Origin: Rhodobacter sp. | GTDB lineage: Bacteria; Pseudomonadota; Alphaproteobacteria; Rhodobacterales; Rhodobacteraceae | Length of the DNA stretch: 64,000 bases | NCBI GenBank assembly: GCA_020250175.1 | Contig: JADCEN010000028.1 | Location: 1-64,000 of the forward strand | Direction: 5' to 3' | Part shown: in pieces, positions 1 through 64,000 of the stretch | How positions within the stretch are numbered: position 1 is the first letter of the stretch | Layout of the letters: each line of letters starts with the position of its first letter | Program-made: the position numbers and the translations under genes | The notes under the pieces: generated by a model | Database searches by the model: none | What the model was told of the DNA's origin: nothing | Seen by the model: the letters and a program-made list of their open reading frames with translations, nothing else

Positions 1-65
1 CGCGCCAGAACCTTCAACGCCGTCGTCTGCTCTTGCGTCGCCGTTACAGGGGATATTCCAGCCAT
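1..65 (-). CDS. N-terminal start of an unidentified divergent gene (partial)
   Basis: Only the first 21 codons are in the window; the gene reads off the left edge. The protein starts MAGISPVTATQEQTT and no family can be assigned from this. The start is supported by a GGAGG ribosome-binding site about seven bases upstream of the ATG on the minus strand. It is divergent from the MFS transporter, so a regulator of that transporter is a reasonable guess, but nothing in the visible residues proves it. Confidence 0.55.
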   Translation of the reverse strand, partial: MAGISPVTATQEQTTALKVLA

Positions 66-171
66 GTCGTGCCTCCGCCAAACCACGACAAAACTGAATC
101 ACAGCCGCAATACGTTGGACAGCCCGCGCGAACATGCTTAGGTCCGGCAGGCAAGCAGGGGGCCAGTCCAG

Positions 172-1335
172 ATGCCATTCCTTCGCACCCTTGGGGTCGC
201 CCGCCCGGCGGTGGCTGCCTTTGCCGCCATGGGCATCGTCTGGGGAACCTTTGCGGCAGCGCTGCCCGATCTGAAAACGATGCTTGGCGTGAATGAGGCC
301 CGTCTGGGGCTTTTGATGCTGTTCACGCCGCTGGCTGCCGTCGCCGCCATGCTGCTTGCGCCGGGCATCGGGGCGCGCCTTGGCCGGATCGCGCTGCCGG
401 TCTCGACCGGCCTGATGGCCCTTGCCTTCGTGCTGCCGGGCCAGGCACAGGTGATCTGGCTGTTCCCGCTGGCCATGATGTGCTGCGGGGCCGCAACCGG
501 CCTGACCGACGTGCTGATGAACGCCCGGGTCGCAACGCTGGAGAATGATCACAAGCTGTACCTGATGAACCTGAGCCATGCGGCCTATTCCTTTGGCTAT
601 GCCGGGGGCGCGCTTGGCACGGGCGTGCTGCGCAGCCTTGGGTGGCCGCCGGGATGGGTATTGGCGTCAATGGCGCTGGTGGCCCTGGGGCTGGCCCTTC
701 TGACGATCGAGAAGGATGGCACGATCCGGGGCCTTGGCCGCCCGGCGGACGGCACGTCAGGTCATCTGGGCCTGATCCCGGTCATTGGCGGCGGGATCGT
801 TCTGATCGCCTTTCTGACCGAGAATGCGGCCGAGAACTGGTCTGCCCTGCATATCGAACATTCGCTGGGCGGCTCGCCGGCACAGGGGGCGATGGGGCCC
901 GCGGCCCTGGCGCTGACCATGGGATTTGCACGGCTTGCCGGGCAGGGCCTGGCTTCCCGGATTGCCCCGTTTGCGCTGCTCAGGGGGGGCGCGCTGATCT
1001 CGGCCCTTGGTGCTCTGGCCGCAGCGGCGGCCCCGACGCCGGCGGTGGCCTATGCCGGGTTCATCGTGATGGGCATCGGTTCTTCCGTGATCGCCCCCAC
1101 CGCCTTCTCGCTTGTCGGCCGCCTGGCCGAACCGCAGGCCCGGGCCCGCGCCGTGGCCCGCGCCACCCTTCTGGGATATTTTGGCTATTTCTTCGGTCCG
1201 CCCACCCTTGGCGTGATTGCCGGGGCCCTGGGGCTGCGCATGGCCTTTGTCTTCGCCGCGATGATGCTGCTGCTGGTCCTGGTTCTGACCCCCATGCTGG
1301 CCCGCACCGAAAGGCGCGCCGTCGCAGGCGGATGA
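172..1335 (+). CDS. MFS transporter, YbjJ-like
   Basis: Inner-membrane secondary transporter of 387 residues, the normal size for a 12-helix MFS protein. Hydrophobic segments run through the whole length, starting at about residues 9-32, with a short polar loop (GARLGR) at about 65-70 and a longer hydrophilic middle loop around 175-195. The ENAAENWSALHI stretch at the start of the second half and the FGPPTLGVIAG stretch near the C-terminus resemble the E. coli YbjJ type. The substrate is unknown; members of this branch are usually called sugar or drug exporters without evidence. The gene stands alone on the plus strand, divergent from the partial gene at the left edge and convergent with the lactate dehydrogenase gene. 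Confidence 0.85.
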   Translation: MPFLRTLGVARPAVAAFAAMGIVWGTFAAALPDLKTMLGVNEARLGLLMLFTPLAAVAAMLLAPGIGARLGRIALPVSTGLMALAFVLPGQAQVIWLFPLAMMCCGAATGLTDVLMNARVATLENDHKLYLMNLSHAAYSFGYAGGALGTGVLRSLGWPPGWVLASMALVALGLALLTIEKDGTIRGLGRPADGTSGHLGLIPVIGGGIVLIAFLTENAAENWSALHIEHSLGGSPAQGAMGPAALALTMGFARLAGQGLASRIAPFALLRGGALISALGALAAAAAPTPAVAYAGFIVMGIGSSVIAPTAFSLVGRLAEPQARARAVARATLLGYFGYFFGPPTLGVIAGALGLRMAFVFAAMMLLLVLVLTPMLARTERRAVAGG

Positions 1336-1351
1336 CCCGGCCCGGCCCGGC

Positions 1352-2515
1352 TCAGGACCAGTCCCCCTCGAACCCCTTCGGCACAAGAAGGTTCTCGCGA
1401 CGGACATTTCTGACATCCTGTTCGCCCAGCAGGGCCAGGGTGATGTCCATCTCCTTCTGGATCACCTCCAGTGCCGCCGTCACCCCGGCCTGGCCCATCG
1501 CGCCCAGCCCATAGATGTAGGACCGCCCGATGTAGGTCCCCGTCGCCCCCAGCGCCAGCGCCTTCAGCACGTCCTGCCCCGAGCGGATACCGCCATCCAT
1601 ATGCACCTCCACCCGGTCCCCCACCGCCCGCGCGATCGAGGGCAGCATGCGTATCGACGACAGCGCGCCATCCAGCTGCCGCCCCCCGTGGTTTGAGACG
1701 ATGATCGCATCCGCGCCGAAATCTGCCGCGCGCTGCGCATCTTCCACATCCAGAATGCCCTTGAGGATGAACTTGCCGCCCCAGGCGTCGCGTATCTTTC
1801 GCACCTTGTCCCAGTCCAGCTGCGGATCGAACTGTTCCTTTGTCCAGCTCATCAACGAGCGAAGGTCGCCCACGCCCCTGGCATGACCCACGATATTGCC
1901 GAAGCTGCGGCGTTTCGTACCCAGCATCCCCAGGCACCACTGCGGCTTTGTCGCCAGGTTCAGCAGGTTCTTCACCGTCAGGCGGGGCGGGGCGGTCAGG
2001 TCGTTCTTCAGGTCCTTGTGCCGCTGGCCCAGGATCTGCAGGTCCAGCGTCAGCACCAGCGCCGAGCATTTTGCAGCCTTGGCCCGCGCAATCATGCCAG
2101 AGACAAACTCTTCGTCGCGCATCACATAAAGCTGGAACCAGAAGGGTTTGGTGGTGTGGGCGGCCACATCCTCGATCGAACAGATCGACATGGTGGACAG
2201 GGTGAAGGGCACGCCGAAACTTTCCGCCGCCCGGGCCGCCTTGATCTCGCCGTCGGCGCATTGCATGCCGGTCATGCCCACGGGGGCCAGCGCCACCGGC
2301 ATCGATACCGGCTGACCCACCATGCTAGAGGCGGTCGTGCGGCCGGTCATGTCGACCGCCACCTTCTGGCGCAGACGGAGCTGCGCAAAATCGCTGCAGT
2401 TTTCGCGGAAGGTCTGCTCGGTATAGCTGCCGCTTTCGCAATAGTCATAGAACATGCGCGGGGCACGCCGGCGATGACTCCGCTTCAGATCGTCGATACA
2501 GGTGATGACGGGCAT
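1352..2515 (-). CDS. lldD: FMN-dependent L-lactate dehydrogenase
   Basis: Flavin enzyme of the alpha-hydroxy-acid oxidase family that oxidises L-lactate to pyruvate and passes electrons to the quinone pool, usually at the inner membrane. At 387 residues it is full length. The N-terminus (FYDYCESGSYTEQTFREN) is typical of proteobacterial LldD. The active-site histidine lies in SNHGGRQLDG at about residue 280, followed by the phosphate-binding region HMDGGIRSGQDV and the GRSYIYGLGAMG segment near the C-terminus. It is a single gene, divergent from the nitroreductase/MarR pair. Glycolate or another 2-hydroxy acid is a possible alternative substrate, since the family is hard to split by sequence alone. 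Confidence 0.88.
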   Translation of the reverse strand: MPVITCIDDLKRSHRRRAPRMFYDYCESGSYTEQTFRENCSDFAQLRLRQKVAVDMTGRTTASSMVGQPVSMPVALAPVGMTGMQCADGEIKAARAAESFGVPFTLSTMSICSIEDVAAHTTKPFWFQLYVMRDEEFVSGMIARAKAAKCSALVLTLDLQILGQRHKDLKNDLTAPPRLTVKNLLNLATKPQWCLGMLGTKRRSFGNIVGHARGVGDLRSLMSWTKEQFDPQLDWDKVRKIRDAWGGKFILKGILDVEDAQRAADFGADAIIVSNHGGRQLDGALSSIRMLPSIARAVGDRVEVHMDGGIRSGQDVLKALALGATGTYIGRSYIYGLGAMGQAGVTAALEVIQKEMDITLALLGEQDVRNVRRENLLVPKGFEGDWS

Positions 2516-2672
2516 GTGCGCTTTCCTTCGGTCCGGTCCGGTCGGATTTTCTTACCGGGAATGGCCGCAACTTGGCAATGCGCGCCCGCGCTTCGCTTTT
2601 GGTGAGGGGGGCTTGCATCTGGTGCGATTCCGCAGTATGTAGTGCGATACCGTATTGAAACAGGAGCACAGA

Positions 2673-3815
2673 ATGTCAATGTCCCGCCGCAAGACGCTGG
2701 CCTTGATCGGGGGCGGCGTCATCCTTGCCGCCACTGCCGGCCTTGGATACATCGCCTCCCGCCAGCCGCGCACCGCCCACCTGCCCTGGTCTGCTGCCGG
2801 GCAGGGCGAAGATGCCCGCATCCGCGCGCTCAGCTATGCGCTGCTGGCACCCAATCCGCACAACATTCAACCGTGGCTTGTTGACCTGTCACAGCCGGAC
2901 ACGGTGACGCTGTTTGTCGATACGAACAAGCTCTTGCCCCATACCGATCCCTACAACCGCCAGATCACCATCGGACTGGGCTGTTTTCTGGAGTTGATGC
3001 GGATGGCCGCAAGCCATGACGGCCAACGGGTGACAATCACGCCGTTCCCCGAGGGGTTCGATGACCGCGCGCTGGATGCCCGTCCGGTGGCCCGCGCGGT
3101 TTTCGAAGCTGATCCTTCTGTGGTTCCCGACCCGCTGTTTGCCTACGCACTTGACCGCCGGTCCAACAAAGAGCCGTTCGACACCGCCCGCCCGCTGCCT
3201 GCGGACATTCTGGCACAGCTCGATGTTGCCGTTTCAACGCAGTTTGGCGGCACAATCGATGCGCAGGAGGTGGCCGACTGGCGCGCCCTCACGCGCGAGG
3301 CGCTGCTGATCGAGATCGAGACACCGATCACCTTCAAGGAATCGGTGGACCTGTTCCGCATCGGCCGCAACGAGGTGGACGCCAATCCCGACGGCATCGA
3401 TTTTTCGGGCCCGATGTTCGAAGTGATGGGGGCCACGGGCCTGTTCAGCCGCGAAGCGGCGCTTGACACGACATCCCAGGCCTACAAGGCCGGAATTGAT
3501 GCGGTGCTTGCGAATGCCGACACGGCAATGGGGCATGTCTGGCTGGTCAGCCAGGGCAACAGCCGCCCCGATCAGCTTGCAACCGGGGCCGACTGGCTGC
3601 GGGTGAACCTGGCGGCAACCGCCGCCGGAGTGGCCTTTCATCCGCTGAGCCAGGCGCTTCAGGAATATCCGGAAATGGCCGGGCTTTTCGGGCAGGTGCA
3701 TGCAAAGCTTGCGCCGGACGGCGGGACAGTTCAGATGTTGGCCCGCATCGGCTTTGGCCCCGTCGTGGACAACAGCCCGCGCTGGCCGCTTGAGGCGAAA
3801 ATCGTGAATGCCTGA
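2673..3815 (+). CDS. Tat-exported nitroreductase-family (Acg-like) protein
   Basis: FMN-dependent nitroreductase-fold protein of 380 residues related to the Acg group. The N-terminus carries a twin-arginine pattern (SRRKTLALIGGG, about residues 3-15) followed by a hydrophobic stretch, so it is probably exported folded or anchored in the membrane. PNPHNIQPW near residue 68 and the RRSNKEPFDT segment near 172 fit the flavin-binding core of this family. An in-frame TTG lies 18 bases upstream, but the ATG used here has CAGGAG six bases before it and places the RR pair correctly. The last eight bases overlap the MarR gene, so the two are one transcript. The physiological substrate is unknown. Confidence 0.8.
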   Translation: MSMSRRKTLALIGGGVILAATAGLGYIASRQPRTAHLPWSAAGQGEDARIRALSYALLAPNPHNIQPWLVDLSQPDTVTLFVDTNKLLPHTDPYNRQITIGLGCFLELMRMAASHDGQRVTITPFPEGFDDRALDARPVARAVFEADPSVVPDPLFAYALDRRSNKEPFDTARPLPADILAQLDVAVSTQFGGTIDAQEVADWRALTREALLIEIETPITFKESVDLFRIGRNEVDANPDGIDFSGPMFEVMGATGLFSREAALDTTSQAYKAGIDAVLANADTAMGHVWLVSQGNSRPDQLATGADWLRVNLAATAAGVAFHPLSQALQEYPEMAGLFGQVHAKLAPDGGTVQMLARIGFGPVVDNSPRWPLEAKIVNA

Positions 3816-4284
3816 CAATCGGCCCGCCCCGGAAGAAATCTTCAACGCCTTCTTCCTGGAGGTGGGCATTCTGGCCCAGCTCAGCCGCGCCCGGTTATCC
3901 CTGCGGCTGCCGCCGGGCATATCGGTGTCTCAGTTCTCTGTTCTCAATCATCTTGTCCGCGTCCGGGATGGCGGCACGCCGCTGGAACTGGCGCGGGCCT
4001 TTCAGGTTCCGAAAACCTCGATGACGCACAGCCTGACCGTGCTGGAACGGCACGGCCTTGTCCGGCTGGCCCCCAACCCGGCCGATGGCCGGTCGAAATT
4101 CGCCTTCATCACCGCCGAGGGCCGGGCGTTCCTGCAGGCGGCGCGCGCCGCACTGGCGCCAGACATCCGCAGCCTGACGGCCCTGTTTCCCGCATCACGC
4201 CTTGCCGGGATGCTGCCGACGCTCGCCGAACTGCGCCAGATTCTGGACGCACTGCGCGACGCCCCCTCACCGGATCAGACCTGA
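3808..4284 (+). CDS. MarR-family transcriptional regulator
   Basis: Winged-helix regulator of 158 residues, the usual MarR length. The DNA-binding core is visible: an ISVSQFSVLNHL helix at about 33-46, a recognition-helix region PLELARAFQVPKTSMTHSLTVL at about 58-79, then the wing with the conserved NPADGRSKFAFIT pattern (compare the family DxRxK/T signature). It overlaps the upstream nitroreductase gene by eight bases and is presumably co-transcribed, so it most likely controls that gene and perhaps itself in response to a phenolic, quinone or oxidant signal. That signal is inference from the family. The stop codon lies inside a palindrome shared with the stop of trpA. Confidence 0.88.
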   Translation: MPDNRPAPEEIFNAFFLEVGILAQLSRARLSLRLPPGISVSQFSVLNHLVRVRDGGTPLELARAFQVPKTSMTHSLTVLERHGLVRLAPNPADGRSKFAFITAEGRAFLQAARAALAPDIRSLTALFPASRLAGMLPTLAELRQILDALRDAPSPDQT

Positions 4285-4293
4285 CCGGTCAGG
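4280..4293. other. Perfect palindrome across convergent stop codons
   Basis: CCTGACCGGTCAGG is its own reverse complement and contains the TGA stops of both the MarR gene and trpA, which end only four bases apart. There is no T-tract on either side, so I do not call it a rho-independent terminator, but it is the only structure between the two convergent genes. Confidence 0.5.
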
Positions 4294-5080
4294 CCGAATG
4301 CGCCCCGACCGCCAGCCTTTCCACAAGGGCCAGCACCTCCTGAACCGGTTTTCCCGCGCCGATTTCCTTGACGATGGCCGATCCCACCACGCAGCCGTCG
4401 GCCACTCCGGCAATGGCCGCCGCCGCATCGGGGGTGGTGATGCCGAAACCCACGATCACCGGCAGGTCCGTGGCTGCCTTGATCCGCGCCACTTCCGGCC
4501 CGACATCCCCCGCCGCAGCCGCCCCCGCGCCCGTGATCCCCGTGATCGAGACGTAATAGACAAAGCCCGAGGTATTGGTCAGCACCTTGGGCAGGCGCTT
4601 TGCATCGGTGGTGGGCGTGGCCAGGCGGATGAAGTTGAGCCCCGCCGCCTGCGCGGGCAGACAAAGCTCGTCATCTTCTTCGGGCGGCAGGTCCACCACG
4701 ATCAGACCGTCAACGCCCGCCGCCAGCGCCTCTTGCAGGAACCGGTCTACCCCGCGCGAATAGATCGGGTTGTAATAGCCCATCAGCACGATCGGGGTCG
4801 TCTGGTCGGTCTTGCGGAATTCTGCCGCCATTGCCAGGGTCCTGGCCAGCGTCTGCCCGCCGTCCAAAGCGCGCTGCCCGGCCAGCTGGATCGTTGGGCC
4901 GTCGGCCATCGGATCGGTGAAGGGCATGCCAAGCTCGATGATGTCCACCCCGGCGGCGGGCAGCCCCTTCATGACGGCCAGAGAAGTGTCAAGATCCGGG
5001 TCGCCGGCCATGATATAGGTGACAAAGGCCTTCTTCCCTACGGCCTTCAGCCGGGCGAACTGGCGGTCAATTCTGGTCAT
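4289..5080 (-). CDS. trpA: Tryptophan synthase alpha subunit
   Basis: Cleaves indole-3-glycerol phosphate to indole and glyceraldehyde 3-phosphate in the alpha2-beta2 tryptophan synthase complex. The protein is 263 residues, normal for TrpA. The catalytic pair sits at the canonical places: Glu49 in IELGMPF and Asp60 in [17 protein letters not shown] near 175 and the phosphate-binding GFGITTPD and VVGSAIV segments follow. The frame is open for another 30 codons upstream, but the ATG of MTRIDRQF matches the family start. trpB is not adjacent here; its usual neighbour position is occupied by the divergent ychF gene. Confidence 0.96.
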
Positions 5081-5215
5081 TTTCTGGCATCCCCCTGCTT
5101 GCCTGTGCGGTTTGCGGCAAGGGGCACGGAAAATCAATGCCCCGCAAAGGATGGGGCCGTCTTGCAGCAAGACAGCGCCGCGCCTAAAAGCGCCCGAAAC
5201 CTCGGGGGAAACGCC

Positions 5216-6313
5216 ATGGGCTTCAAGATGGGCATCGTCGGGTTGCCGAATGTCGGCAAGTCCACGCTTTTCAATGCGCTGACGCGGACGGCTGCGGCGC
5301 AGGCGGCGAATTTCCCGTTCTGCACCATCGAGCCGAATGTGGGCGAGGTGGCGGTGCCGGATGACCGGCTGGACAGGCTGGCGGCGATTGCCGGGTCAAG
5401 GCAGATCATTCCCGCGCGGATGACCTTTGTTGATATTGCGGGCTTGGTGCGCGGCGCGTCAAAGGGTGAAGGGCTGGGCAACCAGTTTTTGGCCAATATC
5501 CGCGAATGCGATGCCATTGCCCATGTGCTGCGCTGTTTCGAGGATGGCGACGTGACCCATGTCGAGGGGCGGATCGACCCGATTGCGGATGCGGAAACCA
5601 TCGAGACCGAGTTGATGCTGTCGGACATGGACTCGGTCGAGCGGCGTCTGGCAAACCTGTCGCGCAAGCTCAAGGGCGGCGACAGGGAGGCGTTGGATCA
5701 GGACCGCCTGCTGCGCGCCGCGATGGCGGCGCTGGAGGCGGGGCGTCCCGCCCGCAGCGTTCAGGTGGCCGAGGATGACCGGCGCGCCTGGCGGCTCTTG
5801 CAGCTCCTCACCGCGAAACCCGTGCTTTTCGTATGCAATGTCGAAGAAGCGGCGGCGGCCAGCGGCAATGCGCAATCCGCCCGTGTTGCCGAAATGGCCG
5901 CGCGGCAGGGGGCGGCATCGGTGGTGATCTCGGCCAGGATCGAGGAAGAGATCAGCCAGCTGGACGCGGACGAAGCCGCGATGTTCCTGGCGGAAATGGG
6001 CCTGCAGGAGGCGGGCCTCGACCGGCTGATTCGCGCCGGATACAAGTTGCTTGGCCTGCAAACCTATTTCACCGTCGGCCCGAAAGAGGCGCGGGCCTGG
6101 ACGATTGCCAGGGGCACGCTGGCCCCGGCGGCGGCGGGGGTGATCCATGGCGATTTCGAGAAGGGCTTCATCCGGGTCGAAACCATCGCCTACCCCGACT
6201 ATATCGCCGGCAAGGGCGAGGCCGGGGCCAAGGAAGCGGGCAAGTTCCGCGTCGAAGGCAAGACCTACGAGGTGCAGGACGGCGACGTGCTGCATTTCCT
6301 GTTCAGCGGGTGA
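5216..6313 (+). CDS. ychF: Redox-regulated ATPase/GTPase YchF (Obg-like)
   Basis: Universal Obg-family P-loop NTPase of 365 residues, the exact family size, which hydrolyses ATP in preference to GTP and binds ribosomes. The P-loop is GLPNVGKST at residues 8-16, switch II is [18 protein letters not shown] at about 68-85, and the C-terminal TGS domain ends in [13 protein letters not shown]. The frame is open far upstream, but only the ATG at MGFKMGIVG gives a family-consistent start. It is divergent from trpA and followed by two hairpins. Confidence 0.97.
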
Positions 6314-6639
6314 CCGGCGGCGTCACGGCAACCCGGTTCTGCCCGGTTCATGTGCGTTCCGGCAGCAAAGGGCGGCTGCCGCGAACCATGGCACAGACCC
6401 CGGGATGCGACTCGCATGCCTTCGCCGCGGAATACGTCCGCGCGTTTCCCTGTGATTTTCCGTTTCGGAGATATCCTTGGGGGGCAGGCCCGGCAGCGGG
6501 CCGGGGGGTGGCGGAATGCCACCCCTTTCTGCGGTGAACCGCTTGACGCCGCCGGGGATTGTCCCTAAACGGCCTGAAAGCATTTCGGGTGCCCCGGCTT
6601 GGGGTGGCCTGTTATGTGTTCTTGATAAGGATCCCGACC
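6314..6639. other. ychF-rpmB intergenic region with stem-loops
   Basis: This stretch holds no convincing gene. It contains a hairpin at 6487-6502 (GGCCCG arms, 4-base loop) directly followed by a second at 6505-6525 (GGGGTGGC arms, 5-base loop) that runs into TTTCT. Together they look like the ychF terminator embedded in a palindrome-rich repeat. The 5' leader of rpmB probably starts just downstream, around the GTTATGTGTTCTTGATAAGG stretch. Confidence 0.5.
6505..6525 (+). terminator. Putative rho-independent terminator of ychF
   Basis: Eight-base-pair perfect stem GGGGTGGC/GCCACCCC with loop GGAAT, followed by TTTCT. The T-run is short, so termination strength is uncertain. Confidence 0.5.
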
Positions 6640-6927
6640 ATGTCGCGCGTCTGCGAACTTAGCGGTAAAGGCCCGATGACCGGAAACACGGTCAGCCATG
6701 CCAACAACAAATCCCGTCGCCGGTTCCTGCCGAACCTGAACGAGGTCACCCTGATCTCGGATGTGCTGGGCCAGTCCTTCAGGTTGCGCATCTCTGCCGC
6801 AGCGCTTCGGTCTGTCGACCATCGCGGCGGGCTTGATGCCTTTCTCGCCAAGGCCAAGGATGACGATCTGTCGCTGAAGGCCCAGAAGATCAAGAAGGAA
6901 ATCGACAAGGCCCGTACCGCCGCCTGA
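6640..6927 (+). CDS. rpmB: 50S ribosomal protein L28
   Basis: Large-subunit ribosomal protein of 95 residues. It starts [16 protein letters not shown] and continues with [16 protein letters not shown], both diagnostic of L28; the remaining residues are basic with an alpha-helical C-terminus ([11 protein letters not shown]), as in alphaproteobacterial orthologues. The reading frame is open 27 codons further upstream, but those residues do not resemble any L28, so the ATG used here is preferred. It is a single-gene unit closed by a strong hairpin. Confidence 0.97.
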
Positions 6928-6947
6928 TCTGTGGCCGCAGTCCAAAA

Positions 6948-6978
6948 CAAAAGCCCCGCTGGATTGGCGGGGCTTTTG
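6948..6978. terminator. Strong bidirectional terminator between rpmB and a convergent gene
   Basis: Perfect 12-base-pair stem CAAAAGCCCCGC/GCGGGGCTTTTG with a 7-base loop. The A-run on one side and T-run on the other give a GC core plus U-tract in both directions, so it can end rpmB and the convergent small secreted-protein gene. It is the clearest intrinsic terminator in the window. Confidence 0.9.
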
Positions 6979-7002
6979 TCATTTCAGGGTCTGCAAAGGC
7001 TT

Positions 7003-7326
7003 TCAGCCTGCGCAAAGGGCGCGGGCGCTGTCGCCAAAGGCCTTGTAGCGGTCCCAGAAGGCGTTGTCGCTTTCGCGGTCTGACATGCGCACCTGTTGCG
7101 CCTCTTCCGGGTCGGAAAAGAATTTGGCCGCACGCCGCTGATCCGCGCCGCGCAGGGTCATATCGGCGGCCTCCTGGATGCAGTTGCACATGGCCCGGCT
7201 TGCCCCGCGCCGGTCCGAATTCAGGCAGGCCTTTTCGATCGGGCCTGCGGCGACCGCTGTGGCCGCCAGGGGAAGAAGAAGAGACGCCGTCACGGCGGCT
7301 GCAAGGAAAAGTCTTGTCATTCGCAC
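7003..7326 (-). CDS. Small secreted protein, conserved in Rhodobacterales
   Basis: A 107-residue protein with an N-terminal signal peptide (RLFLAAAVTASLLLPLAATAVA, cleavage around residue 27). The mature part has cysteines in ACLNSD, CNCIQ and ALCAG and a conserved-looking core of the form ADMTLRGADQRRAAKFF...DNAFWDRYKAFG. I recognise this as a small rhodobacterial family sometimes labelled arginine transporter in automatic annotation, a name the sequence does not support. Function unknown; periplasmic location is predicted. An ATG two codons in (MTRLFL) is an alternative start. Confidence 0.7.
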   Translation of the reverse strand: MRMTRLFLAAAVTASLLLPLAATAVAAGPIEKACLNSDRRGASRAMCNCIQEAADMTLRGADQRRAAKFFSDPEEAQQVRMSDRESDNAFWDRYKAFGDSARALCAG

Positions 7327-7548
7327 TGCCTCATGCCTTGGGTCCGTGGGTTATCCCACTGCTTTTGTGCCATGCATCATGACGATTCGGCGCGAAAACT
7401 TCAATAGGTCCAGTGATTTGGCCCTCAGTTGGCGGAATTCCGCCATGGATTGTGTGCGGCCCCGGGCGGCCCTACCAGATCACGGGGGCGGGGTGGCCCT
7501 GCGCGACCCCGGCCCAGCACGCTTGACCCCCCGGCAATTCCTGCTCAT

Positions 7549-9357
<1,809 letters not shown>

Positions 9358-9381
9358 CGCCCCTCGCGCTACCCTCACGCC

Positions 9382-9561
9382 ATGAACACCGCAGACCCCG
9401 CCCCGATCATCCCCGAAACCGAACTTCGCCTCGCCGAGGCGAGGCTTGCGGCTTTTGACCGTGACGGCCTCGGCCACACGCTCGACGCCTTGCGCGAATG
9501 GTCCGCCGCCCGTGCGGCTGACCCCGCCACCCCATGTCCGCCCCCTACACCCTTGCGCTAA
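9382..9561 (+). CDS. Putative antitoxin of a ParE-type TA pair (copy 1)
   Basis: A 59-residue, mostly acidic protein (MNTADPAPIIPETELRLAEA...) whose last 28 bases overlap the start of a ParE/RelE-fold toxin gene. Small size, overlap and order (antitoxin first) fit a type II module; I recognise no DNA-binding fold, so its class is open. A near-identical second copy (172 of 180 bases by hand count) lies at 11321-11500. It begins 24 bases after the lepA stop. Confidence 0.65.
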   Translation: MNTADPAPIIPETELRLAEARLAAFDRDGLGHTLDALREWSAARAADPATPCPPPTPLR

Positions 9562-9845
9562 CGCCGGGTGCGCTGGCCGACCTCGACCGCCTCGACCAGT
9601 TCCTGCGCCAAAGGAACCCCTGCGCCGCCGACCGCATGCTGACGGCGATCATCAATGCCCTCACCCGCCTCACCTCCCACCCCCTCTCCGGCCGCCCCCT
9701 CCCCGCCTCCCCCCTGCGCGCCCTGATTGTGCGCTTCGGCAAAGGCGGTTATGTCTGCCTCTATGAGGTGAGGGATCATATGGTGCTCGTCGCCCGCGTG
9801 TTTCACGCGCGGGAGGACCGGAGCGGGGGAGGCGACCTGACATGA
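9534..9845 (+). CDS. ParE/RelE-superfamily toxin
   Basis: A 103-residue protein with the ParE layout: YTLALTPGALADLDRLDQFL (first strand and helix), a middle LTRLTSHPLSGRPLP segment, and the C-terminal strands LIVRFGKGGYVCLYEV and MVLVARVFHARED ending in the HxRE-like motif. ParE toxins usually poison gyrase; RelE relatives cut mRNA; the sequence does not decide which. It overlaps its antitoxin gene by 28 bases, and its TGA overlaps the ATG of the lepA-like micro-ORF (ATGA). Confidence 0.82.
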   Translation: MSAPYTLALTPGALADLDRLDQFLRQRNPCAADRMLTAIINALTRLTSHPLSGRPLPASPLRALIVRFGKGGYVCLYEVRDHMVLVARVFHAREDRSGGGDLT

Positions 9846-9952
9846 GTATGCGTCTTCTGGCAGGAGAGAATGTCGGCAAGAAGATGAGCCAGTTCGGCAG
9901 GGTGGAAATCCCGCAGCAGGCGTTTATGAATGCGTTGAAGATAGATGGGTGA
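9842..9952 (+). pseudogene. Micro-ORF carrying a copy of the LepA C-terminus
   Basis: Thirty-six codons (MSMRLLAGENVGKKMSQFGR...). The last 23 sense codons align without gaps to the end of lepA (60 of 69 bases identical: 9881-9949 against 9286-9354), in frame and up to the stop codon. The ATG overlaps the toxin stop and its TGA overlaps the GTG start of the next gene. It could be a remnant of a second lepA brought in by recombination, or a functional translational-coupling leader. I call it a pseudogene fragment of lepA because only the 3' end is present. Confidence 0.75.
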
Positions 9953-10857
9953 GGGATGTGACATTTGATTCTGATGAGTATCTCAAGGAAGAGCGCCTGC
10001 GGGAACGTCGGAATTCCAATGAATTATTGTGGGAGAACATCGAGGAAAGCCGTCGGTGGAGAATTTCCAAAAGGACTGAAGACAAGACTGACGCGGACAA
10101 GATCAGCATTCAATTTCACCACTACCATCCCGCTACGGCCCAATTCTACATTGCCTTTTCTGGAACAATCCAAGGAATTGCAAATGATTATATTCGCAGC
10201 ATACTCTTATATGGTGCCGCGCGCCGTGCAAGCTCAATTTTTCGTTCAATAACAAAACTACCAAGAGTCGCTCCACTCGGAAGGGAATCGCCGCTTTCCC
10301 AAGAAGAAATGACAGAGGTGAACGACTGTCTGCTGCTTCTTTATGTTCACTATATCGGGGTAATCGACGCATTTTCCATCGCATACACGCGAGTTGTACC
10401 GTCGCTAGAGCGGTGCAAAGAACGATACGCCGACTTGCTGACAGAGAAGTTTCGGTCGAAGATAGGCAGCTCAGAATTGGAGAAAATCTTTACACAAAAT
10501 GACGCGTGGCTTTTCAGGGTTAAAGACAAGTTGCTGAACCGGTTTGTCCATCGTGTCCCCCCCTACGTCCCACCCTCTGTGTTCAGGCCAGCCCACAAGG
10601 AGGAATTTGACCGACTTTCCGAGGAAGGCTCCAGAGCATTGGCCAAGCGAGATATGAATCTTTATGGTGAGATAGAGGAAGAAAAGGAGCGACTGGGCGA
10701 GTTCTTTCCATGGATATGTTTCATAGATGACAATGAGTTTATGCCATTTCATAGTACTGTTCTGGATGATTTGTTTCGGTTTCAAGTGCTGGCTCTGGAT
10801 TTGCTGGAAGAAATCTTGCCACGATGCACTGTTTCTGCCGTTCCCTCGGTAAAGTAG
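9949..10857 (+). CDS. AT-rich orphan protein of unknown function
   Basis: A 302-residue soluble protein, largely helical and charged, with no signal peptide or membrane segment. Base composition differs sharply from the surroundings: hand count of 10141-10200 gives 22 G+C of 60, and codon use is relaxed (ATA, TTA, AGA are common). The GTG start overlaps the preceding micro-ORF stop; a second in-frame GTG is three codons on. The segments LLLLYVHYIGVIDAFSIAY and LLNRFVHRVPPYVPP vaguely recall HEPN-type helical domains, but the catalytic R-x4-6-H pattern is not present, so this is only a hint. It looks horizontally acquired cargo, possibly defence-related because it sits beside a TA module. Confidence 0.7.
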   Translation: MRDVTFDSDEYLKEERLRERRNSNELLWENIEESRRWRISKRTEDKTDADKISIQFHHYHPATAQFYIAFSGTIQGIANDYIRSILLYGAARRASSIFRSITKLPRVAPLGRESPLSQEEMTEVNDCLLLLYVHYIGVIDAFSIAYTRVVPSLERCKERYADLLTEKFRSKIGSSELEKIFTQNDAWLFRVKDKLLNRFVHRVPPYVPPSVFRPAHKEEFDRLSEEGSRALAKRDMNLYGEIEEEKERLGEFFPWICFIDDNEFMPFHSTVLDDLFRFQVLALDLLEEILPRCTVSAVPSVK

Positions 10858-10904
10858 AGCGGGGTATTCCGGCTTCTGTGGAGCGTAAGGCACATCCCGT
10901 CTTG

Positions 10905-11220
10905 CCTGATTTGACCCCAGTCAAATCAGGCCGCGCCCGACCGCGCCCCATCGGGCGGGCGCGACTGCGCCCTTCCGGCGGTCTGGCGCGGCCTGAACCG
11001 GGCCGCAGCGCCAGCGGAGGGCCCCTTGCCTGCGTGCTTGCGCACTTCGGCAACGGCCCGGCGGTGCTTCCACTGGAAGCCCCGCTGATCGTGCCGGGGC
11101 GCCTTATTTCGGCAGGCTGCGTGCCAATGTGCGCCTTGGGTGCTGGCGCGGCAACGCGCCTGCCGGGGGCAGGCAGGCGCGGGCGTCGGGGCAGTGCCCC
11201 GACTTGACGCGGGTCAAATC
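10905..11220. repeat. Palindrome-rich repeat, copy 1
   Basis: Starts with a perfect hairpin at 10905-10930 (11-bp arms CCTGATTTGAC, 4-base loop) and ends with GGGTCAAATC at 11211-11220, which is the inverse of GATTTGACCC in that first hairpin, so the block has short terminal inverted repeats. Inside are GGCGCGGCAACGCGCC and a hairpin at 11185-11203 (GTCGGGGC arms). The 23 bases at 11142-11164 and the 3' end recur at 14087-14109 and 14199-14234 inside the glycerol operon. No gene is evident between 10858 and 11320. Confidence 0.7.
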
Positions 11221-11320
11221 CGTCAAGAAACAAAGTGTTGCGGCGAACACTGCGTAAGGGGCACGCCAACCGAAGCCCTGCTTCGGAACCCCATCCCGCC
11301 CCGCGCGCTACCCTTCCGGT

Positions 11321-11500
11321 ATGAACACCTGCGACCCCGCCCCGATCATCTCCGAAACCGAACTTCGCCTCGCCGAGGCGAGGCTTGCGGCTTTTGACCG
11401 TGACGGCCTCGGCCACACGCTCGACGCCTTGCACGAATGGTCCGCCGCCCGTGCGGCTGACCCCGCCGCCCCATGCCCGCCCCCTACACCCTTGCGCTGA
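11321..11500 (+). CDS. Putative antitoxin (copy 2, without a toxin)
   Basis: Second copy of the 59-residue antitoxin gene, intact and differing at eight of 180 bases by hand count from copy 1. Its partner toxin is broken after 13 codons, so this is an orphan antitoxin that could still neutralise the toxin of copy 1. The sequence just upstream (CGCGCTACCCT) is also shared with copy 1, so a short piece of the promoter/leader was duplicated too. Confidence 0.6.
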   Translation: MNTCDPAPIISETELRLAEARLAAFDRDGLGHTLDALHEWSAARAADPAAPCPPPTPLR

Positions 11501-11589
11501 CGCCGGGTGCGCGGCCTCCTACACCAACTGTTGGGACACGATCAACGGGCAACTGGTCAACGGAATTGGCCGGAGCGTGTGGGAAATAG
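11473..11589 (+). pseudogene. Truncated ParE toxin remnant
   Basis: The first 13 codons (MPAPYTLALTPGA) match the intact toxin at 9534, then similarity stops abruptly near 11513 and an unrelated 25-codon tail follows to a TAG. All catalytic and gyrase/ribosome-contacting parts of ParE are missing. The break point marks one edge of the duplicated block. The roughly 120 bases after it, up to the glycerol operon terminator, contain nothing I recognise. Confidence 0.75.
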
Positions 11590-11664
11590 AACAACAGTAA
11601 TTCGTTAGCGTCGTCGAATGTAATGTCTGTTCGCGCTGCATACGTTTCTTCGCTTGCTGTCAAA

Positions 11665-11688
11665 GGGCGGGCGCCTGCGCGCCCGCCC
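11665..11688 (-). terminator. Putative terminator of the glycerol operon
   Basis: Ten-base-pair GC-rich stem GGGCGGGCGC/GCGCCCGCCC with a CTGC loop, just past the glpV stop. On the minus strand it is followed by TTTGACAGC, so the T-run is short. Confidence 0.6.
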
Positions 11689-11712
11689 CCTGTCTTCGCC
11701 GTCAGACCCCGA

Positions 11713-13431
11713 TCAGTTCCAGGACTTGATCAGCGTATCATAGTCGATGGTTTCGCCCTGGGGCTTTTCGTTTTCCAGCTTGGCCACCGGTGCGCCGGGG
11801 GCGTCGAGCCAGATCTGCGGGTCCTGCGGTTCGTTCATCTTCGGGCCGATGTCGCCCTGGACACCGGCGCGTTCGATGCGCTCCAGCACCTTTTCCTGTT
11901 CGGCGCACAGGGCATCCAGCGCTTCCTGCGGGGTCTTGTCGCCCGACATGGCGTCGCCGATGTTCTGCCACCACAGCTGCGCCATCTTCGGATAATCCGG
12001 GATGTTGGTGCCGGTGGGCGACCACGCGACGCGCGCGGGCGAGCGGTAGAATTCGATCAGCCCGCCCAGCTTGGGCGCACGGTCGGTGAAGTGCTGGCTG
12101 TCGATGGTGCTTTCACGGATGAAGGTCAGGCCCACATCCGATTTCTTCAGGTCCACCGTCTTGGAGGTGACGAACTGGGCATAAAGCCAGGCCGCCTGGG
12201 CACGGTCAACGGGGGTGGATTTCATCAGCGTCCAAGACCCCACGTCCTGATAGCCGACCTTGGTGCCTTCCTGCCAGTAAGCGCCGTGCGGCGACGGGGC
12301 CATGCGCCATTTCGGCGTGCCATCCTCGTTCATCACCGGCAGACCGGGCTTGACCATGTCGGCGGTGAAGGCGGTGTACCAGAACATCTGCTGGGCAATC
12401 TCGCCCTGGGCAGGAACCGGGCCCGCTTCGCCAAAGACCATCCCGGCCGCTTCCGGGGGCGAGTACTTCTGCAGCCATTCGATGGCCTTGGTCACGGCAT
12501 AGACCGCAGCCGCATCGTTGGTGGCACCGCCGCGCGCCACGCAGGAGCCGACGGGACGCGAGTTTTCGTCCACGCGCACCCCCCATTCGTCAACCGGCAG
12601 GCCGTTCGGTTCGCCCACATCGCCCATGCCGGCCATCGACATCCAGGCATCGGTATAGCGCCAGCCCAGCGACGGGTCCTTCTTGCCGTAGTCCATGTTG
12701 CCATAGACCTTGGTCGGCCCGCCCATGTAGGACATGTCGCGGCCGGTGAAGAATTCGGCGATATCCTCATAGGCCGACCAGTTCAGCGGAACGCCCAGAT
12801 CGTAGCCATACTTGGCCTTGAAGTCGTCCTTGGTCTTCTGATCCGAGAACCAGTCGTAGCGGAACCAGTAGAGGTTCGCGAACTGCTGGTCGGGCAGCTG
12901 GTAGAGGTTGCCGTTCGGGGCGGTGGTGAACTTGAGCCCGATGAAGTCGGCCAGGTCCAGCGTGGGCGAGGTAACGGCGGCACCTTCGCCCGCCATCCAC
13001 TCGGTCAGGTCGCGCGCCTGCTGATAGCGCCAGTGGGTGCCGATCAGGTCAGAGTCGTTGACATAGGCGTCGTAGATGTTTTCGCCCGACTGCATCTGCG
13101 TTTGCAGCTTTTCAACCACATCGCCTTCGCCGATCAGGTCATGGGTGATCTTGATGCCGGTGATCGCGGTAAAGGCCGGGGCCAGCACCTTGGATTCATA
13201 TTCATGGGTGGTGATCGTTTCGGACACCACCTTGATTTCCATGCCGGCAAAGGGCTTGGCCGCATCGATGAACCATTGCATTTCCGCTTCCTGTGCCGCG
13301 CGGTCAAGCGTGGACAGGGTGCCGATTTCGGCATCCAGGAAGGCTTTCGCCGCATCCATGTCTGCCCAGGCCGGCGCACCCATCGCGAGCAGCGCAAGCG
13401 CCATCGCGGTTGATGTGTGACGTAGTCTCAT
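11713..13431 (-). CDS. glpV: Glycerol ABC transporter substrate-binding protein GlpV
   Basis: Periplasmic binding protein of 572 residues, longer than most sugar-binding proteins but normal for the GlpV group described in Rhizobium leguminosarum. It has a signal peptide (about residues 1-23, ending PAWA) and the family features DSDLIGTHWRYQQARDLTEW and NLYWFRYDWFSD. It is the last gene of a minus-strand operon glpD-glpS-glpT-glpP-glpQ-DUF2160-glpV, which matches the glycerol uptake system glpSTPQV. It would capture glycerol for GlpP/GlpQ. glpK, needed to phosphorylate glycerol, is not in the window. Confidence 0.9.
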   Translation of the reverse strand: MRLRHTSTAMALALLAMGAPAWADMDAAKAFLDAEIGTLSTLDRAAQEAEMQWFIDAAKPFAGMEIKVVSETITTHEYESKVLAPAFTAITGIKITHDLIGEGDVVEKLQTQMQSGENIYDAYVNDSDLIGTHWRYQQARDLTEWMAGEGAAVTSPTLDLADFIGLKFTTAPNGNLYQLPDQQFANLYWFRYDWFSDQKTKDDFKAKYGYDLGVPLNWSAYEDIAEFFTGRDMSYMGGPTKVYGNMDYGKKDPSLGWRYTDAWMSMAGMGDVGEPNGLPVDEWGVRVDENSRPVGSCVARGGATNDAAAVYAVTKAIEWLQKYSPPEAAGMVFGEAGPVPAQGEIAQQMFWYTAFTADMVKPGLPVMNEDGTPKWRMAPSPHGAYWQEGTKVGYQDVGSWTLMKSTPVDRAQAAWLYAQFVTSKTVDLKKSDVGLTFIRESTIDSQHFTDRAPKLGGLIEFYRSPARVAWSPTGTNIPDYPKMAQLWWQNIGDAMSGDKTPQEALDALCAEQEKVLERIERAGVQGDIGPKMNEPQDPQIWLDAPGAPVAKLENEKPQGETIDYDTLIKSWN

Positions 13432-13498
13432 TGGTGTAAACTCCTCCCAGAGTGACGTCTTGGCCGGGGCGTCCCCCCCGGCGGGGTCGAGAACCTGA

Positions 13499-13903
13499 TC
13501 AGACCCAGCGGAACACGGCTGCGGCGTAGATCAGGGATAGGATCGGGCCGACCCAGATCAGGTCAGACCCAAGAAAACCCAAGGTGGCCAGGTGGATGAA
13601 GGCCGACCCCAGAAGCGTGATGAACAGCCGGTCGCCCCGCGTCGTCTCGATCCGCAGGATACCCCGGCGCGGCGTTTCGGGAAAGCGGATGGCAAGGATG
13701 GTGAACAGCGCCAGTATACTGGCAATGCACCAAAAGAACAGCGCCGTGGGAAAGGTCCATGCCATCCAGCCGCCGGGGATCATCGGGTCGGTCCAGGCAA
13801 TGCCGTCTTCGCTGCGGGGGGTTGCCCAGACCAGGAAAGCCAGGGCGGCCAGCAGGACGGCGGCGGTGGTGAGGTAGATGGTGGGCCAGGGGGTGCGGGT
13901 CAT
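13499..13903 (-). CDS. DUF2160 small membrane protein of the glycerol operon
   Basis: A 134-residue inner-membrane protein with four hydrophobic segments (about residues 9-27, 46-70, 92-112 and 115-132). This family is found next to glpQ and glpV in glycerol operons of Rhizobiales and Rhodobacterales and is catalogued as DUF2160. Its role in the transporter is not established. A palindromic repeat of over 300 bases separates it from glpQ, so it and glpV may be transcribed at a different level from the upstream genes. Confidence 0.85.
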   Translation of the reverse strand: MTRTPWPTIYLTTAAVLLAALAFLVWATPRSEDGIAWTDPMIPGGWMAWTFPTALFFWCIASILALFTILAIRFPETPRRGILRIETTRGDRLFITLLGSAFIHLATLGFLGSDLIWVGPILSLIYAAAVFRWV

Positions 13904-13924
13904 TTCATTGAACCTTTGTCAGCA

Positions 13925-14234
13925 CTGCAGGCCCGGTTTCCGAGACCGCTTGCTTCGGGGCCGCGGGCCGAAAGAAAACGCTGCGGGGCAGCGTTTTCCG
14001 GCCCGTTGCCCAAAAGGCCGGAGGCCGTTGGGCAAGGGGTGTCGGTACGGGCGCTGAACGTTGGAAATCGGGGCGCGCCTGACTGGGCTGGCGCGGCAAC
14101 GCGCCTGCCACGGAGTGATGAGCGATCAGAAATCGTCCGGTGGACGATTTCCGCGAAAAACGCCGCGCCCGTGGCGCGGCTGGGTGGCAGGCGCGACCGT
14201 CGGGGCAGTGCCCCGACTTGACGCGGGTCAAATC
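13925..14234. repeat. Palindrome-rich repeat, copy 2, inside the glp operon
   Basis: The 382-base gap between glpQ and the DUF2160 gene is filled by strong hairpins: 13975-13997 (AAAACGCTGC arms), 14130-14150 (AAATCGTCC arms) and 14199-14217 (GTCGGGGC arms). The segments 14087-14109 and 14199-14234 match copy 1 at 11142-11164 and 11185-11220. On the minus strand these hairpins would sit in the operon mRNA and could stabilise the upstream part or reduce read-through to glpV. Confidence 0.7.
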
Positions 14235-14285
14235 GGGTAAGAGAACCGACCAACTGCACAAGCTCTTGCCGGAGCGAGGCCATTC

Positions 14286-15137
14286 TCACACCCTTCCCAG
14301 GGCAAAGCCCTTGGCGATGTAGTTGCGGACAAAGTAAATCACCAGCGCGCCGGGGATGATGGTCAGCACGCCTGCCGCCGCCAGCACGCCCCAGTCCATC
14401 CCCGAGGCAGAGACGGTGCGCGTCATGATGGCCGCAATCGGCTTGGCATTCACCGCCGTCAGCGTGCGCGACAAGAGCAGTTCCACCCAGGAAAACATGA
14501 AGCAGAAGAAGGCCGCCACCCCGATGCCGCTGGCGATCAGCGGCATGAAGATGCGGATGAAGAAGCGCGGAAAGGAATAGCCGTCGATATAGGCGGTCTC
14601 GTCGATTTCCTTGGGCACGCCGCGCATGAACCCTTCGAGGATCCAGACCGCAAGGGGCACGTTGAACAGGCAATGCGCCAGCGCCACCGCGATATGGGTG
14701 TCAAACAGGCCGACCGAAGAGTAAAGCTGGAAGAACGGCAGCGCAAAGACCGCCGGCGGCGACATGCGGTTGGTCAGCAGCCAGAAGAACAGCTGCTTGT
14801 CGCCCATGAAGCTGTAGCGGCTGAAGGCATAGGCCGCCGGAAGCGCGACACAAAGCGATATGACCGTGTTCATCACCACATAGATCAGCGAGTTGACATA
14901 GCCCATGTACCAGCTTGGGTCAGTCAGGATCACCACATAATTGCCAAAGGTGAAGTCCTGCGGGAACAGGGTGAAGGTGCTGGTAATCTCCTCGTTGGTC
15001 TTGAAGCTCATGTTCATCAGCCAGTAGATCGGCAGCATCAGGAACAGGATGTAGAGCGTCATCACCACCGCCGAGCCGTTGAGGCGGGGCCATGCGCGCG
15101 CTGTGGAGCGGGGGGCGGCAAGTGTGGTGGCCGACAT
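14286..15137 (-). CDS. glpQ: Glycerol ABC transporter permease GlpQ
   Basis: Inner-membrane permease of 283 residues, MalG/UgpE type, with six predicted helices and the EAA-loop motif EGFMRGVPKEIDETAYIDG at about residues 185-203 that docks on the ATPase subunits. The N-terminal hydrophobic segment begins around residue 22 (AVVMTLYILFLMLPIYWL). It overlaps the glpP stop by one base, so the two permeases are translationally coupled. Confidence 0.92.
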   Translation of the reverse strand: MSATTLAAPRSTARAWPRLNGSAVVMTLYILFLMLPIYWLMNMSFKTNEEITSTFTLFPQDFTFGNYVVILTDPSWYMGYVNSLIYVVMNTVISLCVALPAAYAFSRYSFMGDKQLFFWLLTNRMSPPAVFALPFFQLYSSVGLFDTHIAVALAHCLFNVPLAVWILEGFMRGVPKEIDETAYIDGYSFPRFFIRIFMPLIASGIGVAAFFCFMFSWVELLLSRTLTAVNAKPIAAIMTRTVSASGMDWGVLAAAGVLTIIPGALVIYFVRNYIAKGFALGRV

Positions 15138-16008
15138 CAGCGCGCCTCTTCTTTGTCGAGGTTGGTCATGACGGTGTAAAAGACCCAGGACACCAGCAGG
15201 ATCACCAGGAAGTACATGATCGAGAAGGCGGCCGCAGGGCCAAGGTCGAACTGCCCGACCGCCATTTTCACCAGATCAATCGACAGGAAGGTGGTGGCAT
15301 TGCCCGGCCCGCCGCCCGTGACCACGAAGGGTTCGGTATAGATCATGAAGCTGTCCATGAAGCGCAAGAGCACGGCAATCAGCAGCACGCCCCGCATCTT
15401 GGGCAATTCGATATAGCGGAATACCTTCCAGCGGCTGGCCTGATCGATCTTGGCCGCCTGATAATAGGCCTGCGGGATCGATTGCAGCCCGGCATAGCAC
15501 AGCAGCGCGATCAGCGAGGTCCAGTGCCAGACATCCATGACGATGATCGTGGCCCAGGCATCGAAGGCGTCGTTGGTATAGTTGTAGTCCAGCCCCAGCG
15601 CCGCCAGCGTATGGCCCAGCAGGCCGATGTCGACGCGCCCGAAGATCTGCCAGATGGTGCCGACAACGTTGAACGGGATCAGCAGCGGCAGCGACATCAG
15701 CACCAGACAGACCGAGGCCCACACCCCTTTCTTGGGCATGTTCAGCGCGATGAAGATGCCCAGCGGCACCTGGATGGCCAGAATGATGGCCGAGAACATG
15801 ACCTGCCGGCCCAGCGCGTTCCACAGCCGGTCAGAACCCAGCATCTCTTCGAACCATTCCAGCCCGGCCCAGAAGAATTCATTGTCGCCGAAGGTGTCCT
15901 GCACGGAATAGTTGACAACGGTCATCAGCGGCACGACGGCCGAAAAGGCGACCAGCACCAGCACCGGCAGAATCAGGAACCAGGCCTTCTGGTTGGGGGT
16001 CTTGTCCA

Positions 16009-16009
<1 letters not shown>
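15137..16009 (-). CDS. glpP: Glycerol ABC transporter permease GlpP
   Basis: Inner-membrane permease of 290 residues, MalF/UgpA type. The first helix is at about 9-31 (WFLILPVLVLVAFSAVVPLMTVV). The EAA-like loop is YAGLQSIPQAYYQAAKIDQA at about 180-199. Together with GlpQ it forms the transmembrane channel for glycerol. It overlaps glpT upstream by one base and glpQ downstream by one base. Confidence 0.92.
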
Positions 16010-17103
<1,094 letters not shown>

Positions 17104-17113
17104 AAGGGTCCTC

Positions 17114-18202
17114 TCAGGCGGCCAGCGCATAGGCGGCGGGGGCCACCAACGCGCCGTCTTCGGCAAAAACATAGACATGGGCAGGGTCAAGCCAGACCGT
17201 CATCTCGGTGCCGGGGGCAAGGTCATGCACACCCTGTACCAGACCGACCCAGCGGTCCTGACCGTGCAACAGGTGCAGGAAGCTTTCCGATCCGGTGATT
17301 TCCGTGACCGCCACCTTGCAGGGAAAGGCAACCGAGGCACCGGAATGGGCATTCAGCGACAGGTGGTTGGCGCGGAAACCGGCCATGTAGCGGCCATCGG
17401 GCAGGGCCGCGAAGGGACCGTCGGCGGGGGCATTGGCGTGGTCGCCGAAGCTTACGCGGTGACCACGCTTGACACAGCGGACAAAGTTCATCGGCGGGTC
17501 GGAAAAGACCCGCGCCGTCGTGGCATCCGCCGGGTGGCGGTAGACCTGCGGGGTGGGGCCGAACTGGGTGACGCGGCCTTCCCACAGGGTTGCGGTCTGG
17601 CCCCCCAGCAAAAGCGCCTCTTCCGGTTCGGTGGTGGCATAGACAAAGATCGCGCCGGATTGCTCGAATATCTTCGGGATTTCGGCGCGCAGCTCTTCGC
17701 GCAGCTTGTAGTCAAGGTTCGCCAGCGGCTCGTCCAGCAGGACAAGCCCGGCCTCTTTCACCAGGGCGCGGGCCAGCGCGCAGCGCTGCTGCTGCCCGCC
17801 GGACAGTTCCAGCGGCCTGCGCGACAAAAGCGGCGTCAGCTTCATCATGTCCGAGGTCTTGCGCACGGCGCGGTCAATCTCTGCCTCGGACTTGCCCATC
17901 AGGCGTAAGGGAGAGGCGATGTTGTCATAGACCGACATCGAGGGGTAGTTGATGAACTGCTGATAGACCATCGCCACCTTGCGGTCCTGCACGCGCATGC
18001 CGGTCACATCGGTGCCATCCCAGCGCACCCGGCCCGCGTTTGGCACATCAAGGCCCGCCATGATCCGCATGAGGCTTGTCTTGCCCGACAGGGTCGGCCC
18101 CAGCAGCACATTCATCGTGCCGCGTTCCAGCGTTAGGTGCGTCGGGTGGATATGGGTGCGCCCGGCCACGAGTTTTGTCACACCGTCAAGTTCCAGCGTC
18201 AT
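17114..18202 (-). CDS. glpS: Glycerol ABC transporter ATP-binding protein GlpS
   Basis: Second ABC ATPase of the glycerol importer, 362 residues. Walker A is LLGPTLSGKTSL near residue 34, the signature PLELSGGQQQRCALARAL is canonical, and Walker B is GLVLLDEPLANLD. The D-loop is followed by YATTEPEEAL, where the usual switch histidine appears replaced by a threonine/glutamate context (YVTHDQ in most relatives). So GlpS has a good signature but an altered H-loop while GlpT has the reverse, as expected for asymmetric paired ATPases. The ATG at MTLELDG is preferred over an upstream ATG. Confidence 0.9.
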   Translation of the reverse strand: MTLELDGVTKLVAGRTHIHPTHLTLERGTMNVLLGPTLSGKTSLMRIMAGLDVPNAGRVRWDGTDVTGMRVQDRKVAMVYQQFINYPSMSVYDNIASPLRLMGKSEAEIDRAVRKTSDMMKLTPLLSRRPLELSGGQQQRCALARALVKEAGLVLLDEPLANLDYKLREELRAEIPKIFEQSGAIFVYATTEPEEALLLGGQTATLWEGRVTQFGPTPQVYRHPADATTARVFSDPPMNFVRCVKRGHRVSFGDHANAPADGPFAALPDGRYMAGFRANHLSLNAHSGASVAFPCKVAVTEITGSESFLHLLHGQDRWVGLVQGVHDLAPGTEMTVWLDPAHVYVFAEDGALVAPAAYALAA

Positions 18203-18215
18203 CGCCCCTGCCCCG

Positions 18216-19805
18216 TCATTCCGCCGCCGCCCGATCATGCTCGCGCGTCATGAAGGCATCAATCTCAGCAATCTGGTCAAGCGTCAGGCGCAGCCCCAGT
18301 TTGCTGCGGCGCCACACCACATCCTGCGCGGTGCGGGCATATTCGCGGGTGATCAGCCAGCGCAGTTCGGCCTCGGTCAGGGTGGCCCCAAAGGACCGGC
18401 CCAGTTCGGCGGCGGTGCGGGCGGTGCCCAGCAGGTGCCGCGCCTCGGTGCCATAGGCGCGCACCAGCCGCCCGGCCCAATAGGCATCAAGAAAGGGATA
18501 CTCGCGCCGCAGGCCACCCGTCAGGGCCGCCACACCGTCCACGGGGAAATCGCCGCCGGGCAAGGCAACGCCGGCGGTCCATTTGCCGGAGGCCTGCGGA
18601 AGGACAGGCGTCAGCTTTTCCAGCGCGGCTTCCGCCAGACGGCGGTAGGTTGTGATCTTGCCGCCGAAGACGTTCAGCAGGGGTGCCCCCGCGGTATCAA
18701 GGCTCAGCACATAATCGCGCGTCGCCGCTGTGGCCGATGTGGCGCCGTCGTCATACAGCGGACGCACGCCGGAATAAGTCCAGACGATATCGGCGCGCGT
18801 GACCGGCCTTTCGAAATAGCGCGAGGCGAAGGCGCAGAGATAATCCTGTTCTTCGGGCGTGCACACCGCATCGCCGGGCTTGCCTTTGTGATCCTGATCG
18901 GTGGTGCCGATCAGGGTAAAGTCCTGCTCATAGGGAATGGCAAAGATGATGCGGCCGTCTTCGCCCTGGAAGAAATAGCATTTGTCATGATCGTAAAGCT
19001 TTCGGGTCACGATATGGCTGCCGCGCACCAGCCGCACCCCTTCGCCCGAGTTCACCCGCAGCACGCCGCGTACCACGTCTTCCACCCAGGGGCCACCTGC
19101 GTTCACGACAGCCCGCGCTGCGACCACCTCCTGCAGGCCACCGTCATGGGCCACCGTCACCCGCCACTGGTCTGCGCTGCGTTCGGCAGACACCACCTTG
19201 CTTCGGGTCATGATCCGCGCGCCGCGCGCCTCGGCATCGCGGGCGTTCAGGACAACAAGGCGGGAATCCTCGACCCAGCAATCAGAATATTCATAGGCAA
19301 GGGAAAACCGCTTCTGCAGCGGCTTGCCCGCCGGATCGCTGCGCAGATCGACAGTGCGGGTGCCCGGCAGGATTTTTCGCCCGCCCAGATTGTCATAGAG
19401 AAACAGGCCCAACCGGATCAGCCAGGCGGGGCGGCGGCCCTTCATCCAGGGCATGACCCGCGAGAGCAGCCGTGAGGTGGGTGTCTGCCCTTCAAAGCGC
19501 ATGTCGGCGCTGTAGGGCAGAACAAAGCGCATCGGCCAGCTGATATGGGGCATCGCGCGCAGCAGGGTTTCGCGTTCAGACAGCGATTCCCGCACCAGGT
19601 GGAATTCGAAATATTCCAGATAGCGCAGCCCGCCGTGAAACAGCTTGGTCGAGGCGCTGGAGGTGGCCTGCGCCAGGTCCCCCATTTCGGCAAGGGCCAC
19701 CGACAGGCCACGTCCAGCTGCATCGCGGGCAATCCCGCAGCCGTTGATGCCCCCGCCGATCACAAACAGATCGACCGGGCCGCGATGGTCGGTGTGATGC
19801 GGCAA
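18216..19805 (-). CDS. glpD: Aerobic glycerol-3-phosphate dehydrogenase
   Basis: Membrane-associated FAD enzyme of 529 residues that oxidises sn-glycerol 3-phosphate to dihydroxyacetone phosphate and reduces quinone. The FAD-binding GGGINGCGIARDAAGRG motif is at about residues 18-34. SSASTKLFHGGLRYLEY and the FAIPYEQDFTLIGTTD segment are typical of GlpD. It is the first gene of the operon; glpS starts 13 bases after its stop. Its presence with the importer shows the operon feeds glycerol carbon into glycolysis once glycerol is phosphorylated elsewhere. Confidence 0.95.
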   Translation of the reverse strand: MPHHTDHRGPVDLFVIGGGINGCGIARDAAGRGLSVALAEMGDLAQATSSASTKLFHGGLRYLEYFEFHLVRESLSERETLLRAMPHISWPMRFVLPYSADMRFEGQTPTSRLLSRVMPWMKGRRPAWLIRLGLFLYDNLGGRKILPGTRTVDLRSDPAGKPLQKRFSLAYEYSDCWVEDSRLVVLNARDAEARGARIMTRSKVVSAERSADQWRVTVAHDGGLQEVVAARAVVNAGGPWVEDVVRGVLRVNSGEGVRLVRGSHIVTRKLYDHDKCYFFQGEDGRIIFAIPYEQDFTLIGTTDQDHKGKPGDAVCTPEEQDYLCAFASRYFERPVTRADIVWTYSGVRPLYDDGATSATAATRDYVLSLDTAGAPLLNVFGGKITTYRRLAEAALEKLTPVLPQASGKWTAGVALPGGDFPVDGVAALTGGLRREYPFLDAYWAGRLVRAYGTEARHLLGTARTAAELGRSFGATLTEAELRWLITREYARTAQDVVWRRSKLGLRLTLDQIAEIDAFMTREHDRAAAE

Positions 19806-19866
19806 ATCATTCCCCTTCCCGGATCAGCACCATCAGGCGCGACTCGCGTCGGTGTCAATCTTTGTT

Positions 19867-19886
19867 TTCGTTTATGTTCGCTTATG
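19867..19886. promoter_or_regulatory. Tandem repeat, probable GlpR operator
   Basis: TTCGTTTATG is followed immediately by TTCGCTTATG, a 10-base direct repeat with one mismatch. TTCG cores with T-rich flanks are typical of operators of GlpR and other DeoR-family repressors. It lies 62 bases upstream of the glpD start and about 130 bases upstream of the divergent glpR start, so it could control both. Confidence 0.6.
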
Positions 19887-20018
19887 GCAGAATGGCACAT
19901 CCTTCCGTCACCCTTTCCGCCCTTTTCGCTGCGGTGCCGCATTGTTTGTTGCAAAGCAGCATGCTTGACCGCGCCGGGGCCGCGCGCCTAGATCGGCAAA
20001 ACAGACGGGACATCGCCA

Positions 20019-20780
20019 TTGGCGCTCAGCTTTCGCCAGACGGAAATTCTTGACATCGCGCGCAGCGAAGGCCGCGTGATCGTCGACCAGCTTGCGGACC
20101 GCTTTGGCGTTACGCTGCAGACGATCCGGCGTGACCTGACCGACCTGGCGGATGCCGGATTGCTGGACCGGGTCTATGGCGGGGCGGTGATCCGCAAAGG
20201 CGTGGCCAACATCGGGTATCAGGAACGCCGCCGCCTGAATGACGAGGCAAAGGCGGCGATTGCGCGCATGTGCGCGCGGGCCATTCCCGACAACAGTTCG
20301 CTGTTTCTGAACATCGGCACCACGACCGAGGCCGTGGCACGCGAGCTTTTGGGGCACCGCAACCTGACGGTGGTGACCAACAACATGAATGTCGCCAATA
20401 TTCTGGTGGCGAATGACAGCTGCGAGATCATGGTGGCGGGCGGTGTTCTGCGCCGGTCCGACGGCGGGCTGGTGGGCGACCTGACCGCGCAGTTCATCGA
20501 GCAGTTCAAGGTGGATTTCGCAATCATCGGGGCATCGGCGCTGGATGCCGATGGCGACCTTCTGGATTTCGACCTGCAGGAGGTGCGCGTCAGCCAGGCG
20601 CTGATCCGGCGGGCACGGCGGACCTTTCTGGTGGCGGACGCCTCGAAGTTTCAGCGCAGCGCGCCGGTTCGGATCGTATCGCTGCGCGAGATTGATGCGC
20701 TGTACACGGACAAGCCGCTGTCGGCGAACCTGACCGCGCAATGCCGTGAGTGGGAGACGGAAGTTGCCCTGAGCGTCTGA
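20019..20780 (+). CDS. glpR: DeoR-family glycerol-3-phosphate repressor
   Basis: A 253-residue DeoR-family regulator with an N-terminal HTH (FRQTEILDIARSEGRVIVDQ and VTLQTIRRDLTDLADAGLL, about residues 5-50) and a sugar-phosphate-sensing domain with the conserved SLFLNIGTTTEAVA (about 93-106) and LVADASKFQR (about 208-217) motifs. It is divergent from glpD, the usual arrangement, and probably releases the operator when glycerol 3-phosphate binds. The start is a TTG; I see no better in-frame ATG, and MALSFRQTEIL is the expected family N-terminus. Confidence 0.9.
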   Translation: MALSFRQTEILDIARSEGRVIVDQLADRFGVTLQTIRRDLTDLADAGLLDRVYGGAVIRKGVANIGYQERRRLNDEAKAAIARMCARAIPDNSSLFLNIGTTTEAVARELLGHRNLTVVTNNMNVANILVANDSCEIMVAGGVLRRSDGGLVGDLTAQFIEQFKVDFAIIGASALDADGDLLDFDLQEVRVSQALIRRARRTFLVADASKFQRSAPVRIVSLREIDALYTDKPLSANLTAQCREWETEVALSV

Positions 20781-20966
20781 GCGGGGGCCAGGGCACGCAA
20801 AGGCCCAGGTTCAAGGCATGGCGCAGTCTCAACCGCAATCGCAGTGCCCGGCGCGTGCCGGATGGCCTGATGCGGGTGCCCGGGGTCTGCACGCTGGCCC
20901 CGGATCAAGCCGGGCTGATGAAGTTGGACAGGTACTGCAGGTCATCGCGCAGAGTTTTGACATTGC

Positions 20967-20981
20967 GCGGCCATGGGCCGC
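20967..20981. promoter_or_regulatory. Inverted repeat upstream of ydcS
   Basis: GCGGCC and GGCCGC separated by ATG, 57 bases before the ydcS start and just after a TTGACA hexamer at about 20957-20962. It could be an operator overlapping a promoter. The rest of the 258-base glpR-ydcS gap shows nothing I can name. Confidence 0.35.
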
Positions 20982-21038
20982 ACGGCTAGGCTTGCGCCAG
21001 GACAGGATGACAAGAAGACAAGACGGGGAGATTGACCA

Positions 21039-22196
21039 ATGACTACTCTGAAAATGGCGGGAACTTCGGCCCTGGCCGCGATTCTTGCGGTCGTGCCTGC
21101 CTTTGCGCAGGTCGCGGCCATCGGACCGGGCGAAGGCCAGCTCAACATCGTGGCCTGGGCCGGCTACATCGAGCGCGGCGAGACCGACAAGGCCTTTGAC
21201 TGGGTCACGAAGTTCGAAGAGCAGACCGGCTGCAAGGTGAACGTCAAGACTGCGGCCACCTCGGACGAGATGGTGGCGCTGATGAACGAGGGCGGGTTTG
21301 ACCTGGTGACGGCATCTGGCGACGCGTCGCTGCGGCTGATCGCGGGCAAGCGGGTGCAGCCGATCAATACCGCCCTGATCCCGTCCTGGGGCACGGTCGA
21401 CCCGCGCCTGCAGGACGCGCCCTGGTACACCGTCGAGGGGGTTCACTATGGTGTTCCTTACATGTGGGGGCCGAACGTCCTGATGTACAACACCGAAGTC
21501 TTCAAGGAAGCGCCCACGTCGTGGAACGTGGTCTTTGAAGAACAGACGCTGCCCGACGGCGCATCGAACAAGGGCCGGGTGCAGGCCTATGACGGCCCGA
21601 TCCACATCGCCGATGCCGCGCAGTACCTGATGTTCCACAGGCCGGAGCTGGGTATCATCAGCCCCTATGAGCTGAACGAGGATCAGTATAAGGCGGCTTT
21701 GGACCTGCTGCGCCAGCAGCGCGATCTGGTGGGGCGCTACTGGCATGATGCCTTCATCCAGATGGATGACTTCAAGAACGAAGGTGTCGTCGCCTCGGGG
21801 ACATGGCCGTTCCAGGTGAACCTGCTGCGGGCCGATAAGGTCCCGGTCGCCTCGACCATCCCGCAGGAAGGGGCCACCGGCTGGGCCGATACCTCCATGC
21901 TGCATGCCGATGCGGCACATCCGAACTGCGCCTATCTGTGGATGGAACATTCGCTGTCGTCCAACCTGCAGTCCGACCTTGCGGTCTGGTTCGGGGCGAA
22001 CCCGGCGGTTCCGGCGGCCTGCACCGACGGGCGCGGCATGCTGACGCCCGAGATCTGCACCACCAACGGGCTGGATGACTTCGAGAGGATCCGCTTCTGG
22101 ACCACGCCCACGGCAAACTGCGCCCAGGGCGAAGGTGCCTGCGTGCCCTATTACCGCTGGGTGTCAGACTATATCGGCGTGATCGGCGGGCGCTGA
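21039..22196 (+). CDS. ydcS: Polyamine-class ABC transporter substrate-binding protein (YdcS-like)
   Basis: Periplasmic binding protein of 385 residues with a signal peptide (about 1-24, ending AFAQ). The stretches AWAGYIERGETDKAFDWV, KTAATSDEMVALM, DLVTASGDASLRLI and GKRVQPINTALIPSW are very close to E. coli YdcS, a putative spermidine/putrescine receptor. The C-terminal part has several cysteines (AACTDG, EICTTN, NCAQGEGACVPYY) that may form disulphides. It is first in a four-gene ABC operon. The ligand is inferred from the family, not proven. Confidence 0.88.
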   Translation: MTTLKMAGTSALAAILAVVPAFAQVAAIGPGEGQLNIVAWAGYIERGETDKAFDWVTKFEEQTGCKVNVKTAATSDEMVALMNEGGFDLVTASGDASLRLIAGKRVQPINTALIPSWGTVDPRLQDAPWYTVEGVHYGVPYMWGPNVLMYNTEVFKEAPTSWNVVFEEQTLPDGASNKGRVQAYDGPIHIADAAQYLMFHRPELGIISPYELNEDQYKAALDLLRQQRDLVGRYWHDAFIQMDDFKNEGVVASGTWPFQVNLLRADKVPVASTIPQEGATGWADTSMLHADAAHPNCAYLWMEHSLSSNLQSDLAVWFGANPAVPAACTDGRGMLTPEICTTNGLDDFERIRFWTTPTANCAQGEGACVPYYRWVSDYIGVIGGR

Positions 22197-22213
22197 CCCT
22201 GTGCTGGTGCGAT

Positions 22214-22238
22214 GACCCCGGGCGGCGCGCCCGGGGTC
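22214..22238 (+). terminator. Intra-operon stem-loop after ydcS
   Basis: Ten-base-pair stem GACCCCGGGC/GCCCGGGGTC with a 5-base loop and then TT, 17 bases past the ydcS stop. Such hairpins between a binding-protein gene and its ATPase gene usually protect the upstream mRNA and partly stop transcription, giving more receptor than transporter. Confidence 0.65.
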
Positions 22239-22277
22239 TTGCCACGTCCCGCCCCTGGCGGGAAAACGGATAGCCTT

Positions 22278-23270
22278 ATGACCGATGCTGTTGAATTCGT
22301 TGGCGTATCACGCCACTTCGGACCTGTGCGTGCGGTCGATGGGGTTGACCTTGCCATTGCCGAAGGGTCGTTCTTTGCCATGCTGGGCCCGTCGGGCTCT
22401 GGCAAGACGACCTGTTTGCGGCTGATCTCGGGGTTTGAAAAGCCGACCGGCGGACAGATCAGGATCTTTGGCGAAGAGTCGGCCCGCGTGCCGCCGAACC
22501 TGCGCAATGTGAACACCGTCTTTCAGGACTATGCGCTGTTTCCGCACATGAACGTGCGCGACAACGTGGCGTACGGGCTGATGGTGAAAGGCGTGCCGCG
22601 CGCCGCGCGGGCGGCAAGGGCGGAAGAGATGCTGTCGCTGGTCAAGCTGGACGGCTATGGCGACCGTCGGCCGGCACAGCTTTCGGGCGGGCAGCGCCAG
22701 CGCGTGGCGCTGGCGCGCGCGCTGGTGAACGAGCCGCGCGTGCTGCTGCTGGACGAACCCCTTGGCGCGCTTGACCTGAAACTGCGCGAGGCGATGCAGG
22801 ACGAGTTGAAGGCGCTGCAGAAGCGGCTGGGGATCACCTTTGTCTTCGTGACCCACGACCAGGGCGAGGCGCTGAGCATGGCCGACAGGGTTGCCGTCTT
22901 TTCGGACGGCAAGGTGGCGCAGGTCGGCACGCCGGAAGAGGTTTACGGCAGGCCCCGGACGCGCTTCGTGGCGGATTTCGTCGGATCATCGAATGTGCTG
23001 CCGCCCGATGTCACGCAACGGCTGGGCGGGCCGGCGCGCTGGTCCAGCCTGCGGCCCGAATCGCTGCGGCTGGCAGCGGCAGAGGGGGCGGCGCTGGCCG
23101 GAACGGTGACGGCGCTGCGCTATCTGGGGGCGGGCACGCGGGTGGTGATCGACGGGAACGGCGCGGAACTCGCGGTGCTGGTGCCCGCAGGGCAGGCCCT
23201 GCCGGCCGTCGGCGCGCGCATCGGGCTGGCCTTTGATCCGGCGATGCTGCATGTGATGGACGACGCGTGA
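22278..23270 (+). CDS. ydcT: Polyamine-class ABC transporter ATP-binding protein (YdcT-like)
   Basis: Cytoplasmic ABC ATPase of 330 residues, PotA/YdcT type. Walker A is [10 protein letters not shown] at about residue 36, Q-loop [13 protein letters not shown], signature [15 protein letters not shown], Walker [13 protein letters not shown], and H-loop [15 protein letters not shown] regulatory domain makes up the last 90 residues. The frame is open upstream to 22212, but MTDAVEFVG is the family start. Its stop overlaps the start of the first permease gene. Confidence 0.95.
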
Positions 23271-24211
23271 TGGGCCTGCGTCCGGTCACCCTGCCGGAAC
23301 GTGGCCCGGGCGACCGGCTGACGTCGCTGTTCTGGCGGCGTCCGAACCTTCTGTTGGTGCTGCTGCTGGCCCCGCCGCTGCTGTGGCTGGGTGTGGTCTA
23401 TCTAGGGTCGCTGGCCGCCCTGCTGCTGCAAAGCTTCTTCTCCATCGATGAATTTTCGGGCCTTGTCGTGCACGAATTCACGCTGAAGACCTATCTTGAA
23501 CTGCTGCGCCCGTCCAATTTCGATATCCTGCTGCGCACGGTGGGGATGGCGGTGGCGGTGACGCTGGGCTGTGCCGTCATCGCCTTTCCCATTGCCCATT
23601 ATGCGGCGCGTTACGCCCGGGGGCAGTGGAAAGCGGCCTTCTACCTGGGGGTGATGTTGCCGCTGTGGTCCAGCTACCTGGTAAAGGTCTATGCCTGGAA
23701 GCTGATCCTGTCGAAGGAAGGCATCGTCACCTGGGCCACCGATGCCGCCGGCGCCTCGGCCGTGCTCAACGCGGTGCTGGCCTTGCCGGTGATCGGGGGC
23801 AATTCGCTGTCCACATCCTATATCGGAACCTGGATCGTCTTTGTCTATGTCTGGCTTCCTTACATGATCCTGCCGATGCAGGCCGCGCTGGAACGGGTGC
23901 CGGCAAGCATGCTGGAAGCCTCGGCAGACCTTGGCGCGACGCGGGCGCAGACCTTTCGCACGGTGATCCTGCCGCTGGCCCTGCCGGGGGTGATCGCGGG
24001 GTCGATCTTTACCTTCTCGCTGACCTTGGGCGATTACATCATTCCCCAGATCATCGGATCGTCGCGGCTGTTCATCGGGCAGGCGGTTTACACGCTGCAG
24101 GGCACGGCGGGAAACATCCCGCTGGCGGCGGCCTTTGCCGTGGTGCCGATTGCGGTGATGCTGGCCTATCTGGCGGTGGCCAGGCGCATGGGGGCCTTCG
24201 ATGCGCTCTGA
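23270..24211 (+). CDS. ydcU: Polyamine-class ABC transporter permease (YdcU/PotB-like)
   Basis: Inner-membrane permease of 313 residues. The first helix is around 22-50 ([19 protein letters not shown]). The EAA loop is [19 protein letters not shown] at about 210-229. A GTG one codon upstream is an alternative start; either overlaps the ATPase stop. It pairs with the downstream permease to form the channel. Confidence 0.92.
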
Positions 24212-25010
24212 CAGCCGCGCGCCCCTTGGGCTGACACTGGGTGCTGCGGCGGGCCTGCTGTTTCTGCATGTGCCGATCCTGCTGATCTTCCTTTATGCCT
24301 TTACCACCGAAGAGCGGACCTATCAGTTTCCGCCGCCGGGCCTGACGCTGAAGTGGTTCGCCGTGGCCTGGAACCGGGCGGATATCTGGCCGCCGCTGTA
24401 CCTGTCGTTGCAGGTGGCGGCGATTTCGACCGCGCTGGCGCTGGTTCTGGGCACTTTGGTCGCCGCCGCGATGAGCCGGGCGAAGTTCTTTGGCCGCGAC
24501 CGGATTTCGCTGCTGATCCTGCTGCCCATCGCCCTGCCCGGCATCATCACCGGCATGTCGCTGCGGTCGGCCTTCGACGTGATGGGAATACCGTTCTCGA
24601 CCTGGACCATCGTGCTGGGCCACGCCACCTTCTGCATTGTCATCGTGTTCAACAATGCGGTGGCGCGGTTCCGCCGCCTGTCCGGGTCGATCGTGGAGGC
24701 GTCGCTGGACCTGGGCGCGAACGGTTTCCAGACCTTCCGCCATGTGATCCTGCCCAATCTGGGGTCCGCCCTGCTGGCAGGCGGAATGCTGGCCTTTGCA
24801 CTGAGTTTCGACGAGGTGATCGTCACCACCTTTACCGCCGGGCAGCAATCGACCCTGCCGATCTGGATGCTGAACGAGCTGGTGCGCCCGCGCCAGCGCC
24901 CGGTGACGAATGTGGTCGCCATCGTGGTCTTCGTTACCACCTTTGTGCCGGTCCTTGCCGCCTACTACTTGACGCGCGGCGGGTCCGAAACGGCGGGCGG
25001 CGGCAAGTAA
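24201..25010 (+). CDS. ydcV: Polyamine-class ABC transporter permease (YdcV/PotC-like)
   Basis: Inner-membrane permease of 269 residues, with six predicted helices and the EAA loop [19 protein letters not shown] at about 156-174. It overlaps the first permease gene by 11 bases and closes the operon. PotC-type proteins have the same length and layout. Confidence 0.93.
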
Positions 25011-25114
25011 GGGCGGGGCCGTTGCGCCGGACGCCCCGGCAGCGTGCGGCCGGGTAAGGGGTGGTTGACCGGGTTTTCCTAGCGTCCGGGGTCATCAGCC
25101 CCGGAGGTGTTCCC

Positions 25115-26632
25115 ATGTCGGATGTTTCAGCCGTTCTTGCCCTGCCCTATATCCAGCCGTCCCAGGCCCAGAAGCATGTGACCCATAACGAGGCGCTGCG
25201 CCTGCTGGACGTGATCGTGCAGCTTGCCGTTCTGGACCGCACCCGCACCGCCCCCCCCGGCACGGCGGCAATAGGCGACCGCCATATCGTGGCTGCGGGG
25301 GCCACCGGCGCATGGGCCGGACGGGATCAAGCCATCGCGGTCTTCGACGTGGAAGGCTGGGTCTTCTTTGCCCCGCGGCCGGGCTGGCGGGCCGAGGTTC
25401 TGGCGGATAACACCAGTGCCGTCTTTTCCGGTTCGTCCTGGGTTGCAGCCGGGGATCTGCCGCAGCGCTTTGCCCAGGTGGGGGTAAATGCGGCCCCCGA
25501 TGCCGTCAACCGGCTTTCGGTCTCTGCCGCCGCGACGCTGTTCAATCATGCCGGGGGCGGGCATCAGCTGAAACTGAACAAGGCGGCAGCGGCGGATACG
25601 GCAAGCCTTCTGTTCCAGACCGGCTTTTCGGGGCGGGCAGAACTGGGGCTGGCGGGAAATGACGACTTCTCGGTGAAGGTCAGCCCCAACGGATCGGCGT
25701 TTGTCGAGGCGCTGCGGGTTGCCTCCGGCGGGTCGGTGACGCTGCCGCAGGGGGCGCTGATGCCGGACGGCACCACGGGCCAGCCCGCCCTGCGCTTTGC
25801 AGGTGACACCGACACCGGGCTGGCCCGCCCCGGCCCGGATCAGATCGCGCTGGTCTGCGGCGGGCAGTCGCCGGTGGTCTTGTCGAACGCGGGCCTGCAG
25901 GTGGACGTGCCCGTGGGCGGCACGGGCACACAAGGTGCCAGCCATGATGCGACAGCCGGACGGCTGGCGCGGGTGTTTCAGACCGGGGGGGTCTTCGGGC
26001 TGGGGGTGACGCAGGGGCAAACCCTTGGCGCGGCGGTGGTTTCGGCCAATGCGGTGGCCGTGGCGGGCTGGTACCGGACCGATGCCGCAACAACCGGCCT
26101 GCCAGAGGCAGCGCCGGCAGGGCTGCTGGCGGTGGTTCACGGGATCGGCGGCGACCGGGTGATACAGCAGTGGACGGGACTGCCGGCCAGCGGGGCGGCG
26201 CGCAGCTGGCAGCGGCATTTTTCCGGCGGGGCCTGGCAGGCCTGGGCGCTAACCTTTGGCCAGGCAACGCTGCTTGGCACGGTCGCCCAATCCGGCGGTA
26301 TACCGACAGGTGCCGTGATCGAGCGCGGTGCCACGGCGGCGGGAGAGTTTGTGCGCTTTGCCGACGGCACACAGATCTGCACCTCGGCAGGGGTATCGGT
26401 GCCAAATGCCTCGACCGCCAGCGGTGCCCTGTTCCGGTCCGCCACAACCGCCTGGACCTTTCCCCGGGCCTTCGCCACCGCCCCGACGGTCAGCGGCAGC
26501 GTACAGGACGGCGATTGCTGGCTGGCCGCAGAAACGCCGACCGGCACGGCCGTATCGCTGCGGGCTGTATCATCGGTCACCAAGGCGGGGGCCCTGACGC
26601 TGCGGGCGATGGCGCTGGGGCGGTGGGTCTGA
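25115..26632 (+). CDS. DUF2793 protein, GTA/phage head-spike-like
   Basis: A 505-residue protein with the N-terminal DUF2793 pattern (LPYIQPSQAQKHVTHNEALR at about 9-28, then LDVIVQLAV and WVFFAPRPGW). Proteins with this domain occur as tail or head fibres of alphaproteobacterial phages and gene transfer agents; in Rhodobacter capsulatus the GTA head-spike genes are related and lie near capsule genes, as I recall. The rest is Gly/Ala/Thr-rich and beta-rich, as in fibres, with an AGWYRTDAA-type pyocin-knob-like region in the second half. GGAGGTG precedes the ATG. There is no phage or GTA structural cluster in the window. It lies 85 bases before the rhamnose operon. Confidence 0.75.
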   Translation: MSDVSAVLALPYIQPSQAQKHVTHNEALRLLDVIVQLAVLDRTRTAPPGTAAIGDRHIVAAGATGAWAGRDQAIAVFDVEGWVFFAPRPGWRAEVLADNTSAVFSGSSWVAAGDLPQRFAQVGVNAAPDAVNRLSVSAAATLFNHAGGGHQLKLNKAAAADTASLLFQTGFSGRAELGLAGNDDFSVKVSPNGSAFVEALRVASGGSVTLPQGALMPDGTTGQPALRFAGDTDTGLARPGPDQIALVCGGQSPVVLSNAGLQVDVPVGGTGTQGASHDATAGRLARVFQTGGVFGLGVTQGQTLGAAVVSANAVAVAGWYRTDAATTGLPEAAPAGLLAVVHGIGGDRVIQQWTGLPASGAARSWQRHFSGGAWQAWALTFGQATLLGTVAQSGGIPTGAVIERGATAAGEFVRFADGTQICTSAGVSVPNASTASGALFRSATTAWTFPRAFATAPTVSGSVQDGDCWLAAETPTGTAVSLRAVSSVTKAGALTLRAMALGRWV

Positions 26633-26717
26633 CACGCTGTCCCTGCCAGCCGAACAAAGGTGACAGCCTGCGGTGAACTTGCTATGCGCGGGGTCACAAA
26701 ACGGCGGAGCGGCACAG

Positions 26718-27278
26718 GTGAGGATAGAAGAAACGGACCTGCCGGGGCTGAAGGTTCTGACCCCGCGCCGCTTCGGCGACGCCCGGGGGTTCTTTTGCGA
26801 AAGCTGGAACAGGCGCGTGCTGGCAGAGCATGGCCTGGATTTCGATTTCGTGCAGGACAACCATTCGCTGTCGGCGGCGGTGAATACCGTGCGGGGCCTG
26901 CATTTTCAGGCCCCGCCCCATGCGCAGACCAAGCTGGTGCGCTGCGGCAGGGGTCGCTTTCTTGACGTTGCCGTCGACATCCGGGCAGGAAGCCCGACCT
27001 TTGGCAGATGGTTCGGGATCGAGCTGAGTTTCGACAATGGCAAACAGTTGCTGGTTCCGGCGGGCTTTCTTCATGGATTTGCCACGCGCGAGCCGGACAC
27101 GGAAATCATCTACAAATGCACCGACTATTACGACGTGACAGCGGATGGCGCCGTGCGCTTTGACGATCCCGATATCGGGGTGGATTGGGGTCTGACCGGC
27201 CCCGCAGTTCTAAGCGACAAGGACAGGGCGGCACCACTGCTGCGGAATTTCCAGACACCCTTTACCACCGAAGGCTGA
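26718..27278 (+). CDS. rfbC: dTDP-4-dehydrorhamnose 3,5-epimerase
   Basis: Cytoplasmic cupin enzyme of 186 residues, third step of dTDP-L-rhamnose synthesis. Diagnostic segments are [36 protein letters not shown] (catalytic His in LHFQ) and [22 protein letters not shown]. The open frame extends 15 codons upstream, but the GTG chosen here gives the family length and N-terminus ([10 protein letters not shown]). First of four rhamnose genes, with rfbB starting one base after its stop. Confidence 0.93.
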
Positions 27279-27279
27279 C

Positions 27280-28320
27280 ATGAAGATACTTGTAACCGGC
27301 GGGGCGGGATTTATCGGGTCCGCCGTGGTGCGGCATGCCGTGCGGGCGGGCCACAGCGTGATCAACCTCGATGCGCTGACCTATGCCGCGAACCTGGAAA
27401 ACGTGCGGCCCGTGGCCAACAGCCCGCTGTACCAGTTCGAACATGCCGATATCCGCGACCGGGCAGCGCTTGATCGCATCTTTGAAACGCATGTGCCGGA
27501 TGCGGTCCTGCATCTGGCCGCTGAAAGCCATGTCGACCGGTCCATCGACGGGCCGGCGGATTTTGTGGAAACCAACATCACCGGTACGTTCAAACTGCTG
27601 GAGGCAGCGCGCGCCCACTGGGTCCGTCAGGGCCGGCCAGAGGCGTTCCGGTTCCATCATGTTTCGACCGATGAGGTTTACGGCACGCTGGGGCCTGCGG
27701 GGCAGTTCACCGAAGATACGCCCTATGCGCCCAATTCCCCCTATGCCGCGTCCAAGGCGGCCAGCGACCACCTGGTGCGGTCGTGGCATGAAACCTATGG
27801 CCTGCCGGTGCTGGTGACGAATTGTTCCAACAACTACGGGCCCTATCATTTCCCGGAAAAGCTGATCCCGGTGGTGATCCTCAAGGCCCTGGCGGGCGAG
27901 CCGATCCCGGTCTACGGCACGGGCAAGAATGTGCGCGACTGGCTTTATGTCGAAGACCACGCGGATGCGCTGCTGACGGTGCTGATGCGGGGTGCCGTGG
28001 GGCGCAACTACAACATCGGCGGCGAGAACGAGCGGCGCAACATCGACCTGGTGCGAACGATCTGCGCCATTCTGGACGAAAAGCGGCCCAAGGCCACCGC
28101 CTATGCCGATCAGATCAGCTTTGTTGCCGACCGTCCGGGGCATGACCTGCGTTATGCCATCGACCCGGCGCGCATCCGGACGGAACTGGGCTGGCGGCCT
28201 TCGGTGACGGTGGAGGAAGGCCTGGCACGGACGGTACAGTGGTATCTGGACAATGACGCCTGGTGGCGGCCCTTGCTGGACCGCCAGGGCGTGGGCACGC
28301 GTCTGGGGGGTGCGGCGTGA
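27280..28320 (+). CDS. rfbB: dTDP-glucose 4,6-dehydratase
   Basis: NAD-dependent short-chain dehydrogenase of 346 residues, second step of the dTDP-L-rhamnose pathway. The NAD motif is [10 protein letters not shown] at residues 7-16. The active site has STDEVYG (about 128-134) and [10 protein letters not shown] (Tyr and Lys at about 156-160). [17 protein letters not shown] is family-specific. Its stop overlaps the rfbD GTG. Confidence 0.96.
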
Positions 28321-29168
28321 ACGCGCTTGTGTTCGGATCGACCGGACAGGTGGCGCAGGAATTGCGGCGGCATCTGCCCGATGCCAGGTTTCTGTCGCGG
28401 GCCGCAGCCGACCTGAACGATCCGCAGGCCTGCGCCGACGTGATCCTGGCCCTGGACGCGCATGTGGTGATCAACGCAGCGGCCTATACAGCGGTGGACA
28501 AGGCGGAAAGCGACGAAGACACAGCCCTGCGCGTGAACGGCTTGGCCCCCGCCGCAATGGCCCGCGCGGCGGCAACGCGGGGCATCCCGTTTCTGCATCT
28601 GTCCACGGATTACGTGTTCAACGGGTCGGGCACAGCCCCCTGGCATCCCGATGACACTGCCGAACCGCTGGGGGCCTATGGGCGCACCAAGCTGGCGGGC
28701 GAGCATGGCATCCATGCGGCGGGCGGCAGCTGTGCCATCCTGCGCACGTCCTGGGTATTCTCGGCGCATGGTGCGAATTTCGTCAAGACCATGCTGCGCC
28801 TGGGCAAGACCAAGCAAAGCCTGGCCGTTGTGGCCGACCAGATCGGCGGCCCGACGGCGGCGGGCGACATCGCGGCGGCGCTGCTGGCGATGGCGCGCCT
28901 GCTGCAAAACGGACAGGGCGCGCCCGGCACCTATCATTTCTCGGGCGCGCCCGACGTGTCCTGGGCCGATTTCGCGCGCGAGATCTTCCGGCAGGCACAG
29001 CTGCCCACCAAGGTGACGGATATCCCTTCGGAGGCCTATCCAACCCCGGCGCGGCGCCCGCAGAATTCCCGGCTGGACTGTGCGACGACCGAAACCGTGT
29101 TCGGGGTGTCACGGCCGGACTGGCGCAAGAGCCTGACAAAAGTCCTGCAAGACCTGGGGGAAATCTGA
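28317..29168 (+). CDS. rfbD: dTDP-4-dehydrorhamnose reductase
   Basis: NADPH-dependent reductase of 283 residues, last step to dTDP-L-rhamnose. Features are [11 protein letters not shown] at the N-terminus, [28 protein letters not shown] and the YGRTKLAGE active site. The GTG start overlaps the rfbB stop (GTGA), so translation is coupled. The open frame upstream of the GTG belongs to the rfbB overlap and is not used. Confidence 0.95.
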
Positions 29169-29169
29169 A

Positions 29170-30051
29170 ATGGCACAGCGCAAGGGCATCATTCTGGCGG
29201 GTGGGTCCGGCACGCGTCTTTATCCCATCACGGTTTCCGTCTCCAAGCAGCTTCTGCCGATCTACGACAAGCCGATGATCTACTATCCGCTGTCGGTGCT
29301 GATGCTGACGGGCATCCGCGACATTGCCATCATCACCACGCCGATTGATGCAGACCAGTTCAGGCGTGCCTTGGGCGACGGGTCGCAATGGGGTTTGCAG
29401 TTCACCTATATCGAACAGCCCTCGCCGGACGGTCTGGCACAGGCCTATCTGCTGGCCGAGGCTTTCCTTAGCGGCGCGCCTTCGGCGATGGTGCTGGGCG
29501 ACAACATCTTTTACGGGCACGGCCTGCCCGAACTGCTGGCCCGTGCCGATGCGCAGACAACAGGCGGCACGGTGTTCGGCTATCAGGTGGCCGATCCCGC
29601 ACGATACGGGGTTGTTGCCTTTGGCCCGGACGGGCGGGCAGTGTCCATCATCGAAAAGCCGCAGGTGCCCCCTTCGGACTTTGCGGTGACGGGGCTGTAT
29701 TTCCTTGACGGCACCGCACCGGCGCGGGCGAAAACCGTGCAGCCGTCGGCGCGCGGCGAGTTGGAGATCACGACACTGCTGGAGTTGTACCTGGCCGAGG
29801 GGCTGCTGTCTGTCCAGCGGATGGGGCGCGGCTATGCCTGGCTGGACACCGGCACGCATGGCAGCCTGCTGGACGCGGGCAACTTCGTGCGCACGCTCGA
29901 GGAACGCCAGGGCCTGCAATCAGGCTGCCCGGAGGAAATTGCCTTTGACCGGGGTTGGATCAGCCGCGAGCAGTTGCTGCAGCAGGCCTCGATCTATCGC
30001 AAGAATGCCTACGGTGCCTATCTGCAGAAGGTTGCCGAACGGAAATACTGA
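29170..30051 (+). CDS. rfbA: Glucose-1-phosphate thymidylyltransferase
   Basis: Nucleotidyltransferase of 293 residues, first step of the pathway (dTTP + glucose 1-phosphate to dTDP-glucose). The signature [20 protein letters not shown] is at residues 9-28, with [25 protein letters not shown] and [16 protein letters not shown] later. Last of the rfbCBDA operon. Rhamnosyltransferases and polymer export genes are not in the window. Confidence 0.96.
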
Positions 30052-30354
30052 GATCGCGCGCGCCTCACCCCCGGGGTCAATCCGTCGTTGATGGCGGTCA
30101 CTTCGGCCTTATCCTGGTATCAAAGCGCTTTCGGCGATACCGTCCGGTTGCAGGGGCGCAAGACGCCGCCCGGTCTGCATCAGGACAAGCCCGGTCACCG
30201 GGACCACAATCCGCACCGACAGAGGTTCGTGACTCATCCTTTTGGTGTATTGACCTTGCGGAAGGGGATGGGGATTGCTTGGCAGGCGGCGGGGGAATGC
30301 CCACTGACGGCTGGCCTTCGCCGGAAGGCGTCCCAAGTTCCACGAGGTTGAACC
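30052..30354. other. rfbA-30355 intergenic region, repeat-related
   Basis: No gene is convincing in these 303 bases. The part from about 30200 (ACCGGGACCACAATCCGCAC followed by CGACAGAGG) resembles 37045-37071 (ACCGGTACCACCCGCACCAA followed by CAGAGG), so it belongs to the dispersed palindrome-rich repeats of this genome. A promoter for the downstream gene is likely in the last 100 bases but I cannot place it. Confidence 0.4.
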
Positions 30355-31146
30355 ATGATTATCAGGATTTCCGGGCGGCTTGCTGCCCCGTTCTTTGCGG
30401 TTGCGCTTGGGTTCGCCCCGGCCTTTGCCCAGAACAGCACCCCGCATGTTCCCCTGCAAAAGACCATCGGCGCGGTCACCGCGACCGGTCCGGTGCCATC
30501 CCTGGCGGTGCTGAACGCCGATGGCGCAACGCTTGCCGACGGCAAGCTTGTCCTGACCGGGGTTTCCCCCAATTCGATCGTCTTTGCCGACCGTCCGATC
30601 CGTTCGGCAGGCCATGTGATGACGGCGCAGTTCCTGCAGCAATGGGACGAAGACAAGGACAGCTTCTTTTCGGACCCGCCGAATGCCACCGTCTCGGTGC
30701 TGGGCGGCGCAGGGTCGGATGTCAGCGACGCGGTCGTGGTCTTGACCAAGCCGGTGCTTGACGGCACGACCCTGACTTTTGACGTGACCGTGCTGGAAGG
30801 GTCGCTGGCGGGCAGCGGTCCTGCCGCCGTGTTCATCGACGATTTCCGGGGTGGCGGCCGTGCCGATTTCCATGCCGAAGGCGGAAGCTTCACCGGGCCG
30901 CGCGGCGGATCGGTGGATTTCGGATCGGTCAACGATTACCGTGGCGGGGCGATTTCCGACAACTACTATCATGCGCCGGATTACCACGGGGCATGGTACA
31001 GGGCCGCCCCGGTCGCCGATGCCGCCGTTGCCGGGGCTGCAATCGGTGCCGCCGCAGCCGGTTCTGCCGGGGGCTTCTATCCGGGCGTGCCCGACTATCC
31101 GGGCTCGCCGCTCTGCGGCTACTACCCGTACCCGCCGTGCTACTGA
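30355..31146 (+). CDS. Secreted protein of unknown function
   Basis: A 263-residue protein with a signal peptide (about 1-25, ending PAFAQ). The middle has a repeated beta pattern with a TVSVLGGAGSDVSDAVVVLT region, and the C-terminal third is Gly/Tyr/Pro-rich (DYHGAWYRAAP, GGFYPGVPDYPG, GYYPYPPCY) with an Ala-rich helix (AAVAGAAIGAAAAGSAG) at about 225-241. Two cysteines sit near the end. Periplasmic or outer-surface location is likely. I do not recognise a named domain. It is a single-gene unit with its own terminator. Confidence 0.65.
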   Translation: MIIRISGRLAAPFFAVALGFAPAFAQNSTPHVPLQKTIGAVTATGPVPSLAVLNADGATLADGKLVLTGVSPNSIVFADRPIRSAGHVMTAQFLQQWDEDKDSFFSDPPNATVSVLGGAGSDVSDAVVVLTKPVLDGTTLTFDVTVLEGSLAGSGPAAVFIDDFRGGGRADFHAEGGSFTGPRGGSVDFGSVNDYRGGAISDNYYHAPDYHGAWYRAAPVADAAVAGAAIGAAAAGSAGGFYPGVPDYPGSPLCGYYPYPPCY

Positions 31147-31155
31147 CCTGAGCTG

Positions 31156-31182
31156 GACGGGGGCGCGGACCGCACCCCCGTC
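31156..31182 (+). terminator. Putative terminator after the secreted-protein gene
   Basis: Hairpin with arms GACGGGGGCGCG and CGCACCCCCGTC (one mismatch), then CTGTTCTG. The T-run is interrupted, so moderate confidence. Confidence 0.6.
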
Positions 31183-31340
31183 CTGTTCTGATGATGCGCC
31201 GCTGACATCGCTGATCGGGGTGCCGTAGCCTTTGCCTGCCCCGCTGCGTCAGGCCGCGGGTCCGCGCCGCGTCAAGGCGTTTGATCTTTGCCCGCCGGTC
31301 GGTTCAGATACCTGACGGAACCAAGGCTTCGGAGGGCGGC

Positions 31341-32960
31341 ATGAAGGGCTGGTGGCGCGGGTCGGTGACCTATCAGGTCTATCCGCGCTCGTTTCAGGAC
31401 AGCAATGGCGACGGCATCGGCGATCTTCCCGGCCTGACACGGCGGCTTGAACATATCGCGCGGCTGGGCTGCGATGCGGTGTGGCTTTCGCCGATCTTCA
31501 CCTCGCCCATGGCCGACATGGGCTATGACGTGTCGGACTACACAGATATTGACCCGCTGTTCGGCACGCTGGCGGATTTCGATGCCATGCTGGCGCAGGC
31601 GCATGCCCTTGGGCTGAAGGTCATCATCGATCAGGTTCTGAGCCATTCATCCTCTGCCCATCCGTTCTTTGCCGAAAGCCGCGCCAGCCGCACCAACCCG
31701 AAGGCCGATTGGTATGTCTGGGCCGACGCCCGCCCGGACGGGACCGCCCCGAACAACTGGTTGTCCGTGTTCGGCGGATCGGCCTGGGAATGGGACACGC
31801 GGCGCAGGCAGTATTACCTGCACAATTTCCTGCCCAGCCAGCCGGATTTCAACTTTCACAATCCCGATGTGCAGGATTGGTTGCTGGGGACCATGCGTTT
31901 CTGGCTTGATCGCGGCGTCGACGGGTTCCGGCTTGATACGGTGAACTACTATTTTCACGACCCGTATCTGCGGTCCAACCCGCCCGAGGCGCGCAACGAC
32001 ACGCAGCCCGCCATCAATCCCCATGACATGCAGGATCACCTTTATTCAAAGACCCGGCCTGAGAATATCGGGTTCCTGCAGCGCATCCGCGCCCTGCTGG
32101 ACAGCTACGACAACCGCGCACTGGTCGGCGAAGTCGGCGAGGGTCGGCGGGCCATCGCGGTCATGGCCGATTACACCCGGGGCGAGGACCGCCTGCACAT
32201 GGCCTACAGCTTTGACCTGCTGGGCCCGCAGTTCACCGCCGCGCATTTTCGCAGCCGGGTCGAAGGCTTCTTTGCGGGCGCGCCCGATGGCTGGCCCTGC
32301 TGGGCCTTTTCCAACCATGACGTGATCCGCCACGTCACGCGCTGGTCGGACGCCGGCACGCAAGACGGGGTTGCCCGCCTGTCGGCGGCGCTGCTTTTGT
32401 CGTTGCAGGGGTCGATCTGCCTCTATCAGGGCGAAGAGCTGGGCCAGACCGAAACCGACATCGCGTATCACGAGCTGACTGACCCGCCCGGCTTTGCCTT
32501 CTGGCCGGATTACAAGGGCCGCGACGGCTGCCGAACCCCGATGGTCTGGGACGCAACCGCCCTGGGCGGCTTCACCGAAGGGCGGCCCTGGCTGCCGGTG
32601 AAGCCGCCGCAACTGTCGCGCAATGTGGCCTCGCAGGACGGAATAGCCGGGTCCGTTCTGGAAACCTATCGCCAGATGCTGGCCTGGCGCCGCGCGCACC
32701 CGGCCCTGCGGATGGGGCAGACGCGGTTTGTGGACCTGCCGGAACCGGTGCTGGCCTTTTTCCGGGATGCCGGTCAGGATGGGCTTTTGTGTGTCTTCAA
32801 CCTGTCGCCGGATCATGTGCTGCTGACGCTGGACCATGCACCATTGGTCGGGCCGTCCCAGGCAGCCGACCTGTCCGGTCGGATGCTGTCGCTGGGGCCG
32901 AACGCCTTTGCCTTTGCAGCAGCCTCCGGGGCGACCCGCCTGCGCCCCTACCCGGTATAG
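31341..32960 (+). CDS. GH13 alpha-glucosidase
   Basis: Glycoside hydrolase family 13 enzyme of 539 residues, the usual size of exo-acting alpha-glucosidases (AglA/oligo-1,6-glucosidase branch). The N-terminal YQVYPRSFQDSNGDGIGDL motif at about 11-29 is characteristic. The catalytic nucleophile is the Asp of GFRLDTVNY (about 198), the acid/base Glu is in LVGEVGEG (about 263) and the third Asp is in FSNHDVIRH (about 327). No signal peptide, so cytoplasmic. GGAGGG precedes the ATG. Its last 13 bases overlap the convergent diguanylate cyclase gene. No transporter for maltosides is adjacent. Confidence 0.93.
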   Translation: MKGWWRGSVTYQVYPRSFQDSNGDGIGDLPGLTRRLEHIARLGCDAVWLSPIFTSPMADMGYDVSDYTDIDPLFGTLADFDAMLAQAHALGLKVIIDQVLSHSSSAHPFFAESRASRTNPKADWYVWADARPDGTAPNNWLSVFGGSAWEWDTRRRQYYLHNFLPSQPDFNFHNPDVQDWLLGTMRFWLDRGVDGFRLDTVNYYFHDPYLRSNPPEARNDTQPAINPHDMQDHLYSKTRPENIGFLQRIRALLDSYDNRALVGEVGEGRRAIAVMADYTRGEDRLHMAYSFDLLGPQFTAAHFRSRVEGFFAGAPDGWPCWAFSNHDVIRHVTRWSDAGTQDGVARLSAALLLSLQGSICLYQGEELGQTETDIAYHELTDPPGFAFWPDYKGRDGCRTPMVWDATALGGFTEGRPWLPVKPPQLSRNVASQDGIAGSVLETYRQMLAWRRAHPALRMGQTRFVDLPEPVLAFFRDAGQDGLLCVFNLSPDHVLLTLDHAPLVGPSQAADLSGRMLSLGPNAFAFAAASGATRLRPYPV

Positions 32961-33952
32961 GTCCGGAACACGGCGCGGCCACGCCCTGCGCGCTTGGCCT
33001 CGTACAGGGCGTCGTCCGCATCGGCCATCATGCGGTCCGGTTGCGCCTGGGAATAGGTGGTGGACACCGTCATGCCGATGCTGGCCGACACCCGGCAGGC
33101 GCGGCCTTCGTGCAGGATCGGCTGGTCAAGCTGTGCGATGATGCGCCCCGCGATGGTCCACAGCACGGTGGCGTCAACCAGACCGGGCAGCAGAATCACG
33201 AATTCGTCGCCGCCGGTCCGCGCAATGGTATCGGCATCGCGGGTCTGGCCGCGCAGAATGCGCCCCACCTCGCGCAGAACCGCGTCCCCCGCCGCGTGCC
33301 CAAGGGTGTCGTTCACCGACTTGAAGTAATCAAGGTCCATATGCATCAGACCGAAGGGCATGTTGCGCACGATGACCTGGGCCATGGCCAGATCAAGTGC
33401 CCTGCGGTTGCGCAGGCCCGTCAGGGTATCGGTCAGCGCCTGTTCCTCGGCAGCCGTCTTTGCCCCCTCCAGCCGATGGTTCAGATCGCGCAGTTCCTTC
33501 ATCACGGCCGTCTTGGCTTCAACGACATACAGCAGTTCCATGGCAAGGTCGGTCGGCGCAAAATCGGAATCGGTCAGGTCATGGGCCCGGACCGCATCGG
33601 TCACGGAACTGCCGAAGGACAGGTTGAGAAGCAGGCCGTTGTCATCCGCCAGCCGCACAGCCAGACCGCGCAAGGTGGTGTCCGGTGCCAGCCGCAGCCT
33701 GAGGTGCATCGGCTGGCCCACCCACCGGGTCAGGGCCGCAAGATCCCCGATCCCGCCGGGACGGCGCACCTCGAACAGGGAAAAGAACGGCCGCCCGGCC
33801 ACGCCCTGGCCGGACATCAGTTTGGCAAGGGTTGGCCCCACGCCGGCGATTCTGCCGTCGGCGGACAGGCGGATGTGCATCGGCATCATCCGGCACAGGG
33901 CGTCAGCGGAAATCAGGAGTGCATCCGTTTGCAGCGCTGCGGCCATGATCAC
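32948..33952 (-). CDS. Diguanylate cyclase with H-NOX-associated N-terminal domain
   Basis: A 334-residue cytoplasmic protein. Residues about 15-115 resemble the H-NOX-associated (HNOBA-like, PAS-related) domain (MHIRLSADGRIAGVGPTL), a helical linker follows (about 140-172), and the GGDEF domain fills the rest. The active site GGDEF is intact at 247-251, and an inhibitory I-site RDAD lies exactly five residues before it (238-241), so c-di-GMP synthesis with product inhibition is expected. No EAL domain is present. The start overlaps the H-NOX-like gene by four bases (ATGA), so the two proteins are coupled and probably interact. Confidence 0.9.
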   Translation of the reverse strand: MIMAAALQTDALLISADALCRMMPMHIRLSADGRIAGVGPTLAKLMSGQGVAGRPFFSLFEVRRPGGIGDLAALTRWVGQPMHLRLRLAPDTTLRGLAVRLADDNGLLLNLSFGSSVTDAVRAHDLTDSDFAPTDLAMELLYVVEAKTAVMKELRDLNHRLEGAKTAAEEQALTDTLTGLRNRRALDLAMAQVIVRNMPFGLMHMDLDYFKSVNDTLGHAAGDAVLREVGRILRGQTRDADTIARTGGDEFVILLPGLVDATVLWTIAGRIIAQLDQPILHEGRACRVSASIGMTVSTTYSQAQPDRMMADADDALYEAKRAGRGRAVFRTYTG

Positions 33953-34536
33953 AGCACCTGCCCTGCAAGGACAAAGCGGCGGCCTGTTGCAAACTGATGA
34001 TCGAGCAGCCGGATGGAAACGCCTTCGCCCCCCTCGGCCGGCCCGGCATGATCGATCACCACAAGGGCACCGTAATCGTCGGCCATGGCCCGCAGCAGCC
34101 CGACAAACACATGCCCCACCCCCCGGAAGGGCGACAGGCAGGTCAGGGAAAAGCTGTCAGGGTCGGTACCGGCAAGATGCAGGGCAGGCAGATCAAGATC
34201 GGGCAGGGCAAGCCGCCCGCGGGCCGGAAGATCGTCCAGCGAATACAGGAAATCAACAAAGGTCACACCGCCGAAGCGCAGCAGGCGCCGCAGCCGCTCG
34301 AGCGCAGGGTCGGCCACCAGGAAAATCCCCAGATCCTCAAGGATGGCCTCGCGCGGAAGGTTCAGCCTGCGCGAGGCGGCGGCCAGCACCATGTCCGTCA
34401 TCCGGTCTTCGTAGGTCAGCATCGTCTCGAAGGAAACGAAACCAAGCTGCGCGTCCCGCGCGATGTCCAGCCAGACCGAATTGCCATAGGTGCCGCGCAA
34501 GAACATCTGGATGGATCGGTTGACAAGCCCGTGCAT
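33949..34536 (-). CDS. H-NOX-fold sensor protein lacking the usual haem ligand
   Basis: A 195-residue protein with the H-NOX (haem NO-binding) layout: start MHGLVNRSIQMFLRGTYG, the FLYSLDDL helix and the LSPFRGVGHVFVGLLRAMA stretch. In haem-binding members the proximal His follows an FL-x5-D-x2 pattern and YxSxR holds the haem propionates. Aligned by eye, the His position is Pro104 and YxSxR is CLSPF (133-137). It is encoded just before, and overlaps, a diguanylate cyclase, as in characterised H-NOX/cyclase pairs. Either haem is held differently or the protein senses something else. A TTG four codons upstream is an alternative start. Confidence 0.8.
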   Translation of the reverse strand: MHGLVNRSIQMFLRGTYGNSVWLDIARDAQLGFVSFETMLTYEDRMTDMVLAAASRRLNLPREAILEDLGIFLVADPALERLRRLLRFGGVTFVDFLYSLDDLPARGRLALPDLDLPALHLAGTDPDSFSLTCLSPFRGVGHVFVGLLRAMADDYGALVVIDHAGPAEGGEGVSIRLLDHQFATGRRFVLAGQVL

Positions 34537-34548
34537 GGAAAGCCCCAA

Positions 34549-35329
34549 AGGATAGGGCGCAGGCTAGGAGTCAAGCGTTAAGTAATTCTGAATCATGGCC
34601 CGTCGGGGCGGCGCGCGGGCGACTTCCTGTGGCGGGTCGCAAAAAAAGCAGTTCGGCCACCGGCCTGGCGGGAAATCCCTGCTGATCCGGCAAAGAACGA
34701 TGTGACGTTCCGGGCGGACCCCGAAACGGACCGTGCCTGACCTTGGTTTTCGGCCCCGGCGCAGGTCGCACACAGAACAAGGCATGACGCCGTGTGATGA
34801 ATACAGAAGCTTACCAAGCTGGCGGGGGACATCAGGACAAAAGGAATGGTGCGACAGCGGCAGGCGCGGCGCCGCGAAACCTCTTCTTTGCCAGATGCCA
34901 ACGGACTGACGGATCGGGCAAAAAGGGACTTCTTCAGCACTTCAGGCGATTGCCCCGGCCCGGATCAAGAGCTTGACAGGCAGATCACGCCGAAACAGCA
35001 TGGCAGGCATGGGCAGGCCTTCCTGTTGCCGGGCCCGGTCGCTTTTGGGGGGTGGGTCGATGGTTCGACGGGGTCTTGGCGCAGACGCGCGGCGTGCAGC
35101 GCTTTCTTGCGCCTTCGGGCGCGGCAGAACCGAGCTGCAGGGCAAGGGGTTGGCGCGCCAGGGTGCGCGAAACCGCCTTTGCAGGGGGTGTGCGTTGACC
35201 TGCGAACCGCGTTGCATGGGCGATCCGCGCATGCAGATGCCGAACGCGTACCTTGCTGACCGGTTTGGGCTTTGCCACGGAATGGATGGCGGCTTCGTCC
35301 CGAAGGGCACCCCGATTTGGAGGCGTTTC
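34549..35329. other. Long intergenic region with a dispersed repeat
   Basis: No supportable gene in about 780 bases; open frames here on both strands lack codon bias or family resemblance. The part 34645-34760 resembles 36915-37030 (for example GCGGGAAATC and TGATCCGGCAAAG against CCGGGAAAATC and CGATCCGGGGAAAG). The frame of the downstream secreted protein is open through the second half of this region, but those residues look non-coding. A CTTGACAGGCAG stretch near 34972 could be a -35 element. Confidence 0.45.
34645..34760. repeat. Dispersed repeat, copy A
   Basis: By-eye match to copy B at 36915-37030 in the same orientation, through AAAAAGCA, GCCTG, CGGGAAA, GATCCGG and GAAACG anchor words. 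The pair flanks the 498-residue secreted protein gene. The two copies are well diverged, so this is an old duplication or a member of a family. Confidence 0.45.
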
Positions 35330-36826
35330 GTGAATTGGACCGCCGCCGCCGCAATCGCGCTGACGGGCAGCGGATTGCCCTCGGCTGTGCAGGCGCAACC
35401 GGTTGATCCGGTCTGTCTTGAAGACCCTTCTGCGGGCTGCCTTGCCGAAGCGGCAGCGCGGGAATTCGCGGTCATCGATGATGCAGAGGTTTGGCAGTTC
35501 GACAACGTGCAGCGTCCAAATCTGGCGCAGGTTCTTGTCGAGACCGGAAGGGACAAGGATTTGGCCGTCTTTCTGGACAAGGCGGCTGGTGTGGCACCCC
35601 TCGTCCATGAAAACGCAGTCGGCGCGGCCGCAGCGGCCTTCGTCAGGGCAGGAAAGCTGCCCCAGGCGCGCGCGCTGATTGCCGTTCCCCTGGACGGTGG
35701 AAACCTGTCTCACAGTGTTTTCAAGGAAGTAGGCTTCTCAATGGTTCGACGCGGCGATGTTGATGGCCTGATCTGGCTGGATACCGCGCTGGGTGAGATT
35801 GCAAGCTCTGGGGCAACGTTGCCCTATTGGCCAGTATCTCGCGGGTTCATTCTTGACATGGTTCCGGACGCAGAACTGGCGGACAGATTGCTGGGCGGCG
35901 GGGCAGAGAATTGCGCCGAACTTCAAGGGGGTCAAAATCCATGGGTCAAAACTTGGGCCGCAACGCTGCAAGTCCCCGGCAATGACGATCTGATCGCGCT
36001 TCTGGGCCTGTGCTTCCGGACTCCCCTTTTCGTGGAGGGTTCGGCACCTTTGGGCGCATTCAATCCGTTCCTGGCGCCAATCAGAATCCAAGATCCGGCT
36101 TTGGAAGCAAAACTTCGCCGCGCGATCCTGGTGGGGGCTGGACTCGATACACAGGCCGAAGGGACGCGCCCGGAGGGTCTTGAGGTTCCCTACACCGCCC
36201 GGGCGGCAATCCTGACGCTGTTTGAGGCCAGGCAGGCGCAGGACCTTCTGGTGCATTGGATGACGCGCGGCTCTGGCGATGACGCGCTTGCGTCAGGCTA
36301 TGCCTCGGCCCTGGGCACGGCGCTGGCCACGGGCAACAGGCCCGATCTGCTGCGGCAACTGTCAGACCCGCCGTCCGGCCCCGATTGGCAGACACGAGTC
36401 AACCTTGCGATGCTCTTTGCCGTCTACGGTGCCATTGCCGGTGACGAAGACTTGACTGCCGCTGCCCTCGATAGCACGGGCAACTACGACTGGGGCGACA
36501 GCATCCGCCTTTTCATTGCGCGCCTTTTTGGGGCCGCTCCGTTCAACACCTGCCCAGAAACCCTTGCCGAAACATGGATCAAGCAACTTACTGTCCGCGT
36601 TCTTGCCGCCAATGACCATGAAGACGCGGCAATCCGGCTGGCAAGGGACCAGCTTTGTCCGGCAGAGCTTCCGGCGGGAGTGTTCGAGGTTGCGGTGCTG
36701 TCGCAGTCTCAGGACTTGCAGCAAGAGGCGCTCGCATTGGCCAGCCAGTTGGAAGACCGGAACGAACGCGCCCTGGCATTGGCCCAAATGGCCCGGATCG
36801 CCCATCGCGCGGCGCAGTTTGACTGA
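35330..36826 (+). CDS. Large exported protein of unknown function
   Basis: A 498-residue protein beginning with a signal peptide (NWTAAAAIALTGSGLPSAVQA, cleavage about residue 22) then QPVDPVC. The start is a GTG with GGAGG six bases upstream; the frame is open to 34973 but the extra residues look non-coding. The mature part is alpha-helical and low in hydrophobic runs, with helical-repeat-like stretches (ARALIAVPLDGGNLSHSVFKEV, AVLSQSQDLQQEALALASQL), so a TPR-like solenoid is possible. Cysteines at the mature N-terminus (CLEDPSAGC) may pair. I do not recognise the family. Confidence 0.7.
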   Translation: MNWTAAAAIALTGSGLPSAVQAQPVDPVCLEDPSAGCLAEAAAREFAVIDDAEVWQFDNVQRPNLAQVLVETGRDKDLAVFLDKAAGVAPLVHENAVGAAAAAFVRAGKLPQARALIAVPLDGGNLSHSVFKEVGFSMVRRGDVDGLIWLDTALGEIASSGATLPYWPVSRGFILDMVPDAELADRLLGGGAENCAELQGGQNPWVKTWAATLQVPGNDDLIALLGLCFRTPLFVEGSAPLGAFNPFLAPIRIQDPALEAKLRRAILVGAGLDTQAEGTRPEGLEVPYTARAAILTLFEARQAQDLLVHWMTRGSGDDALASGYASALGTALATGNRPDLLRQLSDPPSGPDWQTRVNLAMLFAVYGAIAGDEDLTAAALDSTGNYDWGDSIRLFIARLFGAAPFNTCPETLAETWIKQLTVRVLAANDHEDAAIRLARDQLCPAELPAGVFEVAVLSQSQDLQQEALALASQLEDRNERALALAQMARIAHRAAQFD

Positions 36827-37274
36827 GCCTTCAGAGGCGCAGAGGAAAACGGTCGGGCTGCGCACCCGTTGACGGTCAGGGCCGGGAAGCGACGTTTGCG
36901 GCGCTTTTGACAGGGTGCTGAAAAAGCAATCCGACCGCCTGCCTGCCGGGAAAATCTTCCCGATCCGGGGAAAGGGATTGCCCCTTTGGGCGGGATCAGG
37001 AAACGCATGCGTTTCCCCCGCCCGCGCGGGACGCCGCCACAAAGACCGGTACCACCCGCACCAACAGAGGCCAGCGCCCGACCCGGCGGGCGAGAAGCGC
37101 CCGCCGAGGGCGGGGCGGGCCAAGGGTCAGCGTGGCGCTGTCGCTGGGGCTGCGGCCCCTGCCGGGATGCGCAAGGCGCGCGCGGGCGGACGAGTTTCCC
37201 GCATTCCGACCGGCAGCCCATGCGACCGGCACCTTCTCAGCACCCCAGGGGCTTTCCGGGGCGGGTCATCGCGT
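36827..37274. repeat. Palindrome-rich intergenic repeat region (copy B)
   Basis: No gene is supported in this stretch of about 450 bases. The part 36915-37030 is the partner of 34645-34760, and 37045-37071 resembles 30200-30228. Self-complementary words include GGGAAAATCTTCCC and GAAACGCATGCGTTTC, which can form hairpins. It separates the secreted-protein gene from the convergent methyltransferase gene. Confidence 0.5.
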
Positions 37275-38831
37275 CTAGAAATCCGTGGGCGCGCCGCCTT
37301 CCTGCTTGCGCTTCGCCACGAAGCGGCGCAGTTCCTCCTGGTGGTCGCCGTTCATGTCCGGTGCCTCGAACTCGGCCAGGATCGCCTTGTAAATCCGGTG
37401 GGCACGCTCGGGCGTCCAGACGGCACCATCGCTTTCCCAAGCCTCGAAGTTGCGCCAGTCCGATGCAAAAGGCGCGTAGAAAGCGGTTGAATAGCGGTCC
37501 TGCGTGTGCTGGCAGCCAAAGTAATGCCCGCCGGGACCCACCTCGCGGATCGCATCCAGCGCGATGTCATCTTCGGTTGTCGCAAAGGTTGCCTCTTCGA
37601 AATAGCGCTGGATCATCTGCAGCACTTCGCAATCCATCACGAATTTCTCCGGGCTGGCGATCAGCCCGCCTTCAAGCCATCCGGCCGCATGATAGACTAT
37701 GTGGGTGCGCGACTGCACGGCGGCCCAAAGGCTGTTCGAGGTTTCCCACATCGCCTGCCCGTCCGGCACATTGGCGGCGCAGACGCCCGAAGACCGCAGC
37801 GGCAGCTTGTAGTACCGCGCCAGCTGCCCGGTCATCTGGGTGGCGCGCATGTATTCCGGCGTTCCGAAGGCCGGTGCCCCCGATTTCATGTCGACGTTGG
37901 AGGTGAAGGTGCCGATGGCCACGGGACAGCCCGGATTGATGTATTGCAGAAGCGCAATCGCTGCCAGCCCTTCGGCCAGCGACAGCGCCACGGCCCCGGA
38001 CATGGTCACGGGAGCCATGGCGCCTGCAAGGGTGAAAGGCGTCACGATCACCGGCTGGCCGCGGCGGGCCAGGCGCATGGCCCCGTCCAGCATCGGATAG
38101 TCGTGCTTGAGCGGCGAGACCGAGTTGATGTTGGTATACATCCGGGGCCGGGCGTTGAACTCCTCATGCGTCAGCCCGCCCGCGATGCGCGTCATTTCCA
38201 TCACATCTTCGACGCGCTCGGCACCCAGCGAATAGGCATGCACCACCTTGTCGGTCAGTGTCAGCTTTTCGTACAGGCAATCAAGGTGCCGGATGGAAGG
38301 ATGGATGTCGATCGGCTCCACCGGATAGCCGCCGGCCACATGGATGCAGTTGAAATACTGCGTCAGCTTCATGAATTCCTTGAACGTGCCGAAATCGCCG
38401 GACCGCTTGCCGCGTTCCAGATCCCAGGCATTCGGCGGCGAGGATACATTGACAAACACCATGTGCCTGCCGCCGATGATGACCTCGCGTTCGGGGTTGC
38501 GCGGGGTGATCGTGAAGCTTTCCGGCGCGGTCTTCAGCATCTCCGTCACGAAATCCTCGTCCATGCGGACATTCGTGCCGTCAACCCTGCAACCGGCCTT
38601 GCGCAGGATGTCAACCGCGTCGGGGTTGAGAAACTCGATCCCGATTTCCTTGAGGATCCTCATGCAGCCCCGGTGAATGGCCATCACACCATCGATGTCC
38701 AAAGGTTCGGTCGGGCGGTCGGGGTTGACGGGAATGCGCCAGGGCATCTGATCGATCGCGGCGGTTCCGGCGCGCTGCTTGTTGCCCGCACGGCCCCCGG
38801 CGCGGCGTCTGCGGCCTGCATCCTCGTTCAT
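37275..38831 (-). CDS. MttB-family methyltransferase (non-pyrrolysine)
   Basis: A 518-residue member of the trimethylamine methyltransferase family (MttB, COG5598). The reading frame is uninterrupted, with no in-frame TAG, so it is the non-pyrrolysine type; characterised relatives such as MtgB demethylate glycine betaine or other quaternary amines onto a corrinoid protein. Recognisable parts are RCMRILKEIGIEFLN, FVNVSSPPNAWDLERG, FTLAGAMAPVTMSGAVALS and GPGGHYFGCQHTQDRY. The ATG at MNEDAGRR is preferred over an upstream ATG because the extension is not conserved-looking. No corrinoid protein or other methylotrophy gene is in the window, so the substrate is unknown. Confidence 0.87.
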   Translation of the reverse strand: MNEDAGRRRRAGGRAGNKQRAGTAAIDQMPWRIPVNPDRPTEPLDIDGVMAIHRGCMRILKEIGIEFLNPDAVDILRKAGCRVDGTNVRMDEDFVTEMLKTAPESFTITPRNPEREVIIGGRHMVFVNVSSPPNAWDLERGKRSGDFGTFKEFMKLTQYFNCIHVAGGYPVEPIDIHPSIRHLDCLYEKLTLTDKVVHAYSLGAERVEDVMEMTRIAGGLTHEEFNARPRMYTNINSVSPLKHDYPMLDGAMRLARRGQPVIVTPFTLAGAMAPVTMSGAVALSLAEGLAAIALLQYINPGCPVAIGTFTSNVDMKSGAPAFGTPEYMRATQMTGQLARYYKLPLRSSGVCAANVPDGQAMWETSNSLWAAVQSRTHIVYHAAGWLEGGLIASPEKFVMDCEVLQMIQRYFEEATFATTEDDIALDAIREVGPGGHYFGCQHTQDRYSTAFYAPFASDWRNFEAWESDGAVWTPERAHRIYKAILAEFEAPDMNGDHQEELRRFVAKRKQEGGAPTDF

Positions 38832-38954
38832 CGCTGTTCCCCCGGCGTTACGGTCACGTCCCCAGGGTGCAGATTGACCGAAGGGAACCCCGGATGGGAA
38901 CCTGTTTTCCGACGCAACCATGTCGTTTTTGTCGCGCCACGCGGCCAGGCACCG

Positions 38955-39650
38955 TCACAAGGCGCGTTGGGCATCGATCCAGCCGGGCAGCGCCCCGATA
39001 TCGGGCAGCACCGCTTCGGCCAGCGGAGCCAGGTCTGCGGCCGGCGCGATTCCGGTCAGCACCGCGACGGGGCGCATCCCGGCGGCCCTGCCCGCCATCA
39101 GATCATGCCGGCTGTCGCCCACCATCAGCACGCGCGCGGGGTCCAGCCCGGTCTGCGCCGCAAAGGCCAGCAACATGCCCGGACCCGGCTTGGCCCCGTG
39201 CCCGGAATCATAGCCGGCCACCATTTCAAAAAACCCCGCCACGTCCTGCGCCAGAAGATGGGCCCGGGCCGAAGTCTCGACATCATTTGTGGCAACGCCA
39301 AGCCGCAGGCCACGGCTGCGCAGCGCCTGCAGCAACGGGCGCAGCGGAACCGCCGGCATCATGTCGGCAGCGCCGGCAAGCCGGTTCAGCCGGGCTTCCA
39401 GCCCGGTCCGGGTCAGCCCCGGCAGCAGGGGCAGAAGGACATCGGCAATCTCGGCGGTCGAGGCGGCAATCACCGGGCTGTCGGCGAAGAAATCGCCCGT
39501 CGCGGGAGTGAACCCAAGCGCATCGGCCAGCGCTGCGGCATGACCGGGGCCTGTCGCAAGGTCTGCCAGCACCCCCTGCACCCAGCCGCCCCAGCTTCGC
39601 CGGAAATCAAACAGGGTCCCGTCCTTGTCAAACACGATACCGTCGATCAT
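38955..39650 (-). CDS. HAD-superfamily hydrolase, phosphoglycolate-phosphatase-like
   Basis: A 231-residue HAD hydrolase with motif I FDKDGTLFDF (catalytic Asp near residue 7), a helical cap from about 20 to 95, motif II VATNDVE, the motif III lysine in GAKPGPG and motif IV MVGDSRHDL. Gph-like enzymes hydrolyse 2-phosphoglycolate, but family members vary widely in substrate. An ATG 18 codons upstream exists; MIDGIVFDKDG is the normal start. It stands between the methyltransferase and the DUF3572 gene, all on the minus strand. Confidence 0.87.
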   Translation of the reverse strand: MIDGIVFDKDGTLFDFRRSWGGWVQGVLADLATGPGHAAALADALGFTPATGDFFADSPVIAASTAEIADVLLPLLPGLTRTGLEARLNRLAGAADMMPAVPLRPLLQALRSRGLRLGVATNDVETSARAHLLAQDVAGFFEMVAGYDSGHGAKPGPGMLLAFAAQTGLDPARVLMVGDSRHDLMAGRAAGMRPVAVLTGIAPAADLAPLAEAVLPDIGALPGWIDAQRAL

Positions 39651-39722
39651 CGCCGCCCCCGCCACCATTGCGGGTACGGTGGCCCGCGCCGCCAGGGAAT
39701 GCAATCCTTGCCCTTGCCCGGG

Positions 39723-40007
39723 TCACGTCCAGTGCCCGGCCTGACCGCCGGGAAGAAAGGCCCGCGCCGTCAACGGGTCGGTATACCTGTGCCCGGTTGC
39801 GTCGCAAAAGGCGATCACCGAGGCGTCATCGGACAGGACGAAATCAAGGACCGACGCCAGAAAAGCCGGATCGCCCGCCGCACCGGACATATCCGCAAGC
39901 GATGCCCCGCTGGCCGCCAGAAACTGCGCCAACAGCGCGTCATTGCCCGCAAGCCAGCCCAGCGCCTGCAAAGCCAGCAGTTCGGCGGCGTCTTCCCGGG
40001 ATGGCAT
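39723..40007 (-). CDS. DUF3572 family protein
   Basis: A 94-residue soluble protein starting MPSREDAAELLALQALGWLA, the pattern of DUF3572, a small alphaproteobacterial family of unknown function often found beside pleD. It is all-helical in appearance with no membrane segment. Here it is divergent from the PleD-like gene, 98 bases apart, so the two may share a regulatory region. The frame is open 32 codons upstream, but those residues overlap the promoter region and are not used. Confidence 0.85.
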   Translation of the reverse strand: MPSREDAAELLALQALGWLAGNDALLAQFLAASGASLADMSGAAGDPAFLASVLDFVLSDDASVIAFCDATGHRYTDPLTARAFLPGGQAGHWT

Positions 40008-40105
40008 TGTGACGGCCCCCTGCAACGTGGCGGTTTCCGCAAAGGATTCCTTAACCAATCCCGCGCAGAGTGAACGCAAAGCAAATGCAGGTAAAGCAAG
40101 CAACC

Positions 40106-41497
40106 ATGGCGGGCCGGATCCTCATCATTGACGACGTGGCAACGAACCGCATCGTGCTCAAGGTCCGGCTGACCGAGGCGCGGTATGACGTGCTGGTGGC
40201 GGAAGATGCCGCGACTGGCCTTCAGCTTGCGCGCAGCCGCCTTCCCAACCTTATTCTTCTGGATGGCAGCCTTCCCGAACCCGGGGGCGCGGCGATTTTG
40301 CGGTGCCTGCGGGATGACCCTGCCACGACCGGCATCCCCGTGATCGTGATGCTGGCCTGCAATGATCCGGCATCCCGCCTTGCCGCGCTGCAGGCCGGGG
40401 CGGATGATGTGATGGCCAAACCGATGGATGAGCTGCGCATGCTGGCACGGCTGCGCGCCCTGCTGCGCTCTTGCGGCATGACGGAAGAGATGAAGGCGCG
40501 GGACGCGGCCCTTGGCCCCATAGGGATGACCGAAGCGCCCGGCAGCTTTGATCGGCCCGGTCTGGTGGCGCTGGTCGCGGAAAAACCGGCACAGGCGATG
40601 CCGCTGCGCAGCGCCCTTGCCCGGCACATGCCCGACAGCCTGGTGATCCAGACACGCGATGCCGCGCTTGACATCGATTCCGAACCTGCCCGTCCTTGCC
40701 CGGATGTCTATGTTATCCGCGCGGATCTTGCGGCCAAAGGGGACGGTTTGCGTCTTATGTCGGATCTGCGAAGCCGCAGCGACACGCGCAACACGGCGGT
40801 TTGCGTTCTGCTCCGCTCCCCCTCCGAAAGCGAGGCGGCGATGGCCTTTGACCTGGGGGCGGATGATGTGATCGACGCAGGGTCTGATCCGCGCGAAGTT
40901 GCCGTGCGGTTACGCCGGCTTCTGGACCGGAAGCGGCGCGATGACCGGCTGCGCGCCACGCTGAGCGATGGATTGCGCCTTGCGGTGATCGATCCGCTGA
41001 CGGGTCTGTTCAACCGGCGCTACGCGCTGGCGCAGCTCGGGCGGATCGCTGACCGCGCCCGGCAGGGCGAAACCGGCTTCGCCGTGCTGGTCATCGATCT
41101 TGACCGGTTCAAGGCGGTCAATGACGCCTTCGGCCATGCCGCCGGCGATTGCGTACTGGTGGAAGTGGCCCGCAGGCTTTCCCTCAATCTGCGCGCCGGT
41201 GATCTTCTGGGCCGGATCGGCGGTGAAGAGTTTATCGTCGCCCTGCCGCAGACCACGTTTGCCAGCGCCCTGGCCCTGGCCAAACGGCTTTGTGCGGCGG
41301 TGCAATCGGTGCCGGTCCGCATAGACGCGGCCACTGCGATCCCGGTCACGATTTCCATCGGTCTGGCCGTGTCCGGGCAAAGCTCACCTGCGGGGGCGGA
41401 ACCCGTCACGGCCGCCCTTGCCCGGGCCGACCGCGCCCTGCTGCGGGCAAAGGCCGACGGGCGCAATCAGGTAACAACTGACCGGTCCGCCGCATAG
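40106..41497 (+). CDS. pleD: PleD-like response regulator/diguanylate cyclase
   Basis: A 463-residue protein with two receiver domains and a C-terminal GGDEF domain, the PleD architecture. REC1 (about 1-125) has the acidic pair at 9-10, the phospho-acceptor Asp53 in LILLDGSLPE and the Lys in MAKPMDE. REC2 (about 150-280) lacks the acceptor: VYVIRADL has Arg at that place, so it is probably a dimerisation adaptor. The cyclase has GGEEF at 372-376 and an I-site RAGD five residues earlier. The first ATG of the frame is 12 codons upstream; the chosen one gives the canonical MAGRILIIDD start. Confidence 0.92.
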   Translation: MAGRILIIDDVATNRIVLKVRLTEARYDVLVAEDAATGLQLARSRLPNLILLDGSLPEPGGAAILRCLRDDPATTGIPVIVMLACNDPASRLAALQAGADDVMAKPMDELRMLARLRALLRSCGMTEEMKARDAALGPIGMTEAPGSFDRPGLVALVAEKPAQAMPLRSALARHMPDSLVIQTRDAALDIDSEPARPCPDVYVIRADLAAKGDGLRLMSDLRSRSDTRNTAVCVLLRSPSESEAAMAFDLGADDVIDAGSDPREVAVRLRRLLDRKRRDDRLRATLSDGLRLAVIDPLTGLFNRRYALAQLGRIADRARQGETGFAVLVIDLDRFKAVNDAFGHAAGDCVLVEVARRLSLNLRAGDLLGRIGGEEFIVALPQTTFASALALAKRLCAAVQSVPVRIDAATAIPVTISIGLAVSGQSSPAGAEPVTAALARADRALLRAKADGRNQVTTDRSAA

Positions 41498-41501
41498 GCG
41501 G

Positions 41502-42023
41502 TCATTCGTGCGGCGCAGGGCGCGGGTTGGTCTGGCCACCGCGCGCCATCATCGCTTCCAGACGGTCGGCAAAGCGGGCCCGGTCACCGGGGGACATGGC
41601 AATGATGTGATCGGCCAGCAGGCGCTGGCCCAGGTCCAGACGTTCCTGCCCGCGCTGCCGCAACCGGTTGAACGCCGCGCGCAGCTCGGCTTCCTGCAGG
41701 GGCTCGGTGCGCAGGAGCTGCAGCAGGGTCCCGACCTCGGTGCGCATCATCTGGCGCATGGCCCGTGGATTGCCCCCGTCCTGCAGAAAGGCGCGGCGCA
41801 ATTCCTGCCGGTCCTGCGGCGACAGCGCGTCCGTGAACGGGCCAAAGCCGATATCGCGCACATCCGGCCGGCCCCGGTCCCCGGCCCCGCGCAGGGCAGC
41901 GCCCCCCAGCATCCCCAGCACGCCAAGGTTGACGGCAAGCGATACAGCCAGAAGCAGCTTCATCCATCGCGGGATGCCAGAGGGCGGCACAGGGCCGACG
42001 GGGGCTTTGGGTGTGTCGGTCAT
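41502..42023 (-). CDS. Membrane-anchored periplasmic CpxP/heavy-metal-resistance-like protein
   Basis: A 173-residue protein with one membrane segment (KLLLAVSLAVNLGVLGMLGGAA, about 22-43) and a helical periplasmic domain. The segment ALSPQDRQELRRAFLQ and the paired helices after it are typical of the heavy-metal resistance (CpxP-like, LTXXQ-related) fold. It is the last of three genes with one-base gaps (sigma factor, membrane protein, this one), so it is likely part of an envelope-stress response, possibly sensing through its periplasmic helices. It is convergent with the PleD-like gene. Confidence 0.8.
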   Translation of the reverse strand: MTDTPKAPVGPVPPSGIPRWMKLLLAVSLAVNLGVLGMLGGAALRGAGDRGRPDVRDIGFGPFTDALSPQDRQELRRAFLQDGGNPRAMRQMMRTEVGTLLQLLRTEPLQEAELRAAFNRLRQRGQERLDLGQRLLADHIIAMSPGDRARFADRLEAMMARGGQTNPRPAPHE

Positions 42024-42024
42024 C

Positions 42025-42381
42025 TCATCCCTCCGGGCCGAAGGTATCCAGCGACGGGATCAGTTCGATCGCCACCAGGCCCGCGTCCGCCACGAAGGCA
42101 TCCGACAGGGTCCGGGTCAGCGTCAGGACCGGGGCCGGTTGCGCAAACCCAAGCCACAGGCCCGCCAGGGTGGCCGTGGCCAGCCCGGCCAGAACGCCAT
42201 TGCCACCCATCGCGGCGATCCAGCCCGGCCATCGCCGCCGCCGGGCAGGTATCGGGGCCGGTTTGAACCCGGCCTGAACCGCATCGGCCTGCCCGATGAT
42301 GCGTTCGGCAAGACCGGCAGAGGGCATTGGGCGCTGGGCGCGCGCTGTTGCGAAAAGACCTTCCAGATCGGTATCCTGCAT
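42025..42381 (-). CDS. Small membrane protein, probable anti-sigma factor
   Basis: A 118-residue protein with one hydrophobic segment (about 66-89, GGNGVLAGLATATLAGLWLGF) and a charged N-terminal half. It starts one base after the ECF sigma factor gene ends and stops one base before the CpxP-like gene, which is the usual place for the anti-sigma factor. No zinc-binding HxxxCxxC motif is visible, so it is not a ZAS-type protein. Role inferred from position. Confidence 0.6.
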   Translation of the reverse strand: MQDTDLEGLFATARAQRPMPSAGLAERIIGQADAVQAGFKPAPIPARRRRWPGWIAAMGGNGVLAGLATATLAGLWLGFAQPAPVLTLTRTLSDAFVADAGLVAIELIPSLDTFGPEG

Positions 42382-42382
42382 C

Positions 42383-42970
42383 TCAGTCCCCGCCTTCGTA
42401 TCCAAGTTCTGCCCGCCGTCCGGACAAAAGCGCAGCCAGCCCCTTCTTGCCGCGCGCGACCAGACTTTCGACCGCTTCCACCCCGATGTCCATCACTGCG
42501 GCAATCTCCGGATTGCTCAGGCCTTCGATATGGCGCAGCACCACGGCCTGCCTCTGGCGGTCCGGCAAGGCCGCCAGTGCCTTGTCCAGGGCCAGCACCC
42601 GGTCCGCCTCGATCAGCCGGGCGACCACGCCGGGCGCGGAATCTTCGGGTTCCGCCACCTCGTCCAGCCCGCGCGGCCGGGATTTGCGCAGCCGGTCCAG
42701 ACACAGGTTGGACGCAACGCGGTACAACCAGGTGGCCACCCTGGCCTCGCCCTGCCGCCAGTCGGGGGCCATGTGCCACAGCCGCAGCATCGCCTCCTGG
42801 GTCACGTCTTCTGCCTCGGTCCGATCCGCCAGCATCCGCGCGGCGAACCCCAGCACCCGCGGCGTCAGGCGCAGGGTCAACGCCCGCGCCGCCCCCGGAT
42901 CGCCGTTGGCATAAAGGACAAGCAGCGCCTCGTCCGAAACGTCCGAAAGGGCATCCGGGGCCATGGGCAT
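42383..42970 (-). CDS. ECF-type RNA polymerase sigma factor
   Basis: A 195-residue group IV sigma factor. Region 2 is at about 35-100 (AEDVTQEAMLRLWH and ATWLYRVASNLCLDRLR) and region 4 at about 125-180 (LPDRQRQAVVLRHIEGLSNPE, then a helix-turn-helix ending LVARGKKGLAALL). It heads a three-gene unit with a putative anti-sigma factor and a CpxP-like membrane protein. An ATG two codons in (MAPDALSD) is an alternative start. The gene upstream on the same strand encodes an EF-hand protein and is separated by a terminator-like hairpin. Confidence 0.9.
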   Translation of the reverse strand: MPMAPDALSDVSDEALLVLYANGDPGAARALTLRLTPRVLGFAARMLADRTEAEDVTQEAMLRLWHMAPDWRQGEARVATWLYRVASNLCLDRLRKSRPRGLDEVAEPEDSAPGVVARLIEADRVLALDKALAALPDRQRQAVVLRHIEGLSNPEIAAVMDIGVEAVESLVARGKKGLAALLSGRRAELGYEGGD

Positions 42971-43012
42971 CGTGCCTGCGGTCTATCCTGCTTTCGTCCG
43001 CCGCGCAAAGGC

Positions 43013-43039
43013 GGCACGCCCCGACAGGCGGGGCGTGCC
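43013..43039 (-). terminator. Putative terminator of the EF-hand gene
   Basis: Perfect 11-base-pair stem GGCACGCCCCG/CGGGGCGTGCC with a 5-base loop, seven bases past the stop. On the minus strand it is followed by CTTTGCG, so the T-run is weak. Confidence 0.65.
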
Positions 43040-43046
43040 GGCCGGG

Positions 43047-43625
43047 TCAGTTGTTGCCGCCGCCAAACCAGCCACCCATTTGGCCGTGCCCGTCGCCGCC
43101 ATGCCCGCGCCCGCGCTTGCCCTGCATCCTGTCCTGCATCTGGGCCTGCATGGCCGCAAGCTCGGCCTGCGAGATGGCATCATCACCGTCGGTATCCAGA
43201 CGGTCGAACATGCGGTCCGGCATCGGGCTGGCGATCAGTTCGGACACCGTCAGCATCCCGTCACCATCCGCGTCCAGCTCGGCGACCATGCGGGCGGCCC
43301 GGTCATTTGCCCGCTCGGCCATCCGGGCCATCTGCAGGGCGGCAATCTCGTCAACGCTGAGCTTGCCGTCAGAATTGGCATCCGCCGCCGCCACACGGGC
43401 GGTGCGGGCCGCAGCGACCTCTGCCTTGGTCACCTTGCCGTCCTTGTCGGCATCCAGTGTTTCAAAGTCGAACATCGGCCTGGCCCCGGGGCCCCCGGCC
43501 ATCATGCCCTGTCCGCCCATGCCCATGCCGGTTTCGTCCTGTGCCTGCGACGGCAGGGCTGCAAACAACCCGAGTCCGAAAACCGCAGCCAGTGTTGCGC
43601 CCGTCAATGCCTTGGTCCAGTTCAT
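43047..43625 (-). CDS. Exported EF-hand calcium-binding protein
   Basis: A 192-residue protein with a signal peptide (about 1-28, ending PSQAQ) and four EF-hand loops in order: DADKDGKVTKAE, DANSDGKLSVDE, DADGDGMLTVSE and DTDGDDAISQAE. The first three have the full DxDxDG-type loop; the fourth has Asp in place of the conserved Gly at loop position 6. The C-terminus is Gly/His-rich. It should bind Ca2+ in the periplasm. It is upstream of, and on the same strand as, the ECF sigma unit, so the two may act together in envelope sensing, which is an inference from position. Confidence 0.88.
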   Translation of the reverse strand: MNWTKALTGATLAAVFGLGLFAALPSQAQDETGMGMGGQGMMAGGPGARPMFDFETLDADKDGKVTKAEVAAARTARVAAADANSDGKLSVDEIAALQMARMAERANDRAARMVAELDADGDGMLTVSELIASPMPDRMFDRLDTDGDDAISQAELAAMQAQMQDRMQGKRGRGHGGDGHGQMGGWFGGGNN

Positions 43626-43807
43626 CACGGTATCCTTTTCTTTCAGCGGCCCCGTGCCGCGTTTCATGCGCGTCAAACGCACCAGGCCGCCCTTTCCGTC
43701 GCCGGTTTCGGCAGATTCTTGCGACATCGCGCCGCAAGCTGACCCGGCCCCTCTACATTTGCGGGGCGGGCGTCTAGAACTCGCGCGCAATGACAGGTGA
43801 ACCCCGA

Positions 43808-44203
43808 ATGACCAGCCCCACCATCCCGCAGGACGATGAGGATCGCCCGATGCGGCCCGCCCTGCTGCGCGGCTGGCGCCGACGCTGCCCCAACTGCGGG
43901 GCAGGCCCCTTGCTGAGCGGCTATCTTTCCGTGCGCGATGCCTGCCCGGTCTGCAGCGAGGATTTCCACCATCAGCGCGCCGATGATGGTCCGGCCTATC
44001 TGACCATCCTGATCGTCGGCCACCTGATGGCCCCGCTGATCCTGTGGAGCTTTGTGCGCTTTCGCCCCGATCCGCTGATCCTGGCGTCGGTCTTTTCGGT
44101 CGGCACGGTGGCCCTGTCTTTGTACCTGCTGCCCCGCTTGAAGGGCGTGCTGGTCGCGATCCAGTGGGCGCGGCGCATGCACGGATTCGGGACCGGTGGC
44201 TGA
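43808..44203 (+). CDS. DUF983 membrane protein with zinc ribbon
   Basis: A 131-residue protein with an N-terminal zinc-ribbon pattern (CPNCGAGPL, then CPVCSEDF, about residues 28-51) and two membrane helices (about 62-84 and 88-110). This is the DUF983 family, common in Alphaproteobacteria and of unknown function. AGGTGA seven bases before the ATG supports this start over one six codons upstream. It overlaps the Nudix gene by eight bases and is divergent from the EF-hand gene. Confidence 0.88.
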   Translation: MTSPTIPQDDEDRPMRPALLRGWRRRCPNCGAGPLLSGYLSVRDACPVCSEDFHHQRADDGPAYLTILIVGHLMAPLILWSFVRFRPDPLILASVFSVGTVALSLYLLPRLKGVLVAIQWARRMHGFGTGG

Positions 44204-44864
44204 CGCGCCCGGCACCATTCGCGATGCGGCAACCATCGTGCTGATGCGCGGCCAGGGGCCGGACCCGCAGGTGCTGATGGGCCAGCGCGGTGCCGGTGCT
44301 GTCTTCATGCCGTCGAAATATGTCTTTCCCGGCGGCGCGGTTGACGCGGGCGATGCGCTGGTTCCCTTGGGGCCTGCCCTGCATCCCACCTGCGCGGCGC
44401 GGCTTGCCGCACCGGGTGCCCCCCCGGCCAGCGCGCTTGCCGCCGCGGCCATCCGTGAACTGTGGGAAGAGACCGGCCTTGCCCTGGGATGCCCAGGGCA
44501 GGCCGCACTGCCCCCCGGCTGGGCCGGTTTTGCCGCGCAGGGCCTTGTTCCCGATGCTTCTGCGCTGCGCTTTGTCTTTCGGGCGATCACCCCGCCCGGT
44601 CGGTCACGCCGCTTTGATGCGCGATTCTTTCTGGCCGATGCCGCGCGCGTCATCGGTGATCCCGATGATTTCTCGGCCGCGTCGGATGAGCTGGGGCATC
44701 TGCACTGGTTGCCGCTGTCACAGGCGCGCGAGCTTGATCTGCCTTTCATCACCGAAGTGGTGCTGGCCGAAGTGGCGGTTCTTGCCGACACCGCAGGCCC
44801 GCCCCCGCCCGTGCCCTTCTTCGACAATTCCGGTCCCGTCCCCACGTTCCGCCGGATTGGCTGA
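44196..44864 (+). CDS. Nudix hydrolase
   Basis: A 222-residue Nudix protein. The Nudix box is split by an insertion: FPGGAVDAGDA at about 46-56, then REx2EExG as RELWEETG near residue 87. This long spacing resembles NUDT7/19-type enzymes that cut CoA or acyl-CoA, so a nucleotide-CoA substrate is plausible but unproven. The start is a GTG overlapping the DUF983 gene. Confidence 0.87.
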   Translation: MADAPGTIRDAATIVLMRGQGPDPQVLMGQRGAGAVFMPSKYVFPGGAVDAGDALVPLGPALHPTCAARLAAPGAPPASALAAAAIRELWEETGLALGCPGQAALPPGWAGFAAQGLVPDASALRFVFRAITPPGRSRRFDARFFLADAARVIGDPDDFSAASDELGHLHWLPLSQARELDLPFITEVVLAEVAVLADTAGPPPPVPFFDNSGPVPTFRRIG

Positions 44865-44873
44865 TCGGGCCGC

Positions 44874-44892
44874 CGTCACCTGTGCGGTGACG
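44874..44892 (+). terminator. Weak hairpin after the Nudix gene
   Basis: Seven-base stem CGTCACC/GGTGACG with loop TGTGC, ten bases past the stop and without a T-run. It may end the DUF983-Nudix transcript with help from Rho. Confidence 0.35.
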
Positions 44893-44953
44893 ATCACCGA
44901 AGACGCCGTCCGCCCGCATTGTCAGACGCGCGGCCCTTGGGCCACAATCTTTG

Positions 44954-45940
44954 CTATTGGGCTGGGACAGGGGCCGGGGCGCTGTCTGGCCCGGCAACGG
45001 GCGGACCGGGTGGCCACAGTGGATGTGGCACCGGGTCTTTCGCACGCAGAAGATAGCGGGCAAAGACTTCGGCGTAGGAGCGGTATAGATAGCCCTCGTT
45101 CCGGCGCAGGTAATGCTCGCGGTTGGCACGGTAGGTGGCGGGCAGCCGGTACCATGGCACCGTGGGGTGCATGTGGTGTACCACATGCAGATTGTTGTTC
45201 AGAAACAGCAGCGCCAGCGGACCCCGGTCTTCGATGATTACGGTTCTTGCCCGCGCGGCCTCATGCGCGCGATGTTCCAGAAAGGTCCGGATCTTGAGCA
45301 GGCTGTAGGCAACGTACGTGGCCAGAAGATAGGACCAGACCGGCATGGTCGCAACTGCCACCAGCCAGACGGCAATCATCGCCGCGCCCAGCGCATGCAG
45401 CCCCCAGGATCGGGCAACACTTCGGTCGCCACGGCGGACTGCGGCCAGATCGCCGACAGCAAGATGCCAAAGGCCAAGTGCCGGACCAACCAGCATCCGG
45501 CCCAGAAGCGTGTTGTTGATCCGATACAGGGCGCGCAGGGGCCGCGACATGCGGGCCCAGACCGCCGGGTCCTGATAATTCGATTCCGGGTCATCATAGG
45601 GGTCGGTCAGGGCCGGATCATGATGATGCGCAAGATGCAGGTCGCGGAACCGGCCATACGGCACGCCAAGGTTCAACGCAGGGAAAACCAGCGCCTCGTT
45701 CAGCGCGCGGGACCGGAACGGATGGCCGTGCAGCACCTCATGCTGAAGCGACGAAAACTGCGCCATGGCCACGGCGGCAAGCCCGACCCCCAACGGCAGC
45801 CAAAGCGAGGCGGCATAGGTGGTTGCAACGATCCACAGAACATAGGTGGCAAGAAGAAGAAGCAGGGTTGGCCATTCCACCACCAAACCGTCGCGCCGCA
45901 CCCTGACCTCCGCAAACCTGTTCACCCGGTCCATTACCAC
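44954..45940 (-). CDS. Fatty acid desaturase-family membrane enzyme
   Basis: A 328-residue membrane di-iron desaturase/hydroxylase. Histidine boxes are HEVLHGH (about 67-73), HLAHHHD (about 102-108) and HVVHHMHP (about 253-260). Hydrophobic segments lie at about 24-46, 48-63, 160-175 and 183-207. The product could be an unsaturated fatty acid or a hydroxylated carotenoid; the box spacing does not decide. It is divergent from an XRE regulator with a perfect palindrome between them. Confidence 0.88.
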   Translation of the reverse strand: MVMDRVNRFAEVRVRRDGLVVEWPTLLLLLATYVLWIVATTYAASLWLPLGVGLAAVAMAQFSSLQHEVLHGHPFRSRALNEALVFPALNLGVPYGRFRDLHLAHHHDPALTDPYDDPESNYQDPAVWARMSRPLRALYRINNTLLGRMLVGPALGLWHLAVGDLAAVRRGDRSVARSWGLHALGAAMIAVWLVAVATMPVWSYLLATYVAYSLLKIRTFLEHRAHEAARARTVIIEDRGPLALLFLNNNLHVVHHMHPTVPWYRLPATYRANREHYLRRNEGYLYRSYAEVFARYLLRAKDPVPHPLWPPGPPVAGPDSAPAPVPAQ

Positions 45941-45991
45941 TTGATCAAGCGATACGGAATCTGGAAGATCGGCAACACCTTGTCAACATTT

Positions 45992-46005
45992 GTGATCATG
46001 ATCAC
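45992..46005. promoter_or_regulatory. Perfect palindrome, putative operator
   Basis: GTGATCATGATCAC is its own reverse complement. It ends three bases before the start of the XRE regulator and lies about 50 bases upstream of the divergent desaturase gene, an ideal place for autoregulation and desaturase control. TTGTCAACATTT just to the left may be part of a promoter. Confidence 0.6.
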
Positions 46006-46008
46006 CAG

Positions 46009-46869
46009 ATGATGGATAAATTGGACAAGCGCCTTCGGGCCGATCTGTTTCGCGCCCGGCTGGCGCAGGCGATGTCCGCGCGGGGCATGACGCAAAGCGC
46101 GCTGGCGCGCCGGATCGAGGTGGACCGGTCCACCATCTCGCAACTGCTGGAGGCCGGGTCGGCCCGGTTGCCCAATGCCCAGATTGCTGCGGAAACGGCT
46201 GCGGCGCTGGACGTTACGTCGGACTGGCTGCTTGGCCTGTCGAACCGGCCCGAACCGCCGGATCAGCTTATGGCAACGGCCCTGACCCTGTGCGAGGCCC
46301 CCCGCGCCCTGATTGACGAGGCCCTTTTCAGCTGGCATCAGGAGGCGGCAGGCTACAAGATCCGGCACGTTCCCGCCACCCTGCCCGACATGGTCAAGAC
46401 CCGGGCCATGATGGAATGGGAATATGCCGCGCAACTGGGCCCCGACGCGCAAGAGGCGATCAGCACTTCGGATGCGCGGCTGGCCTGGATGCGCACTGCC
46501 AGGTCGGACTATGAGATTGCCCTGCCCCTGCACGAGCTGTCGGCCTTTGCGCGGGCCGAAGGGTATTACGCCGGTCTGCCGGCCGACATCCGGCTGGGCC
46601 AGATCGACCGCATCCTTGATCTGGCCGAACGGCTTTATCCGGCCATGCGCATCTATCTTTATGATGCCCGCCAGATCTATTCTGCGCCGATCACCGTATT
46701 CGGCCCGCTTCTTGCGGTGGTGTACCTGGGGCCTACCTATCTGGCATTCCGCGATGCGGAACGGGTTGCGGTCCTGTCCCGGCAATTTGACGGGCTGATC
46801 CGCGCAGCACAGGTCGGCGCGCGCGAGGTGCCTGCGCATCTGCGCGCGCTGCGCCGCGACATCGGCTGA
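46009..46869 (+). CDS. XRE-family transcriptional regulator
   Basis: A 286-residue regulator. The N-terminal Cro/CI-type HTH spans about 12-70 (FRARLAQAMSARGMTQSALA, RIEVDRSTISQLLE). The remaining 210 residues form a sensor domain with no named family that I recognise; YPAMRIYLYDARQIYSAPITV and VVYLGPTYLAFRD are its most distinctive parts. It is divergent from the desaturase and is its likely regulator. A second ATG is the next codon. It ends one base before the convergent yebC stop. Confidence 0.85.
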   Translation: MMDKLDKRLRADLFRARLAQAMSARGMTQSALARRIEVDRSTISQLLEAGSARLPNAQIAAETAAALDVTSDWLLGLSNRPEPPDQLMATALTLCEAPRALIDEALFSWHQEAAGYKIRHVPATLPDMVKTRAMMEWEYAAQLGPDAQEAISTSDARLAWMRTARSDYEIALPLHELSAFARAEGYYAGLPADIRLGQIDRILDLAERLYPAMRIYLYDARQIYSAPITVFGPLLAVVYLGPTYLAFRDAERVAVLSRQFDGLIRAAQVGAREVPAHLRALRRDIG

Positions 46870-47610
46870 TCAGAGCTTGGCCGCCACATCCTCGGGCACG
46901 TCGAAATTGGCGGTGACGGTCTGGACGTCATCATCTTCTTCCAGCGTGTCGATCAGCTTCATCAGCCTGGTCGCCGTTTCCAGATCCACATCCGTCCGGG
47001 TCTGCGGTTTCCAGATCAGCCTCGCCTCGGTGCTTTCGCCCAGCGCCTTGTCCAGCGCCTCGCTGACTTCTGCCAGCGCGGTATCGGCACAATAGATATA
47101 GTGGCCATCCCGGTCCGAGTCCACATCATCTGCCCCGGCCTCAAGCGCGGCCATCAGCACGCTGTCGGCATCGGCGATGGTCGCCGGATAGATGATCTCT
47201 CCGACGCGGTCGAACATGAAACTGACCGAGCCCGTGGTGCCCAGATTGCCGCCGTGCTTGGTGAAATAGCTGCGCACATTGGACGCGGTGCGGTTCAGGT
47301 TATCGGTCATCGTCTCGACAATGATCGCGATGCCGTTGGGGCCGTAGCCCTCATAGCGGATTTCCGAATAATCCTCGGCATCGCCGCCCTGCGATTTGCG
47401 GATCGCGCGGTCGATCACGTCTTTCGGCACTGACGCGGCCTTGGCCGCCTTGACCGCCAGACGCAGACGCGGGTTCTTGTCTGGATCGGGGTCGCCCATC
47501 TTGGCGGCAACGGTGATTTCCTTTGCCAGCTTCGAGAACATCTTTGAGCGCAGCTTGTCCTGCTTGCCCTTGCGGTGCTGGATATTCGCCCATTTCGAAT
47601 GGCCTGCCAT
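46870..47610 (-). CDS. yebC: YebC/PmpR-family protein
   Basis: A 246-residue member of the YebC family, with the invariant start [15 protein letters not shown] and [20 protein letters not shown] later. Long-form YebC proteins have been described as regulators and, more recently, as helpers of ribosomes on proline-rich stretches. It is a single gene divergent from the his genes. Confidence 0.95.
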
Positions 47611-47765
47611 GACCCGTCTCCGGAAATTGTGCCCGTTTGTGATCGGGCTTGTCTATATCAGCCGCCCCTTTGCCCGCAACCCCGCCGCCCCGCACCCCTG
47701 CGGGCCTTGCTTGCCCCGACGCCTGCCTTCGGCTAAGGCACGCCCACCACGGCAGGGGACGCAGC

Positions 47766-49352
47766 ATGGCGGGCGAAAAGGCACCACGGCGGCCAAAGGC
47801 GGAAACGCCAAAAGGGTTCCGCGACTATTTCGGCGCGGATGTGGCCGAACGCAAGGCCATGCTGGATGCGATTGCCGCCGTTTATCACCGCCACGGCTTT
47901 GACCCGCTGGAAACATCGGCCGTGGAAACGGTGGAGGCGCTGGGCAAGTTCCTGCCCGATGTGGACCGCCCGAATGAAGGCGTGTTCGGCTGGCAGGACG
48001 AAGACGGCGACTGGCTGGCGCTGCGCTATGACCTGACCGCGCCGCTCGCCCGCGTGGCGGCCCAGTTCCGCAACGACCTGCCCAGCCCCTACCGCCGCTA
48101 TGCCATGGGCCCGGTCTGGCGCAACGAGAAGCCGGGTCCGGGCCGCTTCCGCCAGTTCTACCAATGCGATGCCGATACCGTTGGCAGCGCCTCGGTGGCG
48201 GCAGATGCCGAGATTTGCGCCATGCTGGCGGATGCGCTGGAAGAGGTGGGCATTCCGCGCGGCGACTACATCGTGCGGGTGAACAACCGGAAAGTGCTAG
48301 ATGGGGTTATTGACCTCGTTTTTGGGTATCAAGAGAACGACGAAGTCGGCCAAATGGGAGCGGTCTTTGACCGCGAAACGCGGAAAGACAAGATACTTCG
48401 TGCGATTGATAAATTTGACAAGTTCGGCGCGGAAGGAGTCCGGCAGCTTTTGACAAATGGTAGGAAAGACCAGTCGGGCGACTTTACAAAAGGTTGCGGG
48501 CTAACGGAGACTCAGGCCGACACAGTCTTGAGCTTTCTGACGGCGCGAAAGATCAGCAATGCTGCCACTTTGTCTGAACTTCGAAACCTTGTTGGGAGTG
48601 TCCCAAAAGGTGCGGATGGGGTTTCTGAACTTGAGGAAATCGCAAAACTCTTAGCTACTCAGGGTCTCTTCGAAGACCAGATCGTGATCGACCCTTCGGT
48701 CGTGCGTGGGCTTGGCTATTACACCGGGCCGGTGTTCGAGGCAGAGCTGACCTTCGAAATCCTCGACGAAAAGGGCCGCAAGCGCCAGTTCGGCTCGGTG
48801 GCCGGGGGCGGGCGCTATGATGATCTGGTAAAGCGCTTCACCGGCCAGTCCGTGCCCGCCACCGGTGTTTCAATCGGGGTGGACCGGCTGCTGGCGGCGC
48901 TGCGCGCCAAGGGCGGCGCCGGTGGCGAAACCACGGGGCCGGTCGTGGTCACCGTCATGGACCGCGACAGGATGGCGGATTACATGGCGATGGCCGCTGA
49001 TCTACGCCGGGCGGGCATCCGGGCCGAGGTTTATCTGGGCAACCCGAAGAATTTCGGCAACCAGCTGAAATATGCCGACAAGCGCAGTGCACCGGTTTCT
49101 GTCATTCAGGGGTCAGAAGAGTTATCAAGAGGCGAGGTCACACTAAGAAACCTTCGGCTTGGAACATATCTCTCCAAAGACAGCCTTTCCAAGGATGACT
49201 GGTCGTCACGTTTCCATCAAACCCAAGTGAAGCGATCCGAACTTGTTTCCGAAGTGAACCGATTGTTGCTACAGAAAAGCTTCTTCACACGGGACGGAAG
49301 GGTTTTCGATCAGGATGGGAAATTCGTTGTAGACCTTGGCGTTTTTGGATGA
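47766..49352 (+). CDS. hisS: Histidine--tRNA ligase, compositionally mosaic
   Basis: Class II synthetase of 528 residues, slightly longer than usual. Motif 1 region [12 protein letters not shown], motif 2 [20 protein letters not shown], the histidine-binding [11 protein letters not shown] and motif 3 [11 protein letters not shown] are present, so it should be active. Two segments have foreign composition: about 48298-48690 and 49085-49350. Hand counts give 27 of 60 G+C at 48361-48420 and 27 of 60 at 49141-49200, against 45 of 60 at 48001-48060. The last 26 residues (from QKSFFTRDG) look like an unusual tail. Segmental recombination with a divergent hisS is the simplest explanation. hisZ overlaps its end by four bases. 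Confidence 0.95.
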
Positions 49353-50449
49353 CCGACCGCGCCACCATCCGGGCCGAGGCGGACCGGCTGTTCACCGCCC
49401 TGCAGGAAACCGGCGCACAGGTGGCAGAAGCCGACATCCTGCTTCCCGCCGGGGCGCTGCTGGACCTCTATGGTGAAGACATCCGCGCCCGCGCCTATGT
49501 CACGCAGGACCCGATCCGGGGCGAGATGATGCTGCGCCCGGATTTCACCGTTCCGGTCGTGCAGATGCACATGACCCATGGCGCGGAACCGGCGCGTTAC
49601 TGCTACCGGGGCGAAGTGTTCCGCAAGCAGGACCATATCGCGGCGCGGGCCAGCGAATACCTTCAGGTCGGGTACGAGGTTTTCGCCCGTGACGCCCCGG
49701 CCACAGCGGATGCCGAAGCATTCGCGCTGTTCCACCGCCTGCTGGCCCCGCTGAATCTGCGCCCGGCCACCGGCGATATGGGTATTCTGCTGGCCGCCGT
49801 GCGCGGCCTGCACACCACCGACCGGCGCAAGGCCGCGCTGTTGCGCCACGTCTGGCGCCCGCGCCGGTTTCGCGCCCTGCTGGACCGGTTTGCGGGCCGC
49901 ACGCCCCTGCCGCAGGCGCGCGTGCGGCTGCTGGACCGGCTGCGGTCGGACACGCCGCAGGCGCTGATGCAGGCCGCCGGCCCCTTCATCGGCCTGCGCG
50001 CCCCCGAAGAGGTGGCCGCCCGCGCCCGCAGCCTGATCGAAGACAGCGCCGCCCCGCCGGTTTCACACCGCGAGGCGGCACTGCTGGATGACCTTCTTGC
50101 CGTCAGCGCGGCCGCCCCGGAGGCATTGGCACGCCTTCAGGACATCGCGGCCAGCCTGCCCAGCATAGTGCCGGCCGTCGAGCGATTTTCAGACCGCCTT
50201 TCAGCACTGACCGCCCTTGGAATCGACACGGCAACCCTGCCGTTTCAGGCCAGCCACGGGCGCAGCACGCTGGAATACTACGACGGCTTCGTGTTCAGCT
50301 TTCATGCCGACAGGCCGGGCTGGCCACCGGTGGCCAGCGGCGGGCGCTATGATGCGCTGACCTCTGTGCTGGGGCAGGGCCGGTCGATCCCGGCGGTCGG
50401 CGGCGTCATCCGCCCCGGTCTGGTCGCAGCACTTGGGGCCGCGTCATGA
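49349..50449 (+). CDS. hisZ: ATP phosphoribosyltransferase regulatory subunit HisZ
   Basis: A 366-residue HisRS paralogue that lacks tRNA charging activity and forms a complex with short HisG in histidine synthesis. It retains the class II core ([36 protein letters not shown]) but replaces the catalytic and anticodon-binding parts. It overlaps hisS and hisG by four bases each, so all three are translated together. Confidence 0.93.
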
Positions 50450-51156
50450 CGCTGAAGATCGGGGTGCCGTCCAAGGGGCGGCTGATGGACAGGACCTTTG
50501 CCTGGTTCGGTGCGCGGGGCCTGACGATGCGCCAGTCCGGATCGGAACGCGAATACTCCGGCAGCATGGACGGGTTGGACGGTGCCGAACTGGTGCTGCT
50601 GTCGGCCAGCGAGATTCCGCGCGAGCTTTCGGCGGGGCGCATCCACCTGGGCGTGACCGGGTCCGATCTGGTCCGCGACAGGCTGGCGGACTGGGACATG
50701 CAGGTGGCCGAACTGGCGGCGCTGGGCTTTGGCCAGGCTGATCTGATCATCGCGGTGCCCGCCGCCTGGATCGATGTCGATACGCTGGACGATCTGGATG
50801 CGGTTGCCGCCGCCTTCCGCGCCGCGCATGGCCACCGGCTGCGCATTGCCACCAAGTATCACCGGCTGGTGCGCGATTTTCTGGCCGGTCAGGGCGTGGC
50901 CGATTACCAGCTTGTCGACAGTCTTGGCGCCACCGAGGGCAGCGTGAGAAACCTCACGGCCGAGGCGATTGCCGACATCACCTCGACCGGGGAAACGCTG
51001 CGGGCGAACCACCTCAAGATGCTGTCCGACGGCTTGGTCCACCGGTCCGAGGCAACGCTCTATGCCGCCCGTGCCGCCGACTGGACGCCTGCGGCGCGCG
51101 CCGCGCTGGCGGATCTGGCCCGGTGCGCGGGGCTGGTGCCCCCGGCGCTGCCCTGA
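50446..51156 (+). CDS. hisG: ATP phosphoribosyltransferase, short form
   Basis: A 236-residue HisG, the short type that needs HisZ. It catalyses the first step of histidine synthesis, joining ATP and PRPP. Family features are KIGVPSKGRLMDRT at the N-terminus, RIHLGVTGSDLVRD, and the PRPP-binding ATEGSVRNLTAEAIADITSTGETL region at about 164-187. No long-form C-terminal domain is present. Confidence 0.95.
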   Translation: MTLKIGVPSKGRLMDRTFAWFGARGLTMRQSGSEREYSGSMDGLDGAELVLLSASEIPRELSAGRIHLGVTGSDLVRDRLADWDMQVAELAALGFGQADLIIAVPAAWIDVDTLDDLDAVAAAFRAAHGHRLRIATKYHRLVRDFLAGQGVADYQLVDSLGATEGSVRNLTAEAIADITSTGETLRANHLKMLSDGLVHRSEATLYAARAADWTPAARAALADLARCAGLVPPALP

Positions 51157-51204
51157 GAGTCTGGTTCAAGACCAAACGGACGATGTCCTGCCCTTGCAGG
51201 ATCG

Positions 51205-51700
51205 CGCGTGACGCGTCGGATATGGGTGATGATGACCCATGCACTGGCGCTGGCGATTGATTTTTCCCGGTCCCTTGACAGGCGGCGGCATCCGCCCGGC
51301 CATGCAAGGGCAGGCCCGGCGACCCGGCGGCGGGGCAGGCCCTGAAAGCCATTGGCGATGTCGGAGCGTTTGATGATCCGGATGGTCCGGCGTCCGGCGT
51401 CTGTCAGGGGCGTCCCGCAGTTTGGGGCCGGCATAACCACCGCCGACACCATGACGCAGCCCGGAATCGCGCCCAGCGACAACGGTCGGACCATCCGGCG
51501 CGCCATCGCGGCCCTGAATTCAGGCACCGTGGACCTTGAGCGCGGCGGGCAATCCGGCGATGTCGGTGACAATATGGCGTTTACGCCCCTTGATCCGCTT
51601 TCTGGCGTCACATCCTCTGACGCCGTCACCTTCCGTGGTTTCTACGCTCTGGCTGTCGATGACGCCGGTCGTCGTCCCGGCTTTGCGGCCCCTCGGCCAC
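51205..51700 (-). pseudogene. IS5-family transposase remnant
   Basis: Minus-strand fragments of an IS5-family (IS427/IS1031-like) transposase: TTTGVIDSQSVETTEG, RKRIKGRKRHIVTDIAG, then an in-frame stop, GGGYAGPK, and in another frame NGFQGLPRRRVAGPALAW and EKSIASASAWVIITHIRRVT, which match the usual FEVLPRRWVVERTFAWL...EKSIASAEAW...HIR C-terminus. At least one stop and one frameshift break it and the N-terminal third is missing. It begins about 50 bases after hisG. Confidence 0.8.
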
Positions 51701-51710
51701 AGGCGCGATC

Positions 51711-51985
51711 CCGGCAGGTTTGCCGGTGATCTTCTTCAGCAGACCGTCCCTGCGCCAGGTGCAGGTTTTCCCGCGCTTCTGCGTGCCGCCAATCGGGGCC
51801 TGTCGCGGGATCAGCCCAAGCCAGGCCGCAAAGTCGCGGGCGCGCGTGAATTGCTCCATCGGTGGCGCAAAGGTCTCAACGGCCAGAGCGCTGATCGGCC
51901 CCGCACCCGGCAAGGTCTGAAGGCGGCGGGATGTCCCGCCTTCCCGTGCAATCGCGTCGATCCTCTTTTTCTGGGGCGGGACCGT
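51711..51985 (-). pseudogene. IS110-family transposase C-terminal remnant
   Basis: A minus-strand fragment reads RRLQTLPGAGPISALAVETF and RDFAAWLGLIPRQAPIGGTQ, the C-terminal transposase_20 domain of IS110-family elements (usual form RRLMTIPGVGPITAL...DFAAWLGLVPRQ). The N-terminal RuvC-like DEDD part is absent and the fragment runs directly into the IS5 remnant, so an IS5-type element probably inserted into it before both decayed. Confidence 0.8.
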
Positions 51986-51989
51986 GGCC

Positions 51990-52614
51990 CCGGTGTGGCC
52001 GCCTTTGCCTGCAAAGCGCGGCCCTTGGTGTTCAGCCGCCCTTCGGCCAAGGGCAGGCTCGGCCCCCTTCGGCGACAGATGAAACGCAGGCGGTCGGCAA
52101 TGCAGGGTACCAGCAGGCCGGTACAGTCCCGTCTTGGGTCTGGCTTGCCGCAGGGATCGCGCTTGCGTGGAGCGCAACGGCGCAGGTGCCTTCGGGCATG
52201 GCCGGTGCGGCGGTGTGGCCCCCGGCCTGAAGGGGGCAGCGCAGCCTGTCGATCCCGCGCAGCACCCTGCCCCATGTGGCGGATCGCGCTGTTTCCCGGA
52301 AAGGGCGCGGAGCTTTGGGCGATGCGGCCCCCGGTTTCGACCGGATCGTGACGGCAGTTGCCATGCACACCGTTGCCGGGGACCTGTCCTTGCGGACGGG
52401 CGGCCAGGTTCGGGCGCGGGTGCGCACCGCTGTCGCCCGCTGCGCCCCAGGCGCAGACCAACCCCGGCCTGAAGGCGGCAGACAGCAGCCGGGCGGCCTG
52501 ACGCGTGCTGCCCCTTGCGGTAACGCGCGCTTTGCGGATTCCCGGTGACGCAGGGGATGTAATTGCGCAATACTTCCCCAAATTGATGTGAAGATCGCAA
52601 CAGGGGGGCGGGCC
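51990..52614. other. Degenerate region upstream of the AAA+ operon
   Basis: Long open frames exist on both strands but none shows a recognisable protein; their composition (Arg/Pro/Ala rich) is that of high-GC shadow frames. It is probably decayed mobile DNA. The promoter of the downstream operon should be in the last 80 bases, where the sequence turns AT-richer (GATGTAATTGCGCAATAC at about 52556). Confidence 0.5.
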
Positions 52615-53688
52615 ATGGCCGATTTTGACGCGCAGATCAGGGACAGTCAGGCAGAGGTGGCAAAGGCTCAGGCCAGGATCACCGAGATAACCGGCCGGAT
52701 CGAAGCCGCACGCGGCACGCTGGGCACGGCCGAGACCGGCATTGATATCGAAACGGCCACGCTTGCCGATGTGGCCAAGCAGACGGACCTGATGAACGCC
52801 AATATCGCCGAGCTGATCATGGGGCTGGACGATGTCACGGCGGGCTTTTCCAAAGACTTCGATGAGATGAGGTCAAAGACCGGGGTCGAAAGCCTGATCG
52901 GCATCTTCTCCAAGGGCCGGTCCGAGGCGATGCGGCAGGAACGGCTGCGCACGGCGTCGATTGATGACAAGCTGCAGGACCTGATCGCCAAGTCGGATGT
53001 GATCGTGACGCTGCTGCAGGGGCAGCTTGACCTTCTGAACGGGCAGAAGGCCAGGGTCGAAACCAATCTGACGGCAACGCTGGACGACCGCGAGGCCGCA
53101 GTTGCCGCGCTGGAGGCCGTGCGGGCCGAGATTTCGGGCATGGACCCGAAGATCATCGAGGTGGAGAACCGGATTTCGGCAGAGCAGGACGCGGCGGCGC
53201 GCACCAGGCTGGAAACCGAACTGGCCGCACTGAACACGCGCTACAATGCGCTGGTGCAGGACGAGCAGGTGCAGCTTGCGAAAAGCCAGACGCTGGAGCG
53301 CTATATCGAAAAGGGCAAGACCTGGGTGGACAGCCTGCAGAACCAGGCCGCCACCCAGATGGTGCTGATCAACAAGCTGCAGACCGACACCAGGCAGCGT
53401 GTCGTGCTGTATGATGCGCTGACCAGTTCGCTGAAGACGGCGCAGCAGCAGGATGTGGCGCACCGGATCAACGAGATCGGCGTGAAGACGGATCAGGAAG
53501 CGCAGACAGCCATGGCCGCCATCGGGGCCGCCACCAATGACAAGATGGCCGACATGCTGGAAGCGCATGAAGGGCACATGGTGTTTGCCCGCAAGATTCT
53601 GGAACAGAAGGCCAAGGCGGACGAACGCTTTGCCCGCCGCTTTGCGGCGATTGTCGAAAAGCACGACAAGAACAGGTACGGCTCATAA
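52615..53688 (+). CDS. Coiled-coil protein, first gene of the uncharacterised AAA+ operon
   Basis: A 357-residue soluble protein that is almost entirely helical, with heptad-like coiled coil over about residues 1-60 and 130-230 (AEVAKAQARITEITGRIEAA, AEQDAAARTRLETELAALN). A central GVESLIGIFSKGRSEAMRQE stretch breaks the coil. The C-terminal part (LKTAQQQDVAHRINEIGVKT) is weakly reminiscent of TelA-type toxic-anion-resistance proteins, not enough to name it. No signal peptide or membrane segment. The next gene starts with the base after its stop, so they are one operon. The ATG at MADFDAQI is preferred over one nine codons upstream. Confidence 0.75.
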   Translation: MADFDAQIRDSQAEVAKAQARITEITGRIEAARGTLGTAETGIDIETATLADVAKQTDLMNANIAELIMGLDDVTAGFSKDFDEMRSKTGVESLIGIFSKGRSEAMRQERLRTASIDDKLQDLIAKSDVIVTLLQGQLDLLNGQKARVETNLTATLDDREAAVAALEAVRAEISGMDPKIIEVENRISAEQDAAARTRLETELAALNTRYNALVQDEQVQLAKSQTLERYIEKGKTWVDSLQNQAATQMVLINKLQTDTRQRVVLYDALTSSLKTAQQQDVAHRINEIGVKTDQEAQTAMAAIGAATNDKMADMLEAHEGHMVFARKILEQKAKADERFARRFAAIVEKHDKNRYGS

Positions 53689-54822
53689 GTGGCGGAACCG
53701 GATGTCAAGGCTGTTCTGACCAGCGATCACGCCGGCCTTCACGACCCCGAGGTGGCGCGCCGGTACTTTGCCACCTTCGGGCGGATCACCGGGCACTTGC
53801 CGCGCGTGGCGGCAGAACTGGAACGCGAAGGGCGGCTGACGCGGCTGGAATCGCGGCTGATCGGCGGCTATGTGCAGGCAATTGCCGCAAGTTTCCGGGC
53901 CTTGTCGCTGAAATACCTGATGACCGGGCGCGATGCCGCCGCCGGGCGGCTGACGTTCGACCGCCACGAAAGCGGCTTTCCGGTGGCGCAGGAACTGATG
54001 GTCATGGCCAATGACGCGCAGCAGGCGGTGCGGCACCTGGCGGGCATGGCCTCGGACGCAGAGCTGAAAGACCGGATGATCCGGCAGATCGTGGGTGATC
54101 TGGCGGTGCCGTCCAAGCTGCAATTCGCCCTGTCGCAGCGGCTGTATTACGAGGCGCTGCAAGCGGGCGGGCTGTTCTGGGCGCGCAACGATCCCGATGC
54201 GCAATGGCTGGAAGACCGCAGCACGCGGCGCGCCTATCTGGTCCATTGGGCGGTCTATGACAGCCAGATCAACCTGCCGGTGATCTATCTGCTGGAACTG
54301 GAAGATTCCGGGCGGACCGCCCTGCCCAATGATGACCGCCGCTGGCCCGAGGCGCGGGCGCATCTGATGGCGCAATCCCTGGGCGGGCTGAAGCTTCTGA
54401 CCATCGCGCAGGGCTTTGATACCGATTTCGACGACCTGCACCCGAAACGGCTGCGGCGCATTTCCCTTGGGCCGATGTATTCGCACAGCTTCACCCTGCA
54501 ATCGGGGCCGATCAGCGGGGTGCTGGCCGATGCGCATGCGGAACCCGGCGATGATTGGGCGCTGGTCTGGACCTTCGAGGACCTGCAGTCAGAGCGGGAA
54601 GAAGCGGCAAGGGACGGCTGGTTCGGCACGGTGCAGCGCCAGATCTTTGCCCTGGATGGCCATGCCGGGCGCGGCGCTGAAACCGGGGCAACCAGCACCG
54701 AGCGGATGGTCATCCTGCCGGAGCGGCCGTTTCAGGTGCTGGCTGAACAAAACCCGCCGGGGTTTGCCGATGTGCGCAAGTTTGTGGTGGGTGCGAATGG
54801 CCGCATCCTGCCGTCGAGGTGA
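53689..54822 (+). CDS. Uncharacterised 377-aa protein of the AAA+ operon
   Basis: A soluble protein with a GTG start that directly abuts the preceding stop codon. The first half is helical (EVARRYFATFGRITGHLPRV, LESRLIGGYVQAIAASFRAL); the second half is mixed alpha/beta, with FDTDFDDLHPKRLRRISLGP and a C-terminal GFADVRKFVVGANGRI. No catalytic motif, signal peptide or membrane helix is visible, and I do not recognise the family. It ends three bases before the ATPase gene. Position suggests an adaptor or substrate-binding partner of the ATPase. Confidence 0.75.
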   Translation: MAEPDVKAVLTSDHAGLHDPEVARRYFATFGRITGHLPRVAAELEREGRLTRLESRLIGGYVQAIAASFRALSLKYLMTGRDAAAGRLTFDRHESGFPVAQELMVMANDAQQAVRHLAGMASDAELKDRMIRQIVGDLAVPSKLQFALSQRLYYEALQAGGLFWARNDPDAQWLEDRSTRRAYLVHWAVYDSQINLPVIYLLELEDSGRTALPNDDRRWPEARAHLMAQSLGGLKLLTIAQGFDTDFDDLHPKRLRRISLGPMYSHSFTLQSGPISGVLADAHAEPGDDWALVWTFEDLQSEREEAARDGWFGTVQRQIFALDGHAGRGAETGATSTERMVILPERPFQVLAEQNPPGFADVRKFVVGANGRILPSR

Positions 54823-54825
54823 AAG

Positions 54826-56757
54826 ATGAGCGGCCCGCGTGACACGATGGAACTGCAGGAACCGGCGATCCTGGCGCATTATCCGGGGGCGCTGGGCCTG
54901 CTGACCGGCTTTGACCATGCGCCCCGGCTGGGCCGGGCCACGGCGGCAGCGCCGCAGGCGGAACGCTCTGCCGGGATCGGCACGCGGCGCGCGCTGCGGT
55001 CCACCGTGCCGGGGCTGGCGGCCCGGCCGGCAGCAAGGCCGGGCGGGGTGCGGCTGATCGAGCGGGTCGAAAGCTATGGCGATGGTCTGGTGTCGCCGCT
55101 GCAGGCCGCTGTGCTGGGTGCCCTGCGCCGCGCCCTGGCGGTGGCGCTGGCCATGGGCGATGCCTTTGCCGCGCAGACCGGGCTGGTGGAGTTGAAGAAG
55201 GCCAATCTGGAAGCCCGCCTTCCCGAGGCGCGGCGGGCCGAGTTCACCGAACTGCTGGCGGCCGAGGCGCTGGTGGTGCTGCATGTTTTCGGCAATGCCA
55301 CGGCCTTTCTGCTGGCCCCGCATCTGGGCGAGACGACGGTCGAAGTGGGCGGCGTTGACGAGGTGCTGACCGACAACGCCATTCTGGGCCTGCAGGGCGT
55401 GCTGTGGGAGCTGGATCAGGACATTGCCACGCTGGCCACCGACGAGGCGCTGCTGGTGGCGGTGGTGGCGGGCTTTGCCGAACAGCTGATGGAAAAGGTG
55501 GCGCTGCGGGCCGGAACGGCGGCGCGGGCGGGGGCCTTTTCGGCAGGGTCCTGGCGGGTGGAGGCGGACCAGTTGACGCTGGCCGGGTTCACGCCGGCAC
55601 GCAAGGCCAAGGGCAGCACCCTGGCCATGACCTTCAAGAAACCCGAAGAGGTCATCGGCAACCATATCGCCAAACATCAGGCGATGCGGCTGGCCAGGAT
55701 GCTGATGGCCTATGATTTTGACCGCAGGCTGAACCCCTTTGCCGAAATCGGCGGCTTCATCTTTACCTTCATGGGCGATGGCAAGCCGGGCACGGGCAAG
55801 ACCACGCTGATCCAGATGATGGCGGGCCTGCTGGACGGCTATTGCCGGGTGGCAGGCTATCCCTTTCGCTATCAGAACTTCAGCATCGACCAGATCGACA
55901 GCTATCAGGGCAAGTCGGGGCAGAATGCCAAGGCCTTCATCCAGAACATGCTGGACCCGGCCGTCATTGGTTTTGGCACTATCGACGACATCGATCAGGT
56001 GGCGGGCAAGCGCGGCGACCGCCAGTCCAGCGCCGGTCAGCAGGAGGTAACGGCGGTGTTCATGGAGGCCTTTGCCGGGGCCAATACGGTGGTGCGGGGC
56101 AACTGCACCTTTGGCATGTTCTCCAACTTTCCCGAGAATGTGGACGACGCCCTGCGCCAGCGCGCAGGCGCACGGTTTCTGGTGGACGGCCCGCAAAGCC
56201 GCGAGGATTACATCGATATCCTGACCCTGCTGCTGGGCAAGAACCATGCCATTCCGCTGGGCGAGCATCAGCTTTATGCGGCGCAGGAGATCCGCCGCGC
56301 CGTGGCGGAAAGCTTTGAATCGCATGGTCGGCCCAAGGAAGACGGGCTGATCCAGGTCTGGGATCAGGTTGCGGCACAGCTGGGGCCGCTGGATACGCTG
56401 GCAAAGATCGGCACCTATCTGAAGGCGATCCAGCAGGCGGATGCGCGGTTCACCGGGCGCGCGATCAAGAACATCACCGATGCCGTCAAGGTGCGGGCGA
56501 TGGATTTCGAACTGCCGGACGCCTGGATGGCGGAGCCGGAGCGGTTCCTGTTCAAATCCTATGACGAAAAGTCGGCGATGATCCGCGACCTGATGCAGCC
56601 GATCACGGTGGAGATGGTGGTGCAGGAGATCAACCGCTACGCCGACAGCGAATTCCGCTATGCCGACAAATCGGATGAGGTGGCGATAGAGGCACTGGTG
56701 CGCGACATGGGCCGGATGGATGAGGCGAAGCGGCGGTATGTGGGGGGGAAGGGGTGA
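54826..56757 (+). CDS. AAA+ ATPase of the uncharacterised operon
   Basis: A 643-residue protein. Residues 1-300 are a helical N-terminal domain unlike any I know. The AAA+ module follows: Walker A GKPGTGKTT at about 318-326, Walker B GFGTIDDIDQ at about 382-391, a sensor-1-like Asn in NCTFGMFSNF at about 425-434, and an arginine-finger region DDALRQRAGARF at about 440-451 that resembles MoxR/RavA-type proteins. A C-terminal helical lid follows. It should be a ring-forming ATPase acting on a protein or complex. No von Willebrand A protein, the usual MoxR partner, is encoded in the operon. The next gene overlaps by four bases (GTGA). Confidence 0.85.
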   Translation: MSGPRDTMELQEPAILAHYPGALGLLTGFDHAPRLGRATAAAPQAERSAGIGTRRALRSTVPGLAARPAARPGGVRLIERVESYGDGLVSPLQAAVLGALRRALAVALAMGDAFAAQTGLVELKKANLEARLPEARRAEFTELLAAEALVVLHVFGNATAFLLAPHLGETTVEVGGVDEVLTDNAILGLQGVLWELDQDIATLATDEALLVAVVAGFAEQLMEKVALRAGTAARAGAFSAGSWRVEADQLTLAGFTPARKAKGSTLAMTFKKPEEVIGNHIAKHQAMRLARMLMAYDFDRRLNPFAEIGGFIFTFMGDGKPGTGKTTLIQMMAGLLDGYCRVAGYPFRYQNFSIDQIDSYQGKSGQNAKAFIQNMLDPAVIGFGTIDDIDQVAGKRGDRQSSAGQQEVTAVFMEAFAGANTVVRGNCTFGMFSNFPENVDDALRQRAGARFLVDGPQSREDYIDILTLLLGKNHAIPLGEHQLYAAQEIRRAVAESFESHGRPKEDGLIQVWDQVAAQLGPLDTLAKIGTYLKAIQQADARFTGRAIKNITDAVKVRAMDFELPDAWMAEPERFLFKSYDEKSAMIRDLMQPITVEMVVQEINRYADSEFRYADKSDEVAIEALVRDMGRMDEAKRRYVGGKG

Positions 56758-57044
56758 GTGAGAGGCCGAACCTCAACCTGTGGAACTCCATCCTGCCGCT
56801 GGTGGGGTCGTGCGCGCTGGTGGCCTGGCTGCTGGGGTGGTTCGCGGGGCGCGGGAACCTGTCGCAGGCAATGCTAACGCGAGCGCCGGTCAATTCAGCG
56901 CTGGTGACGCTGGTCGCGGGGGCTTTGCAGACGGTGGAGCAATATGCAGCGATCAACATGGGGGTTTGGGCGCAGGTCACCGCCGCCTCGCTGGAACGGG
57001 CAGGGTTCTTCCTTGGCCGTCCAGCCCTGTTCGCAGTGTTGTGA
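56754..57044 (+). CDS. Small membrane protein after the AAA+ gene
   Basis: A 96-residue protein with a hydrophobic segment at about 12-33 (ILPLVGSCALVAWLLGWFAG) and a second weaker one at about 47-60. The GTG start overlaps the ATPase stop. It ends at the point where the foreign-looking DNA begins, so the original gene may have been longer and cut by the insertion. A membrane anchor for the ATPase is a reasonable guess. Confidence 0.6.
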   Translation: MSERPNLNLWNSILPLVGSCALVAWLLGWFAGRGNLSQAMLTRAPVNSALVTLVAGALQTVEQYAAINMGVWAQVTAASLERAGFFLGRPALFAVL

Positions 57045-57140
57045 GGGCCGCTCCTGGCCTTCGTCTAGTTGGTGAGGGCGCAGGAGTTGAACCGGCGAAT
57101 CGGGTTGAAGACTGTGGATGGGAAAAGGGGGGATGGGGTG

Positions 57141-57932
57141 ATGGAACTTCGGGTTCTAAGGCGAATGCTTTCGGCCCTTCTTCGTTCGACGCGATCACTG
57201 GACATTGTTGTTATGGCGTTCAGCACACTACTTCTCGTTGTCTTGTGGGTAGTTTTCGATGGTAAGATGACGCCCGAAGGCCGACATAACCATGTATCTT
57301 TTTTCCCAATCAGTTCAGAAGAAGGTCAGAACTATTCAGTCGCAATTCTAGGACTTGAGTACCTTGGTAATGAAAGGGGAATGCTCGAAGGAGTTCTTCT
57401 TCGACCTGATAACTGTGATCCGATGTACCCTCCAAAAATTGGAGTGGCGCTTGAAAGTGATCTGATAATTGTGCAGGGGCTCAATGCTCTACTTGATAGG
57501 CGTGAGAACGAAATTCTCGTTGTGACGGGGAAAGACTGCGAGGATGTTTTCTTTGAGGTGCAAGGCGATTTCTTCGATGAGTACTCAGACAGGGTTGATC
57601 TATCTTTGTCATTGAACTTGGAGCAGAATTCATTAGATCAACGCACTACTATTTGGGGAATAGAGCATCTTGAAGGCCTGAATTGGCTCTCGTCAGGCTA
57701 TACCAAAACACCAAAGATTGACAATGATGGAAATCCTAGATTTGAATGGACTGGAAGTTATCTTGATTTAAGGTTTCAAGGTGCAAACCCTGCTGGTGCA
57801 ATAGACGCAAATCGATCAACATTCATTCTAGGCATAGCTCTCGGAACTCTTGCTTCGCTGTTTTCTGGGGCAACTATTTCTATGTTGTCCAGACTGAAAT
57901 GGTTCCGGGATCAGAAGGGTGAAAGCGAATGA
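57141..57932 (+). CDS. AT-rich two-helix membrane protein, probable acquired cargo
   Basis: A 263-residue protein with an N-terminal membrane helix (about 20-40, LDIVVMAFSTLLLVVLWVVF), a large polar domain and a C-terminal membrane helix (about 229-252, STFILGIALGTLASLFSG). The polar domain has paired cysteines (DNCDPMYPP, GKDCED). Composition is foreign: 24 G+C of 60 by hand count at 57301-57360. No family recognised. The ATG follows a GGGGATGGGG site; longer starts exist upstream. Its TGA overlaps the ATG of a copy of the next operon gene's 5' end (ATGA). Confidence 0.65.
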   Translation: MELRVLRRMLSALLRSTRSLDIVVMAFSTLLLVVLWVVFDGKMTPEGRHNHVSFFPISSEEGQNYSVAILGLEYLGNERGMLEGVLLRPDNCDPMYPPKIGVALESDLIIVQGLNALLDRRENEILVVTGKDCEDVFFEVQGDFFDEYSDRVDLSLSLNLEQNSLDQRTTIWGIEHLEGLNWLSSGYTKTPKIDNDGNPRFEWTGSYLDLRFQGANPAGAIDANRSTFILGIALGTLASLFSGATISMLSRLKWFRDQKGESE

Positions 57933-58146
57933 AACCCCTCATCCAACACGGCCTCATGTCCCGGAACCAGATCGAGGTCTCCTCTCCCGCCCCCCACCCC
58001 CATCCCCTCCCCACGAGGGGGAGGGGAGGCGCTTCTTCGGTTGACGTGGGCACTGGTGGCGGGCGGTTGGGCGCTCCCTCCCCCTTGTGGGGAGGGATGG
58101 GGTGGGGGGCCTTGGGCAAGCGCACTCGACATGAAGGGTATGCCCC
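57929..58146 (+). repeat. Copy 1 of the 58946 gene 5' end plus MITE-like palindrome
   Basis: The first 21 codons (MKPLIQHGLMSRNQIEVSSP and one more) align without gaps to the start of the gene at 58946 (49 of 63 bases by hand count). At the 22nd codon the sequence becomes a palindromic element (about 57989-58111) whose outer arms, CCCCCCACCCCCATCCC on the left and GGGATGGGGTGGGGGG on the right, are inverted repeats around a core of about 50 bases. The unit is repeated directly next to it. Confidence 0.8.
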
Positions 58147-58349
58147 ATGAAACCCCTCATCCAAGGCGGCGAGATATCCCGGAACCTGATCGAGGTTTCC
58201 TCTCCGGCCCCCCACCCCCATCCCCTCCCCACGAGGGGGAGGGGAGGCGCTTTTTCGGTTGGCGTGGGCGCTTGGTGGCGGGCGTCGGGTGCCTCCCTCC
58301 CCCCGTGGGGAGGGTTGGGGTGGGGGGCCTTGGGCATGGGGCGGGACGG
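58147..58349 (+). repeat. Copy 2 of the 58946 gene 5' end plus MITE-like palindrome
   Basis: Second unit in tandem with the first: 21 codons starting MKPLIQGGEISRNLIEVSSP, differing from copy 1 at nine of 63 bases, followed by the same palindromic element (about 58207-58329) with a core GGCGCTTTTTCGGTTGGCGT. It ends at the start of the DUF559 gene. Confidence 0.8.
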
Positions 58350-58949
58350 ATGACGGGTATCCACCCCATCACCCGGCAACGCGCGCGAAAGCTGCGGGCG
58401 GAGATGACGCCGCAGGAGCGGCGGGTCTGGGTGAAGCTGCGGGAGTTGAACCGGATGCTTGGGTTGCATTTCCGGCGGCAAGCGCCCATCGGGCCATTCA
58501 TCGTGGATTTCGCCGATCTGGGGCGGCGGTTGGTGATTGAGGTGGATGGGGGCGGGCATGGTGGGGAGCGGGACGCTGCACGGGATGACTGGTTAAGCAC
58601 GCAGGGGTTTCAGGTGTTGCGGTTCTGGAACCCACAGATTTCGGGGAATATCGAGGGCGTGATGCAGATGATCTTCGATGCGGTTGGCGGTGAGTCCCTG
58701 GCAGACGCCCCCCCACCCCATCCCTCCCCCACGCGGGGGGAGGGAGGCGAAAAGCTCCGTTCTGATGCGATGGCTGTCGGCGGTGTGCCCCCCGCCCCCA
58801 ACCCCTCCCCGCGAGGGGGCGGGGAGGCTCGCGGTGCAGTCGTTGCGCAAAACGTCGGGTGTTCCGCGCCCCCCTCCCCCCGCGTGGGGGAGGGATGGGG
58901 TGGGGGGGCGTCCGCCAAAGGCGTGGCACCAAAAGGAATCGCCTCATGA
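58350..58949 (+). CDS. DUF559 endonuclease-like protein with repeat-encoded tail
   Basis: A 199-residue frame. The first 120 residues are a DUF559 (Vsr/MutH-like PD-(D/E)XK) domain: RQRARKLRAEMTPQERRVW, LGLHFRRQAPIGPFIVDFAD, LVIEVDGGGHGG and FQVLRFWNPQI. The IVDFAD and IEVDG pair fits the nuclease core, with Asp and Glu in the expected places. From about residue 122 the frame runs through a third palindromic element, giving a Pro/Gly-rich tail (PPPHPSPTRGEGG) that is probably not functional. Its TGA overlaps the ATG of the next gene. Such DUF559 genes are often mobile, and I infer it was carried in by the flanking repeats. Confidence 0.75.
   Translation: MTGIHPITRQRARKLRAEMTPQERRVWVKLRELNRMLGLHFRRQAPIGPFIVDFADLGRRLVIEVDGGGHGGERDAARDDWLSTQGFQVLRFWNPQISGNIEGVMQMIFDAVGGESLADAPPPHPSPTRGEGGEKLRSDAMAVGGVPPAPNPSPRGGGEARGAVVAQNVGCSAPPSPRVGEGWGGGASAKGVAPKGIAS
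58707..58910. repeat. MITE-like palindromic element, copy 3
   Basis: Arms CCCCCCCACCCCATCCCTCC and the inverse at the other end, with an inner hairpin (CCCCTCCCCGCGAGGGG) at about 58800. It is related to the elements of the two tandem units. It lies inside the DUF559 frame and ends 35 bases before the start of the next gene. Confidence 0.7.
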
Positions 58950-60316
58950 AACGCCTGATCGAAAAAGGCCTGATGTTCGGCAACCTCATCGAGGTGTCCT
59001 CGCCCGCTTTGGTGGAACGCTACAACCGTGCGCTGAAGCATCTGACGGGGAAGGAAACAGTGCAGACCGATTTCCACATCGACATCTCGGGTTACAGCCC
59101 CGAGATCGGCGATGAATTCGGCGATGACCTGTATCTGAACCCCAACGGCTGCAACCGGCAGTTCATCCTGCTGACCACGGCGCAGAAAACCGCCCCGCTG
59201 CTGAACGTCAAATTCTCCACCTCGCGCGGCATCCTGAAACAGTTCTATGAAGCCAACGATGCGCAGCTGTTCGCGCTGACCGCGCGGGATGCGGTGGCGG
59301 GCGAGTTGCAGAATTCAGTCTATGAGGTGACGACCCCGGCCAAGCTGTTCGACATCCGCCGGATCACGGTCGAGGCCGATACGATCGGCGGCCATGTCAA
59401 GGATGCAACCGCGCTGGCGGCCCTGATCGACCAGTTCCGGCGCGAACCCGAAGGCTGGCGCGACGAGGCCCTGATTGCCCGGATGATCGCCCTGGCAACC
59501 AGGACGGGCGACGTGACCCGCGTGCCCGTGGCCCTGCCGGCGATGACCTTTGAGCAGGGCAATTTCTGGACATCGCATTTCGGCGGCATCTATGTGTTCC
59601 GCGACCTGCACCGCCCGGCGGCGATTTCGGCGGTATCGGCGGAAAGCCTCGGCGTGCTGCCGGTGCCCGCCACCGACCTGCGCCAGCGCAATGTGATTGC
59701 CGACTGGATGGAGCGCAACCAGCTGGTGGAGCCCATCGTGCAGGCGCGGGGCATGGATGCGGCGGCCGTGCTGCGCCAGAAGATGGATTTCATTCTGGTC
59801 GATGCGGCAGATGCGCTGAACCTTGACCTTGGGCAGGCAACGCGGGCCGATCTGCGCAAGATCGCGCAGCGCCTGGGGTCTGCCCTGCCGCCGGAGTTTC
59901 AGGGGCTGGCCGCGCTTTTGCGCTGGGTCGAGGGCGGGGGCGACTGGCCCAGGATCAGCTCGGAACATCCCGCCTATTTCTACACGCTGCGCGCGCGGGC
60001 GCATGCCGACCGCGACCTGGTGAACATGCTGCTGGCCGAACTGGCCCCGCTGGACGTGCGCCAGCTGTTCATCACCCATAAAGAGCTGTTCTATGCCCTG
60101 TACGCCACCTGGTCGGACCGCAAGCGCAGCTATGTGGCGGATTTCCTGGCAAGAGAGTATCAGGTGGACAAGGCAGGTGCCCGCGCCGCATTGTTCGGGC
60201 CGGAACCGGGAATGGAAGACAGCCAGCGCCCCGATCCGCGCCCGGCCCCGCAGCCTGCGCGCAGCCTGGTTGATCTGGTTGGCCCCTGGGGCGCTGTGCG
60301 GAAAGGCAGACGATGA
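58946..60316 (+). CDS. Uncharacterised 456-aa protein of the AAA+ operon
   Basis: A soluble protein starting MKRLIEKGLMFGNLIEVSSP. The first 200 residues have beta-rich segments (ETVQTDFHIDISGYSPEIGD, NRQFILLTTAQKTAPLLNV); the C-terminal half is helical, with repeat-like helices (RADLRKIAQRLGSALP, LVNMLLAELAPLDVRQLF), and a disordered Pro-rich tail. No catalytic motif is clear. I recognise it only as a family conserved in Rhodobacterales and without a function. The ATG overlaps the DUF559 stop; the 60313 gene overlaps its end. Two broken copies of its 5' end lie upstream. Confidence 0.78.
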   Translation: MKRLIEKGLMFGNLIEVSSPALVERYNRALKHLTGKETVQTDFHIDISGYSPEIGDEFGDDLYLNPNGCNRQFILLTTAQKTAPLLNVKFSTSRGILKQFYEANDAQLFALTARDAVAGELQNSVYEVTTPAKLFDIRRITVEADTIGGHVKDATALAALIDQFRREPEGWRDEALIARMIALATRTGDVTRVPVALPAMTFEQGNFWTSHFGGIYVFRDLHRPAAISAVSAESLGVLPVPATDLRQRNVIADWMERNQLVEPIVQARGMDAAAVLRQKMDFILVDAADALNLDLGQATRADLRKIAQRLGSALPPEFQGLAALLRWVEGGGDWPRISSEHPAYFYTLRARAHADRDLVNMLLAELAPLDVRQLFITHKELFYALYATWSDRKRSYVADFLAREYQVDKAGARAALFGPEPGMEDSQRPDPRPAPQPARSLVDLVGPWGAVRKGRR

Positions 60317-60579
60317 TCGCAATCCTTACCTTTGCCGTGATCGGGTTTCTGGTGCTGACGGTGATCTACCTGCTGGTGTCGGTCTATTCCCGTTCTGTCC
60401 GGCGCGAGAAGCTGGAAAAAGAGTTCGACGGCGGCGATTTTGCGGGGGACCGGGATGCTTTTGTGGAAAAGGGCCTGCAGGCCTATCAGCACAGCCTGCG
60501 CCGCTGGCTGATCCTTCTTGTCTATGTGATTCCCGCAGCCGCCGTGGCTGTCACGATCTATCTGGTGAACTACAGTTAG
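60313..60579 (+). CDS. Small two-helix membrane protein of the AAA+ operon
   Basis: An 88-residue protein with membrane helices at about 3-25 (AILTFAVIGFLVLTVIYLLV) and 64-85 (WLILLVYVIPAAAVAVTIYL) and a charged 38-residue loop between them. It overlaps the upstream gene by four bases (ATGA) and is followed after 10 bases by the DUF1523 gene. It is likely a membrane component of the same complex; no family recognised. Confidence 0.7.
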   Translation: MIAILTFAVIGFLVLTVIYLLVSVYSRSVRREKLEKEFDGGDFAGDRDAFVEKGLQAYQHSLRRWLILLVYVIPAAAVAVTIYLVNYS

Positions 60580-60589
60580 GAGGCTGCCG

Positions 60590-61261
60590 ATGTGGCGCTA
60601 TTTCAAATGGGGCTTCCGGATTGTCCTGATCCTGGCTGTGGGCGGACTGCTGCACTACACCCTGCCACAGCATGACATCGTGCGGATCACCGGAACCTAC
60701 AACCGGCTGACCACGGTGGGCGAAAACAGCATCTTCTACGCCACGCCCGATGCGGGCACGGGCGAATCCGCGGTTACGCGCGATATCCGCTTCATCGAGG
60801 CGGTGCGGCCCAACGGCAGGGTCATCGTCTATCGCAACGAGGATACCGGCTGGGTCTGGCCGCCCTTTTTCAAGTATGACAGTTCCAACCTGCAGGCAGA
60901 GGCATCGAACCTGAAATCGACCGCCGACGCCCCGATCTGGGTTTCGGTGACGCATTACGGGTGGCGGATTGCCTGGATGTCGATCTATCCCAATGCGATA
61001 CGCGTGCGGGTGGTCGATGGTCCGGACGCCAGCATCTTTCCTTGGGTGAATATCGTGATCCTGACAACGCTGGCATTCCTGCTGTTCATGGTGCGCCGCA
61101 TGTGGCTGCAATTCCGCGAGCGCATGATCGACCCGGCGCTGGAGGACATGAGCGATGCGCTGACGCGCGCCGATGCGCGGGCCGACGCCGCCCGCGCCAG
61201 TGCCCGGACAAGCTGGGGGCGGTTCAAGGCCTGGCTGGGTGGCCTGTTCCGGCGGAAGTGA
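60590..61261 (+). CDS. DUF1523 family membrane protein
   Basis: A 223-residue protein of the DUF1523 type: an N-terminal helix (about 8-24), a periplasmic domain with YNRLTTVGENSIFYAT, TRDIRFIEAVRPNG and VYRNEDTGWVWPPFFKYDSS, a second helix (about 145-164, FPWVNIVILTTLAFLLFMV) and an Ala/Arg-rich cytoplasmic coiled coil ending in a basic tail. The family is restricted mainly to Rhodobacterales and has no known function. AGGAGG nine bases upstream supports the ATG. It is the last gene of the operon; its periplasmic domain could be the sensing part. Confidence 0.85.
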   Translation: MWRYFKWGFRIVLILAVGGLLHYTLPQHDIVRITGTYNRLTTVGENSIFYATPDAGTGESAVTRDIRFIEAVRPNGRVIVYRNEDTGWVWPPFFKYDSSNLQAEASNLKSTADAPIWVSVTHYGWRIAWMSIYPNAIRVRVVDGPDASIFPWVNIVILTTLAFLLFMVRRMWLQFRERMIDPALEDMSDALTRADARADAARASARTSWGRFKAWLGGLFRRK

Positions 61262-61272
61262 TCGGGCCGTCC

Positions 61273-61291
61273 CCGCGCCGGTCCGGCGCGG
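61273..61291. terminator. Hairpin between convergent operon end and pheT
   Basis: CCGCGCCG and CGGCGCGG arms around GTC. It lies between the convergent stops of the DUF1523 gene and pheT and has no T-run; it may aid termination from both sides. Confidence 0.4.
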
Positions 61292-61309
61292 CGACGGTCG
61301 CCCGAACCC

Positions 61310-63727
61310 TTACCGCCGCAGGGTGCCGCCCGTGGCCTTCATCACCTTTTCGACGATTCTGGCGCTGACGGCCTCGATCTCGGGTTCTGTCAGGGTCTTT
61401 TCCACCGGCTGCAGGCGCACGGACAGGGCGATGGATTTCTTGCCGGCCCCCATCTGTGCTTCGGCCTTCTCGCCAGAGAACTGATCAAACACGCGGACAG
61501 AGTCGATCAGTGCCTTGTCGGCACCCTGCACGGCGTTGACCAGGGTCAGCGCCTCGACCCGCGCATCGACGACAAAGGCAAAGTCCCGCTCCACCGCCTG
61601 CAAGTCGGACAGTTTCAGCGCCGGGCGCGTCGGCGACTTGACCTTTGGCAGCGGCACGGCGGCAATGCGCAAGGTAAAGGCCATGACCGGCCCCTTGACA
61701 TCCAGCGCCTTCAGGATCGCCGGATGCACCTCGCCAAAGGTGGCCAGCACGTTCGGCCCAAGGCCGATCACGCCCGACCGTCCGGGGTGCCACCAGGCCG
61801 GGGCAGTCCGGTTGATCTGCACTTTGGCCGGTGCCCCAAGGGCGGCCAGCACCGCCTCGGCATCGGCCTTGGCATCATAGAGGTCGACCGACCGACGCGA
61901 CCCGAAGGGATCGCGCGGCGCGGCAGCGCCCACCAGAATTCCGGCGGCCAGCAGGCCCTGTTCCTCGGGCTCGCCGCCGTGAAAGACCGGGCCGATTTCG
62001 AACAGTGCCAGATCGCCAAAGCCGCGCGCCTGATTGCGGGCGGCCGCCTGCAGCAGGCCCGGCAGCAGATCGGGGCGCAGATGCGTCATTTCCGACGAGA
62101 TCGGGTTTTCGATGCGCAGGGCTTCGGTGCCACCGCCGAACAGGGCGGCAGTCTTGCCATCGATGAAACTGTAAGTGACGCATTCATTGTAGCCAAGGCT
62201 GGCCATTGTGCGGCGGGCGGCACGTTCGCGGGTTTGAAGCGGGGTCAGAATGGGGCGCGGAACGCCCGGCAGAGCACGCGGCAGCGGCCTGCCCGCAAGT
62301 TTGGTCAGCGAGGCTATCCGCGCCACCTCTTCCACCAGGTCCGCCTCGCCCAGCACATCGGGCCGCCAGCTGGGCGGGCTGGCCTGATCGCCGGTCAGGG
62401 TGAACCCGAGTGCCGCCAGCGTGCGGCGCTGTTCGGCTTCGGGGATGTCCATGCCCACCAGACGGGTCACACGCGCGGGATCAAGGCGGTAGCTGCGCGC
62501 GGTGTCGGGCACCGCACCATCCAGTGCGATGACGGAAGGTTCGCCCCCGCACAGGTCAAGGATCATCCGCGTGGCCAGTTCCAGCCCCGGCAGGGTGAAG
62601 GCCGGATCAATCCCGCGTTCAAAGCGATAGCGCGCGTCCGAGACGATCTTCAGCGCGCGGCCCGTGGCGGCAATGCTGATCGGGTCCCAATACGCCGATT
62701 CAAGGAAGACATCTGTCGTGTCCGGGGTACAGCCGGAAAGCTCGCCCCCCATGATTCCCGCCAGCGACTCGGGCTGTTCATCATCGGAAATCAGCATCAT
62801 GCCGGGCTGCATCGTGTAGCTCTTGCCATCCAGCGCCAGCAGCGTCTCGCCCCCTTTGGCGGGGTGGACAAGCAGGTTGCCCTTGACCTTGGCGGCGTCA
62901 AAGACATGCAGCGGGCGGTTCAGGCCGAAGGTGAAATAGTTGGTAATGTCCACCAGCGCCGAAATCGGGCGCAGGCCGATGGCCTTGAGCCGCGCCTGCA
63001 TCCAGGGCGGCGAGGCGCCATTGCGCACCCCCCGGATCAGGCGGCCGGCGAACAGCGGGCAGCCCTTTTGTTTCAGCGCCGGATCAATGGTGACGCTGAT
63101 CGGGCAGGGGAAGGTGCCGGGAATGACCGGGGTGTCCAGCGGTTTCAGCACGCCCAGGCCCCGCGCGGCCAGATCGCGCGCAAGGCCGCGCACGCCCAGC
63201 GCATCGGGGCGGTTGGCGGTGATCTTGACGAAGATCATCGGGTCGTTCACCCCGCGATAATCGATGAACCGCGCGCCAAGCGGCGCATCGGCGGGCAGAT
63301 CAATGATGCCGTCATGATCATCGGATACCATCAGCTCCCGCTCGGAACAGAGCATGCCGTTCGATTCGACGCCGCGGATCACGCCCGGTTTCAGATCAAC
63401 GCCTGTGCCGGGCACATGCGTGCCCACGGGGGCAAAGACGCCGATCAGGCCGGTGCGGGCATTGGGGGCACCGCAGACGACCTGCACCTCAACCGGCCGC
63501 CCGCCCGGACCATCGGGAAAGGTTTCCACCCGGCACAGCCGCAGCCGGTCGGCATTGGGGTGCGGGACGGCTTCGATGACGCGGGCAATGCGGAACGCGC
63601 CCAGCGCCGCCTCGGGGTTTTCCACCCCTTCCACCTCATGCCCAAGGTCGGTCAGGGCCGTGAGGATTTCGTCCAGCGGTACCGTGGTTTCGAGGTGGTC
63701 GCGCAGCCAGGAGAGGGTGAATTTCAT
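61310..63727 (-). CDS. pheT: Phenylalanine--tRNA ligase beta subunit
   Basis: A 805-residue PheT, full length. Domains in order: N-terminal B1 with the tRNA-binding OB fold (about 40-155; VQVVCGAPNARTGLIGVFAPVG), B3/B4 (about 215-400), B5 (about 405-475), the catalytic-like core (SLGYNECVTYSFI, FGDLALFEIGPVF) and the C-terminal ferredoxin-like anticodon-binding domain (FAFVVDARVEALTLVNAV). pheS is not in the window. The start overlaps the stop of an unexpected AT-rich gene by four bases (ATGA). Confidence 0.96.
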   Translation of the reverse strand: MKFTLSWLRDHLETTVPLDEILTALTDLGHEVEGVENPEAALGAFRIARVIEAVPHPNADRLRLCRVETFPDGPGGRPVEVQVVCGAPNARTGLIGVFAPVGTHVPGTGVDLKPGVIRGVESNGMLCSERELMVSDDHDGIIDLPADAPLGARFIDYRGVNDPMIFVKITANRPDALGVRGLARDLAARGLGVLKPLDTPVIPGTFPCPISVTIDPALKQKGCPLFAGRLIRGVRNGASPPWMQARLKAIGLRPISALVDITNYFTFGLNRPLHVFDAAKVKGNLLVHPAKGGETLLALDGKSYTMQPGMMLISDDEQPESLAGIMGGELSGCTPDTTDVFLESAYWDPISIAATGRALKIVSDARYRFERGIDPAFTLPGLELATRMILDLCGGEPSVIALDGAVPDTARSYRLDPARVTRLVGMDIPEAEQRRTLAALGFTLTGDQASPPSWRPDVLGEADLVEEVARIASLTKLAGRPLPRALPGVPRPILTPLQTRERAARRTMASLGYNECVTYSFIDGKTAALFGGGTEALRIENPISSEMTHLRPDLLPGLLQAAARNQARGFGDLALFEIGPVFHGGEPEEQGLLAAGILVGAAAPRDPFGSRRSVDLYDAKADAEAVLAALGAPAKVQINRTAPAWWHPGRSGVIGLGPNVLATFGEVHPAILKALDVKGPVMAFTLRIAAVPLPKVKSPTRPALKLSDLQAVERDFAFVVDARVEALTLVNAVQGADKALIDSVRVFDQFSGEKAEAQMGAGKKSIALSVRLQPVEKTLTEPEIEAVSARIVEKVMKATGGTLRR

Positions 63728-63999
63728 TTGTTTTCCATGCGCCCAGCATTGAACGGAAACAGCGCAAATCTCTGTTGCTTTCTCAAGGAGTCCCGCAAAA
63801 CGGAGATGAGCCTTTTGTGTTGCTTTCTAAGTTCGTCGCTTGCGTTTCGGGCTTCTTGTATATTGTCCGGGCTTTCCTCACCAGGTTGAGGAAAAGCTAT
63901 CTTCCACTTACGAAAAGCGTCATCGTAGCGCCTGACTTCGTTAACGACCTCATTGGGAGCCAAGAGAACAATCTGATCCCTAAGGGTGTAGAGGTCTTG
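63724..63999 (-). CDS. AT-rich gene between pheT and its usual partner (partial)
   Basis: Only the 3' end is present; the frame is open to the window edge (91 codons, ending NAGRMENK). The visible part is charged and helical (ASDELRKQHKRLISVLRDSL) with no recognisable domain. Composition is low for this genome: 29 G+C of 60 by hand count at 63781-63840. Its stop overlaps the pheT start. pheS normally precedes pheT directly, so this gene looks inserted between them, but pheS itself is beyond the edge and the order is not seen. Confidence 0.6.
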   Translation of the reverse strand, partial: QDLYTLRDQIVLLAPNEVVNEVRRYDDAFRKWKIAFPQPGEESPDNIQEARNASDELRKQHKRLISVLRDSLRKQQRFALFPFNAGRMENK

Positions 64000-64000
64000 T

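What the first reader, a model, noticed from the sequence alone, without database searches (positions are those of the whole stretch)
9842..11589. Accessory island after lepA that begins with a copy of the lepA 3' end
The last 23 codons of lepA recur at 9881-9949 (60 of 69 bases, no gaps, frame kept), between a ParE toxin gene and an AT-rich gene. The copy is read from an ATG that overlaps the toxin stop, and its own stop overlaps the start of the AT-rich gene. A second antitoxin follows. This looks like a donor segment (lepA end + cargo + TA) recombined next to the resident lepA-TA locus. The alternative is a mobile unit that carries a gene-end copy as its targeting or restoring sequence.
Basis: partly seen in the sequence, partly recalled or inferred. 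Interest (0 to 1): 0.72.

Follow-up and report, generated by a model that had tools for sequence, protein, structure and literature searches.

The report
Swappable defence-like gene slot behind lepA
In this bacterial family the very end of the housekeeping gene lepA seems to be a docking place where one small, often virus-defence-like gene after another is swapped in together with a short piece of lepA's own end, and the duplicated lepA end seen here looks like the scar of such a swap.

Summary
In detail: 60 of 69 bases of lepA's last 23 codons recur at 9881-9949 between a ParE toxin gene and a 47%-GC gene. It is one case of a family-wide pattern. Behind lepA, 65 of 129 survey loci (76 of 144 with loci picked for other reasons) carry an AT-rich segment of one or two genes, over within about 1.8 kb; recA 0 of 29, pheT 2 of 30. 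Slot genes are mostly unrelated (90 proteins, 72 groups); many resemble defence proteins, but PADLOC enrichment is not significant (14 of 40 against 3 of 20). One cargo family lies behind lepA in 7 of 8 genomes, another in only 3 of 11. Synonymous sites in lepA's last 18 codons differ with cargo; none of the next 56 codons does at p<0.01. In four sister species lepA-ParDE-relic is shared and what follows the relic differs in each. Best reading: cassettes of 'lepA tail plus one gene' exchanged by recombination anchored in lepA, without an integrase of their own; the machinery is not shown. Searches of an open-licence paper library found no description.

The parts
7558..9357 (+). lepA (elongation factor 4), intact; last codons GAC TCC TGA (start codon chosen by eye)
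   Evidence: translation; used as tblastn anchor for the survey loci
9301..9354 (+). last 18 codons of lepA: the stretch whose synonymous sites differ between cargo-bearing and cargo-less loci in the family
9382..9561 (+). antitoxin-like ORF (TA1), 59 aa
   Evidence: ORF; found also in G001, G004, G005 and G414; no Pfam match
9534..9845 (+). ParE toxin (TA1)
   Evidence: PF05016, E 2.7e-16
9842..9952 (+). lepA 3'-end copy (lepA', relic), an open frame whose start overlaps the toxin stop and whose stop overlaps the cargo start
9949..10857 (+). AT-rich cargo gene, 302 aa, no Pfam or PADLOC match; one relative found, directly behind lepA in another genus
   Evidence: 39-41% identity to the G017 protein
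10900..11236 (.). dispersed GC-rich palindromic repeat at the right end of the slot
11297..11512 (+). second antitoxin and the start of its toxin (TA2, truncated)
   Evidence: 94% to 9358-9573; a longer TA2 in the same context in G005

Best explanation
The 3' end of lepA in this family is an exchange slot. Units made of the last ~55 bases of lepA plus one short foreign gene (often resembling anti-phage proteins) replace each other there. I infer that incoming DNA (by gene transfer agent, transformation or conjugation) recombines with the resident lepA on its left side and joins somewhere behind the old cargo on its right, so lepA stays intact and gets the donor's tail. Sometimes a new end is added in front of the old one; then the old lepA end stays as a relic (lepA') and the older cargo lies behind it. 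In the window a ParDE unit stands next to lepA, the relic follows, and behind the relic the 302-aa gene fills the slot that other sequences fill in three sister species. Shown: the slot, its preference for lepA over two control genes, the cargo turnover, the tail association and the relics. Inferred: the recombination route and the defence role.
For: Slot: AT-rich segment in 65 of 129 survey loci against recA 0 of 29 and pheT 2 of 30; of 250-base windows beyond 1.75 kb at most 2% are low in GC. Turnover: 90 slot proteins, 72 groups; cargo presence changes 44 times on a lepA tree of 134 rows, as often as in 100 shuffles (38-53). Left border: of 15 same-genus pairs, homology stops 0-7 bases before the lepA stop in 10 and 0-4 bases past the relic's stop in the 4 with a relic; in 1 pair of cargo-less loci it runs on. 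The relic is not under the constraint of lepA, so the stop there is not just the end of a coding region. Sister species: G001, G004, G005 and the window share lepA-TA-relic (91.5-95.3%) and then differ. Preference for lepA: 7 of 8 members of one cargo family (query included) and both known members of the window family lie behind lepA. Travelling tail: association with cargo at codons -2, -9, -10, -12, -15, -18 (best p 5.5e-7), 0 of 56 codons at p<0.01 from -19 to -74; it also holds where the cargo gene is on the opposite strand (16 loci, p 5.5e-5). Relics: in 9 of 9 the own lepA is not the best match of the last 57 bases; in 7 of 9 the three best are all cargo-bearing loci. Named example: Paracoccus versutus, ferrooxidans and pantotrophus carry ~1.1 kb where P. 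denitrificans has 349 bp of other DNA, with 6 differences in the last 33 lepA bases where about 1.8 are expected (p about 0.01, stretch chosen after looking).
Against: The recombination route is not observed. A second cargo family is mostly elsewhere (3 of 11 behind lepA). PADLOC matches are not significantly enriched (14 of 40 against 3 of 20, p 0.14). In independent-pair tests the tail association keeps its direction but is not significant at single sites (median p 0.11 to 0.51). About 6 of 215 codons further upstream also reach p<0.01, three of them at -75 to -99 (lowest 6e-4). Cargo-bearing pairs are not more alike in the tail than cargo-less pairs are (0.600 against 0.628). The three best matches of the G068 relic tail are cargo-less loci, and one of three for G137. 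Where no relic is present, homology stopping at the lepA stop could in part be the end of the conserved coding region.
Confidence: 0.6

Rival explanations
1. Site-specific integration: the cassettes are non-autonomous integrative elements whose attachment site is the lepA 3' end; an integrase encoded elsewhere inserts them and the element restores lepA's end.
For: Left border at the stop of lepA or of the relic; a lepA tail that varies with cargo, with a limit near codon -18; lepA end repeats flanking ParDE in four sister species and flanking other short units in five further genera; palindromic repeats at some right borders.
Against: No lepA end found at the right border of the AT-rich cargo, which integration would leave. 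Relic lengths vary (about 50 to 187 bases). The Paracoccus site is a replacement, not a clean insertion. No integrase among the Pfam families shown for slot proteins, though only 25 of 46 were shown. No phage record matches a cargo-type lepA tail, and no viral contig the degenerate tail pattern.
Confidence: 0.2
2. Ordinary within-genus allelic exchange at a hypervariable spot with conserved flanks; the lepA copy is an old tandem duplication and the tail differences reflect local selection (for example on transcription end or structure), not transfer.
For: Downstream flanks are conserved in many same-genus pairs; in some loci the lepA end forms an inverted repeat with what follows; relics decay; the tail is not one uniform sequence.
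Against: Some cargo families recur behind lepA across genera; the tail association also holds where the cargo gene is on the opposite strand; most relic tails match foreign cargo-bearing lepA ends better than their own.
Confidence: 0.15
3. The lepA copy is a functional leader ORF that couples translation of the toxin operon to the cargo, kept for that reason.
For: Start and stop overlap both neighbours in the window; a frame ending in the same stop stays open in G001, G004 and G005.
Against: In the window most changes against lepA alter the protein (sequence); elsewhere relics hold stops (G068, G137), and cargo ORFs start 26 and 39 bases behind the aligned end of the relic in G001 and G005.
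Confidence: 0.05

Closest known systems
Chromosomal hotspots of gene transfer and of defence genes (PMC5635113: search listing with start of abstract; PMC9122126: listing and passages)
   Same: A fixed chromosomal address with rapid turnover of unrelated, partly defence-like genes
   Different: Here the cargo is one or two genes, no carrier element is seen, and the border lies inside a coding gene whose tail varies with the cargo
Integrative elements that insert at gene 3' ends and restore them (recalled)
   Same: Gene end carried along; repeats of the gene end beside it
   Different: No integrase seen, no repeat at the cargo's right end, replacement instead of insertion in the one near-empty site looked at
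Integron cassettes (recalled)
   Same: Mostly single genes exchanged at one address; palindromes at some right ends
   Different: The anchor is lepA coding sequence; no integron integrase was seen, and neither it nor attC/attI was searched for on purpose
Homology-facilitated illegitimate recombination of transferred DNA (term counted in the listing; mechanism recalled)
   Same: One homologous and one non-homologous junction would give these borders and relics
   Different: Not known to me as a recurrent exchange of single genes at one address

Membership tests
Defence/HGT hotspot beside a conserved gene | Variable unrelated gene content at one conserved address | tested here: met
Defence/HGT hotspot beside a conserved gene | Cargo enriched in defence genes | tested here: inconclusive
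   14 of 40 against 3 of 20 controls with PADLOC, p 0.14; suggestive families in Pfam and PADLOC
Gene-end integrative element | Integrase in or near the element | tested here: inconclusive
   none among the Pfam families shown for 90 slot proteins (25 of 46 families shown); elsewhere in the genomes not searched
Gene-end integrative element | Gene-end repeat at the far end of the element | tested here: not met
   none found at the right end of AT-rich cargo; for the units between lepA and relic such a repeat exists
Integron cassette | Integron integrase and attC/attI sites | not tested
   no dedicated search
ParDE toxin-antitoxin | ParE family toxin with an upstream small antitoxin gene | tested here: met
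   PF05016 E 2.7e-16; antitoxin by position only, no Pfam match

The most novel reading that the evidence does not exclude
A dedicated exchange system, acting in trans, recognises the lepA 3' end (and perhaps the palindromes at right ends) and swaps 'lepA tail + one defence gene' cassettes across the whole family: an integron-like defence locus anchored in a housekeeping gene, whose duplicated gene ends record earlier swaps.
Probability: 0.2. Interest if true: 0.92.

Novelty: new variant of a known kind. Interest (0 to 1): 0.74.

Why it matters
A single address that holds a replaceable, often defence-like gene in about half of the sampled species would be a place to mine for new single-gene defence systems (26 of 40 sampled slot proteins match no PADLOC model; 10 of 20 looked at singly match no Pfam family) and a natural record of how such genes move. 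The lepA tail that varies with cargo, and the relics, make the exchange route testable in culturable relatives that produce gene transfer agents.

Tried and rejected
Chance repeat: rejected (60 of 69 against a next best 38). Recent duplication in this genome only: rejected, the copy is shared by four species. Prophage or large island: rejected, GC returns to normal within about 1.8 kb. Translational coupling as the cause of the tail signal: unlikely, the signal holds for opposite-strand cargo. Phylogenetic confounding of cargo and tail: cargo presence has no more tree signal than shuffled labels; a first tree with only 57 rows gave the same direction for the tail sites and is superseded. Outside the family the slot is rarer: 3 of 25, one genome per family, the best-matching loci only. 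Structure of the 302-aa protein: mostly helical, mean pLDDT 49, too poor to interpret, no fold search made. Relatives of the 302-aa protein in genome contigs, viral contigs and plasmids: none. Rfam on six loci at gathering threshold: none. Right-border motif: a palindromic repeat at some borders only; its model was built from 14 of those borders, so that count is partly circular. Literature: searches listed no paper that I recognised as describing a lepA slot; of the papers that name lepA I looked for passages in two, and neither describes one.

Selection and drops: the loci were taken from the listed coordinates nearest in lepA-end sequence (the list was cut), plus seven loci picked for a second match and the genus members with G017; without these 15 the count is 65 of 129. 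L232 and L233 were taken out of rank. L101 (second lepA-like gene) and three loci with too little sequence were dropped. The control loci are the 30 best matches of 61 genomes each. L058 has a slot but its ORF was not picked by the script. 'Cargo' means an AT-rich 800 bases, so GC-rich cargo such as ParDE counts as 'no'. Four weaker partial lepA-end matches (G311, G216, G249, G174) were not counted as relics. Confidence in the best explanation was lowered from 0.62 to 0.60, and the leader-ORF rival from 0.1 to 0.05, on rechecking the relic matches.

Full report
1. The observation. The copy of the lepA end is there as described: 60 of 69 bases at 9881-9949, frame and stop kept; local alignment 63 of 68. 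It lies between a ParE toxin (PF05016, E 2.7e-16) and a 302-aa gene of 47% GC that matches no Pfam or PADLOC model. A second antitoxin with a truncated toxin follows at 11297-11512, 94% like the first. Between them lies a dispersed GC-rich repeat.

2. The genus. Seven genomes of the genus are held. The four that have the ParDE pair behind lepA (window, G001, G004, G005) also have the lepA copy behind the toxin. Homology among the pairs compared runs through lepA, ParDE and the copy and stops 0-4 bases past the copy's stop codon. What follows differs: a 302-aa gene in the window, an unrelated 281-aa gene in G001, a 353-aa gene in G005 (its group mates in G247 and G457 match SIR2 models weakly), and only an AT-rich remnant in G004. 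G002 and G003 have no ParDE there and carry other AT-rich genes directly behind lepA; G006 has no AT-rich segment. The second TA has the same sequence before it in the window and G005, so it looks older than their split; the likeness of the window's two antitoxin blocks (94%, more than to any sister's) then points to gene conversion (inference).

3. The family. I took lepA's end and the DNA behind it from many genomes. Of 144 usable loci, 76 have 800 bases behind lepA (or behind a lepA copy) that lie more than 8 GC points below lepA; without 15 loci picked for other reasons it is 65 of 129. By distance from the lepA stop, the fraction of 250-base windows more than 10 points below lepA is 0.37, 0.49, 0.53, 0.40, 0.25, 0.17, 0.09, 0.02 and then 0 to 0.02. 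Controls with nearly the same measure: pheT 2 of 30, recA 0 of 29; lepA outside the family 3 of 25. So the slot is small, not a property of any core gene end, and commoner in this family. Cargo presence is scattered over a lepA tree like a shuffled label (44 changes on 134 rows; 100 shuffles 38-53).

4. The cargo. In 75 of the 76 loci the script picked ORFs (one in 56 loci, two in 19), of which 90 proteins of 90 aa or more fall into 72 groups at E 1e-5. The main ORF is on the lepA strand in 56 of 75. Pfam and PADLOC name, among others, AbiU/AIPR, GmrSD, HEPN, FRG, Schlafen AlbA, RelA/SpoT, TIR, PDC-M32A, PDC-S15, PDC-S59, PDC-S60, Tle1-like, DUF4062 and DUF2971, but also ordinary ones such as GcrA and a glyoxalase. 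In a random 40 of 69 main proteins of 150 aa or more, 14 match a PADLOC model at E 1e-3; of 20 control ORFs 3-6 kb downstream 3 do; p 0.14. So the defence reading rests on the kinds of families, not on a significant excess.

5. Does cargo keep to lepA? The window protein has one relative in 394 family genomes, directly behind lepA in G017. A 240-aa family has 8 members in 395 genomes, query included: 7 lie within about 0.7 kb behind lepA (one, G308, 0.66 kb behind), the weakest does not. A 281-aa family has 11 members, of which 3 lie near lepA. So lepA is a strong but not exclusive home.

6. The tail. In loci without a lepA copy (68 with cargo, 67 without) GC3 further up lepA is the same (0.863 and 0.861), but the last 10 codons differ strongly (p 3.6e-8 and 9.3e-9 for the two blocks of five; of the other 18 blocks, -16 to -20 has p 0.002 and -61 to -65 p 0.03). 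Codon by codon, within amino acids, association with cargo is found at -2, -9, -10, -12, -15 and -18 (p below 0.004) and at 0 of 56 codons from -19 to -74; from -75 to -289 about 6 of 215 reach p<0.01, three of them at -75 to -99. Several codons just before -18 hardly vary in any genome, so the exact limit may lie up to about codon -26. Codon -18 prefers GGG over GGC and -12 prefers CAG, so it is not just a shift to A+T. The effect is the same for cargo on the opposite strand, which argues against translation of the cargo as the cause. Against a uniform tail: cargo-bearing pairs are closer to each other than to cargo-less ones (p 0.003) but not closer than cargo-less pairs among themselves.

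7. The relics. Nine loci show a lepA end starting 75-584 bases behind lepA on the same strand, and a tenth (G398) a short one. All but G004's are followed by an AT-rich 800 bases (G398 by its profile). In the family sample, relics next to lepA were seen in 8 of 376 genomes with a lepA match (window, G001 and six others). What lies between lepA and the relic differs: ParDE in the window's genus; two small ORFs in G375 that I take for DUF4160 and DUF2442 (recalled, no search); a GIY-YIG-like ORF in G261 (recalled); short DNA without a gene that I recognise in G312, G068 and G137. In 9 of 9 the relic's last 57 bases match some other genome's lepA end better than its own. The three best are all cargo-bearing loci in 7 of 9, two of three for G137, none for G068. 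The part before that is clearly native in G068 (0.85 against 0.80 for the next), first or second but nearly tied in G261 and G137, and not recognisably native in the other six (in the window's genus only 23-50 bases, so weak). I read this as old lepA ends, mostly already carrying a foreign tail and cargo, pushed outward when a new end with a new unit was added, or, in the window's genus, a donor end brought with cargo.

8. A named example. Paracoccus versutus (two strains), P. ferrooxidans and P. pantotrophus have about 1.1 kb of lower-GC DNA behind lepA where P. denitrificans has 349 bp of other DNA; homology is about 92-94% on both sides. The last 33 bases of lepA hold 6 differences where about 1.8 are expected (p about 0.01, with the stretch chosen after looking). 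This is replacement, not clean insertion.

9. Mechanism. A replacement with a left anchor in lepA, a variable right join, a co-transferred tail and occasional left-over lepA ends is what one-sided homologous recombination of incoming DNA would give (inference). Rhodobacter capsulatus makes gene transfer agents that transfer about 4.5-kb fragments which integrate by allelic replacement (PMC9690577, start of the abstract in the listing). A dedicated recombinase is not excluded; its missing signs are a gene-end repeat at the cargo's right end, clean empty sites and an integrase. No phage record matches a cargo-type lepA tail and no viral contig matches the degenerate tail pattern. Of 13 plasmid records that match (0.1-4.6 Mb), the two with gene annotation that I opened have the match in a full lepA gene.

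10. Verdict. The wider finding is a family-wide exchange slot for one or two genes at the end of a translation factor gene.

Noticed in passing
window 57929-58118 and 58147-58336: A 190-base direct repeat, 85% alike, 28 bases apart.
   Followed up: no
window 10900-11236 and 14186-14242: A GC-rich palindromic intergenic repeat with dozens of matches in this genome; related palindromes stand at the right end of slot cargo in several genera.
   Followed up: partly
L121, L153, L195, L201, L204, L214, L219 just behind the lepA stop: The lepA 3' end is followed by a reverse complement of itself, in several with a GGGCGAAAGCGATT-like continuation; no Rfam match in the loci tried.
   Followed up: partly
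L101 (G078, contig 17): A second, diverged lepA-like gene (76% identity) with AT-rich DNA behind it, besides the main lepA on another contig.
   Followed up: no
L097 (G261), 0-590 bases behind lepA: An ORF that looks like a GIY-YIG nuclease (recalled) within repeats, between lepA and the lepA relic.
   Followed up: no
L122 (G414): Another genus has a related ParDE pair at the same distance behind lepA, with the same lepA end GACTCCTGA and AT-rich DNA behind the toxin, but no detectable lepA relic.
   Followed up: partly
L304, L306-L312: Eight of eleven members of the 281-aa cargo family lie away from lepA; whether behind other gene ends was not checked.
   Followed up: no

Follow-up and report, generated by a model that had tools for sequence, protein, structure and literature searches.

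At the junction between an AAA-ATPase gene and a DUF6638 gene, which is a gene-capture hotspot within a conserved operon, the start of the DUF6638 gene was found in extra copies in Rhodobacter sp. In the window (the whole stretch of 64,000 nt from contig JADCEN010000028.1 that was analysed), two such copies are built into a tandem unit with a triplex-motif palindrome. It seems rather likely that cargo genes were captured here by horizontal transfer, leaving 5′ fragments of the donor DUF6638 gene, and that one fragment was later multiplied in tandem together with a hairpin repeat. The gene-capture hotspot and the triplex repeat are of known kinds; the association of DUF559 genes with the triplex repeat was unexpected. 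The copies had been noticed in an initial annotation of the window, and this observation was confirmed; the interpretation given then was right in part.

Table 1. Features of the AAA-ATPase/DUF6638 junction, in window positions
Feature	Position	Strand	Evidence or remark
AAA ATPase gene, bordering the variable junction on the left	54826..56757	+	PF00004, E 4e-12; conserved as DUF6638 neighbour in ∼127 loci
Small membrane protein ORF, 96 aa; GTGA overlap with AAA stop	56754..57044	+	Resembles L046 ORF by eye
Relic of earlier DUF559 gene and triplex repeat	57045..57140	+	57071-57107 is 76% identical to 58430-58466 in DUF559
AT-rich cargo ORF of 263 aa with an ATGA overlap between its stop and the start of copy 1	57141..57932	+	GC 0.46
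Copy 1 of DUF6638 5′ end, 21 codons	57929..57991	+	49/63; nhmmer E 1.2e-8
Unit 1 as 73-codon ORF	57929..58150	+	Ends in ATGA over copy 2
Palindrome of unit 1, predicted inverted pair of class II intrastrand triplex motifs	57989..58111	.	Motifs 58028(-), 58075(+)
Copy 2 of DUF6638 5′ end	58147..58209	+	46/63 to gene, 54/63 to copy 1; nhmmer E 3.2e-7
Unit 2 as 68-codon ORF	58147..58353	+	Ends in ATGA over DUF559 start
Palindrome of unit 2, predicted inverted pair of triplex motifs	58207..58329	.	Motifs 58246(-), 58294(+)
DUF559 (PF04480) nuclease-like gene; stop overlaps DUF6638 start as ATGA	58350..58949	+	E 1.5e-31
Predicted triplex motifs in 3′ part of DUF559 ORF	58699..58917	.	Arms 58699-58749 and 58867-58917; also 58787-58828
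DUF6638 gene (456 aa), whose 5′ end is repeated upstream	58946..60316	+	PF20343, E 1.1e-212

Two further occurrences of the initial 63 nt of DUF6638 were found upstream, in frame and ungapped (Table 1). In a position matrix of 94 DUF6638 starts, the copies at 57929 and 58147 scored 55.7 and 36.7, compared with a top minus-strand score of −25.4 in any locus, and reversed inserts yielded a single nhmmer match (E = 0.98). The gapless, in-frame matches reported by the initial annotation were borne out, and these scores lie far outside the controls. The identity between the copies and the gene was lost at about nt 63, at the palindrome start, and alignment of the copies and the gene agreed with the reported switch to the palindrome directly after codon 21 in both copies. 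The likeness between copy 1 and copy 2 persisted for 190 nt. Both copies, each described earlier as fused to a palindromic element, proved to be repeats, rather than two independent fusions, of one 218-bp tandem unit composed of the 63-nt gene start, the palindrome and a spacer of ∼35 nt. It is hardly conceivable that the copies are chance resemblances or remnants of a true DUF6638 paralogue. The copies are short, but nothing else favours such an origin: chance would not give matrix and nhmmer scores so far beyond the controls, the body of a paralogue was absent after every copy, and nearly all genomes contained one DUF6638 gene. Extra 5′ copies free of the palindrome, which the initial annotation had named as evidence against its reading if they were parts of paralogous genes, were found in other genera, but as fragments rather than as such genes.

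The reading frames were chained by ATGA overlaps from the cargo ORF through unit 1, unit 2, the DUF559 gene and the DUF6638 gene to the next gene (60313-60579). The overlaps described earlier at 57929 and 58946 were verified, and an additional one was present at 58147, where the ORF of copy 1 ends. As a correction to the initial annotation, the neighbouring cargo ORF and the DUF559 gene belong to the same insert stack. The number of units was one in the sister genome G005 (a Rhodobacter sp. MAG, JADCDI010000035), two in the window and ∼8.6 in the sister genome G003 (JADCEL010000062). Since neighbouring copies in G003 matched at 89% and were not identical, an artefact of read collapse or expansion is unlikely. 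The ATGA pattern was kept in most G003 units; two units were 1 base shorter, and their frames extended into DUF559 or one of the later units, with the overlap at the end retained. Because GC-rich palindromes contain few stop codons whatever the frame, the chain of open frames is weak evidence for selection. No coding constraint was seen in the codon positions at which the copies vary. The fragments might serve as functional translation-restart leaders, at which ribosomes would re-initiate and then traverse the palindromes, so that polarity on DUF6638 is avoided. The ATGA overlap at all unit starts in the window and at most of those in G003, together with the predicted strength of the palindrome hairpin (computed for unit 1 as −88.9 kcal/mol, z −5.65), is consistent with such a role, which was nevertheless considered very unlikely in view of the missing codon-position constraint, the one-base displacement of two G003 units and the absence of the fragment from most DUF559 modules at the AAA/DUF6638 junction. 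A leader role may also act jointly with cargo capture instead of replacing it.

Judged by the consensus taken from Holder et al. 2015 (PMC4666352), the window palindromes are inverted pairs of putative G/C-rich class II intrastrand triplex motifs (TM). Eight motif matches were obtained in the window, all at 58.0–58.9 kb, against one in the reversed control, and the two 51-nt arms in the DUF559 ORF were 96% complementary. Like the published motifs, those of the window consist of a C block, a complementary G block and a mirrored G block with loops between, and are paired in inverted orientation. Triplex formation in vitro was reported for the E. coli motif only; TM was tied to genomic instability at the site, and the E. 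coli motif was intergenic, with no mobility gene found nearby (PMC4666352). In contrast, the window motifs lie within coupled operon frames, are joined with a gene fragment into tandem units, and are adjoined by a DUF559 gene, as is the motif widely elsewhere. The palindromes had been described as MITE-like. Terminal inverted repeats were indeed present (the arms of unit 1 are 34 nt long and 82% complementary), but genome-wide dispersal was not observed, the window genome containing only 13 strict motif matches, of which 10 lie next to one or other of its two DUF559 genes. The flanks of the unit 1 palindrome (CTCCCGCC / TTGGGCAA) were by eye not repeats of each other, and no transposase was noticed in the inserts read.

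AAA-ATPase/DUF6638 junctions were collected across the family, with a single genome representing each genus, giving ∼127 loci (L numbers). The junction was bare in L044, L114, L123 and L131, where the AAA stop overlaps or touches the DUF6638 start (−4 to 0 nt). Inserts of 150 bp or more occupied 108 of 127 junctions. In 87 junctions an insert ORF was coupled to the AAA stop, and in 86 one was coupled to the DUF6638 start; the insert was often a single AT-rich ORF coupled at both ends. The longest insert ORFs formed 59 clusters, and about half of them had a GC below 0.56. Inserts of at least 60 bp were absent from the DUF6638/next-gene junction (0/26) and from the junction following it (0/30). 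The cargo differed among named congeners (Marivita, Pseudorhodobacter), and three sister species carried three different cargo ORFs ahead of the array, with ORFs unrelated to the window cargo ORF in its place in G003 and G005. The window cargo ORF had no family match in Pfam, NCBIfam or PADLOC; a homologue of the G003 cargo sits at the L053 junction. Matches to putAbiC (two), AbiJ_NTD4 or Mrr_N were obtained for 4 of 10 tested cargo ORFs, PADLOC matches were few, and one cargo ORF had a weak match to a histidine-kinase-type ATPase. The small membrane protein ORF of the window has probably been at the junction for a long time, and its family was the largest ORF cluster in the junctions of other genera.

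Defence-gene hotspots between conserved genes are known, for example in phages and satellites (PMC9122126), and the present junction is similar to them in its conserved borders, its variable cargo and the defence-like families in it. Unlike those hotspots, it is embedded in an operon, is flanked on either side by start-stop overlaps and usually holds one small ORF, and no mobility gene was noticed. Single genes, some of them defence-like, are thus swapped at one junction in a conserved operon with the start-stop overlaps retained. The initial annotation had drawn a parallel with lepA, in which foreign DNA is inserted at a gene border and the translational junction is preserved; this part was supported, but causation by the palindrome was not. 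Similar events were seen elsewhere in the window genome, at nuoD/nuoE and at the lepA 3′ end, the nuoE fragment having a length of 188. A literature search for operon insertion and gene-start fragments found no relevant paper.

An nhmmer search of the junction inserts, with the opening 78 nt of DUF6638 as query, showed that the pattern recurs. Fragments of the 5′ end were found in the window genus (1, 2 and 8 copies), L159 (62 nt), L096 (72 nt) and L164 (28 nt), a partial one (nt 15–53) was found in L122, and a decayed one was read by eye in L053. With the following 78-nt DUF6638 blocks and the last 156 nt of AAA, nhmmer gave nothing significant in the inserts, and no viral contigs carrying the gene-start pattern were found. 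The fragment lengths varied (28, 39, 62 and 72), most fragments ended near nt 60–72, and the majority of inserts had no fragment left. In L159 and L164 the fragment was followed by a palindrome–DUF559 module, and the joint between fragment and module after codon 21 was common to the window genus and L159. In L096, 72 nt of the gene start were fused to other cargo and the triplex palindrome was absent, while the DUF559 modules of L046, L048, L052 and L167 stood at the junction without a 5′ fragment; fragment and palindrome are therefore separable. By eye, the unit spacer from palindrome to ATG resembled the stretch that in L159 separates the DUF6638 ATG from the last palindrome, a likeness that fits recombination of the palindromes on either side of DUF559 with each other.

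A consensus built from the window genus's 11 copies matched the L046 gene at 57/63 and the L159 and L042 genes at 55/63, compared with 49–50/63 for the genus's own genes. The own gene at least equalled L046 in 42 of 5000 codon bootstraps, and ranked 6–27 of 134 by closeness to the genus copies. The differences between the consensus and the own gene at the three codon positions were 3, 2 and 8, and those among the copies were 15, 24 and 16 (Fisher P 0.05); a third-position bias against the own gene but not among the copies fits a working gene of another lineage, followed by drift. The DUF559 body was 86% identical to L046/L159, which exceeds the 78% identity of the AAA body to L159. Over the 63 nt compared, the affinity of the window-genus copies is foreign, suggesting that they were not derived from the resident gene. 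The L096 and L159 copies were not clearly nearer to other genera, and that of L159 matched its own gene at 55/63, almost as close as to any other. Swaps at the junction would thus leave datable scars, the 5′ gene fragments, that point to the donor lineage.

In the proposed route, foreign genes would be captured, lost and replaced at the junction inside the operon. The incoming DNA would probably be the same junction of another genus, bringing cargo plus the first ∼60–70 nt of the donor DUF6638. If the right-hand exchange took place in DNA already at the junction and not in the resident DUF6638, the donor 5′ end would remain as a fragment. In the window genus, such a fragment abuts the outer edge of a resident module of triplex-motif palindromes and DUF559 gene, and the 218-bp unit would then have been amplified in tandem, probably via unequal recombination between near-identical palindromes. 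Ribosomes could proceed from the cargo through the units and DUF559 to DUF6638 by termination-reinitiation across the ATGA overlaps, and inserts breaking the ATGA chain may be selected against. Against donor recombination stand several points. The incoming molecule or a recombination intermediate was not seen; random exchange predicts many fragment lengths, but most fragments end near nt 60–72, which would also be expected from a site-specific process; and L046, the closest to the copy consensus, has DUF559 yet no 5′ copy.

The initial annotation had suggested that the case may reveal how the palindromes choose their sites. In a rival reading, the triplex-palindrome/DUF559 module would be a mobile element inserting at codon 21 with a long target duplication, the left copies being the duplicated and now decaying 5′ end. 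In both the window genus and L159 the module does separate the copy from the gene, with a shared joint, the L159 copy matches its own gene nearly as well as it matches any other, and DUF559 is tied to palindromes in many genomes. However, the genus copies are nearer to genes of other genera than to the resident gene, the modules of four junctions lack a copy, the L096 and L053 copies stand without this palindrome, and an enzyme known for duplications of 60–70 nt is absent; target duplication is therefore unlikely, and neither causation nor site choice by the palindrome was supported. As the first choice, palindrome-driven target duplication was dropped because copies occur without palindromes and modules without copies, and the copies are foreign-like.

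Site-specific integration, in which cargo circles would use the DUF6638 5′ end as attachment site, restore the gene and leave the old 5′ end, was judged quite unlikely. It would account for the compact cargo and for a fragment that invariably represents the 5′ end and stops near nt 60–72 in the window genus, L159 and L096, but the inserts examined contained no recognisable integrase, no recombinase was found among the families searched in the window inserts, the fragment ends vary in the family as well as between this junction and nuoE of the same genome, and most inserts lack any fragment. SXT-type ICEs at prfC insert themselves into a gene's 5′ end and reconstitute that gene. The window locus is similar in that a 5′ fragment lies outside and the gene retains a working start; it differs in having no integrase and a variable fragment length, and in that the fragment rather than the gene looks foreign. 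Donor recombination with later tandem amplification remains the preferred explanation.

The DUF559 association extended well beyond this junction. In Pseudomonadota, the motif occurred within 500 bp of DUF559 in 30 of 37 loci compared with 10 of 299 control windows, which were drawn from many of the same genomes as the DUF559 loci. With a stricter motif, the counts were 17/30 DUF559 loci and 2/299 controls, at a median distance of 67 bp, and the outer flanks gave 0/30. Among 200 genomes, the motif was present in 39 of 47 with DUF559 and in 24 of 153 without it; eight motif-rich genomes had no strong DUF559 match. The link is a strong association in sequence data rather than proof of a partnership, related genomes not being independent. 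Searches for papers on DUF559 with palindromes or repeats found no relevant one, with subscription journals mostly outside the search. REP/REPIN elements are palindromic repeats paired with RAYT transposases (PMC2817692, PMC3116915). The present repeats are likewise palindromic, often in inverted pairs, and tied to one protein family both at the locus, where TM is adjacent to DUF559, and by co-occurrence across genomes; in contrast, DUF559 has a nuclease-like fold and is not a tyrosine transposase, the pair is putative, and the motif is a triplex motif, not REP. It is conceivable, though somewhat doubtful, that DUF559 is a dedicated TM partner spreading through Pseudomonadota, and that the pair entered the capture junction and drove the amplification of the gene start. 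The origin of triplex-forming repeats was hitherto unexplained, and linking them to one nuclease family makes the question directly testable. In E. coli K-12, motif no. 9 of PMC4666352 is located in the fabI–ycjD interval, at a distance of 167 bp from ycjD, which is a DUF559 gene.

It was found that the junction between the AAA-ATPase and DUF6638 genes is a hotspot for single-gene capture inside an operon, as seen in the window (54826-60316) and the fetched loci L037-L131 and L156-L195. Start-stop overlaps were retained there, and part of the cargo was defence-like. Upstream of the cargo ORF lie the remains of an earlier DUF559 gene and a triplex repeat, which show that inserts built up at this site layer by layer.

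A strong association between DUF559 genes and G/C-rich intrastrand triplex motifs, the building blocks of the palindromes beside the window's DUF559 gene, extended across Pseudomonadota at both the locus and the genome level (window 58350-58949; L196, L200-L206 and L223-L252; and L222, which carries E. coli ycjD).

Repeated gene ends and associated features

Feature	Coordinates	Position
Gene-end repeat, 68 nt	9283-9350 / 9878-9945	3' end of gene 7429-9357
Downstream repeat, 221 nt	9358-9578 / 11297-11516	3' of gene 7429-9357
Relic of older DUF559 gene and triplex repeat	57045-57140	Upstream of cargo ORF
Second case, window genome	2463-2862 and 3202-3601	L219 (G000:C27:49500-56000)

In the second case, a 400-nt repeat takes in the 3' end of a DUF2442-like ORF together with the initial 188 nt of nuoE. 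Its two copies (81% identical) flanked a small cargo, which visual inspection classed as a DUF4160-like ORF. Only one copy was present in the sister genome G003. At gene 7429-9357, named lepA in the initial annotation, the 68-nt and 221-nt repeats flanked an inserted ORF (9949-10857).

A separate GC-rich repeat family (AATCAGGCCGCGCC..., CAGGCGCGGGCGTCGGGGCAGTGCCCCGACTTGACGCGG) was observed at 10906-11228 and 14087-14242, close to other inserts; a sequence resembling it follows the decayed DUF6638 fragment in L053, a junction locus of another genus. Loci L039 (G004:C7) and L316 concern the loss of DUF6638: in the sister genome G004 the gene was reduced to its last ∼90 codons with no AAA gene near the remnant, and it was wholly missing from three further congeners.
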